From an uncultured Bacteroidales bacterium (GTDB lineage: Bacteria; Bacteroidota; Bacteroidia; Bacteroidales; Bacteroidaceae), in assembly GCA_902779845.1 (NCBI GenBank), contig CACZCZ010000011.1, forward strand, positions 1-64,000: 64,000 nucleotides of DNA, written 5' to 3'. Position numbers and translations under genes: made by a program. This document shows, one piece after another, positions 1-64,000 of the stretch. A model generated the notes under the pieces. It did not search any database and was not told the origin of the DNA. It worked only from the letters and a program-made list of their open reading frames with translations. Each line of letters begins with the position of its first letter. Positions within the stretch are counted from its first letter, which is position 1.

Positions 1-219
1 GCCCTCGGTGATGGCCTCCTTGATGCAGTGGCACATGTCGGTGATGATGCCTACGATGGTGCCCTTGCTGTAGATGCTGTTGTGGTTGGACATGTGGGCT
101 GCCAGGGCGTTGATGTCCAGCACGCCGTTCAGCTGCAGGCGGGCGTATGCCTTCTCGGGCTCGTCGGGGTGGATGGGATTCTTCTGCATGTGCAGAGAGT
201 ACTTGAGTGTGTTCTTCAT
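1..219 (-). CDS. HU-like DNA-binding protein, N-terminal part (runs off the window)
   Basis: The reverse strand from the ATG at 217-219 reads without a stop to base 1 (73 codons): MKNTLKYSLHMQKNPIHPDE, then a segment ending GTIVGIITDMCHCIKEAI. A start of the type KYSLxxxKNPxxPxEPxKAYA followed by an ILxDIxxxI-like helix is typical of the HU-like (HU-HIG) family of Bacteroidetes, which are nucleoid-type DNA-binding proteins. The C-terminal half lies outside the window. A -7 box on the same strand at 455-462 implies a leader of about 230 nt. The family call is by resemblance only. Confidence 0.65.
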   Translation of the reverse strand, partial: MKNTLKYSLHMQKNPIHPDEPEKAYARLQLNGVLDINALAAHMSNHNSIYSKGTIVGIITDMCHCIKEAITEG

Positions 220-290
220 AATGGTTAATGGTTAAGGGTTAAGGGTTAATGGTTAAGGGTTAATGGTTAAGGGTTAATGGTTAATAGATA
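220..290. repeat. heptamer repeat GGTTAAT/GGTTAAG
   Basis: About ten tandem copies of GGTTAA followed by T or G lie directly upstream of the HU-like start codon. A shorter version (GGTTAAC/GGTTAAG) sits at 48303-48337, again just upstream of a minus-strand start codon (the GH43 gene). No coding potential is seen. Confidence 0.85.
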
Positions 291-381
291 GGTTAGTTGT
301 TTATATTACATTGGCCAAATGTAGCGGGGTTATATTTTATATTTTATATTTTGTATTTTGCATTTTGGGGCCTTCCCAACG

Positions 382-447
382 CGCACCTTGGTGCGTTGGC
401 GTTTGCACCTTGGTGCATCGCGCTTCGATGCTTGGTGCGTTGTTTTT
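382..447. repeat. three-unit 22-nt phased palindrome array
   Basis: Three consecutive 22-nt units begin at 382, 404 and 426. The first 14 nt of each are CGCACCTTGGTGCG, TGCACCTTGGTGCA and CGATGCTTGGTGCG. The first two are near-perfect dyads centred between positions 7 and 8, with C at 6 and G at 9. Period, dyad position and C6/G9 match the long array at 40632-41071. The block lies between the minus-strand -7 box at 455-462 and the HU-like gene, so it would form the first part of that gene's leader RNA. Confidence 0.7.
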
Positions 448-454
448 TGATGCT

Positions 455-462
455 GCAAAGGT
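455..462 (-). promoter_or_regulatory. -7 promoter box for the HU-like gene
   Basis: The reverse complement reads TACCTTTGCAGCA, a match to the Bacteroidetes -7 consensus TAnnTTTG, about 235 nt upstream of the HU-like ATG. Confidence 0.6.
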
Positions 463-570
463 ATGACATCGCCATTGCGGTTTTCGAATGTTTTGGCAAC
501 TTTTTTTTATTTTTTTTCGTGGGTTTCGAAAAAATCGTGCTCCGTACATCGGAAAATCGGAAATTCTTCT

Positions 571-578
571 TATCTTTG
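571..578 (+). promoter_or_regulatory. -7 promoter box for the TPR gene
   Basis: TATCTTTG followed by CAGCAG, about 42 nt before the ATG at 620. It supports the 620 start over upstream in-frame starts, which would lie upstream of the promoter. Confidence 0.75.
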
Positions 579-619
579 CAGCAGAAAAAAATCAAAAACA
601 AAAAACAATATTTTTGATT

Positions 620-1855
620 ATGAAGACACGAATCACGTCCATGCTTGCCGCACTCTGTGCGGGGCTGTTTATGCTTAATTCCACTCCTGTGAGTGTGGAA
701 GCAAAAATTGAGAAAGCGAATCAGATATACGAGTATTCAGTTGGCAACCCTGCAAAGAATAAGAAAACCGACTTCGTGAAAATGGATGAAGCAAAGGCGA
801 TAATTGAGCAGGTGATCAATAGCGGATACGGGAATGACTATCCATTGGCCTGGATAGTGGCTGCGGACATCATGGAAGAGTACTACAAGAAGTATGCCGG
901 AAATCAATCCATGAATACCGCGTGTGAGTACGGCTATAAGTTAGTTACATACGCCATAAAAGCCGACTCATCCATCACGTCGATTTCATCAGTGGTGTCA
1001 GATGAGGATATTCAATCTATCAAAGCACGATACTGCAACAGGGCTTTGTCACCGCTCTTAAGCTGTCTGCAGAAGGCACAGGAGTTGTCAAACTCGTCCT
1101 CACAGGCAGACCTTGCACTTGGCAAGAAATATTCAGAGCTCATCATCTACGCCCTTGAAAAGAGTAGCCTTTTCTCAGCCTTCACAGATGAGTCGAAGCC
1201 CAAATGGATACTGTATGCAAAGGCGTTCCGCGCCCAATGCCTGGCGCAACTCGATGGCTCGAAGGCAGAGGACGTGGAGGCTGCATACCGAGCACTCTAC
1301 GGCACCCAATACGAGTCTGTGGCATATAGTGCTCTCCTCAATTATTTCCGTGACAGGAACGAACAGAAATACGAAGAAATACTGGCATACGCAGCAGAAC
1401 ATGCCACCGGCGAGGCGGCTTCACAGTTTGCATTTATGAATATCCAAAACCTTTATATCAATGGCAGGAAAGAAGAGTGCATTAGGCAGATTGACAGGTT
1501 CTTAGCGAAATTTGGCGATAATGACCAGGCTGTGTCTGTGTACCTTATGAAAGGGCAAATCTATTTCGATGATAAGAAGTATGACATGGCAGAGAACCTA
1601 TTCAACATAGCAGCCCGAAAATATCCGAACGATGAACGCGCCATCACAATGCCTGCGAAATGTGCATGGATGAAGGCCCAGTCAAGTGACCTGAAGTCGG
1701 ATCGCGAACATGCCATAAGTCTGTTTAAGGAACTAGAAACAAAGTTCCCGAACAACCCTGATTATTGGGGTGAGGCACTTTACATCCTCTATGATAACAA
1801 CCATCAACCGCAATTGAGAGATAAGTACAAGAAATACTACTATGGTGCGGAATAA
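620..1855 (+). CDS. secreted tetratricopeptide-repeat protein
   Basis: Encodes 411 residues. The N-terminus MKTRITSMLAALCAGLFMLN is a signal peptide, so the product should be periplasmic or surface attached. The rest is alpha-helical. The C-terminal third shows TPR-type helix pairs, for example YLMKGQIYFDDKKYDMAENL followed by FNIAARKYPND, and a later repeat ending FKELETKFPNNPDY. TPRs mediate protein-protein contacts and no enzymatic motif is seen. The start was chosen because the -7 box at 571-578 excludes earlier ATGs. Base composition is more AT-rich than in the ORF that follows directly after the stop. Partner and pathway are unknown. Confidence 0.75.
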   Translation: MKTRITSMLAALCAGLFMLNSTPVSVEAKIEKANQIYEYSVGNPAKNKKTDFVKMDEAKAIIEQVINSGYGNDYPLAWIVAADIMEEYYKKYAGNQSMNTACEYGYKLVTYAIKADSSITSISSVVSDEDIQSIKARYCNRALSPLLSCLQKAQELSNSSSQADLALGKKYSELIIYALEKSSLFSAFTDESKPKWILYAKAFRAQCLAQLDGSKAEDVEAAYRALYGTQYESVAYSALLNYFRDRNEQKYEEILAYAAEHATGEAASQFAFMNIQNLYINGRKEECIRQIDRFLAKFGDNDQAVSVYLMKGQIYFDDKKYDMAENLFNIAARKYPNDERAITMPAKCAWMKAQSSDLKSDREHAISLFKELETKFPNNPDYWGEALYILYDNNHQPQLRDKYKKYYYGAE

Positions 1856-2506
1856 CGCAAGAACCTGCTGCCGCTGGTGCAGGAGCTGAAGATGGCCTGT
1901 GGACGTGCGGGCCGCGAGACGCATAGCGGCGAGGTGCTCGACCATTGGATGCAGGTGCTCTCGGAGGCGACGATGGTGCAGCCGCTGCTGGTGCATCGTC
2001 AGGAGTACGATATGGAGCGTATTCGTGAGCAGCTGGAGGCGTTCCCGGATGCGATGTATCAGGAGTGGCTGGAGAACCGCGAACGCTTCGTGGCGAAGCT
2101 GCTCTACAAACACATCCCGCGCGAGGTGCTGTGGCGGCTGGTGTCGGGCATCGCGTTCTACGAGGCGGCGACGGCACGCGACAGGGCGCGCGGCGAAACG
2201 GCAGCGCCGAGCGAGGGGGCAGCAGCGGAGAGTCCCGTCTTCCTCAGCCAGCTGAAGGGGCAGAAGATTGATGCCATTCGCGTGCTGAACGTGATGTACG
2301 AGCAGGGCCGCTTCACGGGGCGCGACGGGCAGAAGCTGACGAAGAAGGAGTTCTTCACGGCCATGGGACAGGCGCTGCACGTGGACCTCTCGGACTACGA
2401 CAAGGACCTGTCGCGCTCACTGTCGGACAGCACGCGCCTGGACAAGCACCTGCGCGTGTTCAAGGAGATGGAGCAGAAGATGGAGGAAATATGGAATTCC
2501 AAGTAA
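1856..2506 (+). pseudogene. 5'-truncated GC-rich ORF, possibly RteC-like C-terminus
   Basis: The frame is open from the TPR stop codon onward. The first codons (RKNLLPLVQELK) already look protein coding, but the first ATG is at 1877 and no ribosome site or promoter is visible. It encodes about 209 residues from that ATG, helical, ending LDKHLRVFKEMEQKMEEIWN. The segment with LTKKEFFTAMGQALHVDLSD resembles the C-terminal part of RteC-type or plasmid-associated Bacteroidetes proteins, but this is only an impression. GC content jumps sharply at 1856 compared with the TPR gene. I read it as the 3' part of a gene whose 5' end was lost at a recombination junction. A rho-independent terminator follows. 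Confidence 0.5.
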
Positions 2507-2529
2507 AACAATAACGCACAACAAACTGT

Positions 2530-2573
2530 GCACCCGCAAGTCGGACACCAACCGGACTTGCGGGTGCTTTTTT
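2530..2573 (+). terminator. rho-independent terminator
   Basis: A 13-bp perfect stem GCACCCGCAAGTC / GACTTGCGGGTGC with a 12-nt loop, followed by six T. It ends the truncated ORF. Confidence 0.85.
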
Positions 2574-2641
2574 GTGTGTTGTCTTCAAAAAATTATCGTA
2601 GGGTTTACATAGGGTAAACGATACGGCCCGGCATAAGCATG

Positions 2642-2649
2642 TACCTTTG
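2642..2649 (+). promoter_or_regulatory. -7 promoter box for the antirepressor gene
   Basis: TACCTTTG followed by CACTG. The leader to the ATG at 2756 is about 100 nt. Confidence 0.65.
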
Positions 2650-2755
2650 CACTGTCGAACAAAACCCTATTTATCAACCCGAGTGAAGTGAGTGACGAAG
2701 GCTCGCGAGTGAAAAGGTACCAATTCTGCACTTCTTCCTCACAAAACTCAACATT

Positions 2756-3435
2756 ATGAAGACAGATAACAACATTTACGAGAACGGACATGAGCGCATG
2801 AGCTCGCTGGAGATTGCAGAACTCAGCGGCAAGCCCCACAACGATGTGATGAAAGCCATCCGCAAGATGGAAATCGCTTGGCAGAAAGTGCAAGGGGGAA
2901 ATTTTTCCCTCTCGTCACGAACCTACGAACTACCGAACGGAGGCCGCAAAGAGGTGCCCTGCTACGAGCTGACGAAGACGGAGTGCCTCTACATCGCCAC
3001 GAAGTTCAACGACGAGGCGCGTGCACGACTGGTGCTGCGCTGGCAGGAGCTGGAGATGGCGGAGCGCGAGCGGCAATTGCAGCAGACGCACTTGTTGGAG
3101 TCGCGCGTCGGACTGCTGGAGGAGATCTGCGACGTGCTCAAGCCCAAGGCGGAGTTCACGGACGCGGTGCTGTGCTCCGAGGACACGCTGACGGTGACGC
3201 AGATGGCGCAGGACTACGGCGTGGGGCCCGTGCGCTTCGCTACGTACATAGCTACACCACGTACCACGTCAGCACCAAGGAGGGCTACATCCGCACGCAG
3301 CTCTTCACGCGCTGGACGCAGCTCGGCCGCCGCTTCCTCTACGAACGGCTGCGCCGCGAGGGGATACACCCCAACACCCAGGAAGCCCCCCGCCAGATTG
3401 TGAAAATCCTGAAGCAGAAAGGAGGCCTGCAATGA
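2756..3435 (+). pseudogene. phage antirepressor (Rha/KilAC type), frameshifted
   Basis: The N-terminal half (MSSLEIAELSGKPHNDVMKA ... ELTKTECLYIATKFNDEARA) is a Rha-like phage regulatory domain. The C-terminal half is a KilA-C domain, starting LTVTQMAQDYGVG. Near 3225-3240 the frame is lost. The true continuation (ARALRYVHSYTTYHVSTKEG ... WTQLGRRFLYERL) is in the next frame, restored by adding one base. In addition about 20-25 residues normally found between the ARAL-like helix and the YxHSYTTYxV strand are missing. This fits a single deletion of 3n+1 bases. The unshifted frame runs into an Arg/Ser/Ala-rich nonsense tail ending at 3403. The stop at 3433-3435 overlaps the next gene's ATG, so the original operon structure is kept. 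Confidence 0.75.
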
Positions 3436-3863
3436 TGAACACGGACAACCAAGAGCGCTGGAGACAGCTCCAGCGCTCCTTCGAAGGCCTCGCCGAGGAC
3501 ATGGACGCGGTGCTGAACATGATGGAGGAGCTGTCCAGCTTTGACGCATCGGGGGCCACCGATTTGTGTAATAAGGTGCGCCGCACGAACCCGCACGACA
3601 GCGTGGAGTACGCCCTCGCCCTCGAAGCCAGCACCTGGGTGCGCATCCTCAGCTACCTGCGCGACAGTACCACCACCCTGCAGCTCCTCGCCACCAAGCG
3701 CGATTTCATCCTCACACTCATGCGCCAGCAACTCGCTGCCGCCGACCCCGATGCCGACCCCAATGACATCGAAGTCGAGCTGGCCATGCAGCTCACGGAA
3801 AGACAGGCCCCCTGTGGTCCCCCAAGGGAGACGGCTGAAAATGGCCATAAGCAGAAAGAATGA
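3432..3863 (+). CDS. hypothetical protein of phage-like island
   Basis: 143 residues, starting with an ATG that overlaps the stop of the antirepressor pseudogene (ATGA). The N-terminus (QERWRQLQRSFEGLAEDMDA) is helical and acidic. The centre contains SVEYALALEASTWVRILSYL. There is no signal peptide, transmembrane segment or recognised motif. Translational coupling suggests it was co-expressed with the antirepressor. The 3' end runs into A/G-rich DNA (3850-3925) of low complexity. Function unknown. Confidence 0.5.
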   Translation: MMNTDNQERWRQLQRSFEGLAEDMDAVLNMMEELSSFDASGATDLCNKVRRTNPHDSVEYALALEASTWVRILSYLRDSTTTLQLLATKRDFILTLMRQQLAAADPDADPNDIEVELAMQLTERQAPCGPPRETAENGHKQKE

Positions 3864-3971
3864 AGAAAGAAAACGAAAGAAAAAGTAGCAAAAAGAAAGA
3901 AATAAGAAAGAAGCTAGAAAGAAACCCACCAACCATGGTTTGTTTTGGCGCTTCGAAATCGCGAAATTATT

Positions 3972-4493
3972 ATGGAAGAATTAAAGATAGACTGGCCTGC
4001 GTTCACACGCTTCTACAACGCCACGCTGAAGCTGCACGGCAGCGCCATCCCACCGCTGACGGTCATCACGAAAGGCAAGCGCGTACAGATCCAGCGCATC
4101 GTCAACGCTCTCGGCACGAAGCAGGCGCTCGTGGATGCCGTGGTCAACATGGCGCGCAGCGACTTCCTCAACGGCCGCACACGTACCCCGAAGTTTCCCC
4201 GTGGCTTCATCGCCTCCTTTCCATGGCTCATGGCCAACGACGAACGCATCGCCGACGTGGCCAACGGCAAGTACGACAACCCTCCTCCACAGGAACTCAC
4301 CCCCGACGAGCAGCGGCAGCTGGAGCAGGAACGCTACCGCCAGCAGCAGGACGCACGCCGCGCCGAAGCCCGCCGCATCGAGGAGGAGATTCGCGAAGAA
4401 CAGCGCCAACGGCGCGAGGAAAGGGCACGCGGAGCCGTCAGCTACGAGGAATACCAGCGAATGAAGCAGCAAGGACTGCTAAACGAAACATAA
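3972..4493 (+). CDS. hypothetical protein with charged C-terminal coiled coil
   Basis: 173 residues from the ATG at 3972 (a TTG at 3945 is an alternative start). The N-terminal half (LKIDWPAFTRFYNATLKLHG ... GFIASFPWLMANDERIADV) looks globular. Residues about 100-150 are a highly charged Glu/Gln/Arg helix, probably a coiled coil. There is no membrane segment. Comparable proteins occur beside KilAC regulators and M15 peptidases in Bacteroidales genomes, as far as I recall, but I cannot name a family. Confidence 0.55.
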   Translation: MEELKIDWPAFTRFYNATLKLHGSAIPPLTVITKGKRVQIQRIVNALGTKQALVDAVVNMARSDFLNGRTRTPKFPRGFIASFPWLMANDERIADVANGKYDNPPPQELTPDEQRQLEQERYRQQQDARRAEARRIEEEIREEQRQRREERARGAVSYEEYQRMKQQGLLNET

Positions 4494-4503
4494 ATCGATT
4501 ATA

Positions 4504-4573
4504 AATAGGAACTAAAAAGAAAAAGCCCCAAGTCACGGCTGGAACTACAATCCAGCATAGACAAGGAACTTTT
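4504..4573 (-). ncRNA. candidate small RNA (promoter without ORF)
   Basis: A minus-strand -7 box at 4581-4588 points into about 70 nt with no ORF. The RNA would carry a hairpin (GCTGGA / TCCAGC, 4538-4556) and then a U-rich tail opposite the A-rich stretch 4513-4525. Terminator strength is only moderate and no family is recognised. Confidence 0.25.
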
Positions 4574-4580
4574 TCTGCTG

Positions 4581-4588
4581 CAAAGGTA
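4581..4588 (-). promoter_or_regulatory. -7 promoter box pointing to noncoding DNA
   Basis: The reverse complement reads TACCTTTGCAGCAG, as good a match as the housekeeping promoters here, yet no reading frame lies downstream on that strand before the convergent gene end at 4493. Confidence 0.5.
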
Positions 4589-4686
4589 CATAAATATCTT
4601 CAAAGTACAAGAATAAGATAAGAAAATCATCATTTCTTGCTGAGAAATGCAATAAACACACAACCATTAATCCCCCGTTAAATGAC

Positions 4687-5127
4687 ATGTTACATATCGA
4701 CAACACCCAAGAAAGCTTTGTGCAGCTCTGGCTACGGCTGGAGCGCACGAGGCGCTTGCTCTGGGCGCAGAACAAGCGGTTCTGCCCGCGGCGCATCCTG
4801 AAATCGTGGTTCGGATTGCGCGCCAACGACGATTTCATCTGGGAAGTGTGCTTCCGTGCATCGCGAGAGATGGAGGAGCCCATCTATGGTTGGGACATCC
4901 TGCCGCCGCCCTCTCTCTACCCGCGCCAGCACCGCGAACTACTGCGCGCCATCGTAGCCGTCCGACTCGGCATTACGATGTGTCAGGTAAACCTTCGCGC
5001 ACTGGACAAAGCCTACGGCGTAGCGTTCCCTAAGAGCACAGCAATAAACATTAACAAAAAGGGTAAAGAAGCCTCACCCCCAGCCCCTCTCCAAAGGGCG
5101 AGGGGAGTAGATACAATTGAAAACTAA
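4687..5127 (+). CDS. hypothetical protein whose 3' end is built from repeats
   Basis: 146 residues. The first 110 (MLHIDNTQESFVQLWLRLER ... HRELLRAIVAVRLGITMCQV) are rich in Arg, Trp and Leu with no known motif. The tail reads VAFPKSTAININKKGK and then SPPAPLQRARGV. The first string is shared with the dispersed repeat at 11244-11290, and the second is a translation of the GC-rich palindromic element at 5072-5107. The original C-terminus has therefore probably been replaced. Function unknown. Confidence 0.45.
   Translation: MLHIDNTQESFVQLWLRLERTRRLLWAQNKRFCPRRILKSWFGLRANDDFIWEVCFRASREMEEPIYGWDILPPPSLYPRQHRELLRAIVAVRLGITMCQVNLRALDKAYGVAFPKSTAININKKGKEASPPAPLQRARGVDTIEN
5072..5107. repeat. GC-rich palindromic element, copy 1
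   Basis: Reads CCTCACCCCCAGCCCCTCTC, then CAAAGGGCGAGGGGAG. The CCCCTC arm pairs with the GAGGGG arm around AAAGGGC. It lies in the 3' end of the preceding ORF. Confidence 0.85.
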
Positions 5128-5155
5128 AAAAATCAACAATTCAATAGTTCAAGAA

Positions 5156-5608
5156 ATGGAAAAAACAAGTATCAGACTCAGCGAGCACTTTACGCTCGCT
5201 GAGTTAACCAAAACAAATACGAATTTGAAGAATGTGCCGAATGAGGTGCAAATCAAGAACCTGAAGCGGTTGTGTGGATGGTTGGAGATGCTGAGAGAGG
5301 AGTGGAACAAGCGGTACGGCGAGGGCGATGAGGGGATTGTGATTAACAGCGGCTTCCGCTCTGAGGCAGTGAACAAAGCCGTTGGCGGTGCCGCGACCTC
5401 CAGCCACCTCACCGGCTGCGCCGCAGACATTCGCGTCAGCGGCATGGAACAGGCTCTGCGCTACGCCGTCATCCTGCTGGACATCAGCGATGAAGGCCGC
5501 GAGGATTTTGACGAACTCCTCATCGAGCGCAACGCCCGCGGTGCCATCTGGCTCCACTTCGCCGTCCGCCCAACCCGCAACCGCCGGAAGCTACGCTTCA
5601 TCAGCTGA
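5156..5608 (+). CDS. M15-family peptidase (D-Ala-D-Ala carboxypeptidase-like)
   Basis: 150 residues from the ATG at 5156. Peptidase_M15_3 pattern: N-terminal SEHFTLAELTKTNT, then INSGFRSEAVNKAVGG, the zinc ligands in SSHLTGCAADIRV (His and Asp), and the final His in WLHFAVRP. Such enzymes cleave peptidoglycan stem peptides and in Bacteroidetes phage or ICE contexts act as endolysins or in cell-wall passage. There is no signal peptide, as in phage lysins. It is the last gene of the phage-like island, and its catalytic residues are intact unlike the broken antirepressor. Confidence 0.8.
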   Translation: MEKTSIRLSEHFTLAELTKTNTNLKNVPNEVQIKNLKRLCGWLEMLREEWNKRYGEGDEGIVINSGFRSEAVNKAVGGAATSSHLTGCAADIRVSGMEQALRYAVILLDISDEGREDFDELLIERNARGAIWLHFAVRPTRNRRKLRFIS

Positions 5609-5647
5609 ATGTTTCCAGTCCTTTGACCGACTCCTCTTAACACCCCG

Positions 5648-5685
5648 ATTGCCACAAGGCGCCTCACAGCAAACCTTGTGGCAAT
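5648..5685. other. 12-bp perfect inverted repeat after the M15 gene
   Basis: ATTGCCACAAGG and CCTTGTGGCAAT are separated by 14 nt. There is no clear T-run, so a terminator is uncertain; it lies between convergent genes. Confidence 0.5.
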
Positions 5686-5745
5686 CTGTTGCTTGTGTTA
5701 GAGAATCAGAGAAAGTGCCCCCTGACTCTCTTGAAGTTATAAGTG

Positions 5746-5913
5746 CTAATTACCCCACACGTCATTACCCCAGGCATTTTCCTTTGTCAGGGCATTTCCT
5801 GCGGATTGTGAATCGTCGGTATATACCTTTTGATTTGTTGTGGATTCAGAAATCAAACGTTCCACCTGAACTGTCACTTGCTCCATTATGGGAGCTATAT
5901 ATTTAGCTTTCAT
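5746..5913 (-). CDS. small peptide of the KYxxPxxxxVxVExL type
   Basis: 55 residues: MKAKYIAPIMEQVTVQVERL, then a Ser/Thr/Asn-rich stretch, ending AWGNDVWGN. The ATG at 5913 is 10 bp after the stop of the BspA-like gene, so the two are probably co-transcribed. An N-terminal pattern KYxxPxxEVxxxExL with a variable hydrophilic tail recurs in many small Bacteroidales ORFs beside surface proteins; a second member lies at 40078-40236. There is no signal peptide and no known function. The conserved head and variable tail could suit a leader-plus-core peptide, but no maturation enzyme is nearby. Confidence 0.55.
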   Translation of the reverse strand: MKAKYIAPIMEQVTVQVERLISESTTNQKVYTDDSQSAGNALTKENAWGNDVWGN

Positions 5914-5923
5914 AGTCCAGCAA

Positions 5924-7564
5924 TTATTTGATGACAACTTTCTTACCATTGATAATATTCAGGCCCTTGCGAGGCTGGCTGATGCGCTGTCCTTGTAGGT
6001 TATAGATTCCTTCGATAGAGGGCACATCCTTTACATTACTTATACCAGTCTCATCCCCATCATTAAATACAAAGCTGATGGCTTTAACACTCGCTACGCT
6101 CGCCGTTGGCAGTTGCAGGTATGCCTTACCTCCTGCCAGCTCGCCTGCTGAAGAAAGGGTGTAGAAACCGATACCGTGAGAACCGTTTGCGAGGATGAAG
6201 TTCGTATAATCGCCATCTGTCGGAGAGATCATTGTTGCAGTGGTCACGCCTTTCAGCAGATTGGAATACACCATATCTGTGGTCGTTGCAGGAACATTGT
6301 AGCTACCTTCATCGCCAACGATATAAAGCCCCTCTCCTGCAGGTACTTCCGTGACGCGAGTAAGTACTAAGGTTCCCGTTGAGGGGTTAAAGCCGCTAGC
6401 TATATATGCCTTTATGTCCGTAACGTCAGAGAAATCCACATCTACAGGAGAACAGAATGTGGCAAAACCCGTGCTGCCGACACTAACAACTGGAGGCATT
6501 TCTACAATCTCCATAAACTCATTCCAATAGTCAGCGGCCTCGTATGCTGCTTCGCAACCGGCGGGGACATTGAGTGTGGCATTAGCTCGGTTAGAGAATG
6601 TGCTAGCAGAGATAGATAACGGAGTAGTCCAACCTACAGTAACAGAGGTCAGGTTGCTGCAACCAGAGAACGCCCAATCGCCAATCGAGGTCACGCTGTT
6701 GGGAATGGTGACAGAGGTCAAACTGCTGCAACCACCGAACGCATAATATCCTAAATCTGTTACACTGTTGGGGATAACAGTGTTCTGGCAACCTCTTAAC
6801 AGTTTGTTTGTGGATGTCTCAATGATAGCATTACAGTTGTCACGTGAATCGAATTTTGCATTACCGTCCGCTACGGTGATGGAGGTCAGGCCGCTACAAC
6901 GATTGAACGCATCATTTTCAATGATTGTCACACTATTTGGGATGGTGATGGAGGTCAAGCCGCTACAACCATTGAAAGCATGGTAATTGATACTTGTTAC
7001 GCTGCTAGGAATAGTGATGGATATCATGCCGCTGCAATCATAGAATGCACTAATTCCAATACTCGTCACGCCATTGGGGATGGTGATAGAGGTTAGACCG
7101 CTGCAACCTTTGAACGCAGACTCTCCAATGCTTGTTACATCATTTGGGATGACCGTGTTTTGGCAACCTGCGATAAGTTTGTTAGTGGAAGTTTCAATGA
7201 TGGCGTTACAGTTGTTGCGTGAATCGAATGTGGTGTTGTCGTCCGCTACGGTTATGGTAGTCAGGCCGCTGCATCCACTAAACGCACCAGCGTATATGCT
7301 TGTCACACTCTCGGGAATAGTGACAGAAGTCAGGCTGGTGCAAGACGAAAACGCGCTACTTCCAATGCTCGTTACTGAGTACGTCTTGTTTCCATATTTG
7401 AACGATGCAGGAATGATTATGCTGCCTGAGTATTTACTCGGGTTACTAGTCACAGAGGCTTGATTTCCCCCGGTTAGGTTGTAGTAAATACCATCAACAC
7501 TAATGGAAGCATTGGCCACCATAGGCAATAAGCACAATGCAAATAGCAAGAAATGTTTGACCAT
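5924..7564 (-). CDS. BspA-like leucine-rich-repeat surface protein
   Basis: 546 residues. Signal peptide at 1-19 (MVKHFLLFALCLLPMVANA). About eight or nine LRR_5/BspA repeats follow, with the core CSGLTSITIPNSVTSIG and the AF of the next repeat. They are interrupted twice by the insert DSRxNCNAIIETSTNKL. A beta-rich domain spans about 360-500. The C-terminus GIYNLQGQRISQPRKGLNII resembles the sorting-type tails of Bacteroidetes secreted proteins. BspA proteins are surface adhesins binding host or matrix proteins. A long structured leader (7565-7783) and a weak -7 box precede it, and a small peptide gene follows. Confidence 0.85.
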   Translation of the reverse strand: MVKHFLLFALCLLPMVANASISVDGIYYNLTGGNQASVTSNPSKYSGSIIIPASFKYGNKTYSVTSIGSSAFSSCTSLTSVTIPESVTSIYAGAFSGCSGLTTITVADDNTTFDSRNNCNAIIETSTNKLIAGCQNTVIPNDVTSIGESAFKGCSGLTSITIPNGVTSIGISAFYDCSGMISITIPSSVTSINYHAFNGCSGLTSITIPNSVTIIENDAFNRCSGLTSITVADGNAKFDSRDNCNAIIETSTNKLLRGCQNTVIPNSVTDLGYYAFGGCSSLTSVTIPNSVTSIGDWAFSGCSNLTSVTVGWTTPLSISASTFSNRANATLNVPAGCEAAYEAADYWNEFMEIVEMPPVVSVGSTGFATFCSPVDVDFSDVTDIKAYIASGFNPSTGTLVLTRVTEVPAGEGLYIVGDEGSYNVPATTTDMVYSNLLKGVTTATMISPTDGDYTNFILANGSHGIGFYTLSSAGELAGGKAYLQLPTASVASVKAISFVFNDGDETGISNVKDVPSIEGIYNLQGQRISQPRKGLNIINGKKVVIK

Positions 7565-7783
7565 AATTTTAGATCAGATAAAGATATCTCCTTAGTCCCT
7601 AAAGAAGATGGGTAAATGGATTTACACGATGAAGCGTGGAACTGTATGTTCCATCTTCAAGTCGAAGGCCCTAGGAAAGCCCAAGTAGAAAAGATGATAG
7701 TTCAGTTCCACGCTGACGCGTGAAGCTACTATGTCGTCTTCGTTCTACTTAGAGCCTCATTAAAGGACTCCGAGGATTCTTTG
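7565..7783 (-). promoter_or_regulatory. structured leader of the BspA-like gene
   Basis: About 220 nt between the -7 box and the start codon hold an 11-bp inverted repeat GCGTGGAACTG (7634-7644) / CAGTTCCACGC (7703-7713), with CATCTT / AAGATG nested inside. A further arm AAGTAGAA (7683) can pair with TTCTACTT (7743). I recognise no riboswitch family. It may be a regulatory 5' UTR. Confidence 0.4.
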
Positions 7784-7791
7784 CAAAGGTT
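7784..7791 (-). promoter_or_regulatory. possible -7 box of the BspA-like gene
   Basis: The reverse complement reads AACCTTTGCAAAG, one mismatch from TAnnTTTG. Confidence 0.4.
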
Positions 7792-7797
7792 GAAAAT

Positions 7798-8189
7798 TTC
7801 CTAGGTTTTCGACTTGCAAGAGAAGAGCATAACGCTTCGTTTTTATTTCGATAAGATAACCGACCGCTGTCGGGTGAAAAACGCTCACATCAGCCCTCGC
7901 GTACCCGCGAAAAAGCCCTCAATGAGCCATATCACGCTGCAAAAGTAGTGATTAATCTGATTCGGGCAAAAGAAAAGGCAAGAAAAATGAAAAGAGAAAA
8001 AGAAAAAGTAAAAGACACTTTGTCCTCACTCCCACCCTTTTTCTGCTCTTTTTCGAGCTTGCGGGTCTTAAAAGGCGTCTTCTCAGGGCAAGAGAGGGAG
8101 GGCGGTGCCGTCCGTCGTTGTGGAAGCACCGCCCTCTATTCAGTAAAACAGCAATAGCGTTTTGGGGCGCTATGGATTTAAGGGATAAG
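7798..8189. other. intergenic region with a strong hairpin
   Basis: No gene seen. It contains an A/G-rich low-complexity stretch (7965-8015) and an 11-bp perfect stem GAGGGCGGTGC (8098-8108) / GCACCGCCCTC (8126-8136) with a 17-nt loop. Confidence 0.5.
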
Positions 8190-8420
8190 TTACTCTACGT
8201 TGGCCGGGAAGGTCCTTTTCCAGATCTCGGTGACCTTCTTGTCGAAGAAGCCGGTTTCGCGAATCAAGGGACGGTTCCCTGATTTCATTCATTTCAACAA
8301 ATTCCTACCACTATTGTCTTCCAGCACCTGCATTTGCTGAATAGCTATCTGGTTGAGCTTTATGAGGCGCTTGCCTTGGGGCATACCGTCGTTGATGAGC
8401 ACGGCATAGCCATTCTCCAT
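8190..8420 (-). pseudogene. gene remnant of unknown family
   Basis: From an ATG at 8420, 28 nt beyond a -7 box, the minus strand encodes MENGYAVLINDGMPQGKRLI, then KLNQIAIQQMQVLED, ending NSGRNLLK at a TGA (8289-8291). The same frame then continues to a TAA at 8190-8192 with coding-like sequence ending DKKVTEIWKRTFPANVE. I read this as a decayed gene with an internal stop, or a 43-aa gene followed by the tail of another. An 83-bp portion is duplicated at 9508-9590. Confidence 0.45.
8334..8416. repeat. 83-bp duplicated segment, copy A
   Basis: About 92 percent identical to 9508-9590 (six differences counted in 77 positions). The two copies are direct repeats flanking the CdiA-C-like gene. Confidence 0.8.
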
Positions 8421-8440
8421 ATTCTTTAGGGTCCTGGTCG

Positions 8441-8448
8441 CAAAGTTA
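8441..8448 (-). promoter_or_regulatory. -7 box of the remnant gene
   Basis: The reverse complement reads TAACTTTGCG, about 20 nt before the ATG at 8420. Confidence 0.5.
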
Positions 8449-8697
8449 GCGATTAGTTTTGAATCCGCGGCAAGAAAAGCACGGAAAATCGCAAAAGGGA
8501 ACAGAAAAACACGGGAGACGTGGAAAAAAGCGGAAAGAAACGGAAAAACACGGAATTATTAGCTTTAAGGATGAAAATAATCAATAAAATTTGGCGGAAT
8601 CGCAGAAAATGTGTTCCTTTGCGGTGTCAAAACATCAGTTTTGACTATCCGGGTAGAATCCCGAGAGGGCAGGACCGCATCGCCACCGCCCAAATAT

Positions 8698-8719
8698 AAA
8701 GGCCACTTCGGTGGCCTTT
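8698..8719 (-). terminator. terminator of the CdiA-C-like gene
   Basis: AAAGGCCAC and GTGGCCTTT form a 9-bp stem around a TTCG tetraloop (CGAA on the minus strand), one base past the stop codon at 8721. On the minus strand TTTATATTT follows. An 8-bp hairpin GTCAAAAC / GTTTTGAC lies at 8627-8646. Confidence 0.7.
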
Positions 8720-8720
8720 C

Positions 8721-9350
8721 TTATTTATGATATGCCTTGATGAATTTACCAATGAAGTCCTTGCTCTCCGCTGACACTCTCTTCACCTGAAGACTTCTAT
8801 TCCCCTTGAATATCAAGACTTCAAGCGCTTCGCCATTCATCTGAAAGTATCTTCTTATGTCCTTTGCCAACTGGCGTACATTATAGTCGGCGGTCATATT
8901 CAACAGAACATTATTCGTCTGTCCAATTGATTCTAATAAGCGGTTGAACACTGAAGATTGACCTCGGACTGTCTTCAAATCATACATCTTGTATATGCCT
9001 TTTCGTTCAAAGATGAAATCTGCGGTTCGGATGCCTTGTGGATTGGGCAATATATATACACAATATCCATGCTCTACGGCCTTGCGGGCGGCATTCATCA
9101 GATTGTCGAAGTCATCACTTTGCTCGCTGATGGCGCTGAAGATATTGTTTTCACCCTTCACGGGGTGAAACTCGCCTTCGGAAACTATCAGTTTCAACTG
9201 ATTGATGAACTGAGCACCTTTCAGAGAATGCAACTCCAGCAATTCAGTAGCAAAACCTCTCCACAAGCTTTCAGCCACCATCAGCAACGAGCCATCTTCT
9301 TCAAATGGCTCATATTCAACCATGTTATCTTCGGCTACAGTAGGACTCAT
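8721..9350 (-). CDS. orphan CdiA-C-like tRNA nuclease domain protein
   Basis: 209 residues. The C-terminal half carries RTADFIFERKGIYKMYDLKT, then SSVFNRLLESIGQTNNVLLN. This pattern (ADF, spaced DxKT, SxxxRLxxSxxQxxNVLLN) matches the CdiA-C type nuclease toxin fold, where Asp/Glu and the Lys of DLK form the PD-(D/E)xK-like active site. Here it is a stand-alone protein with no secretion signal and no obvious immunity gene. Comparable domains end phage head proteins and ICE-encoded proteins. A -7 box at 9398-9405 precedes it, a terminator follows directly, and direct repeats flank the whole unit. Confidence 0.6.
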   Translation of the reverse strand: MSPTVAEDNMVEYEPFEEDGSLLMVAESLWRGFATELLELHSLKGAQFINQLKLIVSEGEFHPVKGENNIFSAISEQSDDFDNLMNAARKAVEHGYCVYILPNPQGIRTADFIFERKGIYKMYDLKTVRGQSSVFNRLLESIGQTNNVLLNMTADYNVRQLAKDIRRYFQMNGEALEVLIFKGNRSLQVKRVSAESKDFIGKFIKAYHK

Positions 9351-9397
9351 GTAATGTGTAAAAACTATTCACAGCCACGATGGGCCGATAGCAAGTG

Positions 9398-9405
9398 CAA
9401 AGTTA
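9398..9405 (-). promoter_or_regulatory. -7 box of the CdiA-C-like gene
   Basis: The reverse complement reads TAACTTTGCACTTGC, about 48 nt upstream of the ATG at 9350. Confidence 0.6.
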
Positions 9406-9507
9406 CACAATATTTTATTATATCCGGCAAAAATATCCGCATTTTTCAAGATGGGGCACAAAAAAGTCTTCCCAAGAGGAGGAGAAGGCGATGATACAGA
9501 TAGTGAG

Positions 9508-9590
9508 TTGCTGAATGGCTATCTGGTTGAGCTTTATGAGGCGCTCGCCTTGGGGCATACCATCGTTGATGAGAACGGCATTGCCATTAT
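9508..9590. repeat. 83-bp duplicated segment, copy B
   Basis: On the minus strand it keeps the reading NAVLINDGMPQGERLIKLNQ seen in copy A, but that frame is closed by a stop just upstream. A plus-strand ORF of 78 codons (9451-9687) crosses it and is probably accidental. Confidence 0.75.
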
Positions 9591-9725
9591 CGCCTTACCA
9601 TCCGGCATTATAACAGCTGGATATATGGATGAACTAAAGGAACGGCAGCCACCTTCCAAGGTAGAGGACGTGGACAATGAATCATAATACCTGTACACAA
9701 CCTCGCCACTTTACTCCCTTAGCAG

Positions 9726-11081
9726 CTAAAGAGGCTGGTTCTGACGGCGTTCTTTAAGGAAACGTTTCAGGAGAAAGGCGAGGAAGTAAGGGAACGTATA
9801 GAACTGCCCGTTCCATCCGATATTCTTGTAACCCAGTTTTATTCCGTATCTCACATCTGGATAGGAGCCCCACTTAATGAGGTTATTCAACGAGGCTGTG
9901 GCGCCATCCTTGGCCTTAACCTCCACGGGTACCAGCGAGTCAGCATCACGGATAAAGAAATCCATCTCCAGCGCAGGATTGTCGTGCTTGTAGAAGTAAA
10001 GTCCTTCATAGCCCGACTTGAGGAGCATCTCCCCGACAACATTTTCATAGATGGCTCCCTTATATGTGCCGAAATTCTTGTTGGCGCGCAGATCTTCCTG
10101 TGCTTCTTCGTCGAGTGAGGCAATGAGGAGCCCAGTGTCGTGGTAGTAGATCTTATAGATGTCAGTGTCGTAGTTCCCTTTCAAGGGTAGCTCTACATTG
10201 TTGAGACAGTAGCACACATTGATGACACCGGCAGACTTCAACCATTCTACGGCGCCAATGTATTCACGGTTCCTGGCGCCGTGAGCTATTTTCGTGATTT
10301 GATATTTCTTATTCTCCTTGGCCAGGAATGTAGAGATATGGCTATAGACAGCGAGAATCTTCGCCTTATCGGTTTGCTTCGCATATCTGGTGATGTCTTC
10401 CTCATAGTCTTTCAGCAACTGACGCTGCAGTTTCAGAGTCCCACCATAGTGTCCGTTGTCAATATACATCTTCACCACCTCCGGCATGCCTCCAAGACTC
10501 ATATAGTCGAGGAAGACATTGGTTATTGTCTCCAGTTCCAGTTGTGAGAAAGGACGGAGCTCTTTCATGTGCAGATACAGATCCTCTATTTGTTCAGGTG
10601 AATAACCTTTTGCCCATAGGAATTCCTCAAAGTCCATGGAACGCATCACGAAGTCTTCTTTGAAGCCGACAGCATTGCTCTCTATTTCCTCATAATAAAT
10701 CCCCATCAGTGAACCAGAACAGATAATGTCGTATCGCCCGTCCTGACAGAAAGACTTGAGAGATGTGGCGCAGTCGGGACACTTCTGCAGCTCGTCGAAG
10801 AACAACAGCGTTTTGTGGGGAATGAATTTCCAAGAGGGCTCCAATAGTGAGATGTTCTTGACTATAGCATCCACTTCGTATCCATCATCAAAAATAGCTC
10901 CGAACTTCTTTTGGAGTACAAAGTTGATTTCGATGACCGATTCGTAGTTGGCACGACCGAAGGCTCTGACCGATGCTGTCTTTCCTACCTGCCGGGCACC
11001 TTTCACAATCAGCGGTTTCTTTTGTGGATTGCGTTTCCAGTCCAAAAGATACGTATCAATCTTTCTTTTAAGCAGTTCCAT
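9726..11081 (-). CDS. AAA-type ATPase with DUF4143 domain
   Basis: 451 residues. Walker A GARQVGKT at 28-35 and Walker B LLFFDEL near 92-98. The LGGMPEVV motif and a C-terminal DUF4143 nuclease-like region (LEMDFFIRD ... PVEVKAKDG, a D-x(n)-EVK pattern) follow. These proteins are common accessory genes of Bacteroidetes. Their cellular role is not settled, and defence or DNA-linked functions have been suggested. The gene is monocistronic and is preceded by four 32-bp iterons containing -7-like boxes. Confidence 0.85.
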   Translation of the reverse strand: MELLKRKIDTYLLDWKRNPQKKPLIVKGARQVGKTASVRAFGRANYESVIEINFVLQKKFGAIFDDGYEVDAIVKNISLLEPSWKFIPHKTLLFFDELQKCPDCATSLKSFCQDGRYDIICSGSLMGIYYEEIESNAVGFKEDFVMRSMDFEEFLWAKGYSPEQIEDLYLHMKELRPFSQLELETITNVFLDYMSLGGMPEVVKMYIDNGHYGGTLKLQRQLLKDYEEDITRYAKQTDKAKILAVYSHISTFLAKENKKYQITKIAHGARNREYIGAVEWLKSAGVINVCYCLNNVELPLKGNYDTDIYKIYYHDTGLLIASLDEEAQEDLRANKNFGTYKGAIYENVVGEMLLKSGYEGLYFYKHDNPALEMDFFIRDADSLVPVEVKAKDGATASLNNLIKWGSYPDVRYGIKLGYKNIGWNGQFYTFPYFLAFLLKRFLKERRQNQPL

Positions 11082-11088
11082 GTCTCAA

Positions 11089-11198
11089 AATCACATTTTC
11101 GGCTGCAAATATAGGCAAAAAATCACATTTTCGGCCACAAATATAGGCAAAAAATCACATTTTCGGATGTATTTTTGTGCTACGAATCACATTTTCGG
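11089..11198. repeat. 32-bp iteron array before the DUF4143 ATPase gene
   Basis: The 14-mer AATCACATTTTCGG occurs at 11089, 11121, 11153 and 11185, exactly 32 bp apart. In units 1 and 2 the remaining 18 bp are also conserved and on the minus strand contain TATATTTG, a -7 box. Units 3 and 4 keep only the core. The arrangement looks like an operator array with duplicated promoters, possibly autoregulatory. Confidence 0.85.
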
Positions 11199-11243
11199 AC
11201 ATGGGTGTGCGCCGAGACAGCCACTTTGTGGCGGCTGTGCAGC

Positions 11244-11290
11244 GTAGCATTTCCTAAAAGTACACCGATTAACATTAGTAAGAAAGTGAA
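11244..11290. repeat. dispersed repeat related to 5021-5067
   Basis: Both loci read CGTAGC-TT-CCTAA-AG-ACA then an AAACATTA-like segment and AAAAAG, and both can be translated as VAFPKSTxINI(N/S)KK. No functional ORF is present here, so this is probably a mobile or duplicated noncoding repeat. Confidence 0.5.
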
Positions 11291-11338
11291 AAATGAGAGG
11301 GCGTTTGCGTTTTGTCGAAAGACTCAAGATGGGAAACC

Positions 11339-12196
11339 TCAGCAAAAGCTGACTTCCTTGAAGGCGTAGCGGCGGAGGCGCTGGTCGGTGTCGCGCAGGA
11401 GGAGATGGCCGGTGGGGGCTACGCCCTCGATGGAGGCGCGGAAGGGGCCGTCGGCATCGCGGAAGGGGTGTAGGCCGCTGGAGCGGTAGAGGGCTGCGTG
11501 GTAGCGGGTGTGGATGTCGTCGAAGGCGCCACGCTGAAGGTCGGCGTAGTGATGCATGAAATGCTCCATGATGCGCTCAAGGACGAAACGGCGCTCGGTG
11601 GTGTGGCCCAGCAACTGGAAGAGCGAGATGGGGGTGGGGGAGCGCTTCTCACCGTTGTTCGTCGCGGGGGCGAGGGTGGGGAAACGGAAGCTGTCTTGGT
11701 TGACGTTGACGCCGCAGCCGATGATGGAACGTGAGACGCTGCTGCCCTGAAGGTCGTTCTCAATGAGGATGCCGGCGATCTTGCTGTCGTCAACGTAGAT
11801 GTCGTTGGGCCACTTGACGGTGACGGGGGACGAATGACGGGTGTCGAATGACGAATGACGAATGTCGAATGACGAATGACGAATGTCGAATGACGAATGA
11901 CGGGTGATTTCATCCATGATAGCCTCGCGGATGGCAAGGGCGATGGCTTCGCTGATGCTGAAGAGCTGGTCGGAGGGCACGGGGCAGGCGGTGAGCAGAA
12001 GACTGAAGAGGAGGTTCTGGCTGCGCTCTGACTCCCAGCTGTTGCCGGCCTGTCCGCGGCCTGCGCTCTGGTGCTCGGCTGTGACTAAGGTGACATCTAC
12101 GGGCGTGAGTGGGCGGTAACCCTTCAGGAAGTTGTTGGTAGAGTCGGTTTCATCGAGCTCTATCATGCGGAAATACGGGGAGTCGTCGAGACACAT
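11339..12196 (-). CDS. birA: biotin--[acetyl-CoA-carboxylase] ligase
   Basis: Catalytic domain of biotin protein ligase: LDETDSTNNFL at the N-terminus, the biotinyl-AMP loop GRGQAGNSWESE, then VKWPNDIYVDDSKIAGILIE with the catalytic KWPND-type motif, then GCGVNVNQ. It activates biotin and attaches it to carboxylase carrier domains. There is no N-terminal HTH, so it is the monofunctional type. The ATG at 12196 is preferred; the in-frame ATG at 12217 would add residues encoded by an ACAATGGGACAA-type repeat. A 21-bp tandem repeat has expanded in frame at residues about 97-122 (SSFDIRH repeated). Confidence 0.9.
   Translation of the reverse strand: MCLDDSPYFRMIELDETDSTNNFLKGYRPLTPVDVTLVTAEHQSAGRGQAGNSWESERSQNLLFSLLLTACPVPSDQLFSISEAIALAIREAIMDEITRHSSFDIRHSSFDIRHSSFDTRHSSPVTVKWPNDIYVDDSKIAGILIENDLQGSSVSRSIIGCGVNVNQDSFRFPTLAPATNNGEKRSPTPISLFQLLGHTTERRFVLERIMEHFMHHYADLQRGAFDDIHTRYHAALYRSSGLHPFRDADGPFRASIEGVAPTGHLLLRDTDQRLRRYAFKEVSFC
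11830..11903. repeat. in-frame 21-bp tandem repeat inside birA
   Basis: About three units of GACGAATGACGAATGTCGAA, themselves made of 7-8 bp GACGAAT/GTCGAAT steps, flanked by two CGGGTG-ended variants. Each unit adds seven residues (SSFDIRH) just before the VKWPND catalytic motif. Confidence 0.85.
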
Positions 12197-12329
12197 GGTG
12201 ATTGGACAATGGGACAATTTACAATTTGAGAATTGGCGTCTGGCGTATGCGAGAACTTGCAGCCGGGTCTTTCAGCTGTTGAACCATAGAAACAAAAAAA
12301 GAGAAGGCTGTTGACCTCCTCTTCTTCTG

Positions 12330-12400
12330 TTGGGCTACCCGGACTCGAACCAGGAAAGGCAGGACCAGAATCTGCAGTGTTACCATTACACCATAGCCCA
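12330..12400 (-). tRNA. tRNA-Gln (anticodon CTG)
   Basis: A 71-nt cloverleaf on the minus strand. Acceptor TGGGCTA pairs with TAGCCCA. The anticodon loop TTCTGGT gives CTG, and the T loop is TTCGAGT. The anticodon stem has an A-C mismatch at 31-39. CCA is not encoded. A -7-like box TACTTTTG lies upstream at 12476-12483. Confidence 0.92.
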
Positions 12401-12475
12401 GTGTTAGTTTAGAGTTGAAAGTTTAGAGTTGAGAGTTTCAAGACTAAACTGCGTCTCATTTCTGATTTGCGGGTG

Positions 12476-12483
12476 CAAAAGTA
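12476..12483 (-). promoter_or_regulatory. -7 box of tRNA-Gln
   Basis: The reverse complement reads TACTTTTGCACC. The DNA between it and the tRNA (12403-12440) is a TTTAGAGTTGAAAG-type direct repeat. Confidence 0.5.
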
Positions 12484-12567
12484 GAGACTTTTTGTGAAAC
12501 GTGCAAGCTTTTCCCTAAAAAAATGAAATTTTATGCTCGTTTTTCCTTCTATTCGGGGAATTCGTCG

Positions 12568-12575
12568 TATCTTTG
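12568..12575 (+). promoter_or_regulatory. -7 box of the rsfS-ftsH-cdsA operon
   Basis: TATCTTTG followed by CGGC, 22 nt before the rsfS ATG at 12598. It rules out the longer frame starting at 12523. Confidence 0.75.
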
Positions 12576-12597
12576 CGGCTCAAACAACGCATTAAGA

Positions 12598-12960
12598 ATG
12601 AATTTACAGACCGAACAACTGATTCAACAAATCCAAGCCGGCATTCAGGAAAAGAAGGGCCACGACATTGTGATAGCAGACTTCACGGGTCTCGAGGACA
12701 CCATCTGCAAGGCCTTCGTCATTTGCACCGGCAATTCTCCTTCTCATGTCCAGGCGCTCGCCGAGAGCGTTGCTGAGTTCGCCCGCAAGAACCTGGGCGC
12801 ACGTCCCACTGCCGTGGATGGCCTGCGCAACGCCCAGTGGGTGGCGATGGACTACACCGACGTCATCGTACACATCTTCCTGCCCGAGCTGCGCGAGTTC
12901 TACGACCTGGAACACCTGTGGGCAGATGCGGAGATCACGGAGGTTCCGGACTTGGATTAG
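12598..12960 (+). CDS. rsfS: ribosome silencing factor RsfS
   Basis: 120 residues. It shows the RsfS/Iojap pattern: KKGHDIVIADFTGLEDTICK, then FVICTGNSPSHVQALAESV, then VDGLRNAQWVAMDYTDVIVH and IFLPELREFYDLEHLWADA. The protein binds ribosomal protein uL14 and blocks 30S-50S joining, lowering translation in stationary phase. It is the first gene of a unit with ftsH 47 bp downstream, a common Bacteroidetes arrangement. Length and motifs are complete. Confidence 0.92.
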   Translation: MNLQTEQLIQQIQAGIQEKKGHDIVIADFTGLEDTICKAFVICTGNSPSHVQALAESVAEFARKNLGARPTAVDGLRNAQWVAMDYTDVIVHIFLPELREFYDLEHLWADAEITEVPDLD

Positions 12961-13007
12961 GCCTCTTTTAAATTTTGTATTCTATATTTCATATTTGACA
13001 ATCGTTC

Positions 13008-15038
<2,031 letters not shown>

Positions 15039-15088
15039 TTTCCTCGAAATAACGTAATAACGAGATAACGAAATAACGAAATATCGCA

Positions 15089-16012
15089 ATGTCGAATAAT
15101 AATGAATCTACGCTCCAGCCTCACCCCTCCAACGCCGGAGGGGCAGGGGATGGGTCTAAAGTCCAGAACCTGGTCGTTCGCACGCTTACGGGCATCATCT
15201 TTGTCGCTGTCATGGTAGGCGGCATCCTGCACAGCCCGCTGACATTCGGGGCGCTGTTCACCGTGATTACCGTGCTGAGCGTGTGGGAGTTCACGGGCAT
15301 CGTGAACCGTAGGGCGGATGTCGATGTCAACCGCATGATTACTACGGTGGCCGGTGGCTGCCTCTTCGTGGGCTTCTTCGGCTATGCCGCGGGCATCGCT
15401 GGTGCCGGTGTCCTCTTCGTGCCTTGGTTGCTGAGCATGATGTATCTGATGATTACAGAACTCTACCTGCAGCGCGAGAGCCCGCTCAACAACTGGGCTT
15501 ACACCATCTTGGCACAGCTCTATGTCGCCCTGCCCTTTGCGCTGTTGTGTCTGCTGGAGTTCGTGGGTACTGAGCTGACAGCTGTTCAGCTCCCCGAGGG
15601 CGCTACGGGCGCGTGGTTGGTGCTGGCCATCTACCTCTTCCTGTGGTGCAACGACACGGGTGCCTACTGCGTCGGTTCGCTCATCGGCAAGCACAAACTC
15701 TTCCCCCGCATCTCCCCGGGTAAGTCCTGGGAGGGTAGCGTCGGCGGCGGCGTGTTCTGCGTGGCAGCCTCGCAGGTGGTGGCACACTATCAGCCCCTCC
15801 TCAGCCCGATGGAATGGGCAATTTTTGCACTTGTAGTGGTCGTCTTCGGCACATGGGGCGACCTCATTGAGAGCCTGCTGAAGCGCCAGATTGGCATCAA
15901 GGACAGCGGGCGCATCCTGCCTGGCCACGGCGGCATGCTGGATCGTTTTGACAGCAGCCTGATGGCCATCCCCGCTGTGGTCATCTATCTCTACTGCTTA
16001 TCCGTATTCTAA
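15089..16012 (+). CDS. cdsA: phosphatidate cytidylyltransferase
   Basis: 307 residues. A hydrophobic protein with about seven or eight transmembrane helices from residue 33 on. Signature near the C-terminus: SLLKRQIGIKDSGRILPGHG followed by GMLDRFDS, the CDP-diglyceride synthetase pattern. It makes CDP-diacylglycerol for phospholipid synthesis. It follows ftsH in the same unit after a short ATAACGAA-type repeat (15048-15085). The N-terminal 30 residues include QPHPSNAGGAGDG, a translation of another GC-rich palindromic element, absent from typical CdsA. Confidence 0.95.
   Translation: MSNNNESTLQPHPSNAGGAGDGSKVQNLVVRTLTGIIFVAVMVGGILHSPLTFGALFTVITVLSVWEFTGIVNRRADVDVNRMITTVAGGCLFVGFFGYAAGIAGAGVLFVPWLLSMMYLMITELYLQRESPLNNWAYTILAQLYVALPFALLCLLEFVGTELTAVQLPEGATGAWLVLAIYLFLWCNDTGAYCVGSLIGKHKLFPRISPGKSWEGSVGGGVFCVAASQVVAHYQPLLSPMEWAIFALVVVVFGTWGDLIESLLKRQIGIKDSGRILPGHGGMLDRFDSSLMAIPAVVIYLYCLSVF
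15119..15154. repeat. GC-rich palindromic element, copy 3 (cdsA 5' end)
   Basis: CACCCCTCC and GGAGGGGCAGGGG around AACGCC, in frame within the first codons of cdsA. Confidence 0.75.
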
Positions 16013-16028
16013 ATAAACGTTAAATAGA

Positions 16029-16055
16029 GGGGCTGGCGTTAAACACTCCGGCCCC
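16029..16055 (+). terminator. terminator after cdsA
   Basis: GGGGCTGG / CCGGCCCC 8-bp stem (one G-T pair) with an 11-nt loop, followed by TTATT. Confidence 0.65.
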
Positions 16056-16074
16056 TTATTGTGTCAGAGTGTAC

Positions 16075-19000
16075 ATGAAACACTTATTATCCTTTATTCT
16101 CCTGACGTTCATGGCCCTTGCGACTTTCGCCCAGAAGGGTACCGTGTCAGGTTCTATCGTAGATTCAGAAGGCGAACCCATGCCCGGTGCCACTGTGGTT
16201 ATCATGCGGCTGGACAGCACGCAGGTGACAGGTCAGCAGACGCGCGACGACGGCACCTTCTCCATAGCCTCCATCCCTGTGGGCAGCTACCTGCTGCGCG
16301 CCTCGTTCGTAGGCTACAAGACCGTGTTCCGCAGCATCGAAATCTCGAAGCAAAACCGCAAGCTGGCCATGGGGCAGATCACGCTGCAGGACAACTCGAA
16401 GCTCATGCGCGAGGCGCTGGTGACGGCGCAGGCCGCGCAGGTGGAGATGAAGGCCGACACCTTTGTCTATAATGCCGACGCCTTCCGCATTCCTCCCGGT
16501 TCCAATTTCGAGGCGCTGTTGAAGAAGTTCCCCGGCGCTGAAATCACCGAGGAGGGCACCATCAAGATCAACGGCAAGGAGGTAAAGAAAATCTTGGTCA
16601 ACAAGAAGGAGTTCTTCGGCAACGACACGCAGATGACGCTGAAGAACATTCAGGCCGATATGGTCAGCCAGGTCAAGGCCTACGACCGCCAGAGCGACTA
16701 CACCCGCGTCACCGGCATCGACGACGGCGAAGAGGAGACCGTGCTGGACCTGACCATCAAGAAGGGTATGGGCGAGGGCTGGCAAGGGAATATCGAAGGA
16801 GCCTATGGTACGGAGAAACGCTATCTGGGCAACCTCCGCGTGACACGCTTCATGGATACCTGGCGCGTGGCCCTCTTCGGCAATGCCAACAACACCAACA
16901 ACTGGGGCGGCGGTCTCACCGACACCCAGCAGGTGGGTGGCGACTTCGCGTGGATGAACGACAAGGGCGAGGACGAGGGCGGCTTCCTGGAAGTGGGCGG
17001 TAATGTGCGCTACAACCACTCCTCGACCGACAACAAGAGCGTCTCGAACTCCCAGAACTTCGTCTCCAGCACCACCTCGCAGTTCGTGAACCGCATCAAT
17101 CAGAGCTACAGCCACCGCGGCGGCGTCAACGGCGACTTTCGTGTGGAATGGAAGCCCGACTCGATGACCAACATCCAGTTCCGCCCCAACTTCTCCTACA
17201 ACGACAACGACAACAACGGCTACAACAACAGCGTCACCTTCAGCGACGACCCCTATGCCGCCGGCATGGGCGACCCGCTGGAGGAGTTCCGCACACGTGC
17301 CGAGGACGGTTCGCTGGTGTACCAGGACATCCTGGTCAACTCCGACAGCCGCACCAACAAGGGCGCCAACAGCAGCTACAACGTGAACGGGTGGCTGCAG
17401 ATCAACCGCCGACTGAAGAAGCCCGGACGCAACATCACGCTGGACATGGGCGGTAGCATCAGCCAGAGCAAGAACGAGAGCTTCAACCGCTCGCTCGTCA
17501 GCTTCTACAAGACCCCCACACGCCCCTACACCTTCACCAATCAGTACAACGACAACCCGTCGAAGAACTGGAACTGGCGTGTGCGCGGTTCTTATGCCGA
17601 ACCCATCTTCAAGGGTGCCAACCTGCAGTTCTCCTACCAGTTCCAGCGTCGCTTCTCGGACAGCGACCGCTCGCTCTATGGCATCGACAAGCTCCTCACC
17701 GACCCGCAGTTTGCCTACATGTGGGTGAAGGAGGACGGCACGCCGATGAGCGATGTGGAGATCATTGAGGCGCTGGTGCTGGGCTATATGCCGGCAGACA
17801 GCGTGCTGGGCAAGGTGCGCGATGCCCGCAACTCGCAGTACGCCACCTACAACGAGTACAACCACGATGCCAGCGTCATGTTCCGCTATCAGTTCGGTGA
17901 CTTCCGCGTGAACGCCGGCGTCAGCTTCCAACCTCAGACCACACACATGCAGTACAGCCGTCCCGCCGTGCTCGATACCACCGTCACACGCAACGTCTTC
18001 AACTGGGCGCCGCGTGTGGACTTCCGCTGGAAGATCTCCAACACCAGCCAGTGGCGCATCCGCTACAACGGCCGCATGTCGCAGCCCTCGATGACGCAGC
18101 TCCTGGACGTGGCAGACACCAGCGACCCCCTCAACATCAGTCTGGGTAACCCCGGTCTGAATCCCTCGTGGACCAACAACTTCAACACCCGCTACAACGA
18201 CTACATCCCCGAGAAGCAGATGGGTTGGAACATCAACGGCGGCATCTCGCAGACCCTGAACAGCATCAGCCAGTTCACGACCTATGACACCGTGACGGGT
18301 GTTCGCACGACACGCCCCGAGAACATCAACGGCAACTGGAACGCCTGGTTCTGGGGAGGCTTCAACACCGCCCTTGGCCCCAAGAAGTACTGGAACGTCT
18401 CCAACAACGTCAACTTCGGCTACAACAACAGCGTAGGCTTTATGCAGGAGACGGGCGGTTTCAACTCCGTCAAGAGCACTACCAAGAGCTTCAATGTCGG
18501 CGACAACCTGCGCCTGAACTTCCGCTACGACTGGGGTGATACGGGCTACGGCATCGACCTCGGTGTCCTCGGCGGCTTCAACTACCAGCACGCCCGCAAC
18601 GACATCCAGTCGAGTGCCAACCTCGACACATGGTTCTACAACTACGGCGGCAATGTTCAGGTGAATCTGGCGTGGAACATGACCTTCTCATCCGACATCA
18701 GCATGCAGTCGCGCCGTGGTTACAACGATGCCACGATGAACACCAACGAGCTCATCTGGAACGCCCGCCTGCAGCAGCAGTTCCTGCGCAAGAAGAACCT
18801 CATCGTCTCGTTGGAGTGGTACGATATCTTAGGACAGCGCTCCAACATCAGCCGTGTCATCAACGCCATGCAGCGCAGCGACACCTGGACGAACTCCGTC
18901 TATAGCTACGGCATGATCCGCGTCACCTACAACTTCAACCTCACCGGCAGCCGTCAGGCCCGCGCAGAGATGAATGAAGGTGTCCCGCCCGAAGGCGGCC

Positions 19001-19095
19001 GCGGTGGTCGCGGCGGACGTGGTGAACGTCCTGGCGGCTTCGGCGGTGGCGGCTTCGGTGGCGGTGGCTTTGGCGGTGTACGTGTAGGACGTTAA
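16075..19095 (+). CDS. large outer-membrane beta-barrel protein with carboxypeptidase-like plug region
   Basis: About 1006 residues from the ATG at 16075 (a GTG two codons upstream is unlikely). Signal peptide KHLLSFILLTFMALATFA. A CarboxypepD_reg-like domain spans about 22-105 (GTVSGSIVDSEGEPMPGATV). A plug-like region with FEALLKKFPGAEITEEGTIK then GKEVKKILVNKKEFFG follows, and then a long beta barrel rich in aromatic, Asn and Ser residues. This is the OMP_b-brl_3/TonB-receptor-like family of Bacteroidetes. The C-terminus is a low-complexity Gly/Arg/Phe tail (GGRGGRGGRG, GGFGGGGFGG), unusual after a barrel. Substrate unknown. No SusD partner is adjacent. Confidence 0.85.
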   Translation: MKHLLSFILLTFMALATFAQKGTVSGSIVDSEGEPMPGATVVIMRLDSTQVTGQQTRDDGTFSIASIPVGSYLLRASFVGYKTVFRSIEISKQNRKLAMGQITLQDNSKLMREALVTAQAAQVEMKADTFVYNADAFRIPPGSNFEALLKKFPGAEITEEGTIKINGKEVKKILVNKKEFFGNDTQMTLKNIQADMVSQVKAYDRQSDYTRVTGIDDGEEETVLDLTIKKGMGEGWQGNIEGAYGTEKRYLGNLRVTRFMDTWRVALFGNANNTNNWGGGLTDTQQVGGDFAWMNDKGEDEGGFLEVGGNVRYNHSSTDNKSVSNSQNFVSSTTSQFVNRINQSYSHRGGVNGDFRVEWKPDSMTNIQFRPNFSYNDNDNNGYNNSVTFSDDPYAAGMGDPLEEFRTRAEDGSLVYQDILVNSDSRTNKGANSSYNVNGWLQINRRLKKPGRNITLDMGGSISQSKNESFNRSLVSFYKTPTRPYTFTNQYNDNPSKNWNWRVRGSYAEPIFKGANLQFSYQFQRRFSDSDRSLYGIDKLLTDPQFAYMWVKEDGTPMSDVEIIEALVLGYMPADSVLGKVRDARNSQYATYNEYNHDASVMFRYQFGDFRVNAGVSFQPQTTHMQYSRPAVLDTTVTRNVFNWAPRVDFRWKISNTSQWRIRYNGRMSQPSMTQLLDVADTSDPLNISLGNPGLNPSWTNNFNTRYNDYIPEKQMGWNINGGISQTLNSISQFTTYDTVTGVRTTRPENINGNWNAWFWGGFNTALGPKKYWNVSNNVNFGYNNSVGFMQETGGFNSVKSTTKSFNVGDNLRLNFRYDWGDTGYGIDLGVLGGFNYQHARNDIQSSANLDTWFYNYGGNVQVNLAWNMTFSSDISMQSRRGYNDATMNTNELIWNARLQQQFLRKKNLIVSLEWYDILGQRSNISRVINAMQRSDTWTNSVYSYGMIRVTYNFNLTGSRQARAEMNEGVPPEGGRGGRGGRGERPGGFGGGGFGGGGFGGVRVGR

Positions 19096-19103
19096 CCGGC
19101 CCC

Positions 19104-19553
19104 CTATCTCTTCTTACGAAAGAAATCTTGCATGAGCGCGGCACACTCGGCTTCGAGGACGCCGCTCTCCACTTGTGTCTTGGGGTGCAGCGCGTTCGGC
19201 GCAAAGCGGCAGAAGCCCCGCTTCTCGTCGGAGGCGCCATAGACCAGGCGCCCCAGCTGTGCCCACGCAATGGCTCCTGCGCACATCACACAGGGCTCCA
19301 CGGTCACGTAAAGCGTGCAGTCCGTCAGGTACTTGCCACCCAGCGCCGTGGCAGCGGCCGTGATGGCTTGCATCTCGGCGTGCGCTGTGACATCCGTCAG
19401 GCGCTCTGTGAGGTTGTGGGCTCGGGCGATGACACGCCCTTGGCAGACGACGACAGCCCCGATGGGTATCTCGTCCTCGGCCGCGGCATACTGCGCCTCC
19501 AGCAACGCCTGCCGCATAAACTGTTCGTCCAGATTCTTGCTCTCTTCCATCAA
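19104..19553 (-). CDS. tadA: tRNA-specific adenosine deaminase
   Basis: 149 residues. Zinc-dependent deaminase motifs HAEMQAI (His58, Glu60) and PCVMCAGAI (Cys88, Cys91), with the TadA-type LGRLVYGASDEKRGF that follows. It converts A34 to inosine in tRNA-Arg(ACG). It converges on the barrel gene with only 8 bp between stops. A -7 box lies at 19614-19621. A general nucleoside deaminase is a less likely alternative. Confidence 0.92.
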   Translation of the reverse strand: MMEESKNLDEQFMRQALLEAQYAAAEDEIPIGAVVVCQGRVIARAHNLTERLTDVTAHAEMQAITAAATALGGKYLTDCTLYVTVEPCVMCAGAIAWAQLGRLVYGASDEKRGFCRFAPNALHPKTQVESGVLEAECAALMQDFFRKKR

Positions 19554-19613
19554 GCAGGGTGATGATTATCAGATGAAACTTTCTCAAGTGTTTTATTTTA
19601 TCTTTTTCGTGCG

Positions 19614-19621
19614 CAAAGTTA
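19614..19621 (-). promoter_or_regulatory. -7 box of tadA
   Basis: The reverse complement reads TAACTTTGCGC, about 60 nt upstream of the tadA ATG. Confidence 0.6.
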
Positions 19622-19801
19622 CGCATTATTTCTCGAATAGCCATCGTCCTTCCCCATTTTAACATCGCGCTCGTACATTTTATGACTAATCCGGAGCGGG
19701 GTGGTAGCAATTTTGCAACCTAACTCGGCGCTGTGTACTGAAAAATCAGAAATAAAATGCAGAATGAACTGCTAAAGAAACGAGGATTCGCCTGATATGC
19801 A

Positions 19802-19809
19802 TATCTTTG
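19802..19809 (+). promoter_or_regulatory. -7 box of the lipoprotein gene
   Basis: TATCTTTG followed by CACCG, 27 nt before the ATG at 19837. Confidence 0.75.
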
Positions 19810-19836
19810 CACCGCGAAACAAAAAGTAAGACAAAA

Positions 19837-21033
19837 ATGAAGAAGAGTTTTAAGTACATATCTCTATGCGGGATATTCTTGTTAGGGCTCAGCTTGATCA
19901 CCTTTACGGCTTGCGGTGGTGACGAAGAAGAGAATCAGCCAAAGGGCACGGAAAACGGTGCCAACAACGGCAACAGCGGTAACGGCGGTGGCGTCACCCC
20001 AGGAAGCATCAATATCCAAGACCTGTATGGCACCTGGGAAACGGTGACCTATGACGGCAAAGCTATTGACCTCAGCAAGGAGGAGGACTGGCCAAAGTGG
20101 GACAAGTTTGAATTCAAGGAGGATGGCAGCTTCAACGGGTGGTCGATCAACTACAACGGCGACGAGGGCATCAGAGGCCGCCAGGAGCACACGAAGCTGG
20201 GCAAATGGGCTTATGATGCCACGACAAAAAAAGCGAAGCTCTACGACCTTGTCATGGGTTACCATGAGGTGAAGGATTATCTGAGCGGCAAGACGGGTGT
20301 CCAGAAAATTGAGATGGCGGTAACCCTGGGTTCTCTGTCTGCTACGGAGCTTAAGCTCACCATCCCGGGAAGAAACGCTTTTGCGTCCCCTGTCACAATC
20401 GTGATGCGCAAGACAAACGGCGGCGGAGGTGACGACGAGGAAGTGGATGACGAATGGGAGGACGAGGCCTCCAACATCGCTGTAGTGGAGGAGGATTTGG
20501 AGAACATCCGCTTTGTCGTGCGGAACGAGGCGCACAACTGGCAGGCCATCATACGGGCTTATGAATTCGTGGAGAACAGCCCACGCATAGAGCTCATCGT
20601 GGAGGCTCTTAATCCCCAGCAGAAAGCCAAGATCACGGCCAACGACATGCAGCACACCAATTTCTGGGAACAGGCATTCATGCGCTATACGGAGCAGGCT
20701 ACAGGCGAAGCAATGACGGCGCAAGATAATGTCAAGCGTCTGACAATCAGTGGCGTCATGCTGCGTCAGAACCAATTCGCCGACTACGAGATAATCCATG
20801 AGATCACGATTGACGGCTTGAATGAGTTCCGGATTCCTGCCGGCTGCTTCCAAAACGTTAGCCATCTGGAAGCCCTCTTCATCGAGACCCGTGCAGACAT
20901 CACACTCGGTAAAAATTGCTTGCCCTCAAGCGTGGGCTTCACCGCGTACGTCTTCACTGATCAGCAGTACGAAACCTTTGCCGAATACCAGCGGAATAAT
21001 GATTGCCGTTTCGGATTGGAGCGGCTCAAGTAG
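19837..21033 (+). CDS. lipoprotein with lipocalin-like N-terminal domain
   Basis: 398 residues. The signal peptide ends FTAC-GGDEEEN, a lipobox followed by an acidic stretch typical of the surface-export signal of Bacteroidetes lipoproteins. A Gly/Asn linker follows, then a beta domain (LYGTWETVTYDGKAIDL) of the kind annotated lipocalin-like. An acidic linker (DDEEVDDEWEDE) leads to a second unrecognised domain. No catalytic motif is seen. It is monocistronic, with its own -7 box and a strong terminator. Ligand unknown. Confidence 0.75.
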   Translation: MKKSFKYISLCGIFLLGLSLITFTACGGDEEENQPKGTENGANNGNSGNGGGVTPGSINIQDLYGTWETVTYDGKAIDLSKEEDWPKWDKFEFKEDGSFNGWSINYNGDEGIRGRQEHTKLGKWAYDATTKKAKLYDLVMGYHEVKDYLSGKTGVQKIEMAVTLGSLSATELKLTIPGRNAFASPVTIVMRKTNGGGGDDEEVDDEWEDEASNIAVVEEDLENIRFVVRNEAHNWQAIIRAYEFVENSPRIELIVEALNPQQKAKITANDMQHTNFWEQAFMRYTEQATGEAMTAQDNVKRLTISGVMLRQNQFADYEIIHEITIDGLNEFRIPAGCFQNVSHLEALFIETRADITLGKNCLPSSVGFTAYVFTDQQYETFAEYQRNNDCRFGLERLK

Positions 21034-21056
21034 AACGTTAGGCGAACTCAAGTACC

Positions 21057-21098
21057 AAAAAAACAGCACATGGGCGGTGGCTCGTGTGCTGTTTTTTT
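21057..21098. terminator. bidirectional-looking terminator
   Basis: A 14-bp perfect stem AAAAAAACAGCACA / TGTGCTGTTTTTTT with a 14-nt loop; the A and T runs are part of the stem. Confidence 0.85.
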
Positions 21099-21172
21099 CG
21101 CTTTTTAATAAGAAATCGCGACCGGAAGCCATAAAAACGGCCAAAGAACCACGTTTTCCGAGCGAAAATGCT

Positions 21173-21180
21173 TACCTTTG
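21173..21180 (+). promoter_or_regulatory. -7 box of the parA operon
   Basis: TACCTTTG followed by CAGC, 53 nt before the parA ATG. Confidence 0.7.
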
Positions 21181-21233
21181 CAGCTCAATAGTTCGTAGAA
21201 CTAACATTCACAGTAACGAAGAAAACAAGAAAT

Positions 21234-22001
21234 ATGGGAAAAATCATTGCATTAGCGAACCAAAAAGGAGGCGTAGGCAAGACGACGACCTCGATGAATC
21301 TGGCGGCATCGCTGGCGACATTGGAGAAGAAGGTGCTGCTCATCGACGCCGACCCGCAGGCCAATGCATCCAGCGGTCTGGGCATCGACATCAAGGACGT
21401 GGAGACCAGCATCTACGACTGCCTCATCAATGGTGTGGATGCCCGCGAGGCTATCTTTGAGACCGATGTGCCGGGGCTGGACCTCATCCCCAGCCACATT
21501 GACTTGGTAGGCGCAGAGATTGAAATGCTCAACCTGCCGCAGCGCGAGAAGGTGATGGCCAAGCTGCTGAAGCCGCTGAAGGACATCTACGACTACATCC
21601 TCATCGACTGCTCGCCCTCGCTGGGTCTCATCACGGTGAACGCCTTGACGGCTGCCGACTCGGTCATCATCCCCGTGCAGTGTGAGTACTTCGCGCTGGA
21701 GGGTATCTCCAAGCTGTTGAACACCATCAAGATTATCAAGACGAAGCTGAACCCGCGGTTGGCTATCGAAGGCTTCCTGCTGACGATGTACGACTCGCGC
21801 CTGCGTCTGGCCAACCAGATCAAGGACGAGGTGCAGCGCCACTTCCAGGAACTGGTGTTCAAGACGGTCATCAACCGCAACGTGAAGCTCTCGGAAGCTC
21901 CGAGCCACGGCCTCCCCGCCATCCTCTACGATGCCGACAGCGCCGGCGCACGCAACCACTTGCAGCTGGCACAGGAGATTATTGAGAAGAATGAAAAATG
22001 A
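21234..22001 (+). CDS. parA: chromosome partitioning ATPase ParA/Soj
   Basis: 255 residues. The deviant Walker [11 protein letters not shown] starts at residue 11, followed by [14 protein letters not shown] and [16 protein letters not shown]-terminal residues [14 protein letters not shown] are typical of chromosomal ParA. It drives origin segregation with ParB bound to parS. It is the first gene of parA-parB-DUF5683-rel, the usual Bacteroidales order. No parS-like 16-mer (TGTTTCACGTGAAACA) was noticed in the window. Confidence 0.95.
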
Positions 22002-22125
22002 AAGAGTGAAAAGTGAAAAATGAAAGAGTGAAAAATAAGAGTTTCCTTTTGCTCAACAGGAAGTGATTAACAAGTGGCTTATGAAATGTTTATTTTTCAC
22101 TTTTCACTCCTTCATTTTTCACTTA
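21988..22125. repeat. GTGAAAAATGAAAGA repeat with inverted copy between parA and parB
   Basis: 21988-22040 has several AT-rich direct units (GTGAAAAATGAAAGA). 22088-22125 carries the complementary series (TTTTTCACTTTTCACTCC), so the intercistronic RNA can fold into a long stem. A related unit has entered the GH43 gene at 46904-46942. Confidence 0.75.
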
Positions 22126-22139
22126 TAAATAAAAAAGAT

Positions 22140-23033
22140 ATGGCACCACATAAGAAGTTTCCGGCACTGGGCCGCGGCCTGGATGCGCTGATACAGACAG
22201 ACGAAGTACAGACCGAAGGCTCGTCGAGCATCAATGAGATTGCGCTCGACCTGATTCATCCCAATCCCAACCAGCCCCGCCATGAGTTCGACGAGACGGC
22301 GCTGCAGGAGCTGGCCGACAGCATCCGTGAGATTGGCATCATCCAACCCATCACGCTGCGCAAGATGGACGACGGCACCTACGAGATCATCGCCGGCGAG
22401 CGCCGCTGGCGTGCTTCGCAGAAGGCTGGGCTGACATCGATTCCCGCCTACATCCGCACGGCCGACGACGAGAATGTGATGGAGATGGCGCTCATCGAGA
22501 ACATCCAGCGTCAGGACCTGAATGCGGTGGAAATCGCCCTGGCCTACCAGCATCTGCTGGAGCAGTACGGGCTGACACAGGACCGCCTCAGCGAACGCGT
22601 GGGCAAGAAGCGTGCTACGGTTACCAACTACCTGCGTCTGCTGAAACTGCCCGCCAGCATACAGATGGCGCTGCAGAACCGCGAGCTGGACATGGGACAC
22701 GCCCGCGCCCTGCTCTCGCTGGACAGTCCCGCCCTGCAGCTGAAGGTCTTCTCGCAGATTCAGAACGAGCACCTCAGCGTGAGAAAGGTGGAGGAGCTGG
22801 TGAAACGGCTCACCGAGGGCGAGACCGTGAACCTGAAGGGACAGACGCTGCGCCCCCGCAAGGCACAGCTCAGCCGCGAATACAGCCTGCTGCGCGACAG
22901 CCTCTCGGAGTGCTTCCAGACGCGCGTGCAGTTCACCTGCAGCGATCGCGGCAAGGGCAAGATCACGATTCCCTTCTCCAACGAGGAGGAGATGGAACGC
23001 ATCGTCAGCATCCTGGATAGATTGAAACATTGA
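22140..23033 (+). CDS. parB: chromosome partitioning protein ParB
   Basis: 297 residues from the ATG at 22140. N-terminal LGRGLDALI, then PNPNQPRHEFDETALQELAD, the CTP-binding GERRWRAS box, ENIQRQDLNAVEIA, and an HTH (LTQDRLSERVGKKRATVTNY). It binds parS and loads as a CTP-dependent clamp. It sits 138 bp after parA across a repeat-filled gap. Confidence 0.95.
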   Translation: MAPHKKFPALGRGLDALIQTDEVQTEGSSSINEIALDLIHPNPNQPRHEFDETALQELADSIREIGIIQPITLRKMDDGTYEIIAGERRWRASQKAGLTSIPAYIRTADDENVMEMALIENIQRQDLNAVEIALAYQHLLEQYGLTQDRLSERVGKKRATVTNYLRLLKLPASIQMALQNRELDMGHARALLSLDSPALQLKVFSQIQNEHLSVRKVEELVKRLTEGETVNLKGQTLRPRKAQLSREYSLLRDSLSECFQTRVQFTCSDRGKGKITIPFSNEEEMERIVSILDRLKH

Positions 23034-23053
23034 AAAATTGAGAGCTTAAAACA

Positions 23054-23836
23054 TTGAAGCGGGTAGGGGAACGATACAGACGATGGACGTTGGCGCTGCT
23101 GGTGGCGCTGACCGCTGCGACGGGGCTTTCGGCACAGGTCGTGGATGACGACCCCGAGTTCCCTATCACGCCGGACAGCGTGCTGTTGCGCCCCGACAGC
23201 AGCCTCCTGGATCGCAGCCTCGCCGCGCCGATAGACACGCTGCACGCCGACACGCTGGGGCTGGCGCAGCTCTCCGACAGCCTCCTCATGCAGGTTGACG
23301 CCGCTGTGCGCGAGCCCTTTAAGCCCGACCCCATTCGTGCGCTGTGGCTCTCGCTGGTTCTGCCCGGCGCAGGGCAGATCTACAACCACAAGTACTGGAA
23401 GCTGCCCATCATCTACGGAGGCTTCCTCGGCTGTGCCTACGCCCTCTCGTGGAACAACCAGATGCTCAGCGACTACTCGCAGGCCTACCTTGACATCATG
23501 GACAACGACCCCAACAGCAAAAGCTACGAGAAGATGCTGCCCATGGGCTATGACATCACCGGTCGCGAGGAACAGTTCAAGACCATCTTCAAGAACAAGA
23601 AGAACTACTACCGTAAATACCGTGACATGAGCATCTTCGCCTTCGCGGCTGTCTATGCCATTGCAGCCATCGACGCCTACGTGGATGCGGAGCTCTCGAC
23701 CTTTGATATCAGCGAGGACTTGTCCATGCGCATTGTGCCAACCATCATCTCCTCGCGCCCCGACTGCGGTTCCCGCCGTATGCCCTCGCTCCCAGGTGAT
23801 GCAGCGGCAGGCTTCTCGCTACAGATGACCTTTTGA
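23054..23836 (+). CDS. DUF5683 domain-containing protein
   Basis: 260 residues. An in-frame stop lies 15 bp upstream and no ATG is near the N-terminus, so the TTG at 23054 is the likely start (LKRVGERYRRWTLALLV as leader). Signal sequence ending GLSAQ; a Pro/Asp/Ser-rich region; then the conserved block PIRALWLSLVLPGAGQIYNH followed by KYWKLPIIYGGFLG with membrane helices, and a second helix IFAFAAVYAIAAIDAYVDA. DUF5683 is a Bacteroidetes envelope protein of unknown role found between parB and rel or murein genes. Its end overlaps the region before rel. Confidence 0.85.
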   Translation: MKRVGERYRRWTLALLVALTAATGLSAQVVDDDPEFPITPDSVLLRPDSSLLDRSLAAPIDTLHADTLGLAQLSDSLLMQVDAAVREPFKPDPIRALWLSLVLPGAGQIYNHKYWKLPIIYGGFLGCAYALSWNNQMLSDYSQAYLDIMDNDPNSKSYEKMLPMGYDITGREEQFKTIFKNKKNYYRKYRDMSIFAFAAVYAIAAIDAYVDAELSTFDISEDLSMRIVPTIISSRPDCGSRRMPSLPGDAAAGFSLQMTF

Positions 23837-23847
23837 ATGTAAAGCCT

Positions 23848-26154
23848 ATGTCTAAGAATGAACTCAATCAGCAAGATGTGAATGCGAAGGAAGCCACCCA
23901 GCGAGCCGACGAGGAACTCGTGCAGGCGGCCTATCAGCGTCTGTTAGACACCTATCTGGCATCGCCCCACCGCAAGAAGGTGGATCTGGTGAACAAGGCT
24001 TTTAACTTCGCACGCAAGGCACACGAGGGCGTACGGCGCCTCTCGGGGGAACCTTATATTATGCACCCGCTGGCCGTGGCGCAGATTGCCTGCGGCGAGA
24101 TTGGTCTGGGCAGCACCAGCATCTGCGCGGCGCTGTTGCACGACGTGGTAGAGGACACCGAGTTCACCGTCGCTGACTTGGAGAACCTCTTCGGTCCCAA
24201 GATTGCACAGATTGTAGATGGCCTCACGAAAATCTCGGGCGGCATCTTTGGCGAGAAGGCATCGGCACAGGCTGAGTCGTTCCGAAAGTTGCTGCTGACC
24301 ATGAGCGACGACATCCGCGTCATCCTGATTAAGATTAGCGACCGCCTTCATAATATGCGAACACTCGGTTCGCAGCCCAAGCATAAACAGTACAAGATAG
24401 CGGGCGAGACGCTGTATATCTACGCGCCGCTGGCCTACCGCCTCGGCCTCAACAAAATCAAGGAGGAACTGGAAGACCTCAGCTTCGAGTACGAACAGCC
24501 CGAGGTCCACGAGCAAATCTGCAAACAGATTGAGGCCATACGCCCCGAGCTGGAAGCCGCCTACGAGCAGTTCATCGTCCCGATTCGCCAGAAGCTGGAC
24601 GAGAAGGGCTACCACTATGACATCAAGGCGCGCATCAAACGCCCCTACAGCGTGTGGATGAAGATGCAGCACAAGCATGTGCCCTTCGATGAGATCTACG
24701 ACCTGCTGGCGGTGAGGATTATCTTCGACCCGCTGGTGCCGGGCGACCCGGAAAAGGAACAGGACGACTGCTTCCGCATCTACCGCATCTGCTCGAGCAC
24801 CTATAAGGCCCACCCCGACCGTTTCCGCGACTGGCTCTCCAACCCCAAATCCAACGGCTATCAGGCCCTGCACACCACGCTGATGAGCGAGGGCGGGCGT
24901 TGGATTGAGGTGCAGATTCGCTCGCGCCAGATGGACGACAAGGCGGAGAATGGTTTTGCCGCACACTGGAGGTACAAGGAAGGCGATGCCGACGTTGAAC
25001 TGGAGGACGAACTCTCCTCCAAGGATTCCCAGCTGGAGAAGTGGGTGGGCACCATCAAGGAGCTCCTCGACGACCCGCAGCCATCGGCCATGGACCTCCT
25101 ATCTACCATCAAGCTCAACCTCTACGCCTCGGAAATCCTGGTCATCACGCCCAAGGGTGAGTTCAAGACGATGCCTGCGGACTGCACGGTCTTGGACTTC
25201 GCCTTCTCCATACACACCGTTCTCGGCACCCATTGCATCGGAGCCAAGGTCAACCATCAGCTGGTGCCCATCGGCTATAAGCTCAATAGCGGCGACCAGG
25301 TGGAAATCCTCACGAGTGCTTCTGCACGCGTAGAGCCCTCATGGCTGGAATATGCCACCACGGCCAAGGCGCGTAATAAGGTGGAGGCCGTGCTGCGTCG
25401 CATCAGTCGCGAGCAGCAGAAACGCGGCGAGGAAATCGTTGAAGAGTGGTGTGAGAAGCATGAGATAGAGATGACCAGTCTGCTGGTGGAGAGACTCTGC
25501 ACCGTCTGCGAGCGCAGCAGCCGCGAGCAGTTGTTCCAGCAGTTGGGAGCTGGCAACATGAGCCTCTCGGATGCCGAAGCCGATGCCCTGCGCAAGATGG
25601 CGCGCGGACGTAAATCCGGAAAGGGCTGGAAACGCCTGATTCCGTTCTGGAGACAGCAGGACAAGAAGGGTACACCCAAGGCCGCAGAGCCTTTGACCAT
25701 CGACCGCAAGAAGCCGGTCATCCTCAACGATGACAACCTTGTACGCTTCACCATGTGCCCCCATTGCCAGCCCATCCCCGGCGACCAGGTGCTCGGCTAC
25801 CTCGACGACCAGAACCGCGTCATCATTCATAAGCGTAAATGCCCCATTGCCGACAAGCTCAAGACCAGCGACGGCAACCGCATCCTGGCGGCAGAATGGG
25901 ACACCCACCGCCTGCTGCATTTCGCGGCCACCATTCACCTCGAAGGCATCGACCGCGTAGGCATCCTGCGCAGCCTCACCGATGTCATCACCCAGCAGTT
26001 CAATGTCAATGTCCACCGCCTCACGATCGACACGAAGGACGGCTTGTTCCATGGCGACATCGAACTCAGCGTTTATGACACCGAGGACGTGGAGACAATT
26101 ATCCAGAATTTAAAGAGTATTGATGGTGTGGAAGAGGTCACGAGAATTTCGTGA
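23848..26154 (+). CDS. bifunctional (p)ppGpp synthetase/hydrolase, RelA/SpoT family
   Basis: 768 residues from the ATG at 23848. The HD hydrolase domain has LLHDVVEDTEFT (near residue 96) and ISDRLHNMRTLG. The synthetase has RIKRPYSVWMKMQ (near 261) and NGYQALHTTL. TGS domain near 430 (TPKGEFKTMPADCTVLDFAF), a conserved Cys region (CPHCQPIPGDQVLGYLDD), and a C-terminal ACT domain (IDRVGILRSLTDVITQ). It makes and degrades the stringent-response alarmone. Both catalytic signatures look complete. It is the last gene of the par operon. Confidence 0.95.
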   Translation: MSKNELNQQDVNAKEATQRADEELVQAAYQRLLDTYLASPHRKKVDLVNKAFNFARKAHEGVRRLSGEPYIMHPLAVAQIACGEIGLGSTSICAALLHDVVEDTEFTVADLENLFGPKIAQIVDGLTKISGGIFGEKASAQAESFRKLLLTMSDDIRVILIKISDRLHNMRTLGSQPKHKQYKIAGETLYIYAPLAYRLGLNKIKEELEDLSFEYEQPEVHEQICKQIEAIRPELEAAYEQFIVPIRQKLDEKGYHYDIKARIKRPYSVWMKMQHKHVPFDEIYDLLAVRIIFDPLVPGDPEKEQDDCFRIYRICSSTYKAHPDRFRDWLSNPKSNGYQALHTTLMSEGGRWIEVQIRSRQMDDKAENGFAAHWRYKEGDADVELEDELSSKDSQLEKWVGTIKELLDDPQPSAMDLLSTIKLNLYASEILVITPKGEFKTMPADCTVLDFAFSIHTVLGTHCIGAKVNHQLVPIGYKLNSGDQVEILTSASARVEPSWLEYATTAKARNKVEAVLRRISREQQKRGEEIVEEWCEKHEIEMTSLLVERLCTVCERSSREQLFQQLGAGNMSLSDAEADALRKMARGRKSGKGWKRLIPFWRQQDKKGTPKAAEPLTIDRKKPVILNDDNLVRFTMCPHCQPIPGDQVLGYLDDQNRVIIHKRKCPIADKLKTSDGNRILAAEWDTHRLLHFAATIHLEGIDRVGILRSLTDVITQQFNVNVHRLTIDTKDGLFHGDIELSVYDTEDVETIIQNLKSIDGVEEVTRIS

Positions 26155-26162
26155 CCCCCTTC

Positions 26163-26510
26163 CTAAACCAGTGTATCCAGCTCCTTCTTGATGGCTATCA
26201 GCTGCTCACGAACATTCGTGAGACGGGCCATCAGGTCGTTGCTGTTCTTGGCTCCGTTGCGGTTGCGCTGAATCAGCTCGCGCGCAGCCGCCAACTTCAT
26301 GTTACGAACTTTCACGAGGTCGTAAATCAGGCGAATCTCCTCAATGTCGTCCTTCGTGTACATTCTCACGTTGTTGCCGCTCTTCTTGGGACGTATCGTG
26401 GGAAACTCCTTCTCCCAGTAGCGCAGCAGCGAAGCGGGCACATTGAAAATCTCGCCTACTTCAGCGATGGAGTAGAACTGTTTTAAGTCCTTGTTCAGAT
26501 TGAGAGCCAT
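26163..26510 (-). CDS. MerR family transcriptional regulator
   Basis: 115 residues. The N-terminal winged HTH (YSIAEVGEIFNVPASLLRYW, then EKEFPTIRPKKSGNNVRMYT) is a classic MerR domain. The C-terminal coiled helix (REQLIAIKKELDTL) is too short for an effector domain, as in the small MerR-like regulators of Bacteroidetes. It lies 80 bp downstream of alaS on the same strand and converges with rel, 8 bp apart. Target unknown. Confidence 0.9.
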   Translation of the reverse strand: MALNLNKDLKQFYSIAEVGEIFNVPASLLRYWEKEFPTIRPKKSGNNVRMYTKDDIEEIRLIYDLVKVRNMKLAAARELIQRNRNGAKNSNDLMARLTNVREQLIAIKKELDTLV

Positions 26511-26557
26511 AGAGATTGCTTGTTATTGTTTGCCGTTGAACGTTTAGCATAGTGCTC

Positions 26558-26573
26558 GGCGCCTTGCGGCGCC
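26558..26573 (-). other. GNRA-capped hairpin between alaS and merR
   Basis: On the minus strand GGCGCC-GCAA-GGCGCC, a 6-bp stem with a GCAA tetraloop; no T-run, so it is more likely an RNA-processing or stabilising hairpin than a terminator. Confidence 0.45.
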
Positions 26574-26590
26574 TTGCACTTGAGGACTGT

Positions 26591-29221
26591 TTATGCCAAG
26601 GCCAGCTCGATGAACTTGTCGATGGCGGCGCTGAGGCCGTCGGGGTTCTTGCCGCCGGCCGTAGCGAAGTGGGGCTGTCCGCCACCGCCGCCTTGCATCA
26701 GCTTGGCAGCCTCGCGGATGGCCTTGCCCACGTTGACGCCGTTCTCCTTGACGAGCTGGTCGCTGGCGGCGCAGGTCAGCAGCGGTTTGCCGTCGTTGAC
26801 AGAGCCGATGACCACGAGGGCGTTCTCCACCTCGGCGCGCAGCTGGAAGGCGATGTCCTTCACGGCCTCGGCAGGCAGGATGGTCTTGCCGCTGATGACA
26901 CACACGCCGTCTTTCTCCTTGGCGGTGCGCAGCAGCTCGGCCTTGTAGGCCTGTGCTTTCTCGTGGATGAACTCCTCGGCCTGCTTCTTCATGCCGGCGT
27001 TCTCGTTGATGAGGCGTTCGATGGCACCCTTCAAGTCGGGCACACCGTTGAACATCTGGCGCAGGGATTCCATCGTGTCCTGCAGCTGGTAGAGGGCCTC
27101 CTCCACCTTCTGACCTGTGACAGCCTCGATACGGCGGATGCCGGCAGCGACGCTGCTCTCACCCACAATCTTGAACATCCCGATCTGACCCGTAGCCTTC
27201 ACGTGGCAGCCGCCGCAGAACTCCACGCTCTGCCCGAACTGCACCACGCGCACGTGGTCGCCGTATTTCTCGCCGAAGAGGGCGATGGCGCCGAGCTCCT
27301 TGGCCTTCTCGATGGGGACGTTGCGGTGGTCCTGCAGGGCGATGTTCTCGCGGATGCGGGCATTGACGATGCGCTCCACCTGGCGCAGCTCCTCGGCTGT
27401 CACCTTCTGGAAGTGGCTGAAGTCGAAGCGCAGGCCTTCGGGCGACACGAGCGAGCCTTTCTGCTCTACATGTGTGCCAAGCACCTCGCGCAGGGCCTGA
27501 TCCAGCAGGTGCGTGGCGCTGTGGTTGGCCTCGCTGGCGTGACGCTTGTCAGTATCCACGCAAGCCATGAAGTTGGCTTCGGGGTGTTCGGGCAGCTTCT
27601 TGGCGATGTGCACGGTGAGGCCGTTCTCGCTCTTCGTGTCGATGATGTCGATGGTCTCGAACTCGCTGACGATGACGCCCTGGTCGCCCACCTGTCCGCC
27701 CATCTCGGCATAGAAAGGTGTCTTGTCCAGCACAATCTGGTAATAGGTCTGCTTCTTCTGCACGACGCGGCGGTAGCGCAGGATGCGGCATTCGTATTCA
27801 GTGTAGTCCCAGCCCACGAACTCACTCTCGGCTGGAGAACCGCCGAGCACATCCTGCCAGTCGTCGGTCTCCACGGCGGCGGCATTGCGTGCGCGCTCCT
27901 TCTGCTTCTGCATCTCGGTGTTGAAGCCGGCTTCATCCACGGTGAGGTTGTTCTCGCGGCAGATGAGCTCCGTGAGGTCGAGGGGGAAACCGTAGGTGTC
28001 GAAGAGCGTGAAGGCTTCGGTGCCGCTGATCTCGCTCTTGCCGGCGGCCTTCGTGTCGCCCATCACCTTGTCGAGGAGCTTGATGCCCGTCTCCAGCGTG
28101 CGCAGGAAGCTCTCTTCCTCCTCCTTCATCACCTTGTCGATGAGCTCGCGCTGAGCTACCAGTTCGGGGTAGGCCTCGCCCATCTGCTCGGTGAGCGTGG
28201 GCAGCAGCAGGTGCATGAACGGACGCTTCTGACCCAGGAAGGTGTAGGCGTAGCGCACAGCACGGCGCAGGATGCGACGGATGACATAGCCCGCCTTGGC
28301 GTTGGAGGGCAGCTGACCGTCGGCGATGGAGAAGGCCACGGCACGGATGTGGTCGGCGATGACGCGCATGGCAACATCCACGTCCTCGCTCTTGCCGTAC
28401 TGCTTGCCGGAGAGCTGTTCGATGGCCTTGATGGTGGGCTGGAAGACATCGGTGTCGTAGTTGGAGTGCTTTCCCTGCAGGGCGCGCACCAGACGCTCGA
28501 AGCCCATGCCGGTGTCGATGACATTCATGCCCAGGGGCACGAGCTTGCCGTCGGCCTTGCGCTCGAACTGCATGAACACGATGTTCCATATCTCAATGAC
28601 TTGCGGGTCGTCCTTGTTGACGAGCTCGCGGCCGGGCACCTTGGCTTTCTCCTCGGGTGTGCGGCTGTCGAGATGAATCTCGGAGCAGGGACCGCAGGGG
28701 CCCGTGTCGCCCATCTCCCAGAAGTTATCGTGCTTGTTGCCGTTGATGATGTGGTCGGCGGGCACGTGCTTCGCCCAGAAGCCGGCGGCCTCGTCGTCGC
28801 GGGGGATATTCTCCTCGGGCGAGCCCTCGAAGACGGTGACATAGAGGTCTTTGGGGTCGAGGCCGATGACATCTACCAGGTACTCCCATGCCATGTCGAT
28901 GGCGCCCTCCTTGAAGTAGTCGCCGAACGACCAGTTGCCGAGCATCTCGAACATCGTGTGGTGGTACGTGTCGTGTCCCACCTCTTCCAGGTCGTTGTGC
29001 TTACCGCTCACGCGCAGACATTTCTGCGAGTCGGCGCGGCGGCGCGGTTCGGGGTCTTTGGTGCCGAGGATGATGTCCTTCCACTGGTTCATACCAGCGT
29101 TGGTGAACATAAGTGTGGGGTCGTCCTTGACGACCATGGGGGCTGAGGGCACGATGGTGTGGCCCTTTTGTGCGAAGAACTGCTTGAAGCTCTCGCGGAT
29201 TTCGTTGGCTGTGCGAAGCAT
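26591..29221 (-). CDS. alaS: alanine--tRNA ligase
   Basis: 876 residues, normal length. Class II motif region [20 protein letters not shown] and [16 protein letters not shown] at the N-terminus. The editing domain has [15 protein letters not shown] and [14 protein letters not shown] as zinc-binding motifs. A C-terminal oligomerisation/C-Ala domain is present ([14 protein letters not shown]). It charges tRNA-Ala and clears Ser/Gly mischarging. A -7 box lies at 29266-29273, behind a leader made of TTTACGAT-type repeats. Confidence 0.97.
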
Positions 29222-29265
29222 CTATGAATTTACGATTTTACGATTTACAATTTACAATTTGGCCG

Positions 29266-29273
29266 CAAAGGTA
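29266..29273 (-). promoter_or_regulatory. -7 box of alaS
   Basis: The reverse complement reads TACCTTTGCGGCC, 45 nt before the alaS ATG. Confidence 0.7.
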
Positions 29274-29320
29274 CGAAAAAAAGTTTACGTGACTGTCTAT
29301 TCTTCTTATTTTTTCGGTTC

Positions 29321-32300
29321 CTATTTGTCTTTTTTGAGAGAAAAGGCGGTCGTGGAGTCGTCGCGTCTGACTGTTATCTTTTTTCCACGATGGATATAGA
29401 CGCCAGGCTGCGTAGGCTTGTGCATCAGCTTAATGCCTTGCAGCGTCCACCAGTCATCACAGTCCTCATCATTGTCAATGGCCAGTCCTCCGACACCAAC
29501 AGAGGGATTGAGGAGGTCGATGACATAGGGTTCCCACGATGTGCCGATGTTGGCATCGCTGACGAACTGCTGCGTGTCATCGATGTCGATGACCTCTCCG
29601 TCGATGTATGTGCGCAGTATGATGGGCTGGCCGGCTCCCTCTCCTGCGATGACGAGGTAGTAGAGGCCGTTGCTGTTGGCGCGTGTAGCACCTCGGCACT
29701 CATCACCCACGAAGGCGGCCACCTCGGCGGTGTCAACCACGGCGGCGCCCTCCTTCAGCTGGATGGCCATCGTCATATTATTGGGATAGAGGTATTTATC
29801 GACAGGAGTAAAGATCTGCAGCGCTTCGGGAGCGCGACGGGGAGCAGCCTTGCGTGTCGATGCCGACGGGGCATCGGGATATACGAACGACTTCGCCGTG
29901 GCGTCGGTGCTGTAGTACATGTAGCCATGACCGCCCTCCAGGGCTTGCAGGCTGCCCTCCCAGCCGTAGGGGCCGTAGATGGACATGCCCGTCTGCGACT
30001 TCACGATGTCGCCCTTCTGCGGGTTGGCAGCTGCCAGTGCCTCACCGACAGTCATGGTTGCCAGCGGTGTGTAGGCAATCCAGTTCCAGCCCTTGTTCAG
30101 CGTGACCGGCATATCCTTTCCTGGCAGCTGGGTGCCTGAGACGGCGATCTGTGCAGGCAGCTCGCCACTCCTTGGCAGCGGCTCCACTTTCAGCTTATAC
30201 ATCTCATTGACTCTCGGGACGAGCGTTCCATTCCACTGGGCGCCATTGTAATCGCTCCAAGTATCACGGTTCTTGATGAGCAGTTTCCAGTCGGCCAGGC
30301 TACTGAAGATAAGATCAAGGTATGAAGACTTCGGCTCCACGCCAAAGGCCATCCAGTTCCAGTTCTCATGGACAGGGATGAGCTGCTCCACATGGTTGCT
30401 CTTCGTCCAGATGGCGGGCTGGTCGAAGTTGCCTATCATCTGGTCTTGGCCGAAGACGATGCTGGCGGCTTTGCCGTCAACCGCTATCTGCGCATCGGTG
30501 TAGGCCACGCCCTTTGAGGCGTCCCAGATGCGGAAGCTCACCTCCTTGCCACGGTCGTATGCTTTGGCATCGATGCCATAGATGTTCAACTGGACGTAGG
30601 CAGCTCCGCGCACCTTATCGGGCGAAGCTACGCCTCGGCATTCATTGCCTATGAAGGCCGCCACCATGCTCTCGGCGTTCTCCATGAGGATGCCGTTGAT
30701 ATACACCTGTCCCACGATGCTCATGTGGTGGTCATACTTCGTCGGGTCAACAGCCCAGTCGGGCTTCTGTCCGCTCACCTTCATGACGATGCGCAGGGGC
30801 TCCAGCACTTCCTTGTTACCCTGTAAGCCGATGGTGATGTCGTAGTTGCCTACGGCCACTAACGGGTCAACACGGAAGCGCAGCGTCTTCGTCTTCATGG
30901 GACTCACGTCGTCGTTTCGTTCGCTATCGACCAGCGAGAGCCAATGCGGCATATTATATAAGGAATAGTACTCAATGGTGCCGCCCTTGTTCTCGATGTT
31001 CACGTCGAAGGTGTATTCATCGCCGTACTGCTTGATGATGTTCACCGAGTCCTTTGTCCACCTCAGTGTGTTCTGCTGCACGTAGGCCGTCCACTTGATA
31101 GGCTCGGACGAATTGCCGTGCATGTCGCGGATGTCGGCCAGGGTAATGTTGAGTGTCGTTCCCTCGATGTCGCGCTGGCTGATGCCGGCGCCCGTCAGGT
31201 TGATGACCACCTTGCGTTCAGAAGCCACCGGCGAGGCAATGAGCAGCGTCTCATAGGGGGCATTCTTCAGGGGTGGTGCTTGCTGTTCCTTGGAATAGGA
31301 GGAGAGGACGACCAACTGTGGCAGAGAATCGCTAGGTGAGGAAAGGGGTGCCATATTCTCCAGCGTAAACACCTTGCTGTTGAGGGTACTTCCTGGCTTC
31401 CTCTTCTCGAGAGGATAGTAGGCCACGAGTCCGCGTGAATACACATCTGCGGTGTCGATGCAGTTATACATGTTCGACAGCAAGCGGTTCTCGCTGAGCG
31501 CAGCCTTCCAGATGCGCACCTCGTCGATGCAGTCAATATTCTTGCCCAACTTCATCTTTGCGCCCTCCATGGGTGGAACGTCAGCCTCGGCAATGACTGC
31601 CGTGCGCTGTCCGTCGTAGTAGAAGCTGGCAGCCTGTCCACGCACCACGTTCAGTGCCAGGTGGTGCCATCCAGAGTATTCTTGAACCGAGGGGGACGAA
31701 TAGAGCTGCTTGGTGGCTTCGCCGTAGTCGAGCATCAGGTTATGTAATGCGTCGTAATAGAGACGCAGTCGGTCGCTCAACGTGGTTCCTGTCTCGAAGA
31801 CCGTCTGTTCACCCGTGCGTTCGGCATTGTTTTCCACCCAAAGTTCAATGGCGTAGCTTTCGCCTCGGCTGGTGTTGATTCTCGAGATGTCAGCCTCTGC
31901 TCCCTGCTCGTCACGCATGTATATCGTGTAGTTGGGATTGTCTATCTCCCAATAGTCGAACACCTCGAAGTCGTGGGTGTGGCGCATATCGGCGGCCACG
32001 GAGCCATGGCCTTCGTTCATAGGCCAGTAGTTCACCAGCCCATAGACGTAGTTGTCCTTCGCCTCATATTTAGCCGAAGCAGCATCATGCACGTCACGAT
32101 AGACGTTAAACAGACTCAGGTCGTGCATATAAGCCCATGAATCGCCCAGATAGAGGTGGTTGTCGTCAGTATAGACGATGGCCTGAGTGGCATCCGGATC
32201 CACCGTCTGGTCTTCGAACAGCATCTCCGAAGTGGTGTCATACTGGGTCAATGCCGAGAACGTCATATCTGCCGACTTATAACTCATGACCACATAGGCC

Positions 32301-35300
32301 CATGTCTTCTTGGGTATCGACTTTTTACTCACGAAAGTGGAACCGCCAATGGTAGCCACGATGTGGCCCTCGGCATCGACAGACAGCATAAATGGAGTGT
32401 TGCCCTTGCCTAACTGCAGCAGGGAGCCTTCAGACTCCCATTTGAACCAGAAGTCTATCGAGAAATCGCCATTGAGGAAGATGGGGTTCACCGTGCGCTG
32501 GTCTTCTGTCCAGAGCAGCTTGCTCACTTCGTGGTTGACGGACTGATGATTCAGCTTCGCTGTGACAATGACGTTCTTGTCGCCCACATAGCCTGGCACG
32601 ATGTCCTCGTTGAACTCTACGCTCAGGTCCTCGCCGTAGTTCAGGATGCCGTCCGACGGCGTCGGCGTGGTAAGGGCACGGGGGCTGACGTTGTCCTTCA
32701 CCACCGTCACCTCCTCGCTATACACCGTTGCGGCATCATTGGGACTGGTGCCGTAGGGCGTTGTCGTGAAGGCACGGAAGGTGTAGGTGCCTTGAGGGAA
32801 GAAGTTGTCGTTAGACATGTCGAAGTCGTAGCGAATGACACCGGCATCGGGCAGCATGGTGTAGCTGCTGTTGATGGTGTCTTTCGGATTGGTGACATAG
32901 GTGTGGATGGTGTTCCACTGCGTGTTACCAGCATAACGGTACTGCACGCCTACGTATCTCAGGTTCTTGAACTGTCGGTTGAAATTCTCCAGTTTCAGCT
33001 TCAGCTGGCCCTTGTTTCGGCCCAGCACCTCCTGGTTGAGCACAGGCTCATCGACAGCGAGGTCAACGGGCGATGACGAGGGCATGAAGTGGGCATTCAG
33101 CGTCACCTCGTCGTAGATTTTCAGGGGTTGATGTTGCGAAGCGAAGCGCAGCTTGATGCCTTCATAGTCCAGAATGCTCTCGTCCGTCTGGTTGATGGTG
33201 ATAATCTTCTTGATGGTCTCACCTCGCGGCAGATAGACAGGACGTCCGTTCATGGGATAGCCATCCATGAAAATCTGCAAGCCCGCAGTATCGCTCTTCT
33301 CTACATAGAAAAGGTCGAAGCTGAATTCCTTCCCCTGATTGGCAGTGCCCAGATTGGTACAGGTCAGCACGAGATTCACCTTCTGTCCTGAGGGGATGTC
33401 GGTGACTGTGAGGTTCTTTCCCGGAGTTCCGTCGCCCAGACTGATTTGCAGGTTAGGCTGTTCCATCTGCACGGTGGCATTGCCTAGCGGAGTGCCAGGA
33501 TTGTACTGGTGTGTCACCTCTGCTCCTTCGTATGGGTTATAGGTCTGGCCGCCGTAGATGCTGAAGAAGTCTCCGTAGCCGTACTTATCAGACTCATATT
33601 TGTTGATGGAGAGGTCGGTATCTCGGTTCCCGTCCTCAACGTGATAGGTCCATTCGGTGATTTTGCCTTCGCTGTAGGTATAACTGTCATTATATTGTCT
33701 GCCATTCTCAGTATCAATAGTAAGTCCAAACCCAATTTTTGTAACATCCTTTTTATGAGCACCGCTCTGTATGGATCCTATGCCGCCCAGCTTCCAGTTG
33801 GTGAAATGAGAATGCTCATACTTCACGTCAAGCGAATCGGTCTTATCACTATATTCGTAGGTACTGCCGCCGTCAATGGAGAAATTCACATATTTCTTTT
33901 TGTTTTTCATGCACTCCAGCTTGTCCTTCTCGTTGTCAGCGATGACTGATTCCCACTGCTCAATCTGGTTGTTATACCAGATGACACTGTCTGTTTCCTC
34001 TTTGTCTATTTTCGATAAATCTTCAGGATGTATATAGCTGTAACCCGATATGCCGTAATTGGGATTATCGGGACTTAACCAAGTCAGATAAACCGAGTGG
34101 TCGCTGTTGTTCACATACGTCTGAGCATAGTTTGAGTCGGGTACCTGTGTGAGGAACCGGTTGCGCAGGTCTTTCCACTTGGGAATCATCACCTTCTCCA
34201 GCTCATACTGGCTGTATTTGAAAGATGTGGTCAGTTCAGACCCCACAGAGATGCAATCCTCTACGTCGAGCACCAACGGTCCGTCTTTCAATTTTTTGGT
34301 GATGCAGACATTGCGTGAGTTGCCAAAGAGCAGATTCGATGCTACTCCCACATAGACATCGCCGGCACTACCCACGTAGGGATAGGCACCGCCCGTTGAT
34401 ATGGTCTCCGTAAAGGAAGAATTGTAGGTATAGCCGTCTTTGTGGCCGACCTCCCATTCTGCATGAAAACCCTCTTTCGATACAACCTCAGCACTGCTGG
34501 AAGAAATAATCATGAGTCCAGCGCCTGAAACCACTTCGCCACCAAGGCCCCAGTATTGTTCAAAAACAAGTTTCTCATCACCATACGCTGCATCAACTGT
34601 AGCTTTCTGACGGACTTTATAATCTCCTGTTTTCAATGTCGTCCTTGATTTTGCACCTGGGGGATCGCGCAGCACGAAGTGGATGTGGTCGGGGCCTTTG
34701 GTGACGAAATTGTTACCTTCTGGCAGTCCGCCGAGGATTACGGCATCAAATTCGGCAGGCACATAGATACGGCCGTTACGATTCATCGTGACGGTGAAGT
34801 GGCGCGTATAAGGGCTTACAATGTTAGGTTGTCCAACCCTCCATCTGTATTCTACTTTACCGTCAGCTCCCAGCGTCACCTCGTCGTCTTTCATTTCATA
34901 GATCATGCCTGGCTGATACTCAGAGTCAGGATCCACTTGTTTATAGACCACCGACTGCTTGCTGCTCATCTCGTTCTTGATGATAACGGACTGATTGGTC
35001 AAGGGGATGTCTTCTGTCAATATCTTCCCTCTCTTGCTGCCGTCGTAGTTGACGTAGGATTCGTAAGCAGCAATTGTGAAGACGGTGGAGTCGCCCTTCT
35101 CGTAGATAGGATAGCCGAACCGGTAGGTGATGCTGCCGTCCTCCTCTTGTGTCCAGATGTCATCGATGTCAATCGTTTCCGTCAGGAGGCTGTTGGAGAT
35201 TTCATAGTCAGCCAAATAAGAGTGGCCGAAGGCACCCTCGGGATTGGCCGTCTCCTGTACCTTCACCTGTGGAGCAGCAAAATGGGAACGGATGAACTTG

Positions 35301-38300
35301 GTATTGTATGTATAGTATTTCCACTGACTGTCCCCTCCGGGAAGCTCCACCTTCAACGAGTCCTTAAGCTCGCGTGAGGGGCTGGATAAGTCCAGGTCGG
35401 GCAGGGAGAGGAACTCAATGTCGGGATTGCTGTCGATGGTGATACTCTTGGTGATGTATTTCAGCGGCGGCACCATGGCCGAGAACTCACCTGTCAGCGA
35501 GTCGGTGCGGATGTAGATATACTTTGCATCATAGCCGGTGCCTGTCCAGCTGCGGCTGGCAATGCTGGTGGTGTCGCTCTCCCACGTGCGGTTGGTGGTG
35601 GCAGAGGTAATGAGGTCGTCCTGACAGTTGAAGGAGAACGATTCGTTGTTCAGCTTCAGCGTGATGGTGGCCATGCCGATGTTGTTTGTCGAAGCGCCGA
35701 AGCCCACGGCCAGCGTGTCGCTCTTTTCACCGCCACCCACGCGACCCACGAGGTTGACAAGGGTGGAGTCGGTAAAGTTGTGCGTCACGGCACGGTCAAA
35801 GTTAAAGTAGCCGGCGGCGGGGAATCGTCCGCCGTCAACCATCTTGTGCCCCTCGAGCGAGGCCTCCACAAAGTGTTCTCCAATGGGGACGGAAACGAGG
35901 TAATGACCATTGGCATCGGTTTGGATGAGTTTACCCTCTTTCGACTGGACGATGCCATCGACACTTATCATTAAGCCTTCGGCGGGGATGTTGGTGCCGG
36001 CATAGTAAATGTAGCCCTCCATGGGGAAGGACGAGACGTCCTCGAAGTCGATGTTGTTGCCTGTCAGACTGGTGGGGCTGACGAACAGGGAGCGGTTGTT
36101 GGGCGAGAACTGATGGATGCCCAAATCGGGCACCACTTTATAGTTGGTACCGCCCTGTTGGAACGGAATGCCCCGGATGAGGTAGTCGCCTTCGTCATCG
36201 GTCTCACCGTAGAGTTTCAGCAGATCGGGCACAACGGCGCTTGGCAGGGCATTGGCCCCCACCACGGCATGGTTCAGCTGGTAGAGACCGTTCTTGCAGG
36301 CCACATCGAACATGTAGTCGCGCACATTGATTCCCTCGTCCATAGGCCAGTAGAGAATAAGACCTTTCTCTGTACCACCGAGGATGCGGGTGTAGTTCCG
36401 CTCTATCTCCTGACGGGTGAGGGCGCGTTCCCACAGACGGACATCATCGACGAAGCCCGAGAAAGCAGTTCCTATTTTGTGGTTGCTACCGCCGATGCTC
36501 AGCGTGTAGGGTTCGCCCTCCAAGGCGTCCCATACCTCCGATTGTGTTCTAAGCGTCATAGAGCGGAGTGTGTCATTGCCCACATAGAAAGTCCAGTTCG
36601 ATTTACCATCATAAACGACAGCCACATGCGAGAACTGGTCGGCGCTAAGTGTAAGATCCGACAATAAGGTTGTTGACGGAATGATGGGATGGGTCACATC
36701 GTTGACGTAGAGCTGGTAATTGATGCCGTCATCTGACTGGAGGGCAAGCTCTATGGAGTTGGTCAACTTCAGCAGACTTTGCAGGACGGCACCTTCGCTG
36801 CTTTGGGGCTTTACCCACAGTTGCAGCGTATGAGGATGCTGGCCAGTGAGGGCGCCTTTGATGGTCTCGGAGTTGCCTTTCCACGACAGACCTACACCCT
36901 CACCATCGATGAAGCGGGACAGGAACTGCGGGGTGTCGCTTGACTCGTCGGCTGACGACTTCACCAGATTTACCTGCACACCACTGACCGACGTTCCTGA
37001 ACCGTAGGCGATGTGACCTGATATGATTCCACGTGCTGACGAGAAGCCTGGGGCCGTCTTCTGGTCGGTCATCTGCATCACCTGCTCGTCGCATCGCAGC
37101 CCAAAGGCTTGCACCGTGTATTCATAATAGCTGCCGGCCATGACGCGGTCGTCAGTATATTCGTATTCCGATTTCGTGCCGCTGATGGTATTCGTGAGCA
37201 ACACCCAGTCTTCGTCATTCGTCGAACCGAGCGGACGACGCAAGACGCTGAACCAAGTATCGTCGCTGCCGCGCTGCTCAACCTTCCAGGTCACGACGAC
37301 ATGGTCGGGATGTACACCGGTGGTAGCAGTGACTTCCTTGATGTAGGTGCTGCCAGGCAGATTGGCTGATAGGGTGTCGGAGAAGAATTCCTGACCGTTG
37401 ACCTCAGTACGGATGCGATAGACATAGAAGTCACAGGGAGAGAGTGCGCCGCCCTCTTCGCCGTTGTCTTCGAATGTGGCTACAGAGTTTTTCTTTTCAA
37501 CGGGCAGTGTGGTGAGCGTCTTCCATGTGGTTTCGCCCAGCCTGCGCTTGTCGATGCGCCACTCGCAGCCGTTTTTCTGCACGCTGTACTCCCACGACAG
37601 CTTGATGCCGCTCTCGAAGGTGCGGTCCTGAGTCAGACGGATGGGCACATCGAGCAGCGTGGAAATGGTAGCCTCCTCATAGAGGTCGTTGCTGTTGTGC
37701 GGACCGGGGCGACGCGGGATTTGCGTCAGTTTCTCGGCATAAGCATCCACCAGGATATCAGGCAGGAACACCACGCGATAGACGTAGTCGTGACCGTAGT
37801 CCACGCCGTTGTCTGTCAGCTGGAGGTTGGAGCTGTTGCCCTTGATAGAGCCCACCAAATGATAGCCCTCGTCGAGGTCGGCCCCCTTGTCGTAGCGCAT
37901 CACATACCAGCGGCCGTCCAACTTACAGTCCACCGTCTTGGTCCGATAATCCTCCTCATCATAGTAGCTGGCGGAATTCCGCTTAGTCCACTTCACAAGG
38001 ACCTTCTGATTCCATTTGTCAAACTCGGTCGTCACCGTCTCAGGCCGGGTATAGGGGATGACATTAACAGGCGAGAGAGGTGCGTAATAAAGCATATCAT
38101 AGCCGATACAGTCTTTCAAGGTGAAGTAACAACGGGTGTTGGCTCGATAAAAGGATGTAAACGGATAAATGTCAGGCCAATAAGACTTCAGTGTTTCGTA
38201 CATCCAGGTCACATCTACTGAACTGGAAGTCGTCGTGACAGTCATAGGCCCATCCAGATCCCACAGTTTAATCTTATGCCAAGTTGCGTGAGAATTAGAA

Positions 38301-39049
38301 TAAGAATAAGTAATGGGGAGCTCTATTTCGTAGGCTCGAAGATCCCAACGACTGTTTTTGTTTAGGGATGCCTTGAAGACAATGTTGCCCTCGGGAGTCC
38401 ATTCGGTAAACTGCAGTTGCGGGAACACGTTTTTCCAGGATGAAGTGTCAAGGGGCTTCTCATACTGGTAGTCGTCAAATACAACGGCGTTCTTATAGAC
38501 AAGTCTGTTCTTGAAATAGATAGCTTTCAACCCTTTATCAAGGAAGTAGTCCTGGGGCTGGAATTTGACTGTCATATAGCCATAATTGTCGAGCTGCGAC
38601 TTCATCTCAAAGAATGCCTCGCCGTGAGCTTCAAAGCTATAAGTCAGGTTCTTGGCCACACCGCTGTTCTTGGTGTAAGTCGCTATGCGAACAGTCTTGT
38701 CGTCTCCTAAGACAACATATATTTCACCATCCACCTTCACATTCTTCAGCTCCTTGTCGCCTTTCTGCATCAGGTTCTGGAAGATGATACGCATCTTAAA
38801 CTCATAGTCGAAGTTCGCATTCGTGGCATCAAAAGAGCCGTCGACCGACTCAAAGGACATCATGTCCGTGTATGAGACGGTCGTATTGCCATAGGTGAAA
38901 TTCTGCTGCGTGTAGCGGAAATCATACGTTCCGCCGCCAGCGTCGCTCCGGCCCTTTACGGTATAATTCCACGCCCATGTCGGCGAGATGCAGGTGAATA
39001 GCACCGCCAGTGCCACGGTCAGTGCCCGTAGTAGATGTATTGGTTTCAT
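29321..39049 (-). CDS. giant multidomain surface protein with LamG-like domains
   Basis: 3242 residues. Signal peptide RALTVALAVLFTCISPTWA. Fibronectin-III-like domains at about 340-665. A carboxypeptidase-regulatory-like domain opens at about 673 (GIISGHIAYGSGTSVSGVQV) and seems interrupted by a LamG/concanavalin-like domain (about 715-913, ending FVDDVRLWERALTRQEI and ILYWPMDEG); its second half resumes at TDDEGDYLIRGIPF. Another such domain is at about 1010-1070 (MEGYIYYAGTNIPAEGLMIS). Two more LamG domains lie near 2193-2346 and 2400-2548. The C-terminus WWTLQGIKLMHKPTQPGVYI resembles secretion-type sorting tails. Probable cell-surface adhesin or matrix protein, third gene of an operon with a small peptide and a fimbrillin-like lipoprotein. 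Confidence 0.8.
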   Translation of the reverse strand: MKPIHLLRALTVALAVLFTCISPTWAWNYTVKGRSDAGGGTYDFRYTQQNFTYGNTTVSYTDMMSFESVDGSFDATNANFDYEFKMRIIFQNLMQKGDKELKNVKVDGEIYVVLGDDKTVRIATYTKNSGVAKNLTYSFEAHGEAFFEMKSQLDNYGYMTVKFQPQDYFLDKGLKAIYFKNRLVYKNAVVFDDYQYEKPLDTSSWKNVFPQLQFTEWTPEGNIVFKASLNKNSRWDLRAYEIELPITYSYSNSHATWHKIKLWDLDGPMTVTTTSSSVDVTWMYETLKSYWPDIYPFTSFYRANTRCYFTLKDCIGYDMLYYAPLSPVNVIPYTRPETVTTEFDKWNQKVLVKWTKRNSASYYDEEDYRTKTVDCKLDGRWYVMRYDKGADLDEGYHLVGSIKGNSSNLQLTDNGVDYGHDYVYRVVFLPDILVDAYAEKLTQIPRRPGPHNSNDLYEEATISTLLDVPIRLTQDRTFESGIKLSWEYSVQKNGCEWRIDKRRLGETTWKTLTTLPVEKKNSVATFEDNGEEGGALSPCDFYVYRIRTEVNGQEFFSDTLSANLPGSTYIKEVTATTGVHPDHVVVTWKVEQRGSDDTWFSVLRRPLGSTNDEDWVLLTNTISGTKSEYEYTDDRVMAGSYYEYTVQAFGLRCDEQVMQMTDQKTAPGFSSARGIISGHIAYGSGTSVSGVQVNLVKSSADESSDTPQFLSRFIDGEGVGLSWKGNSETIKGALTGQHPHTLQLWVKPQSSEGAVLQSLLKLTNSIELALQSDDGINYQLYVNDVTHPIIPSTTLLSDLTLSADQFSHVAVVYDGKSNWTFYVGNDTLRSMTLRTQSEVWDALEGEPYTLSIGGSNHKIGTAFSGFVDDVRLWERALTRQEIERNYTRILGGTEKGLILYWPMDEGINVRDYMFDVACKNGLYQLNHAVVGANALPSAVVPDLLKLYGETDDEGDYLIRGIPFQQGGTNYKVVPDLGIHQFSPNNRSLFVSPTSLTGNNIDFEDVSSFPMEGYIYYAGTNIPAEGLMISVDGIVQSKEGKLIQTDANGHYLVSVPIGEHFVEASLEGHKMVDGGRFPAAGYFNFDRAVTHNFTDSTLVNLVGRVGGGEKSDTLAVGFGASTNNIGMATITLKLNNESFSFNCQDDLITSATTNRTWESDTTSIASRSWTGTGYDAKYIYIRTDSLTGEFSAMVPPLKYITKSITIDSNPDIEFLSLPDLDLSSPSRELKDSLKVELPGGDSQWKYYTYNTKFIRSHFAAPQVKVQETANPEGAFGHSYLADYEISNSLLTETIDIDDIWTQEEDGSITYRFGYPIYEKGDSTVFTIAAYESYVNYDGSKRGKILTEDIPLTNQSVIIKNEMSSKQSVVYKQVDPDSEYQPGMIYEMKDDEVTLGADGKVEYRWRVGQPNIVSPYTRHFTVTMNRNGRIYVPAEFDAVILGGLPEGNNFVTKGPDHIHFVLRDPPGAKSRTTLKTGDYKVRQKATVDAAYGDEKLVFEQYWGLGGEVVSGAGLMIISSSSAEVVSKEGFHAEWEVGHKDGYTYNSSFTETISTGGAYPYVGSAGDVYVGVASNLLFGNSRNVCITKKLKDGPLVLDVEDCISVGSELTTSFKYSQYELEKVMIPKWKDLRNRFLTQVPDSNYAQTYVNNSDHSVYLTWLSPDNPNYGISGYSYIHPEDLSKIDKEETDSVIWYNNQIEQWESVIADNEKDKLECMKNKKKYVNFSIDGGSTYEYSDKTDSLDVKYEHSHFTNWKLGGIGSIQSGAHKKDVTKIGFGLTIDTENGRQYNDSYTYSEGKITEWTYHVEDGNRDTDLSINKYESDKYGYGDFFSIYGGQTYNPYEGAEVTHQYNPGTPLGNATVQMEQPNLQISLGDGTPGKNLTVTDIPSGQKVNLVLTCTNLGTANQGKEFSFDLFYVEKSDTAGLQIFMDGYPMNGRPVYLPRGETIKKIITINQTDESILDYEGIKLRFASQHQPLKIYDEVTLNAHFMPSSSPVDLAVDEPVLNQEVLGRNKGQLKLKLENFNRQFKNLRYVGVQYRYAGNTQWNTIHTYVTNPKDTINSSYTMLPDAGVIRYDFDMSNDNFFPQGTYTFRAFTTTPYGTSPNDAATVYSEEVTVVKDNVSPRALTTPTPSDGILNYGEDLSVEFNEDIVPGYVGDKNVIVTAKLNHQSVNHEVSKLLWTEDQRTVNPIFLNGDFSIDFWFKWESEGSLLQLGKGNTPFMLSVDAEGHIVATIGGSTFVSKKSIPKKTWAYVVMSYKSADMTFSALTQYDTTSEMLFEDQTVDPDATQAIVYTDDNHLYLGDSWAYMHDLSLFNVYRDVHDAASAKYEAKDNYVYGLVNYWPMNEGHGSVAADMRHTHDFEVFDYWEIDNPNYTIYMRDEQGAEADISRINTSRGESYAIELWVENNAERTGEQTVFETGTTLSDRLRLYYDALHNLMLDYGEATKQLYSSPSVQEYSGWHHLALNVVRGQAASFYYDGQRTAVIAEADVPPMEGAKMKLGKNIDCIDEVRIWKAALSENRLLSNMYNCIDTADVYSRGLVAYYPLEKRKPGSTLNSKVFTLENMAPLSSPSDSLPQLVVLSSYSKEQQAPPLKNAPYETLLIASPVASERKVVINLTGAGISQRDIEGTTLNITLADIRDMHGNSSEPIKWTAYVQQNTLRWTKDSVNIIKQYGDEYTFDVNIENKGGTIEYYSLYNMPHWLSLVDSERNDDVSPMKTKTLRFRVDPLVAVGNYDITIGLQGNKEVLEPLRIVMKVSGQKPDWAVDPTKYDHHMSIVGQVYINGILMENAESMVAAFIGNECRGVASPDKVRGAAYVQLNIYGIDAKAYDRGKEVSFRIWDASKGVAYTDAQIAVDGKAASIVFGQDQMIGNFDQPAIWTKSNHVEQLIPVHENWNWMAFGVEPKSSYLDLIFSSLADWKLLIKNRDTWSDYNGAQWNGTLVPRVNEMYKLKVEPLPRSGELPAQIAVSGTQLPGKDMPVTLNKGWNWIAYTPLATMTVGEALAAANPQKGDIVKSQTGMSIYGPYGWEGSLQALEGGHGYMYYSTDATAKSFVYPDAPSASTRKAAPRRAPEALQIFTPVDKYLYPNNMTMAIQLKEGAAVVDTAEVAAFVGDECRGATRANSNGLYYLVIAGEGAGQPIILRTYIDGEVIDIDDTQQFVSDANIGTSWEPYVIDLLNPSVGVGGLAIDNDEDCDDWWTLQGIKLMHKPTQPGVYIHRGKKITVRRDDSTTAFSLKKDK

Positions 39050-39098
39050 ATAGTTTTCGGTTTAGTTGTCTTTTTTCTGATGATCTCGCAGGGCTTTT

Positions 39099-40046
39099 TT
39101 ATTGCTTCGTCAGTTTCAGTCCCGTAGCCTCCATGTACTCGCCCTCATTGAGTGTGGCCTTGGCTGTGCCGCTGTAGGTGCCGCTGTCGTTGGTGACAGT
39201 GAAGTTGAAGGTGCGCTTACCGCCGGAAGGCAGCAGGGCGACATAGACTTCCGTGGCACCTTCGGCAGCAGAAATGGAAAGCGGTATAGTGCTGCCTTCA
39301 ACACCTATAGCATGAACATCTTCCGGCTCGGTATCGTCAGAGACCGCCACCGTGGCCGTCTGCGGATAGGTGTTCTGGTCTGAGCCAGTGCCGCCATAGC
39401 TGATTTCCAGTGTCGTGATGGGCAGCACATAGCCCGTAGCCTTGTCTTCAAACGAGAACTTGCACACCGTGAGCAGGCTCTTCATCCTGACCATCTCGGC
39501 CGTGGCCGTCGTTTCTGTCACCGATGTCACATACGCCTTGCCATAGACATAGTGGTAGTTGGTGGCTAACCCGCTCAGCGTGCCTTTCTGTCCTGAGAGC
39601 GAAATGGTATAACTGTCGTTCTTCTCGAAAGTCGTGGCAGGATAGACCACGGCCAGGTAATCGTCTGTGATGCACGCCACATCGCCCGTGAACTGCGAGA
39701 TGGCGGCGGTAGAGGCTGCCGTCAATGGGCCGGTATAAGGCTCGTAAGTATTAGGATTGGTTCTGCTCAGATTGCAGTATCTCAAACCGTCGCCAGCCTC
39801 CCATGAAGGCACGAGCTCGCCATCTTGGTCTGCCAGCGTGGCACGTGTGAGGGCCTGCTTGGCATCGGCCGCACCGCCCTCTACCTCCGTGATTGTGAGT
39901 CGGCGCAACGGTACCTCATTCTCTACCGGCGCTTTCTCCGTTTCCTTGGTGCTCTTCGTGTCATCGTCATTCGAGCACGCCGTTGCCCCGGCAAATACCA
40001 AACCGCCGAGCAACCAGCTCATGATGTATTGTGTTCGTTGTTGCAT
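39099..40046 (-). CDS. fimbrillin-family lipoprotein
   Basis: 315 residues from the ATG at 40046. Signal peptide and lipobox end FAGATAC-SNDDD, with acidic residues after the Cys as in surface-exported lipoproteins. The mature part shows fimbrillin/Mfa-like features: LTRATLADQDGELVPSWEAG (the GDxL-like W-x-x-GD), YSGTAKATLNEGEYMEATGL at the C-terminus, and beta-strand-rich repeats. Such proteins are anchor or tip subunits of type V pili or similar surface fibres. It lies 31 bp after the small peptide gene and 49 bp before the giant LamG protein gene, so one transcript is likely. Confidence 0.75.
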   Translation of the reverse strand: MQQRTQYIMSWLLGGLVFAGATACSNDDDTKSTKETEKAPVENEVPLRRLTITEVEGGAADAKQALTRATLADQDGELVPSWEAGDGLRYCNLSRTNPNTYEPYTGPLTAASTAAISQFTGDVACITDDYLAVVYPATTFEKNDSYTISLSGQKGTLSGLATNYHYVYGKAYVTSVTETTATAEMVRMKSLLTVCKFSFEDKATGYVLPITTLEISYGGTGSDQNTYPQTATVAVSDDTEPEDVHAIGVEGSTIPLSISAAEGATEVYVALLPSGGKRTFNFTVTNDSGTYSGTAKATLNEGEYMEATGLKLTKQ

Positions 40047-40077
40047 AATTGTATCGTGTATTATGTCGTTTGAATAC

Positions 40078-40236
40078 TTAAGGCTCGCTTGGTGTATCGT
40101 CGTCCTGGCTAAAGCCGCCACTCGATTTGCCGTAGCCGGAAATCTCGCCGCTCAAGCCGTTGCTGCCGTTGAGCAAATACTCACTTTCTTGAAGGATGAT
40201 AACCTCCATTGTCGGTTTCTCGTATGTCCTTTTCAT
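40078..40236 (-). CDS. small peptide of the KYxxPxxxxVxVExL type
   Basis: 52 residues, first gene of the surface operon: MKRTYEKPTMEVIILQESEY, then LLNGSNGLSGEISGYGKSSG and an acidic end. The N-terminal pattern Y-x-x-P-x-M-E-V-x-x-L-x-x-E-x-x-L matches the peptide at 5746-5913, and the tails differ. There is no signal peptide. The -7 box at 40270-40277 gives a leader of about 27 nt. It is not an annotation shadow: codon usage fits and an operon promoter is placed for it. Function unknown. Confidence 0.65.
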   Translation of the reverse strand: MKRTYEKPTMEVIILQESEYLLNGSNGLSGEISGYGKSSGGFSQDDDTPSEP

Positions 40237-40269
40237 TGTCTAAAAATAACTTTTGTCGATATTTGAGTA

Positions 40270-40277
40270 CAAAAATA
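40270..40277 (-). promoter_or_regulatory. -7 box of the surface operon
   Basis: The reverse complement reads TATTTTTGTAC, fitting TAnnTTTG, 34 nt upstream of the small-peptide ATG. Confidence 0.6.
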
Positions 40278-40478
40278 GAAATATTCCTTTATTTAATTGG
40301 TATCGTGCGCGCGAAAAATCGTTAAATGAGAAATTATTTGACGATTATGGCTAAAAATAACAGCATCACGTCACGCCTATGCGCCCAACGGCAGCCCAAT
40401 TCGCGACGCTCTCATCGGTTCTTCAATACGACAGAACACCGTATCTTAGTGGCTGACAAAAAATTTTTTTTCAAAACA

Positions 40479-40547
40479 GTTAGCACATATCACTGGAGAG
40501 GGGTATGTCGGACATTTCAGAGGTGAATTCGTGATATGTGCTAACTA
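40479..40547. repeat. 16-bp perfect inverted repeat
   Basis: AGTTAGCACATATCAC at 40479-40494 and its complement at 40532-40547, with a 37-nt loop. Flanked by T- and A-rich runs. No ORF. Confidence 0.85.
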
Positions 40548-40563
40548 AATAAAAAAAACTTTT

Positions 40564-40619
40564 GCGAGAAACCCTACGAACCCTCCGCAATGATGAGGAG
40601 GGTTCGTAGGGTTTCTCGC
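40564..40619. repeat. 23-bp perfect hairpin with flanking A and T runs
   Basis: Arms 40564-40586 and 40597-40619 (GCGAGAAACCCTACGAACCC and on) with a 10-nt loop. A T-run follows on the plus strand (40625-40631) and another on the minus strand, so it could stop transcription both ways. It lies directly before the 22-nt phased array. Confidence 0.9.
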
Positions 40620-40631
40620 GAAACTTTTTTT

Positions 40632-41071
40632 GAGGAGACTGAGGGCCATGCGAGACACTATAGAGGGTAAGGCGAGACACTATAGAGGGTAAGGCAAGAC
40701 ACTATAGAGGGTTGACACATGCACCATGGTGTGTTGGACGGATCACCATGGTGGTCCACTCGAAAGGACCAGCCCTTCAGCTCATAAGGACAAGACCTTC
40801 TGCGCGTAAGGACTGGTCCTTCTGGCGTGTTCCACTGGTGGAACTCGCTGTAAGAGCAAGCCCTTTCGGCCACAAGCCCATGCTCTTCGTGCCATAAGCC
40901 CTTGCTCTTCTTGTCATAAGCCCTTGCTCTTATTGTTTTTGCCACCAGTGGCAAAAGGTTTTCTCACTGGTGAGAAAATGTTTTATCACCAGTGAGAAAA
41001 CCTCTTGACTTCTTAGCCATGGGCTTCCCCACGTGGTTGGGAGAGTGAACCACGATGGCAGCCATTCACTG
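40632..41071. repeat. 22-nt phased array of covarying palindromes (about 20 units)
   Basis: The sequence divides into consecutive 22-nt units starting at 40632. The clearest are 40654 to 41005 (16 units). In units 5-17 the first 14 nt form a dyad centred between positions 7 and 8, always with C6 and G9. The arms differ by subfamily but stay largely complementary: GACACTATAG (three units), CACCATGGTG (two), AAGGAC..GTCCTT (three), TTCCAC..GTGGAA (one), AAGCCC..GCTCTT (three), TGCCAC..GTGGCA, TCTCAC..GTGAGA, TATCAC..GTGAGA. The last 8 nt are more variable. The period is not a multiple of three, so it is not a protein repeat. The last units (41006 on) decay towards an AraC remnant. Confidence 0.85.
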
Positions 41072-41134
41072 CTCGGCATACTGCATGGGGGTCATGCCGG
41101 TGTTCTTCTTGAACTTCTTCTGGGCGGTCGAATT
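41066..41134 (-). pseudogene. 3' fragment of an AraC-family regulator gene
   Basis: The minus strand reads STAQKKFKKNTGMTPMQYAE and a stop at 41066-41068. KKFKKxTGMTPMxY is the end of the second HTH of AraC/XylS proteins. Upstream the frame is closed at once, so only about 20 codons remain. The stop touches the end of the 22-nt array. Confidence 0.7.
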
Positions 41135-41345
41135 TTAGTCATTTTGCACATTTACCACATCAGATGAGCAATTATTCAGCAGTCAAACCCCAAATGTAAC
41201 TATTACGTATAACAAAGATATATGGCACGAAAATTAAGGTGTAGTATTATTGCAAAATGCGCATATAAAGATAGCAAAAAAGAGTCTTTTGACCACATAA
41301 AAGCAGTTTTCTCTCAAAAAGTTTGGTCATTCCAAGAAAAAGCTG

Positions 41346-41353
41346 TACCTTTG
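41346..41353 (+). promoter_or_regulatory. -7 box of the Abi_2 locus
   Basis: TACCTTTG followed by CACC, about 70 nt before the ATG at 41423. It makes the in-frame ATG at 41222 implausible. Confidence 0.7.
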
Positions 41354-41359
41354 CACCAA

Positions 41360-41412
41360 CAGAACCCGCCACGCTTCCCGAAGACCAGCGAACCAGGGCG
41401 GGGCGTTTTTTT
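41360..41412 (+). ncRNA. candidate leader RNA / attenuator of the Abi_2 gene
   Basis: The transcript from the -7 box would carry a GC-rich hairpin CCCGCC (41365-41370) / GGCGGG (41397-41402), with an inner CGCT / AGCG stem. It is followed by seven T (41406-41412) and ends 10 nt before the ATG. This is a terminator-like structure inside a short leader. I recall reports of noncoding RNAs next to AbiF-type HEPN proteins, but the assignment here is inference. Confidence 0.4.
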
Positions 41413-41422
41413 ATATAGGGCA

Positions 41423-42328
41423 ATGAGATATAACAAACAACCCATTTCAATCAACGACCAGATAGCTATTCTGAAAGGACGTGGACTCATCTTTTCCGAT
41501 GAGCAAAAAGCCCAGACAGTTTTGGAGAATATAAGCTATTTCCGTCTCGCTGGATATTGGCGTACAATGGAACAAAACAGTTCAACCCACTTGTTCCGTA
41601 CTGGCAGTCGTTTTGAAGATGTCGTAGCCCGCTACAATTTTGATTCAGAACTGAAGACACTCATCTTTGCTGCCATTCAGCAAATAGAAATTTCAGTCAG
41701 AACAAGAATCATTCATTTTTTCTCCTTGGCTCATGGAGCATTCTGGTTCCTTGATGACACGTTAGCGGAAGATGAAGATTTGTTCAATGAAAATCTTAGT
41801 TATCTGCGCACTGAACTTAGCCGTTCCCACGACGAATTCATTGCAGAACATTTCAGGAAATATGATGAGCCAGACATGCCTCCTGCTTGGAAAACGCTTG
41901 AAGTAGCTTCGTTCGGTACATTGTCAAAGCTCTACAAGAACATGAATGACAACGCTGTGAAGAAGCAGGTTGCCCGTAGTTTCAATATCCCACAGCACAA
42001 ATGTCTTCAAAGTTGGCTTGCAACGTTGACTATCGTGCGCAACACTTGTGCCCATCACGCAAGACTTTGGAATGCTCATTTCTCGATGGTTCCAAGGACG
42101 AATGAGCGGATGAGAGGCAACTGGATAGCAAACCGCCATTTTTCTTCTGACAAACTCTATCCAAGTCTCTGTTGCATTGCCTACTGGCTCTACAGCATCA
42201 ATCCTCAGAACACGTTTGTTCAGGACTTCAAATCTCTTCTGACAAAATATCCAAGTGTGCAACCTCCCATGATGGGCTTTCCCCGTGGATGGGAGACGGA
42301 ACCGCTTTGGAGTACCCCAATACATTAG
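41423..42328 (+). CDS. Abi_2 (AbiD/AbiF-like) HEPN protein
   Basis: 301 residues. N-terminal KQPISINDQIAILKGRGLIF and LENISYFRLAGYWRTM are standard Abi_2 motifs. Two R-x4-H motifs are visible, RTRIIH at 93-98 and RNTCAH at 206-211 (within RNTCAHHARLWN), the catalytic pattern of HEPN ribonucleases. The family acts in phage abortive infection. The gene is AT-richer than the housekeeping genes and sits beside a palindrome array and an AraC remnant, so it looks acquired. A weak hairpin ACGCCCC / GGGGTGT (42346-42366) follows the stop. Confidence 0.85.
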   Translation: MRYNKQPISINDQIAILKGRGLIFSDEQKAQTVLENISYFRLAGYWRTMEQNSSTHLFRTGSRFEDVVARYNFDSELKTLIFAAIQQIEISVRTRIIHFFSLAHGAFWFLDDTLAEDEDLFNENLSYLRTELSRSHDEFIAEHFRKYDEPDMPPAWKTLEVASFGTLSKLYKNMNDNAVKKQVARSFNIPQHKCLQSWLATLTIVRNTCAHHARLWNAHFSMVPRTNERMRGNWIANRHFSSDKLYPSLCCIAYWLYSINPQNTFVQDFKSLLTKYPSVQPPMMGFPRGWETEPLWSTPIH

Positions 42329-42728
42329 TTCAGAAAGATCCTTTTACGCCCCATGAAAAGGGGTGTTTGTACCGTCATTGTATCTCGGATGCACTAAGTA
42401 TCTGGGATTCAACGACGGTTAATAATTCAATACTAAGGACACGGCAAGTGGTTTTAATAGTGCCAATGTTTTGGTAAAATCAAAAATACAGAATGAGAAT
42501 TATCAAATAAACGGATTAAAAAATCTCAAAAACACCGAATGAAATACCTCAAAAAACAAGATTTTCTTGCGTAATCCAAATATATACCATTAGGTTGCCT
42601 TAAAGATTAGTCCTCCTAAAAGGCAAAAGCAGTGTTCTTGTACCGAATCCTTGTCGGAATATAAGAACTTGATGTATCAGTCATTACCATTTTCGCGTAG
42701 CAAAAAGTGGGATTTACAAAAATAGACG
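42329..42728. other. noncoding stretch after the Abi_2 gene
   Basis: No ORF with coding character. It holds the hairpin at 42346-42366 and a nested hairpin GTTCTT..CCGA..TCGG..AAGAAC near 42633-42668. AT-rich. Confidence 0.5.
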
Positions 42729-42736
42729 TACCTTTG
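42729..42736 (+). promoter_or_regulatory. upstream -7 box before the AsmA-like gene
   Basis: TACCTTTG, 113 nt before the ATG at 42842; a second promoter upstream of the one at 42811. Confidence 0.5.
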
Positions 42737-42810
42737 TATGGGAATCATGCGGAAAAGTGAGGCGGAATGAAAAAAAGAGGGATTTTCTTTGTACTTCGCT
42801 CACTTAATCG

Positions 42811-42818
42811 TATCTTTG
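42811..42818 (+). promoter_or_regulatory. -7 box of the AsmA-like gene
   Basis: TATCTTTG followed by TGGCG, 23 nt before the ATG at 42842; it favours that start over the in-frame ATG at 42767. Confidence 0.7.
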
Positions 42819-42841
42819 TGGCGAAAAACAGTTATTCTCAG

Positions 42842-44680
42842 ATGCGAACGAAACGAATCTTAAAGGTCATAGCGGCCTGCTTGGGCGTGTTGCTGTTGCT
42901 GATGGTCAGCGCTGTAGCACTTGTGAATACCGACTATGTGCAGGATCGGGTGGTGCCCCGCGTGGTGACGGCGCTCTCCGAGAAGTTGCAGACGCGGGTG
43001 AGTCTGGGGCGGCTGAATTTCGACCTCTTCCGCCAGGATGTGTGCTTGCACGACCTTTATATAGAGGATCGCGAGCAGCGACCGCTGCTACGGGTGGAGC
43101 TGCTGGCTGCCGACGTTGACCTGTTGGCGCTGATGCGCCGTGAGCTGCGCATCCCGGAGGTGCGGGTGGAGGGCGTGAAGGCAGAGCTGCACAAGGCGCC
43201 GGACGACAGCGTTGCCAACTACCAGTTCATCGTGGATGCCTTCAAGTCGCAGGGCAAGAAGGACGAAGCTGAGACGAAGCACAAGAAGAAGCAGGCGCTG
43301 GCGTTCGACATCTACCGCTTCTCGGTCGAGGACGTGGAGGTGAACTTCAACGAACGTACGTTCTCGCTGGGTGCACTGCGGTGTGTGAGGGAGGTGCCTG
43401 ACAGCGTCAGCGAGCCAGTGCGCCATGTCGTCGTCGAGGACTTCTACTTCAAGAATGTACACAATCGTCCGCGCAAGAACGTCGGCAAACCCAATCGCGG
43501 ATACTTCGACCCCCAGTACTTGGAGGTGACAGCGGGACTGAAGCTGGACATCGACTATCTGCATAAGGACTCGCTGCACGCCGTGCTGCACGACTGCGTG
43601 GTGACGGACACCATCACGGGCATTGACATCCGGGAACTCAGCACCGCCATCGCGGCTACGCCAAAGGCTATGGTGCTGCAGGACCTGCTGGTGCGCCTGC
43701 AGCAGACGACGGTGCACATCGACAGCTGCGAGCTGCAGCTGCCGGACAAGAAGACGGGGCGCCCCTTTGCCTACCACACCACGTGGATCTACGGCGAAGC
43801 CATCCTGCAGGACATCGCGCGTCCCTTTGCGCCGCCGTTGAAGAACTTCACGATGCCGGTGCAGTTCCGCACCAGGATGTACGGCGACGTGGACAGCCTG
43901 GCCTTCACCAACGTGGAGGTCTATACTGCCGACAAGCAGCTGAAGGTGGCATCGCGCGGTATTATCCGGAACCTGAAAGACAAATATGCGCTGCACGTGC
44001 ATTTCGATGTGCCCCGCATGAAAGTCACGAGCAGGAAGGCGGAGGCCATCATACGGCAGTTCCCCATCAAGCGTTTCCTCATGGAGCAACTTGACGAACT
44101 GGAGTATGTCACCTACCGTGGCGGCTTCGACGTCTTCTACAAGCGCGAGGTGTTCAGCGGCGTGGTAGGCACCAAAGTCGGTGCGCTGATTGTGGACCTG
44201 ACGGTGGACGGGCAGAAATACTACCTCACGGGACACGTCGGGACGCAGCATTTCAAAATCGGCAAGGTCGTAGATATGGAGCGGCTGGGCGATGTCAGCA
44301 TGACGGCGGACTTCAAGTTCGACATCTCGCGCAAGCGCACTGCCGTGATGCGCCACCGCAAAGGCGGCAGGCTGCCGATGGGCGAGGTGTCGGCTCATGT
44401 CACCGAGGCATCCTACTTCGTGGCCAAGACAACGAACCTGCAGGCCCACATCGTCAGCGACGGTGCCTTGGCTGAGGGTAAGCTGATGATGCCGGGCGGG
44501 CACATGGACCTCTTCTGCACCTTCTCGTTCACGAACACACAGGAGCTGAAGAAGATGAAGATCAAGCCGGGTGTGAAGTTCCACGGCCTCTCATTCGAGA
44601 GAAAGGAAAAGAAGAAGGCCGAGAAGGAGGCTGCCAAGAAGGAAGCCGAGAGGAAACGTAAGGCAAAAAAAGCGAAATAA
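42842..44680 (+). CDS. AsmA-like inner-membrane/periplasmic protein
   Basis: 612 residues. An N-terminal anchor (ILKVIAACLGVLLLLMVSAV) is followed by the AsmA-type segment (QDRVVPRVVTALSEKLQTRV, then SLGRLNFDLF and LHDLYIEDREQRPLLRVELL). The rest is a long beta-strand-rich periplasmic region. The C-terminus is a Lys/Glu/Ala-rich helix (KEAERKRKAKKAK). AsmA/TamB relatives bridge the periplasm and move phospholipids or assist outer-membrane assembly; this one is short. radA starts 10 bp downstream, so they are probably co-transcribed. Confidence 0.8.
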   Translation: MRTKRILKVIAACLGVLLLLMVSAVALVNTDYVQDRVVPRVVTALSEKLQTRVSLGRLNFDLFRQDVCLHDLYIEDREQRPLLRVELLAADVDLLALMRRELRIPEVRVEGVKAELHKAPDDSVANYQFIVDAFKSQGKKDEAETKHKKKQALAFDIYRFSVEDVEVNFNERTFSLGALRCVREVPDSVSEPVRHVVVEDFYFKNVHNRPRKNVGKPNRGYFDPQYLEVTAGLKLDIDYLHKDSLHAVLHDCVVTDTITGIDIRELSTAIAATPKAMVLQDLLVRLQQTTVHIDSCELQLPDKKTGRPFAYHTTWIYGEAILQDIARPFAPPLKNFTMPVQFRTRMYGDVDSLAFTNVEVYTADKQLKVASRGIIRNLKDKYALHVHFDVPRMKVTSRKAEAIIRQFPIKRFLMEQLDELEYVTYRGGFDVFYKREVFSGVVGTKVGALIVDLTVDGQKYYLTGHVGTQHFKIGKVVDMERLGDVSMTADFKFDISRKRTAVMRHRKGGRLPMGEVSAHVTEASYFVAKTTNLQAHIVSDGALAEGKLMMPGGHMDLFCTFSFTNTQELKKMKIKPGVKFHGLSFERKEKKKAEKEAAKKEAERKRKAKKAK

Positions 44681-44690
44681 ACAAGGCTGT

Positions 44691-46160
44691 ATGGCAAAGG
44701 ATAAAACGATGTACGTCTGCGACAACTGCGGACAGGAGAGCAGCAAGTGGATTGGCAAGTGTCCGTCCTGCGGACAGTGGAACACGTTCAAGGAATTTAG
44801 AGTCGCCCCCAGCCCCTCTCTTTCTAAGAAGGGTGCTTTCCTACCGAAGACGGAAGGGGGCAGGGGAGGGGCTATCCCCCTTTCTGACATCCGGGCAGAG
44901 GAGGAGCCGCGCATGGATATGCACGACGAGGAACTGAACCGCGTGCTGGGCGGTGGACTGGTGCCGGGCAGCCTGGTGCTGCTGGGCGGCGAACCGGGCA
45001 TCGGCAAGAGCACGCTGGTGCTGCAGACCATCCTGCGCCTCACGGATAAGAAGGTGCTGTATGTCAGCGGCGAGGAGAGTGCGCGGCAGCTGAAGCTGAG
45101 GGCGGACAGACTACAGACACACCCACGCCCATCAGGGAGGGGAGAGGCTGGCGCGCAGCTCCCGGGCGAACCGATGAATGATTTGAAGGTCGTCTGCGAC
45201 ACCTCGCTGGAGAATATCTTCCAGTACATCGAGGCTGAGAAGCCGGACCTCGTCGTCATCGACTCCATACAGACCATTGCCTCGGAGACCGTAGAGTCGT
45301 CGCCCGGCTCGCTCTCGCAGATCCGCGAGTGTGCCGCAGCCCTCCTCAAATACGTCAAAGGAGAAAACACTCCCCTCTCTAACAGGGGAGGGGCCGCTGG
45401 GGGAGGGGCTCCCTCCATCATCCTCATCGGCCATATCACCAAGGAGGGTACGCTGGCAGGCCCCAAGGTGCTGGAGCACATCGTTGATACCGTGCTGCAG
45501 TTCGAGGGCGACCAGCACTACCTCTACCGCATCCTGCGCTCGCAGAAGAACCGCTTCGGCAGCACATCGGAGCTGGGCATCTATGAGATGCGGCAGGATG
45601 GCCTGCGCCCCGTCGCCAACCCCAGCGAGCTGCTGCTTACGGACAACCAGGACGGTCTCAGCGGCATCGCCATCGCCGCTGCCATCGAGGGCGTGCGACC
45701 CTTCCTCATCGAGACGCAGGCGCTGGTGAGCACGGCGGCCTACGGCACGGCACAGCGCTCGGCCAACGGCTTCGACTATCGCCGCCTGAATATGTTGCTG
45801 GCGGTGCTGGAGAAGCGTGTGGGCTTCAAGTTGGCACAGAAAGATGTGTTCCTGAATATCGCCGGCGGCCTGCGCGTGACAGACCCCGCCATTGACCTGG
45901 GCGTCATCGCTGCCATCCTGTCCTCAAACGTGGATACGGCCATCGACACCGGCGTAGCACTCTGCGGCGAGGTGGGCCTCTCGGGCGAGATACGTCCCGT
46001 GAGCCGCATCGAACAGCGCATCGCCGAGGCACAGAAGCTGGGCTTCCAGCGCATACTCATCCCTGCGGCCAACCTCAAGGCCGTGAATCCACATGACTAT
46101 AAAATAGAGATTACGCCCTGCCGCCGCGTGGAAGATGCCTTCCGCGCATTGTTCGGCTAA
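44691..46160 (+). CDS. radA: DNA repair protein RadA with three inserted repeat peptides
   Basis: 489 residues, about 35 more than usual. N-terminal zinc finger YVCDNCGQESSKWIGKCPSC, Walker A GEPGIGKST, the KNRFG motif (SQKNRFGSTSELGIYEM), and a C-terminal Lon-like domain. RadA is a branch-migration helicase in recombination. The extra length falls in three places, each a translated GC-rich palindromic element: APSPSLSKKGAFLPKTEGG, then THPRPSGRGEAGAQLPG, and GENTPLSNRGGAAGGG. All keep the frame, and all core motifs are intact, so the protein is probably functional. Confidence 0.95.
   Translation: MAKDKTMYVCDNCGQESSKWIGKCPSCGQWNTFKEFRVAPSPSLSKKGAFLPKTEGGRGGAIPLSDIRAEEEPRMDMHDEELNRVLGGGLVPGSLVLLGGEPGIGKSTLVLQTILRLTDKKVLYVSGEESARQLKLRADRLQTHPRPSGRGEAGAQLPGEPMNDLKVVCDTSLENIFQYIEAEKPDLVVIDSIQTIASETVESSPGSLSQIRECAAALLKYVKGENTPLSNRGGAAGGGAPSIILIGHITKEGTLAGPKVLEHIVDTVLQFEGDQHYLYRILRSQKNRFGSTSELGIYEMRQDGLRPVANPSELLLTDNQDGLSGIAIAAAIEGVRPFLIETQALVSTAAYGTAQRSANGFDYRRLNMLLAVLEKRVGFKLAQKDVFLNIAGGLRVTDPAIDLGVIAAILSSNVDTAIDTGVALCGEVGLSGEIRPVSRIEQRIAEAQKLGFQRILIPAANLKAVNPHDYKIEITPCRRVEDAFRALFG
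44804..44876. repeat. GC-rich palindromic element, copy 4 (radA insert 1)
   Basis: GCCCCCAGCCCCTCTC ... GGCAGGGGAGGGGC with an enlarged loop containing a nested CTTTC / GAAGG-like stem. In frame, between the zinc finger and the ATPase core. Confidence 0.8.
45117..45151. repeat. GC-rich palindromic element, copy 5 (radA insert 2)
   Basis: CACCCACGCCCATC then GGGAGGGGAGAGG, a degenerate copy in frame just before the CDTSLENIF strand. Confidence 0.6.
45368..45416. repeat. GC-rich palindromic element, copy 6 (radA insert 3)
   Basis: CACTCCCCTCTCTAACAGGG then GAGGGGCCGCTGGGGGAGGG; in frame before SIILIGHITKEG. Confidence 0.85.
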
Positions 46161-46172
46161 TGTGGGGCGGCT

Positions 46173-48296
46173 TTATAGTTCTTCCCAAACGAGGACGGAG
46201 CCATTACGGCGTGCCGGGTCAGGACCGGCGAAGTCCATGCTGTAGGGGCTGCCCGTGGTGGGTGACTTACCCAGATAGCGGTGGGTCTTCAGCGAGAGCA
46301 ACATGAAATCGTGGTCGAGGTAATCCTGCCACAGGAAGACGTCGGCTTCAGCGGCATCCGTGGTGAAGCGCACATCGCCGGGAAGCCCTTCGCCATAAAC
46401 TTTTACGAAGCGGCCATCGACGCACTGCAGTGCCACCTTGCCCTGACCGCGGTCGATGACGCGGAAGCGCGTCAGCTCACTCTTGTCGCCGGCGTGGCTG
46501 TCATAGAGCAAGCCGTGCCTAAGGGCGACGGCGGGGCGGCCGGTGGCTTTGTTGAGGATGCGAATGGTCTTGCCGAGGGGGATGTTCTGCGAGCGGTCGG
46601 CACAAGGCTCCTCGACGGTGAAGTTGTCGAACTCGGCGTAGCCGCCCTTGTGCCCTTGCGTGTTGAAGGAGAAGAGGGCGTGGCGTGAGCCTTGGAAGGT
46701 GATGAGCTGGTAGGACAGGGGCATCATGCGGCCCAGCGTGTGGAAGGTCACGCCGTCGAGGGAGTAGGCGTACTGCGCCTGGTCGTGGTCGTAGTCGCCG
46801 ATGCAGCGGAGGTAGATTTTCCCGTCAGGTAAACTGACGGGCACACTGACGGTGTCGTTCGTAAGCTGTTCAAAACAGCGAAGGACGAAGTTGTGGCCTG
46901 ATTGATCACTTTTCAATCCTTCACTCTTCACTTTATTCACTCCAATCCAGGAGCAGGGCACGTTGATGTTGCCGAGGCCGCAGACGTCGCCCTCCTTCAT
47001 ACCCTTGACATAGAGTTCCACGGTGGTGATGCTCTTGGGGCCGATGACGCGCTGTGTGAGCGTGTTGCGAGCCCACATCAGCTGCTCGGCGGGCTGTGCC
47101 TGCAGGCGCAGGCGACCGCCCTTGAGGCTCCACATCTTCTCGTCGGGGTTGTGGTTCCACTGCCACACACGGCCCAGCTGCTTGCCGTCGAAGTTCTCAC
47201 TGCGGTCATAGGGAGCAAAACCTCCTTCCCTTACGGAAGGGGCTTGGGGGTGGGCCTTCGGCTTGAACCATGTCCTCGGCGCGCGGCCGAGGTTGCCGGG
47301 GAGGCCTACCATGGGCCAGCCGTCCTCCCATGTCATCGGCATCAGACACACGGTGCGGCCGATGCTGTGGAAGTCCTGCATGAAGAGCGCCCACCACGAG
47401 CCGTCGGTGGCCTGCACAATGCCGCCCTGGTGGGCGTTGCTGCAGGCGGTGGCATCCTTGTCCAAGGGGCCGAGGGCAAAGCGGGTGCCGTCCTCGCCAA
47501 TACGATACTTGGTGCCGCGGGGCACCTGTGTCAGCGAGGCGGCGTGGTAGCCGTAGGTCTCGTCGGCAGTGATGACGCGTGTCTCATAAGGCCCCCAGAT
47601 GCTTTTGGAACGTGAGCAGAGGGTGCGGCCATTGGGTTGGTAGTCGGTGGAGATAAGGTAGTATGTGTCGCCGATTTTATACATGTGGTGTCCCTCACCC
47701 ACGCCGTTGCCCTCGGGGATGATGACACGCTCGGTGCCTTCGACGGGCCCGCTCATGTCGGGCTTCAGCTCGGTACATTTTACTGTGCCGTAGCCGTGGA
47801 TGGCATAAATCTTGCCGTCGTCATCGAAGAGCACACCGAGGTCGTAGATGTCGCCCTGCATGTTATGGTGTGTCCAGGGGCCGCGGATGTCCTTGCTGGT
47901 GTAGCACTGCAGACCCTTGCCGTTGACGTTGGAGAAGACATAGAACTGTCCGTTGGCATAGCGGATGCAGGGGGCCCAGATGCCCTGACCGTAGATCTCC
48001 TGATGGTCCTTCAGCGCGAAGCGGTCCTCCGGGAAGTCGAAGCGGTCGAAGCAGTAGCTGATGTTCTCCCAGTTCACCAAGTCCTTGGAATGCAGGATGA
48101 CCAGCCCCGGCACAGCGTGCATCGTGGTGCCGGCCAGATAGTAGTCGTCGCCCACGCGGATGACATCGGGGTCGGAAAACTCATCGTAGAACAGGGGATT
48201 GGTGAAGGTGCCGTTGCCGTTGTCGGCTGTCCAGGACTGTGCTTGTGCCACGCCCATATACAATAAAGCGGCGAGGAGAGAGAAGAGGAACCTCAT
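46173..48296 (-). CDS. glycoside hydrolase family 43 protein
   Basis: 707 residues. Signal peptide MRFLFSLLAALLYMGVAQA. Five-bladed propeller motifs: FSDPDVIRVGDDYYLAG (catalytic Asp), YDLGVLFDDDGKIYAIHGYG (second Asp), GEGHHMYKIGDTYYLI (catalytic Glu), and HQGGIVQATDGSWWALFMQD. A beta-sandwich accessory domain and a C-terminal region follow. The family contains beta-xylosidases and alpha-arabinofuranosidases acting on plant hemicellulose; the exact substrate is not readable. Two repeat elements were inserted in frame: the peptide HPQAPSVREGGF (47219-47254) and KVKSEGLKSDQS (46904-46942). No Sus genes are adjacent. Confidence 0.88.
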   Translation of the reverse strand: MRFLFSLLAALLYMGVAQAQSWTADNGNGTFTNPLFYDEFSDPDVIRVGDDYYLAGTTMHAVPGLVILHSKDLVNWENISYCFDRFDFPEDRFALKDHQEIYGQGIWAPCIRYANGQFYVFSNVNGKGLQCYTSKDIRGPWTHHNMQGDIYDLGVLFDDDGKIYAIHGYGTVKCTELKPDMSGPVEGTERVIIPEGNGVGEGHHMYKIGDTYYLISTDYQPNGRTLCSRSKSIWGPYETRVITADETYGYHAASLTQVPRGTKYRIGEDGTRFALGPLDKDATACSNAHQGGIVQATDGSWWALFMQDFHSIGRTVCLMPMTWEDGWPMVGLPGNLGRAPRTWFKPKAHPQAPSVREGGFAPYDRSENFDGKQLGRVWQWNHNPDEKMWSLKGGRLRLQAQPAEQLMWARNTLTQRVIGPKSITTVELYVKGMKEGDVCGLGNINVPCSWIGVNKVKSEGLKSDQSGHNFVLRCFEQLTNDTVSVPVSLPDGKIYLRCIGDYDHDQAQYAYSLDGVTFHTLGRMMPLSYQLITFQGSRHALFSFNTQGHKGGYAEFDNFTVEEPCADRSQNIPLGKTIRILNKATGRPAVALRHGLLYDSHAGDKSELTRFRVIDRGQGKVALQCVDGRFVKVYGEGLPGDVRFTTDAAEADVFLWQDYLDHDFMLLSLKTHRYLGKSPTTGSPYSMDFAGPDPARRNGSVLVWEEL
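46904..46942. repeat. GTGAAAAGTGAA-type repeat inside the GH43 gene
   Basis: On the gene strand it reads GTGAATAAAGTGAAGAGTGA and on, the same simple repeat as in the parA-parB gap, here translated in frame. Confidence 0.65.
47219..47254. repeat. GC-rich palindromic element, copy 7 (GH43 insert)
   Basis: CCTCCTTCCC ... GGAAGGGGCTTGGGGGTGGG; in frame between the propeller and the accessory domain. Confidence 0.8.
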
Positions 48297-48302
48297 AATT
48301 TT

Positions 48303-48337
48303 CGGTTAACGGTTAAGGGTTAAGGGTTAACGGTTAA
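48303..48337. repeat. heptamer repeat GGTTAAC/GGTTAAG
   Basis: Four to five tandem copies between the GH43 start codon and tRNA-Arg; same family as 220-290. Confidence 0.8.
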
Positions 48338-48343
48338 GGCTTG

Positions 48344-48417
48344 TGACTCCGGCGGGATTCTAACCCGCGACCTTCGGAACCGGAATCCGACGCTCTATAC
48401 AGCTAAGCTACGGAGCC
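48344..48417 (-). tRNA. tRNA-Arg (anticodon CCG)
   Basis: A 74-nt cloverleaf on the minus strand. Acceptor GGCTCCG pairs with CGGAGTC (one G-T pair). The anticodon stem TCGGA/TCCGA encloses TTCCGGT, giving CCG. The T arm is GCGGGTTAGAATCCCGC. CCA is not encoded. Its -7 box is at 48450-48457. Confidence 0.93.
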
Positions 48418-48449
48418 AAAAAAAGACAGTATCATGTCATTTGCGAGTG

Positions 48450-48457
48450 CAAAGGTA
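48450..48457 (-). promoter_or_regulatory. -7 box of tRNA-Arg
   Basis: The reverse complement reads TACCTTTGCACTCGC, 33 nt before the mature 5' end. GH43 may be read through from here. Confidence 0.65.
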
Positions 48458-48561
48458 GCTTTTTCTGTTGACGACAGCAAGTTTTTTGCGAAAATAATCA
48501 AGGGAAATGACTATACGACAACATATTTTCTGTTTTTATTTGCCATTTGAAAGAAAAAGCG

Positions 48562-48569
48562 TACCTTTG
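48562..48569 (+). promoter_or_regulatory. -7 box of asnA
   Basis: TACCTTTG followed by CCGCGC, 32 nt before the asnA ATG. Confidence 0.7.
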
Positions 48570-48601
48570 CCGCGCAAAATGATATAACGAGAACGGAAAG
48601 C

Positions 48602-49642
48602 ATGAGCCAACTCATCAAGCCCCAAGGCTATACTCCTGCCCTCGACCTGCAACAGACCGAGCTGGCTATCAAGAAGATTAAGGACTTTTTCCTGCGCGAC
48701 TTGTCGTCGGAACTGCGCTTGCGTCGTGTCACGGCACCCCTCTTCGTGCTCAAGGGTCTCGGCCTCAACGATGACCTCAATGGCGTGGAGCGCCCCGTCA
48801 CCTTCCCCATTAAATGCATGGACGACGCGCCCGCAGAAATCGTGCATTCGCTGGCTAAATGGAAGCGCAATACGCTTGCTGAATATCACGTCCCTAACGG
48901 CTTTGGAATCGTCACCGACATGAATGCCGTGCGCGCCGATGAGGACCTTGACAACATCCACAGCATCTACGTTGACCAGTGGGACTGGGAGCGTACCATG
49001 TCGTGCGAAGACCGCAACCTGCGCTTCCTGCGCAAGATTGTGGAGCGCATCTACGGCACCATCCTGCGCACAGAGTACTACCTCAGTGAGATGTACCCCC
49101 AGCTGAAGCCCTTCCTGCCCGAGGAAATCTTCTTCATACACAGTGAAGAGCTGCGCCGCATGTACCCGGGCATGACTGCCAAGGAGCGTGAGCACGCCAT
49201 CTGTCGCGAACACGGTGCTGTCTTCATCATCGGCATTGGCGGTAAGCTCGGCGACGGCGAGCCTCATGACAACCGTGCCCCCGACTACGACGACTGGAGT
49301 ACCCCCAACGACGACGGCTTCGAGGGCCTCAACGGCGACCTCCTCATCTGGTATCCCCTGCTGGGCCGCAGCATCGAGCTTTCCTCCATGGGTATCCGTG
49401 TGGATGCCGCAGCCTTGGAGCGCCAGCTGAAGCTCCAGGGCAAGGAGGACCGCAAACAGCTGTTCTTCCACCAGCGTCTGTTGAAAGGCGAGCTGCCCCT
49501 CAGCATTGGCGGCGGCATCGGGCAAAGCCGTCTCTGCATGATTCTGCTGCACAAAGCCCACATCGGCGAGACACAGTCCAGCATCTGGTCTGATGCCATG
49601 CGCGCAGAATGTCGCGCCGCAGGCATCCCCCTCATCCAATAA
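48602..49642 (+). CDS. asnA: aspartate--ammonia ligase
   Basis: 346 residues, usual length. It resembles a class II tRNA synthetase core: TELAIKKIKDFFLRDLSSEL, then RRVTAPLFVLKGLGLNDDLN, then VTFPIKCMDDAPAEIVHSLA and KWKRNTLAEYHV, then TDMNAVRADEDLDNIHSIYV. It makes asparagine from aspartate, ammonia and ATP. The C-terminal GGGIGQSRLCMILLHKAHIG is the motif 3-like ATP site. It is monocistronic with its own promoter and a very strong hairpin downstream. Confidence 0.96.
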   Translation: MSQLIKPQGYTPALDLQQTELAIKKIKDFFLRDLSSELRLRRVTAPLFVLKGLGLNDDLNGVERPVTFPIKCMDDAPAEIVHSLAKWKRNTLAEYHVPNGFGIVTDMNAVRADEDLDNIHSIYVDQWDWERTMSCEDRNLRFLRKIVERIYGTILRTEYYLSEMYPQLKPFLPEEIFFIHSEELRRMYPGMTAKEREHAICREHGAVFIIGIGGKLGDGEPHDNRAPDYDDWSTPNDDGFEGLNGDLLIWYPLLGRSIELSSMGIRVDAAALERQLKLQGKEDRKQLFFHQRLLKGELPLSIGGGIGQSRLCMILLHKAHIGETQSSIWSDAMRAECRAAGIPLIQ

Positions 49643-49659
49643 GTAAAAAAGAGGAACTC

Positions 49660-49719
49660 CCTATATGAAGTGAACCCCGAAAGTCTGACAATAAACTTTC
49701 GGGGTTCACTTCATATAGG
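49660..49719. terminator. 24-bp perfect hairpin between convergent genes
   Basis: Arms 49660-49683 (CCTATATGAAGTGAACCCCG and on) and 49696-49719, with a 12-nt loop. The stem could extend past a one-base bulge to CTCC/GGAG. It separates convergent asnA and murF-alr and could end both transcripts. It is far longer than needed for termination. Confidence 0.7.
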
Positions 49720-49731
49720 AGGCTTTTGTTC

Positions 49732-52179
49732 TTAATCTACGTAATAGACGCGCTTGACGCGGGGGGACACGGAGGTGAGGATTTCGTATGGGATGGTGCC
49801 GATGGCGTCGGCGAGGACGGCAGGGGAGAGGTCGGGGCCGAAGATAACGGCTTGGTCGCCCTCGCGGCAGTCGATGTCGGTGACGTCAATCATGCAGACA
49901 TCCATGCAAATGTTCCCTACGTAGGGCGCCTTCTTACCATTCACCAGGCAGTAGCCGTGGCCGCAGCCGAGGTGGCGGTCGAGACCGTCGGCATAGCCGA
50001 TGGGTAGTGCGGCGATGCGGCTGTCACGCGTGAGGTGGCCCTTGCGGGAGTAGCCCACGGTGTCGCTGGCGGGCACGTCATGGATCTGCAGGATGGTGGT
50101 CTTGAGGGTGGAGATGCAGGAGAGCATCTTGTTGTTACGGGCATTGATGCCGTAGAGACCCAGGCCGAGGCGCACCATGTCGCAGTGGCGCTCGGGGAAG
50201 TGCTCAATGCCGGCGCTGTTGCAGATGTGGCGTAGGATGTGGTGGGGAAAGGCGGCCTGCAGCTGGTCGGCGGCAGCGCTGAAGAGCTGCCACTGGCGGA
50301 GCGAGAACTGGTCGAAGTCATCGCTGTCGGAACCCACGAAATGCGTGAACACCGAACGCGGGATGAGTGCCTTCTGCTGGCTGAGGCGATGGATAAGCGT
50401 CTCCAGATCTTTGTGGGGCTCGAAGCCGAGGCGGTGCATGCCAGTGTCGAGTTTGATGTGTATGGGGAAGTTGGTGATGCCTTCATGTTCAGCTGCGTGG
50501 GAGAGGGCTTCCAAAAGGCGGAAGCTATAGACCTCGGGCTCCAAACTGTACTCGAAGAGGGTGCGGAAGGAGGACATCTCGGGGTTCATGACCATGATGT
50601 TGGCCGTGATGCCGGCACGACGCAGCTCCACGCCCTCGTCGGCTACGGCCACGGCGAGGTAATCGACGCGGTGGTCCTGCAGCGTCTTGGCAATCTCCAC
50701 GGCACCAGCGCCATAGGCGGAGGCCTTGACCATGCAGACCATCTTCGTCTCGGGACGCATGAAGGAGCGGTAGTAGTTGAGGTTCTCGACTACGGCGGAG
50801 AGGTTCACCTCGAGGATCGTCTCATGGACCTTCTGCACCAGCGCGTCGGCGATGAGGTCGAAGCGTGCCTGACGGGCTCCCTTGATGAGTATGATGCTGT
50901 CGTGAAGCTCGGTGAACACGGAGGAGGTCAGGAAGGCATCGGTGGAGGGGAAGCAGGTCCACCCACGCCCCCTCTCGTAATGGATGGGAGCGTCTGGCGC
51001 ATTGCCTTCATCATCGTTAAAGGTTTGCCTTACATTTGCCATGCCGGCGCTGACCTCGGGACCGATGCCGATGAATGCATCAACGGAGTATTCGTTGACG
51101 AGTTCGGCGACCTGCGCGTAGAGTTCGGCGAGGGTGAGGCCTGTCTGCTTGATGTCGGAGAGGATGAGGACGCGGCGGCGACCTTGTGCCTCGGGACGGC
51201 GGCGCATGAAGTCGAGGGCAATCTCAAGGGATACGAGGTCGCTGTTGCAGGTGTCGGTGATGAGGGTGCAGCCGTTGCGCCCTTCCTTAACTTCAAGGCG
51301 CATGGCCACGGGCTCGAGGCGCTGGAGGCGTTGGCGGATGACATCGTCGGAGAGACCCAGGTGGCGGCACACACAGACGCAGTGGCAGGCATCCTCGATG
51401 CTGGCGGCATCGAGGAAGTACTCGCTTAGGTCGATGCCGATCTCGCGCTTGGTCCACCCGAGGCGGAGGCCCTGGAAGCCACTTTTGTCGATGCATTCGG
51501 TGATGAGGGCGTCATCAGCGTTATAGACGAGTACCTGTGCATCGTGGAACAGGCGGAGCTTCTCGCGGCATTTCTCCTCGCGATTGCCGAAGTTCTCGTC
51601 GTGAGCCGAGCCCAAATGGGTGATGATGCCGATGGTGGGCTGTATGATGCTCTGCAGGGCGCCCATCTCGCCGGGTTCGCTGATGCCTGCCTCGAAGATG
51701 CCGAGTTGTGTCTGCTCCGAGAGGCGCCATACGGAAAGCGGTACGCCAATCTGTGAGTTCCATGAACGCGGCGAGCGGGTGATGTTGTAGTCGGGAGACA
51801 GCAGCTGGTAGAGCCACTCCTTAACGATGGTCTTGCCGTTGGAACCCGTGATGCCGATGACGGGGATGTCGAACTCCTCGCGATGGCGCTCGGCCAGGCG
51901 TTGCAGCGCCTTCATGGGCGACGGAACCTGCAGGTAGTTGGCATCGGGCGCAGGCTGCTCTGGCAGTTGGCTGACCACGAAGTTGCGGACACCGCGGCCG
52001 TAGAGTTCGGCAATGTAGCGATGCCCGTCGTTCTTTTGCGTACGAATGGCGAAGAACAGAGATTCCTCGGGGAAGACAAGCGAGCGGCTGTCGGTGAGCA
52101 GCCAGTCAATATGGGTGTCGGCAGTGCCCACGCGGTGGGCGCCGATGAGTGTAGTGATGGTTTCTATCGAATAGGTCAT
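49732..52179 (-). CDS. bifunctional MurF ligase / alanine racemase
   Basis: 815 residues from the ATG at 52179; codons upstream in the same frame overlap the GSCFA gene and are not real. The N-terminal half is MurF: LLTDSRSLVFPEESLFFAI, P-loop GITGSNGKTIVKEW (TGSNGKT 111-117), then ITHLGSAHDENF. The C-terminal half is Alr: VCMVKASAYGAG with the PLP lysine near 482, IKLDTGMHRLGFE, and GYADGLDRHLG. It supplies D-Ala and adds D-Ala-D-Ala to the muropeptide. The fusion is characteristic of Bacteroidetes. The racemase loop reads KASAYGAG where KADAYGHG is usual. Confidence 0.94.
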   Translation of the reverse strand: MTYSIETITTLIGAHRVGTADTHIDWLLTDSRSLVFPEESLFFAIRTQKNDGHRYIAELYGRGVRNFVVSQLPEQPAPDANYLQVPSPMKALQRLAERHREEFDIPVIGITGSNGKTIVKEWLYQLLSPDYNITRSPRSWNSQIGVPLSVWRLSEQTQLGIFEAGISEPGEMGALQSIIQPTIGIITHLGSAHDENFGNREEKCREKLRLFHDAQVLVYNADDALITECIDKSGFQGLRLGWTKREIGIDLSEYFLDAASIEDACHCVCVCRHLGLSDDVIRQRLQRLEPVAMRLEVKEGRNGCTLITDTCNSDLVSLEIALDFMRRRPEAQGRRRVLILSDIKQTGLTLAELYAQVAELVNEYSVDAFIGIGPEVSAGMANVRQTFNDDEGNAPDAPIHYERGRGWTCFPSTDAFLTSSVFTELHDSIILIKGARQARFDLIADALVQKVHETILEVNLSAVVENLNYYRSFMRPETKMVCMVKASAYGAGAVEIAKTLQDHRVDYLAVAVADEGVELRRAGITANIMVMNPEMSSFRTLFEYSLEPEVYSFRLLEALSHAAEHEGITNFPIHIKLDTGMHRLGFEPHKDLETLIHRLSQQKALIPRSVFTHFVGSDSDDFDQFSLRQWQLFSAAADQLQAAFPHHILRHICNSAGIEHFPERHCDMVRLGLGLYGINARNNKMLSCISTLKTTILQIHDVPASDTVGYSRKGHLTRDSRIAALPIGYADGLDRHLGCGHGYCLVNGKKAPYVGNICMDVCMIDVTDIDCREGDQAVIFGPDLSPAVLADAIGTIPYEILTSVSPRVKRVYYVD

Positions 52180-52201
52180 GACTCTTTCATTTTTCACTTT
52201 G

Positions 52202-53122
52202 TTACAGTTCCAAGTTGTACTTGGCCATGAGCTCGCCCAGTTGTCGCTGTGTCTGCTCACGGAAACGCAGGTAGGCCGGCGACTGCGGGTCTTCAGGACG
52301 ATGTGCCAGGGCTTTGCGAATGGGTTCGTAGTCGTAGAGATAGCGGCGCGTGGTCTCATCCAGGTAGCGCTCGGCAAAGCGCTCCCAGATGTAGTCGATG
52401 GCCTGCTGTGAGGGGTGCAGCATCTCGGGGGCATAGAAGCGGTAGTCGCGGAGCTCATCGAGTTGAATCTCGTAGGCAGGGAAGTAGCTGACTTGCTTGG
52501 GATACTTCTGTTGCAGCTCGTGTATCGCCAGCAGTAGCGTAGCTTTGGACAGTTGGTTTTCGTGCATCCCATATTTGGCGTAGCGATACGGCGATACAGT
52601 AAATATGATACGCGCGCGAGAGAAGAGCTGGCAGATGGTTTCCAGCGTGGCTACACACTGTGCAAGCGTCATGTTCTTTTCCACGAACTCTGACATGGGC
52701 TGCTTGTGGCAGTTGCCCACGATGAGCTTGGTGTCAATGCGCTCGTAGTAGCGATTGGTGCCGAGGGTGATGATTAGGACATCGGGGTTCCAGCTGAAGA
52801 GCTTGCCGCGTGCCGACAGGAATGCCGACTTGCACGCCTCGAAGGAAGTGGCGCTGAACTGTGAGTCAAGCAGCCAGCAATGCCATCTGTGGTCGTCGTC
52901 CTCGAAGTAGAGATGGCGGCAGGTGGGGTCTTGTGTGAGTACTTGCAGGATGCTCTGCGGATTGAAGAGCACGCCGAAAGGGTTGACGAGGGCAGCGAGG
53001 CCACTTTGGCGCATTCGCATTCCAATATTATCTGCGAAGCACGAACCGATGAAGGCCATGTGGTTTCGGATGCCGATAGGTTGTTCGAGAGGGGTTATCT
53101 CGACGGGTGTAATCAGTTTCAT
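52202..53122 (-). CDS. GSCFA domain protein
   Basis: 306 residues. The name motif GSCFADNIG is at about 26-34, then NPFGVLFNPQSI, then DVLIITLGTNRYYE, and a late YFPAYEIQLDELRDYRFYAP with HPS, a pattern of SGNH-like hydrolases. The family is thought to be an esterase or lipase-like enzyme, with no defined substrate. The murF-alr gene starts 22 bp after its stop, so the two form an operon. The -7 box places transcription start almost at the ATG, suggesting a leaderless mRNA. Confidence 0.88.
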   Translation of the reverse strand: MKLITPVEITPLEQPIGIRNHMAFIGSCFADNIGMRMRQSGLAALVNPFGVLFNPQSILQVLTQDPTCRHLYFEDDDHRWHCWLLDSQFSATSFEACKSAFLSARGKLFSWNPDVLIITLGTNRYYERIDTKLIVGNCHKQPMSEFVEKNMTLAQCVATLETICQLFSRARIIFTVSPYRYAKYGMHENQLSKATLLLAIHELQQKYPKQVSYFPAYEIQLDELRDYRFYAPEMLHPSQQAIDYIWERFAERYLDETTRRYLYDYEPIRKALAHRPEDPQSPAYLRFREQTQRQLGELMAKYNLEL

Positions 53123-53123
53123 A

Positions 53124-53189
53124 GGTGCAAAGATACATTTAATTTGTCATTTGCGTGCGGAAATCACAAATTAAATGTATCTTTGCACC
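53124..53189. promoter_or_regulatory. palindromic divergent promoter of GSCFA and dxs
   Basis: Two perfect 24-bp arms (GGTGCAAAGATACATTTAAT and on, 53124-53147; complement 53166-53189) enclose 18 bp. Each arm carries one -7 box TATCTTTG, minus at 53128-53135 and plus at 53178-53185. Both promoters therefore have identical core sequence, and the DNA or RNA could form a cruciform. Confidence 0.85.
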
Positions 53190-53202
53190 GAATTTATTTA
53201 CT

Positions 53203-55104
53203 ATGTCTGAAATAAGCAATCATAATTCCTCGATTTTGCATCGCATTCAGCAGCCTGCATACCTGCGCCAGTTACCACTGGAACAGCTACCTGAGGTGTG
53301 CCAGGCATTGCGTGAGGAAATCATCCGGGAGCTGGCCGACAACCCAGGCCATTTTGCATCGAGCCTCGGCGTGGTGGAGCTGACAGTGGCGCTGCACTAT
53401 GTCTATCAAACGCCTTACGACCGTATTGTGTGGGATGTCGGTCATCAGGCTTATGCGCATAAGCTGCTGACGGGACGACTGGAGGCTTTCTGCACCAACC
53501 GTCACTTCCATGGCCTGCGTCCCTTCCCGTCGCCGGCGGAAAGTGAGTACGATACCTTCACCTGCGGCCATGCGTCCAATTCCATCAGCGCTGCACTCGG
53601 CATGGCCCTTGCAGCGAAGACCAAGGGCGAGGAGGATCGTCATGTGGTGGCTGTGATCGGAGATGGAGCCATGAGCGGTGGCCTTGCCTTTGAGGGTCTG
53701 AACAACGCTGCCAACACGCCCAACGATGTGCTCATCATCCTGAACGATAATAATATGTCCATTGACCGCAGCGTAGGCGGAATGAAGAACCTGCTGCATG
53801 AACTGCAGATTAACCCCACCTACAACCGCATCCGCTACAAGGCAGCGCGGAAACTGCTCTCATGGGGCTTCCTCAATGAGTCACGTAGGAAGAGCATCCT
53901 GCGTTTCAATAACTCCCTGAAGAGCCTCATCAACCGACAGCAGAATGTCTTCGAGGGTATGGATATCCGCTACTTCGGGCCCACAGATGGACATGATGTC
54001 ATAGAACTGGTGAGGACATTGCGTGTCATCAAGGATATGCAAGGTCCCAAGATCCTGCACATCCACACCATCAAGGGCAAGGGCTTCGAGCCGGCAGAAC
54101 ATGGTGGCGCCGTCTGGCATGCCCCCGGCAAGTTTGACCCCCAGACGGGAGAGCTCCTGCAGACGAACGAGACAGGACTTCCACCTAAGTTCCAAGATGT
54201 CTTCGGACATACATTATTAGAACTCGCGCGCGCGAATAGCCGCATTGTGGGGGTAACGCCTGCGATGCCCACGGGCTGCTCGATGAATATCATGATGGAG
54301 GCGATGCCCGACCGTGCCTACGATGTCGGTATTGCTGAGGGACACGCCGTGACATTCTCGGGTGGTATGGCCAAGGACGGACTCATCCCCTTCTGCAACA
54401 TCTATAGTTCATTCGCGCAGCGCGCCTATGACAATCTTATACATGACGTGTGCATCGCCCGTCTCAACGTGGTTCTCTGTCTGGATCGCGCAGGTCTTGT
54501 GGGCGAGGACGGCCCCACACATCACGGTGCCTTTGACCTGGCTTACCTGCGCCCCATCCCCAATCTGACCATCGCCTCGCCGATGGACGAGCATGAGCTG
54601 CGGCATCTGATGTACACTGCCCAGCTGCCAGACAAAGGTCCCTTCGTGATTCGTTATCCCCGTGGTCGCGGTTCGCAGCCCGACTGGGAATGTGAGATGC
54701 ATGAGGTGCCTGTCGGCAAGGGCCGTCGGCTGAAGGACGGGCGCGATGTGGCACTGCTGTCCATCGGCCCGTTGGGCGTGGTGGCTCAGGAGGCTATCCG
54801 TCAGGCTGAGGCCGAACACCCTGGCCTCTCGGTGGCACACTATGACATGCGTTTCCTCAAACCTTTGGACGAAGGCTTGCTCACTGAGGTGGCGGCACGC
54901 TTCAAGCGTATTGTGACACTGGAAGATGGCGTTCGCACGGGAGGCCTTGGCTCTGCCGTCCTGGAGTGGCTGTCTGATCATGGCGTGACGACGCCTGTGG
55001 CGCGGTTAGGCCTTCCTGATGCCTTCGTGGAACACGGCTCTCTGAAAGAACTTCACGCGCTCTGTGGCATTGATGTCGCAGGAATTAAGAAATATCTGAT
55101 ATGA
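53203..55104 (+). CDS. dxs: 1-deoxy-D-xylulose-5-phosphate synthase
   Basis: 633 residues from the ATG at 53203, 18 nt after the -7 box; the ATG at 53155 lies upstream of the promoter. Thiamine-diphosphate enzyme: [35 protein letters not shown], and [18 protein letters not shown] with the TPP-binding GDG...NN. The transketolase pyrimidine domain has [17 protein letters not shown], and [14 protein letters not shown] follows. First step of the MEP isoprenoid pathway. trkA overlaps its stop by ATGA. Confidence 0.96.
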
Positions 55105-56480
55105 AAATCATTATCGCCGGTGCGGGCTCTGTTGGCAGCCATGTGGCAGCCTTACTCGCCAAAGAGAATCATGACATCGTTCTGCTGGACCCCGATGCCA
55201 ATAAGTTGGCTGCGGTCAGCGATGGGCTGGATCTGATGACCCTGAACGTATCGCCTATCAGCATCAACGGTCTCAAGGAAGCCGGCACACCGCAGGCAGA
55301 CCTCTTCATCGCTGTGACACCGTCAGAGACACAGAACCTGACGTGCTGTATGCTGGCAAACAGTCTGGGCGCTAAGAAAACGGTGGCGCGCATCGATAAT
55401 GCCGAATACCTGGAGCCCGCCAACCGCGACTTCTTTAACTCCATTGGTATCGGTTCGCTCATCTATCCCGAAGTGCTGGCAGCAAAGGAAATCGTGGCTG
55501 GCGTGCAACGCTCATGGGCAAGGCAGTGGTGGGAGGTGCACGGCGGTGCTCTTGTCATCCTCGGCATCAAGCTCCGCGAAGAGGCAGGCGCCCTCTATGG
55601 ACAGCCGCTGAAAGATCTCTGTAAACCCGACTCGCCCTACCACATCGTAGCCATCAAACGTGACGAGGAGACCATTATCCCCGGTGGCTTCGATGAACTC
55701 AAATTGGGTGACATCGCCTACTTCATGACGACCAAGAAATTCGTGCCCAGCATTCGGCAGTTGGTGGGCAAGGACAGCTACCCCGACGTGAAGAAGGTGA
55801 TGATGATGGGAGGCGGACGTATCGCCGTGCAGACATGTCATCTTTTGCCCGATTTCATAGACGTAAAGCTCATCGAGCAGGATGTGGAACGCTGTCACAA
55901 ACTCACCGAACTCTTGGACAATGACAACGTGATGGTGTTCAACGGCGATGGGCGTGACACGCAGTTGCTGTTTGAAGAGGGCATCAAGCAGACACAGGCT
56001 TTCTGCGCCCTCACGGCAGAGACCGAGACCAACATCCTGGCCTGCTTGGCAGCCAAACGCATGGGTGTGCGCAAGACGGTGGCGCTGGTGGAAAACTCAG
56101 AGTACATCACGATGGCCGAGAAACTGGACATCGGCACGATTATCAATAAGAAGGCCATTGCCGCCAGCCATATCTATCAGATGCTGCTGGCCGCTGACGT
56201 GACCAGCGTGAAGAGCTTGACCATCGCAGATGCCGACGTGGCGGAATTCGTGGTCAGCGAAGGGGCGCTTGTGACGCGTCACCCGGTTATGAAACTGGGG
56301 CTACCGAAGGGCATTACCATTGGCGGTATTGTGCGGAACGGTGAAGGCTTCCTCGTCAATGGCAGCACGCAAATCCTGCCTGGCGACTGCGTCGTGGTCT
56401 TCTCGCTCACGTCTCTTTTCAATCAACTAGATCATTACTTCAAGAAACCCGAGGGCGGATTGTTCTCCGTGTTCCATTAA
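55101..56480 (+). CDS. trkA: potassium transport regulatory protein TrkA
   Basis: 459 residues. Two RCK units: the Rossmann start [20 protein letters not shown] with the NAD site GAGSVGS, a first TrkA-C domain (about 140-225), a second nucleotide domain beginning [19 protein letters not shown], and a second TrkA-C domain. It is the cytosolic gating subunit for TrkH-type potassium channels. No TrkH gene follows here, unlike the usual dxs-trkA-trkH order in Bacteroidales; a TonB receptor follows instead. Confidence 0.93.
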
Positions 56481-56504
56481 GACTCTCCCCCCTCCTCTCC
56501 CGGA

Positions 56505-56540
56505 CCTCACCCCTAACCCCTCTCCAAAGGGCGAGGGGAA
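56505..56540. repeat. GC-rich palindromic element, copy 8 (intergenic)
   Basis: CCTCACCCCTAACCCCTCTC then CAAAGGGCGAGGGGAA; the same core as copies 1 and 2, in the trkA-TonB receptor gap. Confidence 0.9.
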
Positions 56541-56596
56541 CTTTAGGGGCCGTAGAATATGTACATACAAAATATCATCAATATTAACCAATAAGT

Positions 56597-58816
56597 ATGA
56601 CAACAGGTAAGCAAAGTTATTCACACCCCTCTCTGCTTAGTGATGGGGTGGGGGTGAGGTGCTTCCGTCGCTTCTGCCGCAAGGGCTATGCCGTCTTCAG
56701 CAGCCTACATCGCGAAGTGCGCATTGGCGTGCTGACGGTGGGGATGCTCTCAAGCGTCAACATCCCCAAGGCGCAGGCGATGCAGGTCAGCACACATCCC
56801 GACGACGAGGGCGATGGCAACGAGAAGGAGCTGGCAGAGGTTTCCGTGGCTGGCACGATGGCGCCATTGACAGCCCTGCAGAGCGCTCGCATTGTGGCCG
56901 TCATCACTCGTCAGCAAATCGAAGCATCGGCGGCGCAAAGCGTCAATGACCTCCTGAAATCAGCCGTCGGCGTTGATGTCCGACAACGTGGCGGCTTTGG
57001 TATTCAAACGGACATCAGCATCAATGGTTGCACGTTCGACCAGATCACGATTCTGCTGAACGGCGTCAACATCAGCTCTCCCCACACAGGACATTTAGCA
57101 GCAGACTTCCCCGTCACCCTCTCCGATATCGAGCGCATCGAAATCCTAGAAGGGGCAGCCTCCCGTGTCTATGGTGCCTCTGCCTTCGGGGGGGCGATTA
57201 ATGTTGTGACGAAAAGACTCACCCCCAACCCCTCCCGTGAGGGAGGGGGGAGCTGGCGCGTAGTGAAGGGTGGGGAAGACAGTAGCCAGGCCAAACGTCC
57301 TCAATTCTCTTGTGATGCTGGTGTGCAAGGCGGCAGCTATATGACCTTCGGTGGTGATGCCCGCATAGCGCTCACTGCGCGCCAGCCCCTCCCCTCCCTA
57401 GCGGGAGGGGTTGGGGGTGGGTCTGCCGGGTCTGCTGGTGCCTCTTTTTCCGCCTCTTACCTCCGCTCCAATGGCGCCACCACCAACTCAGACTTCCAGA
57501 AGGGCAACGCATACTTTCAAGGCTACTACGACGCACCCGACTTCAGCATCGACCTGCAGGCAGGCTACAGCCAGAAAGGCTATGGTGCCAACACCTTCTA
57601 TAGTGCCGCCTATCCCAATCAATACGAGTGCAACCGCCGCCTCATCGTCAGCCTTGGTGCCGAAACAAAAGGACGTGTGAGGCTGAAGCCCGAAGTCTAT
57701 TGGAATCGGCTCTATGACAACTTCGAGCTCATCCGCGACCAGAGAACGGGTGAGAACTTCCACCGCTCCGATGCTTACGGAGCCCGTGTCACTGCCAGCA
57801 TCCAGTGGGCTGCTGGACGCACTGCAGTCGGCGCCGAGGTGCGCGAAGAAGGCATCTACAGCACAGCGCTCGGGCAGCCGCTTCATGACCCGCAACGGCA
57901 TAAGGTGCCGGGAGAGGAGCTCTATTATACACGCCACGACAACCGCACGAACCTGAGCTTCAACGCAGAACACAATATTCTCTTGCCTCATTTTACGGCA
58001 AGCATCGGTGTCTTGGGAAACTACAACACCCGCTTTGACAGCCATCTGCGCTTCTATCCTGGCCTCGACCTGGCCTACACGCCTTCTTCACACTGGCGCA
58101 TCTATGCTTCCTATAACAAGGGATTCCGTCTGCCCACCTTCACCGACCTCTACTACAAGAGTCCTACCCACGAAGGCAACCAAGGGATGAGAGCCGAGGA
58201 GAGTCACAGCTTTCAGGTGGGCCTGAAACACCAGACGCAAGGTCCGAAGTTCCATGTCCAGAGCACGGTCAAGGCTTTCTATCACCGTGGCACCAATCTG
58301 ATAGACTGGGTGATGTACAGTGCTGACGATGTTTTCCATAGCGCCAACTTTGACTTGGACAATATGGGCGTGCAGGCGCATGTCACCTTTGGCTACTTCC
58401 CGTCAGCCTCCTATGCGAATGGACATGGGTGGATCTGTTCCCTGGCATACGCCTTTATTCATCAGCATCGTCGCGATGCTGCTGCAGTCTATAAGTCAAA
58501 CTACGCGATGGAGTACTTGAGGCATAAGCTGGTTGTGCGGTTGGATCATCCGATATGGTCGCATCTCACAGCCTCGTGGAATTTCCGTTGGCAGGACCGC
58601 ATGGGCGATTACATCCTCTACGAAAATGCACAATCTACGGGGCGTCTGGTTCCCTATAGTCCCTATGCCACACTCGACCTGAAGGTGCGTTGGACAGCAC
58701 GCCGCTATGAGGTGTGGGCAGAAGCAACCAATCTCACCAACCGCACCTACTACGACCTTGGAAATATCCCTCAACCGGGTATCGTTGTCATGGGCGGTGT
58801 TCGCCTTCATCTTTGA
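56597..58816 (+). CDS. TonB-dependent receptor (BtuB-like)
   Basis: 739 residues. Plug domain: QIEASAAQSVNDLLKSAVGV, then GGFGIQTDISINGCTFDQIT, then DIERIEILEGAASRVYGASA and FGGAINVVTK. A 22-strand barrel ends WAEATNLTNRTYYDLGNIPQ PGIVVMGGVRLHL (split here for length), with a C-terminal aromatic-free but hydrophobic residue. It takes up a large substrate such as a cobamide or siderophore across the outer membrane. The N-terminus and two internal loops contain translated GC-rich palindromic elements (56621, 57218, 57383), so the true start is uncertain: the first 50 residues look partly repeat derived, with a hydrophobic stretch only at 44-60. Confidence 0.87.
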   Translation: MTTGKQSYSHPSLLSDGVGVRCFRRFCRKGYAVFSSLHREVRIGVLTVGMLSSVNIPKAQAMQVSTHPDDEGDGNEKELAEVSVAGTMAPLTALQSARIVAVITRQQIEASAAQSVNDLLKSAVGVDVRQRGGFGIQTDISINGCTFDQITILLNGVNISSPHTGHLAADFPVTLSDIERIEILEGAASRVYGASAFGGAINVVTKRLTPNPSREGGGSWRVVKGGEDSSQAKRPQFSCDAGVQGGSYMTFGGDARIALTARQPLPSLAGGVGGGSAGSAGASFSASYLRSNGATTNSDFQKGNAYFQGYYDAPDFSIDLQAGYSQKGYGANTFYSAAYPNQYECNRRLIVSLGAETKGRVRLKPEVYWNRLYDNFELIRDQRTGENFHRSDAYGARVTASIQWAAGRTAVGAEVREEGIYSTALGQPLHDPQRHKVPGEELYYTRHDNRTNLSFNAEHNILLPHFTASIGVLGNYNTRFDSHLRFYPGLDLAYTPSSHWRIYASYNKGFRLPTFTDLYYKSPTHEGNQGMRAEESHSFQVGLKHQTQGPKFHVQSTVKAFYHRGTNLIDWVMYSADDVFHSANFDLDNMGVQAHVTFGYFPSASYANGHGWICSLAYAFIHQHRRDAAAVYKSNYAMEYLRHKLVVRLDHPIWSHLTASWNFRWQDRMGDYILYENAQSTGRLVPYSPYATLDLKVRWTARRYEVWAEATNLTNRTYYDLGNIPQPGIVVMGGVRLHL
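56621..56659. repeat. GC-rich palindromic element, copy 9 (receptor N-terminus)
   Basis: CACCCCTCTCTGCTTAG then GGGGTGGGGGTGAGG, in frame with the first codons. Confidence 0.75.
57218..57252. repeat. GC-rich palindromic element, copy 10
   Basis: CTCACCCCCAACCCCTCCCG then TGAGGGAGGGGGGAG, in frame right after the plug domain (peptide LTPNPSREGGGS). Confidence 0.9.
57383..57424. repeat. GC-rich palindromic element, copy 11
   Basis: CAGCCCCTCCCCTCCCTAGC then GGGAGGGGTTGGGGGTGGG, in frame in a barrel loop (peptide RQPLPSLAGGVGGGS). Confidence 0.9.
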
Positions 58817-58875
58817 AAAAACGGCCAAAGGTAAAAAAATAAGTCTGTTTATTTGCCAAATCGCCTGTTTTCCAC

Positions 58876-58883
58876 TACCTTTG
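58876..58883 (+). promoter_or_regulatory. -7 box of the amidase operon
   Basis: TACCTTTG followed by CACGCGAA; the ATG at 58892 begins only 8 nt after the box, so the message may be leaderless. Confidence 0.7.
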
Positions 58884-58891
58884 CACGCGAA

Positions 58892-59659
58892 ATGAGACGT
58901 TTGGTATTTATTCTCCCGTTCCTGTTCCTGTTGGTCATTGGGTCAACAGCGGTGGCGCAGGGTAACAAACCTTTCACCATTGTTCTGGATGCAGGCCATG
59001 GTGGAAAGGACCCGGGCGCGCTGGGTAAGTCAGGAAAAGAGAAGAACATCAACCTGGCTGTGACGCTGGCTTTGGGTAAGCTCATCGAGGACAACCTCAA
59101 GGATGTGAAGGTGGTTTACACGCGTAAGACCGATGTCTTTGTGGAACTCAACGAGCGCGCCGCTATCGCCAATCGCGCGAAGGCAAACCTCTTTGTGAGC
59201 ATTCACACCAACGCACTCCCCAAAGGTGCGCAGGGCAAGGGCTCCGAGACCTACACCCTTGGTATGCACCGCGCCGCTGACAACCTCGAAGTCGCTAAGC
59301 GTGAGAATGCGGCTATCATGTTGGAGAAGGACTATGAGAACCGCTATGAAGGTTTCGACCCCAAGAGCGCAGAGTCCTACATTATCTTCGAATTCATGCA
59401 GGACACTTATATGGAGCAGAGTGTGAAGCTGGCCTCCTTCATCCAGCAGCAGTTCCGCAGTGCCGGACGCCCGGACAAGGGCGTGCATCAGGCTGGCTTC
59501 CTCGTGCTGCGCGCGACCTCGATGCCTTCCTGTCTCATTGAATTGGGCTACATCACCACCGCCAGCGAAGAGGCATATCTCACGAGTGACCGAGGTGTGC
59601 AGCAGTTGGCCAAGAGTATTTACGAAGCAATCAAGAAATATAAAGCAATCAAGCAATGA
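58892..59659 (+). CDS. N-acetylmuramoyl-L-alanine amidase
   Basis: 255 residues. Signal peptide VFILPFLFLLVIGSTAVA. Amidase_3 zinc motifs: FTIVLDAGHGGKDPGA (His), then NLFVSIHTNALP (second His), and the catalytic Glu in MPSCLIELGYITTASEE. It cleaves the amide bond between MurNAc and L-Ala during cell separation. The next gene starts inside its stop (ATGA overlap). The start was chosen from the -7 box; the ATG at 58853 lies before it. Confidence 0.93.
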   Translation: MRRLVFILPFLFLLVIGSTAVAQGNKPFTIVLDAGHGGKDPGALGKSGKEKNINLAVTLALGKLIEDNLKDVKVVYTRKTDVFVELNERAAIANRAKANLFVSIHTNALPKGAQGKGSETYTLGMHRAADNLEVAKRENAAIMLEKDYENRYEGFDPKSAESYIIFEFMQDTYMEQSVKLASFIQQQFRSAGRPDKGVHQAGFLVLRATSMPSCLIELGYITTASEEAYLTSDRGVQQLAKSIYEAIKKYKAIKQ

Positions 59660-60561
59660 CTATCTCACGCGAAGTGAAAATCGGACTGGCAGGCATCATC
59701 GCCTTGGTTCTCCTGTTTTTTACCATTAAGTTCCTGCAGGGCATCAGCCTCTTCCATGTTCAGGATACCTATTACATTAACTTCCGCAACGCTAAGGCGT
59801 TGGCAAAGTCCAGCCCCGTGTATGCCGATGGCTATAATGTGGGCATTGTCTCGGATATCCGCTATGATTATGACAATCCCGGCTCAGGCGTCATCGTGGA
59901 GATCTCCGTGGAACATGGTATGCGAATCCCCCAGGGCACCACAGCAGTCCTGGATGAGGCCATGCTGGGTGGCTGCACGTTGAATCTGCTTATGGGCAGT
60001 AGCCCTGTCGAGCGCTATGCTGTGGGCGACACCATTCCCTCGTCCAACAACAATGGTCTCATGGCACGTGCTGCCGAGATGATTCCTAAGCTGCAGGAAA
60101 CCATCACCAAGGTGGATACACTGTTGATGACCCTCAACAGAGTCGTGGGCGACCCCAACATCCAGCTGATTCTGGCAAATGCCGAAAGCCTGACCGCAAA
60201 CCTCGACCGCAGTTCACAGAACCTGACGAACCTCTTAGAGAAGGATATTCCGCAGATGGCCAAGACCTTTGACACTGCAGGGCAGAATGTCGTGCAGCTC
60301 ACCGACAAACTCAACCAGCTTGACCTGCAGGGTACGATGTCGAAAGTCGATGGTGCACTGGCCAACGTCAACCAGATGACCGAGCGTCTCAACTCCAAGG
60401 ACAACACCGTGGGCTTACTGTTGAACGACACCGCTCTCTATGGTAATCTCAATCGCACGGTAACGGGTGCTGCCAATCTCGTGGAGGACCTGAAGGCAAA
60501 TCCCAAACGCTACGTCCACTTCTCCGTTTTTGGTAGAAAAGAGAAGAAAACGCAACCCTGA
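59656..60561 (+). CDS. MCE family protein (MlaD-like)
   Basis: 301 residues. One N-terminal transmembrane helix (IGLAGIIALVLLFFTIKFLQ), then the MCE domain (NFRNAKALAKSSPVYADGYN VGIV split; GTTAVLDEAMLGG), then a long helical tail with repeated Leu/Asn heptads (about 140-270). MlaD-type hexamers carry lipids between membranes with an MlaE/F ABC unit, which is not encoded here. It is coupled to the amidase gene by an overlapping start. Confidence 0.9.
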   Translation: MTISREVKIGLAGIIALVLLFFTIKFLQGISLFHVQDTYYINFRNAKALAKSSPVYADGYNVGIVSDIRYDYDNPGSGVIVEISVEHGMRIPQGTTAVLDEAMLGGCTLNLLMGSSPVERYAVGDTIPSSNNNGLMARAAEMIPKLQETITKVDTLLMTLNRVVGDPNIQLILANAESLTANLDRSSQNLTNLLEKDIPQMAKTFDTAGQNVVQLTDKLNQLDLQGTMSKVDGALANVNQMTERLNSKDNTVGLLLNDTALYGNLNRTVTGAANLVEDLKANPKRYVHFSVFGRKEKKTQP

Positions 60562-60688
60562 TAGCGCTTCATGAGGAGAATGCCAAAAAGACATCAATCA
60601 GAAAATTTTTCAAATAAGAAGTTCCTTTTTGCATTACTCCCACGCACAATAGCTAACCCTCTTAAATTAAGTTGCTTTACGCACGTTG
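60562..60688. other. noncoding gap before the terminator
   Basis: Nothing recognisable; AT-rich. Confidence 0.5.
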
Positions 60689-60732
60689 AAACGACTTGGC
60701 TGATTTCTCGCTGGAAATAAGCCAAGTCGTTT
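60689..60732 (+). terminator. terminator of the amidase-MCE operon
   Basis: A 13-bp perfect stem AAACGACTTGGCT / AGCCAAGTCGTTT with an 18-nt loop, ending in TTTT. Confidence 0.75.
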
Positions 60733-60875
60733 TGTATCAACGAGATATAAAAATGCAATGTGCTAAAAAGAATGTTCTTATGGGCGTTTTTGCAAGGGCA
60801 TGAAAACGTGTCTTTTACGCCTCGTTTTAATCTCTTTTTCTGTGAGGGTAATTTGGCGGGTAAAAAAAAATGTAG

Positions 60876-60883
60876 TACCTTTG
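60876..60883 (+). promoter_or_regulatory. -7 box of dnaA
   Basis: TACCTTTG followed by CAACG, 28 nt before the ATG at 60912. Confidence 0.75.
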
Positions 60884-60911
60884 CAACGCAATTCGCGCCA
60901 TACGGTGCTAG

Positions 60912-62330
60912 ATGTATTTACCAAAAAGAATGGAAGCCGTTCGTCCAGTACAAGATGCAAGATGGACTGAGTGCTTGAAGATGATCCGCAACAACATCCA
61001 AGAGCAGCAGTTCAATACTTGGTTTGCCCCCATCCATTCCCTCGGTTTCGACGAGGAACGGAAGGAGCTGACGTTGTGCGTGCCCAGTCCTTTTGTGTAC
61101 GAGTACATCGAAGAACATTTCATCAAACTGCTCAGCGTCGTCCTCAAGCGCGTGTATGGCGCGGGCGTGCGCTTGATGTATAAGGTGATGACTGATGCCA
61201 CCAATAATCTCTCCATGGAGTTGGAGGCTTCACAGCCCACTACCGCGCGGGTGGCAATGGCCGCTCCGGTCAACCAGGCACCGCGACCTTTGCAGCAGAT
61301 AGACTCACAGCTGCGTCCGGATTACACCTTTGAGAACTTCATCGAAGGCAAGTCCAACAAGCTGCCGCGCACCGTGGGTCTTGCCATCGCACAGAATCCC
61401 AAGCAGTCCACCTTCAATCCGCTCTTCATCTATGGAGGCTCCGGCACCGGTAAGACACACTTGGTGAATGCGATTGGTCTGCGTCTGAAGGAACTGCATC
61501 CCGAGTTGCGGGTCCTCTACATCTCCGCCCACCTGTTCCAGGTTCAATATACCGACAGTGTGCGTCAGAACACCGTCAACGACTTCATCAATTTCTATCA
61601 GAACATCGATGTCCTCATCATCGATGATATTCAGGAGTTCGCAACGCTGCAGAAGACACAGCTTGCTTTCTTCCATATCTTCAATCACCTGCATCAGAAC
61701 GGTCGCCAGCTCATCCTGACTTCCGACCGCCCGCCGGTGGCTTTGCAGGGGATGGAAGAGCGACTGCTCACGCGCTTCAAGTGGGGTCTGCTGGCTGAAT
61801 TGGAGCCTGCCGACACTACGTTGCGCCGTGATATCCTGTTCCACAAGATTCGTCGCGATGGCTTGCAGATTTCCACACCTGTCGTTGATTACATCGCGCA
61901 GACGGTGGATAAGAGCATTCGTGATCTGGAAGGTGTTGTCACATCGCTGATGGCTTACAGCCTGGTCAACAATTCTGAGATAGACCTTGCATTGGCGAAG
62001 AGTGTCATCAGTCGCACCGTGGGCATCAGCCGTCAGGCTACCCCCGTCACCATCGAGCGCATTATCGAGTACACAAGCAACCACTTTGCGCAGGACAGCA
62101 GCGACATCCTTTCATCGAGTCGCAAGGCACCTGTGGTGCTTGCCCGTCAGGTTGTGATGTACTTGGCCCAGAAACTGACGCACATGAGCACGACACGCAT
62201 CGGCATGGCTGTCGGACGTCGTGGCCACGCCACCGTCGTGCACTCCTGTCAGGTCATCACAGAGCGCTTGGCCACCGATCGCGAACTGCGTCAGCACATC
62301 GAGGCGCTGGAAGCTGAGTTGAAAAATTAA
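60912..62330 (+). CDS. dnaA: chromosomal replication initiator protein DnaA
   Basis: 472 residues (the ATG at 60930 is an alternative start). Domain I: WTECLKMIRNNIQEQQFNTW. Linker; then AAA+ domain III beginning YTFENFIEGKSNKLPRTVGL with Walker A GGSGTGKTH (about 175-183), Walker B VLIIDDIQEFA and sensor LTSDRPPVALQGMEERL. C-terminal domain IV HTH has the signature VGRRGHATVVHSCQVI, near the usual GGRDHTTVLHA. It opens oriC. No DnaA-box cluster was noticed beside it, as often in this phylum. Confidence 0.96.
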   Translation: MYLPKRMEAVRPVQDARWTECLKMIRNNIQEQQFNTWFAPIHSLGFDEERKELTLCVPSPFVYEYIEEHFIKLLSVVLKRVYGAGVRLMYKVMTDATNNLSMELEASQPTTARVAMAAPVNQAPRPLQQIDSQLRPDYTFENFIEGKSNKLPRTVGLAIAQNPKQSTFNPLFIYGGSGTGKTHLVNAIGLRLKELHPELRVLYISAHLFQVQYTDSVRQNTVNDFINFYQNIDVLIIDDIQEFATLQKTQLAFFHIFNHLHQNGRQLILTSDRPPVALQGMEERLLTRFKWGLLAELEPADTTLRRDILFHKIRRDGLQISTPVVDYIAQTVDKSIRDLEGVVTSLMAYSLVNNSEIDLALAKSVISRTVGISRQATPVTIERIIEYTSNHFAQDSSDILSSSRKAPVVLARQVVMYLAQKLTHMSTTRIGMAVGRRGHATVVHSCQVITERLATDRELRQHIEALEAELKN

Positions 62331-63802
62331 CGGCTGTACTGACGTCGCCACCAGAAGAAGTGAACTGTGACGGCCAGCGTGATGAGCGCCGCCGCAACCA
62401 ACGACGGCACATACGGCAAGGCGAGCGTTGTCGGCGAAGTGAGGAAGAAGTCGGTGACGACAAGTGTCATGAAGATTGCCGGCACCAAAGTCAGCCAATA
62501 GCATTTCCTTTTCTGTACGAAATACACCGTGCACACCCAGAGTGTCACGGCGGCCATCAGCTGTGTACCCCATGCCACATATTGCCACACGGTGCCGAAG
62601 CCTGATGGATTCCCGATCTGCCAGGCCAGCAGGGCGATGCCCACGGCAAAGACAGGCAGGCTCAGCAGCAGGCGTGAGTGTGCGCTTTTCTGCTTGAGAT
62701 GGAAGGATTCAGCAAGGATGAGTCGTGCCGCACGGAACGAGCTGCCGCCCGTTGTGATGGGAGCCGCCACGATACCCAGCAGTGCCAGGATGCTGCCGAA
62801 GGTGCCCAGCCAGCTATGGCAGACGATGTTCACCACTGTGGGGGCATCGAAATACTGAATCAGCGAGAGGGCGCTCTGTCCTTGGAAATCCTCAATGACG
62901 GCGGGAGTGCAAACCTCCTTCCATCCGTCGGCGAAGAAGAAATAGCTGGAGATGGTTGCCCACACGAGTGCCACCACGCCCTCGGTAATCATTGCACCAT
63001 AAAAGATGGGTCGTCCCTGCCGCTCGCTCTTCATGCATCGTGCCATCATCGGTGACTGTGTAGCGTGGAACCCGCTTACGGCGCCGCAGGCTATGGTCAC
63101 GAAGAGGGCAGGGAAGATGCTCTGTTTCAGACCGAAGCGCTCAGCACCCCAGTTCTGCAGACCATCCCACACCTCAGGTAACGCCGGTTGCTTGATACAC
63201 AGCACCACGCCCAGTGCCAATACCATGAACAACATGGAGACTGCAAAGGCTGGATAGATGCGGCCGATGACCTGATCAATGGGCAGCATTGTCGTAGCTA
63301 CATAATAAAGGAAGATGATGAGGACCCACATCATACGATCGCCCCAGATGCCCGACAGGATAATCGCAGGGCAATAGACGAAGAACGCTCCCACCAGCAC
63401 CATCATCATCATTGTGAACAGCACCATCGCCTTGCCTGCTTTGTTGCCTAAGTAGAGGCTTGTCAGTTCGGCCTGGCCGCATCCGTCGTGGCGCAGTGAC
63501 AGCATCCCGCTGACGTAATCGTGTACGGCACCGCCGAAGATGCAGCCGAAGACAATCCATAGGTAGGCCGAGGGGCCAAACCACATTCCCATGATAGCAC
63601 CGAAGATAGGTCCGGTGCCGGCGATGTTCAGGAACTGGATCATGAAGATACGCCAACCGGGCAGCACGATGTAATCGACCTTGTCCGCCTTGCGGATGGC
63701 TGGCGTCTCGCGATCATCGGGACCAAAAATATGTTCGGCAACGCGGCTGTAGAACATGTAGCCCAGAAAGAGAGCCACTAAGCTAATGACGAAGGATACC
63801 AT
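62327..63802 (-). CDS. carbon starvation protein CstA-type transporter
   Basis: 491 residues with about 12-13 transmembrane helices. CstA signatures: the N-terminal YSRVAEHIFGPDDRETPA, then NIAGTGPIFGAIMGMWFGPS, HDYVSGMLSLRHDG, and FHATQSPMMARCMKSE. The family imports pyruvate or peptides during starvation. Shorter than the E. coli protein, as in other Bacteroidetes. Its stop overlaps the dnaA stop by 4 bp (convergent). The upstream gap is a short AT repeat (TTTAAATCCTCAAATC). Confidence 0.92.
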   Translation of the reverse strand: MVSFVISLVALFLGYMFYSRVAEHIFGPDDRETPAIRKADKVDYIVLPGWRIFMIQFLNIAGTGPIFGAIMGMWFGPSAYLWIVFGCIFGGAVHDYVSGMLSLRHDGCGQAELTSLYLGNKAGKAMVLFTMMMMVLVGAFFVYCPAIILSGIWGDRMMWVLIIFLYYVATTMLPIDQVIGRIYPAFAVSMLFMVLALGVVLCIKQPALPEVWDGLQNWGAERFGLKQSIFPALFVTIACGAVSGFHATQSPMMARCMKSERQGRPIFYGAMITEGVVALVWATISSYFFFADGWKEVCTPAVIEDFQGQSALSLIQYFDAPTVVNIVCHSWLGTFGSILALLGIVAAPITTGGSSFRAARLILAESFHLKQKSAHSRLLLSLPVFAVGIALLAWQIGNPSGFGTVWQYVAWGTQLMAAVTLWVCTVYFVQKRKCYWLTLVPAIFMTLVVTDFFLTSPTTLALPYVPSLVAAALITLAVTVHFFWWRRQYSR

Positions 63803-63848
63803 TTTTTTTTGTATTTAAATCCTCAAATCTTTAAAAATCTTTAAATCC

Positions 63849-64000
63849 TCAGGTCCTATTCTCTCCTAGGAAGCCTTGGTGTCGTAGTGCTGCCAGCAGG
63901 CCCTTGCTCATCATCTCGTTGTCCTTTTTGGTGTAGCGGATGTCTGTGAAGATCTGTGCCAGTGTCTCCTTTTTATTGATTCTCACGAACTCTTGGTTCT
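63849..64000 (-). CDS. C-terminal end of an unidentified gene
   Basis: The minus strand is open from base 64000 to a TGA at 63849-63851. The last 50 residues include FVRINKKETLAQIFTDIRYT, then KKDNEMMSKGLLAALRHQGF. Coding character is good and it lies upstream of cstA on the same strand. I do not recognise the family from this fragment. Confidence 0.6.
   Translation of the reverse strand, partial: NQEFVRINKKETLAQIFTDIRYTKKDNEMMSKGLLAALRHQGFLGENRT

Follow-up and report, generated by a model that had tools for sequence, protein, structure and literature searches.

The question raised by this locus is what kind of element, and what kind of copying or selection, can hold short palindromes at an exact spacing of 22 nt while the letters of the palindromes change. 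The locus lies in a window of 64,000 nt, the whole stretch of DNA that was analysed, at the start of a contig from an uncultured Bacteroidales bacterium (the host genome, G000). The original prediction held that cutting the sequence every 22 nt from 40632 places a dyad at one phase in each clear unit, and this was reproduced, with a mean pairing of 4.68/7 at one phase of 22 and of 0.95-2.79 at the remaining phases. Autocorrelation, which had been suggested as a check on the periodicity, gave lag 22 as the best lag in 40632-41071 (identity 0.557), followed by lags 44, 66 and 110, with lags 21 and 23 at about 0.27; the best separate block elsewhere in the window (at 221) has a lag-22 identity of 0.366. 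Tandem Repeats Finder reported four separate 22-nt arrays within the block. The extent first given to the block, 40632-41071, was borne out for an array proper at 40654-41005, although the units at 40654-40719 have only 4/7 pairs and those from 41006 on are doubtful. This array comprises 16 units, three weakly symmetric copies followed by 13 (40720-41005) all of which, as predicted, have C at position 6 and G at position 9. Five units (at 40742, 40808, 40830, 40940 and 40962) keep six of seven pairs, which is consistent with the earlier description of several such units, and the differing arm sequences listed at that time are real and represent unit types that occur across the genome. The features of the array, none of which is assigned a strand, are as follows.

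40654..41005: whole array, 16 x 22 nt (14-nt dyad and 8-nt spacer), recognised by phase, pairing and homologous arrays elsewhere in the genome
40654..40719: three units of type G (GACACTA/TAGAGGG), 4/7 pairs, a type that recurs at other places
40720..40763: units of types F (TGCACCA/TGGTGTG) and C (ATCACCA/TGGTGGT)
40764..40829: three units of type a (AAGGAC..)
40830..40851: one unit of type B (TTCCACT/GGTGGAA)
40852..40939: four units of type A (AAGAGC.. and AAGCCC..)
40940..40961: one unit of type E (TGCCACC/AGTGGCA), which is also the type seen in the host proA
40962..41005: two units of type D (TCTCACT/GGTGAGA and TATCACC/AGTGAGA)

The window block is one copy of a dispersed repeat family. 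A BLAST search of the host genome with 40600-41100 as the query gave 79 matches, which were grouped by eye into 39 places, and a motif-free score identified arrays at 35 of the 39 fetched loci (37 arrays in total). The units fall into about 7 to 10 types, depending on how finely they are split, and many copies show the same order of types, with an A block followed by E and then D. The window array and an array at C18:6144-6473 (L009) carry nearly the same series of units on opposite strands with D and E exchanged. Neighbouring units are the most alike (identity 0.582, 0.486 and 0.381 at distances 1, 2 and 3). The 110-nt flanks of 38 arrays, read by eye, have no common ends, and a REP-like hairpin was seen in 6 of the 38. 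At a further locus (L201, ~2050-2110) a second copy of the 3' end of folE stands immediately ahead of the array. It is similar to an A-type unit, which could mean that the array grew from, or landed on, sequence of this kind.

Covariation of the arms, as originally envisaged, is present between unit types but is barely above chance within a type. Over 173 distinct dyads 4.919 of 7 pairs form, compared with 2.812±0.111 when the right arms are shuffled (reached by 0 of 1000 shuffles), whereas shuffling the right arms within type gives 4.811±0.060, with 38 of 1000 shuffles reaching the observed value. In type A, position 5/10 is C or G on either side almost independently. Single-sided changes are scarcely compensated within a type, and replacement may therefore contribute more than paired point changes to the turnover of the arms. 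Across 294 units the pair 6/9 is complementary in 86% and the central pair in 38%, and a Y-N-N-R centre is present in 288 of these units and in 55 of 71 units from other species. The central two bases are unpaired and the bases that flank them are usually a pyrimidine and a purine, as in hairpins with a two-base loop. In DNA hairpins pairing across a loop of two bases is possible between a pyrimidine and a purine, and the Y-N-N-R centres are therefore a pattern that single-stranded DNA hairpins would leave.

Similar blocks in related genomes had been anticipated, and three YCAC-NN-GTGR palindromes at exact 22-nt spacing were found in 11 of 37 genomes of the same genus (host included); the pattern was absent from 24 genomes of other families and a reversed control pattern gave no match. 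The arms of these same-genus arrays vary by species and the spacing stays at 22 nt. BLAST with the window array gave matches in 25 of 139 genus genomes, again with the host included. Contig-start stretches of seven other species (633,813 bases) were taken regardless of location, six of the seven species having been chosen as known array carriers and the places within them not having been chosen. Here the commonest distances between dyads of at least 6/7 pairs were 44 (10), 22 (8) and 110 (6), with a median of 1. Five arrays with unlike arms lie in these stretches, in three of the seven species (G157, G003 and G065), and none was found in the stretches of G131 (21 kb), G027 (129 kb), G078 (120 kb) and G064 (81 kb). 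An earlier motif-free scan of 146 loci had given 26 dyad pairs at distance 22, which come mainly from RAYT loci (5) and from proA/cobB loci (19), genes that were picked because arrays had already been seen there; at this distance no peak is present when the 58 ftsZ/folE loci are taken by themselves. Among the matches listed in a pattern scan of named records (80 loci of 113 stretches), most are from metagenome-assembled genomes labelled Bacteroidaceae, Prevotellaceae or Bacteroidales, many of them from the rumen, and those in Bacteroides pyogenes and Dysgonamonadaceae are each confined to one contig. Sunxiuqinia dokdonensis, which is in culture, is also among the carriers listed. A universal period of 22 is not established by the twelve distant genomes because they were reached via a pattern that fixes both motif and spacing. 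The actinobacterium Nocardioides sp. J54 has scattered 22-nt arrays of GGCCACAGGTGACG-type units (L078, L080, L085, L087, L088 and L115), with 35 two-unit matches compared with 6 in the control. Carriage by phages was considered and rejected: three-unit YCACNNGTGR matches in viral contigs number 4 stretches at period 22 and 2, 23, 5 and 34 at periods 20, 21, 23 and 24, so that 22 is not special there, and the matches at 21 and 24 probably reflect coding repeats since both are multiples of three.

The strongest evidence comes from arrays in frame inside proA and cobB, which occupy the same position in different species with arms that differ and yet pair. It had been argued from the period that a protein repeat was excluded; this is wrong in part, as three units make 66 nt, or 22 codons, and are read in frame in both genes. 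The proA of the host genome (L047; NF001221, 522.6 bits) contains such a three-unit array. A proA match was present in 107 of 139 genus genomes, from which the 30 best were fetched and 29 were readable, and seven of the latter carry the array (G000, G131, G157, G153, G065, G064 and G072). These seven have a 76-residue segment in common with the array at one offset and without gaps; in the other 22 the end of the segment was recognised in nine, at a length of 60-66 residues (65 in five). The arms are TGCCAC/GTGGCA in the host, TCCCAT/ATGGGA in G131 and G153 and TTCCAC/GTGGAA in G064, with mixtures in G157 and G065 and a decayed version in G072. Standard pairs, with G.U counted, fill 96.8% of 126 cells (18 pairs) compared with 86.0±1.7 when shuffled (0/500), changes on both sides are found in 7 pairs and 17 cells (4.2 and 6.0 when shuffled), and sliding the structures by 1-3 columns gives a pairing of 36-52%. 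With three outer pairs per dyad the figures are 89.4% and 76.0%. Watson-Crick pairs alone account for 112 of the 126 cells, with 10 G.U and 2 A.C on the sense strand. An unselected scan of registers placed 60 first (2.51), followed by 131 (2.37), 87, 109 and 120, and is less clean than that for cobB. A predicted ProA structure (mean pLDDT 77.0) is of low confidence in residues 281-300, where the block means are 58 and 52; this would fit a loop but proves little.

A cobB match was present in 67 of 139 genus genomes, and the 30 that were fetched gave 25 linkers with both anchors. Where present, the array has three units in frame and starts 74 nt after YLGLDF. Ten of the 25 linkers (G067, G097, G091, G118, G065, G157, G153, G064, G132 and G089) pass a threshold of 12/18 pairs, which the linker of G102 fails although it is equal in length to those of the array carriers. 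The arms at this site are as unlike as AAGACC/GGTCTT, TACCAC/GTGGTA, TTCAAC/GTCGCA and CACGTC/TACGTG, with A-type arms in G157 and G153 and wholly different arms in other species. In nine distinct rows Watson-Crick pairing is 80.2% (43.1±3.2 when shuffled) and changes on both sides occur in 18/18 pairs (0/1000 shuffles), figures which are inflated because the rows were selected by pairing. With no such selection, over 24 distinct linkers, the six best of 72 registers (74, 96, 52, 63, 85 and 107) all lie on one 11-nt lattice, the best having 3.0 of 6 pairs compared with 1.57±0.30. Another linker (L355, from G099) holds a different repeat, coding QLDKWTIEQLGKWIIPQLDKCTIK, and the cobB linker therefore seems tolerant of repeats generally.

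The claim that pairing is conserved rather than sequence is upheld by the proA and cobB arms, and this suggests that the symmetry itself is what is copied or selected. An ordinary minisatellite of a once-palindromic unit, the symmetry of which would be a relic, could account for the likeness of neighbouring units and for unit numbers that vary. This explanation is very unlikely, however, given that arms which differ between species at orthologous proA and cobB sites still pair and that dyad arrays of period 22 with dissimilar arms occur in stretches of other genomes.

The arrays are best read as a DNA satellite that spreads within genomes and in which hairpin-templated copying maintains the symmetry, a reading to which a probability of about 0.45 may be given; the dyad-preserving copying process raised in the original prediction is a live explanation. 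Such a satellite would form a lattice of period 22, its dyad centres spaced every 11 nt, with symmetry and register preserved and the arm letters free to change. In single-stranded DNA, on the lagging strand or in a gap, each unit would fold into a hairpin with a stem of 6-9 bp and a loop of two bases. If a polymerase then switched template between the arms, it would rewrite one arm from the other (quasi-palindrome correction), so that a new letter would be either lost or fixed on both arms. Slippage would duplicate units, rarer long-range copying would found new arrays at the ends of genes and within protein linkers that tolerate them, and no host function would be required. The hairpins, the template switching and the route to new loci are the parts of this scheme that we infer. 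A more specific version is offered more tentatively. The arrays would be a selfish DNA lattice with mirror symmetry at 11-nt steps, instead of a sequence, as its heritable feature, kept by hairpin-templated copying, which spreads within genomes of the genus and enters genes in frame, its letters changing wholesale with the register intact. Correction of quasi-palindromes by template switching is a described type of mutation in yeast (PMC3820800, in the part of the article available). It likewise extends identity between the arms of inverted repeats, but what that part describes are mutations at reporter sites and not the upkeep of a dispersed tandem family.

Several observations bear on spread within genomes. 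Among YCAY..RTGR units the best match in the same genome is better than that in other genomes for 89 of 96 and worse for 2. A wider test (260 better and 16 worse of 294) is biased because the arrays of other genomes were found with a CAC..GTG pattern, and the restricted test is therefore relied on. Units seem to be copied within genomes, from types common to the genus. Two of the three host proA units are identical to a unit beside folE at 22/22 positions, which needs copying between loci and not copying internal to a hairpin alone. The same two differ by 6-7 positions from the corresponding unit of sister species and are within 1 position of a unit in the array of another species (L103), so that types are shared between species. 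This need for copying between loci and the near lack of compensation within a unit type count against the hairpin-templated model, as do the conserved C6 and G9, which represent some constraint on sequence.

This conserved pair, together with the fixed 22-nt spacing, could instead point to an array of protein-binding sites, in which dimers on each palindrome two helical turns apart would organise, insulate or regulate, and the arms would turn over with evolution of the binding specificity of one protein or of several paralogues. The location of the arrays, which lie mostly between genes, is in agreement with this: of 34 gaps with an array 14 are convergent, as against 7 of 49 control gaps taken from those loci (p 0.009, with genes taken as mechanical ORFs). 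A protein-binding array is nevertheless rather unlikely. It would have to accommodate about 7 to 10 types of arm in a single genome, a cobB site with A-type arms in two species and wholly different arms in others, a position 5/10 of type A that varies on each side almost independently, and arrays inside coding linkers. A gene for a co-occurring protein, the search for which had been proposed, did not emerge, since no gene family recurs beside arrays: among 85 flanking proteins no Pfam family is found in more than two. The symmetric DNA site of the original prediction is weakened as a site for a single protein, because arms turn over at one site. If a protein is responsible after all, it would be an unrecognised protein of rumen-type Bacteroidales.

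The arrays are often at the 3' ends of genes, as would be expected of transcribed RNA hairpins acting as 3'-end stabilisers, terminators or sponge RNA. The balance of mispairs argues otherwise. Over four location classes G.U and A.C total 74:80 (p 0.69), with 25:38 on the sense strand of co-directional gaps, 36:29 in convergent gaps, 7:12 in divergent gaps and 6:1 in ORFs, so that the symmetry looks like a property of DNA and not of RNA. In proA alone the sense strand leans to G.U (10:2), as do the in-ORF arrays as a whole, but cobB (8:10) and the co-directional class do not. The array after ftsZ is preceded by a terminator-like hairpin of that gene's own. The window array matches no Rfam family at the gathering score, at which the window contains only two tRNAs, and below that score the hairpins match only microRNA models. 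The RNA hairpin that had been proposed is thus unsupported, and a function at the RNA level is highly improbable for these arrays.

Single sites were compared with those of the closest relative found (G065, FtsZ 96% identical). The relative has no array after ftsZ or folE and the host genome has one at each, but these are not clean empty sites because the intergenic DNA is unalignable and the gene after folE differs. Orthologous arrays differ in size, with 15 units at L009 and 13 at the corresponding locus of the relative (L232). A candidate in-gene array at a UvrD-like ORF (L072) was dropped: the ORF is a mechanical one that begins with GTG, the array spans its codons 1-23, and the true start of the gene probably lies after the array.

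Immediately before the array the window contains a second palindromic feature.

40555..40631, no strand assigned: long, near-perfect REP-like hairpin (arm GGAGGGTTCGTAGGGTTT), RNA fold -53 kcal/mol, z -12.4

This hairpin resembles a REP doublet (REPIN) and is probably separate from the array. Its arm is also found just after a RAYT-like gene on C7 (L260 1222-2615). Eight RAYT-like genes, merged by hand, are present in the host genome (on C1, C2, C4, C5, C6, C7, C12 and C16), and their proteins represent an expansion in which conservation extends past the Y1_Tnp part into a long C-terminal region; RAYT matches were found in 89 of 139 genus genomes. RAYT-like Y1 (HUH) transposases might then mobilise the array units as REP-like elements, with one paralogue for each arm type. 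In agreement with this, an array directly follows one RAYT-like gene (C2:127220-128404), an array lies within ~400 nt of the REP-like hairpin at 7 of the 13 places where the genome has it (by our own grouping), and RAYT matches are present in 20 of 24 array genomes found by BLAST compared with 68 of 114 others (p 0.035, kinship ignored). We consider this unlikely all the same. Four of ten other array genomes found by pattern (G005, G008, G035 and G036) have no RAYT match, and an array is within ~1.5 kb of only one of the eight host genes and three of 29 fetched from relatives. The flanks of the C7 and C16 genes have their own hairpins, unlike array units, and those of the C1 and C16 genes have their own tandem repeats. 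REP tags are absent from the arrays: of the 294 units, 11 contain GTAG/CTAC and 9 contain CGTC/GACG. All matches to protein families score low (24.1 and 22.8 bits for PF01797, with a threshold of 23; 23-36 for NF047646, with a threshold of 80).

The arrays are best filed with the dispersed bacterial palindromic repeats, since their location is that of REP/BIME and Rickettsia palindromic elements (RPE), although they do not have the sequence features by which those families are defined. As far as the available text goes, REP, BIME and REPIN elements are likewise short, dispersed and clustered palindromes, mostly intergenic and sometimes in genes (PMC3733652), and a RAYT-like family is present in the array-bearing genus. 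Compared with what is given there, the arrays have no GTAG/CGTC tag and no conserved unit sequence, they keep a strict 22-nt tandem phase and their arms are replaced at orthologous sites. RPE likewise occur both between genes and in frame inside unrelated genes, and are described in the accessible part of PMC10969869 as ~150-bp elements forming sequence families with a conserved peptide, whereas the arrays have short tandem units, with arms and encoded peptides that differ at the same site. The BrickBuilt MITE of Porphyromonas gingivalis is also from the Bacteroidales and also a scattered intergenic minisatellite of similar period. The sections available of PMC4596501 report it only between genes, as a 23-nt direct repeat with one consensus, a leader and tail and IS5-like terminal repeats. 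Identity with BrickBuilt was rejected given the period of 22 and flanks that share no leader, tail or terminal repeat. A CRISPR array was rejected in view of 8-nt spacers and varied dyads, in keeping with the earlier judgement that CRISPR spacing does not fit, and no cas family is among 25 families listed for the 85 flanking proteins. No published description of such arrays was found among titles and abstract starts, in a search that had most subscription journals outside its coverage. Repeat families are normally recognised by sequence, and annotation based on sequence tends to overlook elements such as these in which symmetry and phase persist as the sequence changes. The proA and cobB copies provide a gap-free record of arm change between species, and make it testable whether mutational copying alone can keep palindromes without selection for a binding protein or RNA.

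Three further features lie near the array in the window.

29321-39049, - strand: very long ORF of 3242 aa
40478-40546, no strand assigned: inverted repeat AGTTAGCACATATCAC...GTGATATGTGCTAACT, its arms separated by a long loop, RNA fold z -5.25
41222-42328, + strand: gene for an Abi_2 family protein (PF07751, E 2e-55), AbiD/AbiF-like, with a start perhaps at 41424

Before the Abi_2 gene, at ~41339-41412, inspection by eye showed a promoter-like site and also a short hairpin that is rich in G+C and has a T run, and the stretch before the gene folds no better than shuffles (z -0.74). The AbiF of C. difficile is held by a small RNA according to the available part of PMC12373285; by analogy, a small RNA that would hold an Abi_2-type protein here is a lead only. 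The inverted repeat at 40478-40546 is perhaps a small insertion-type element.
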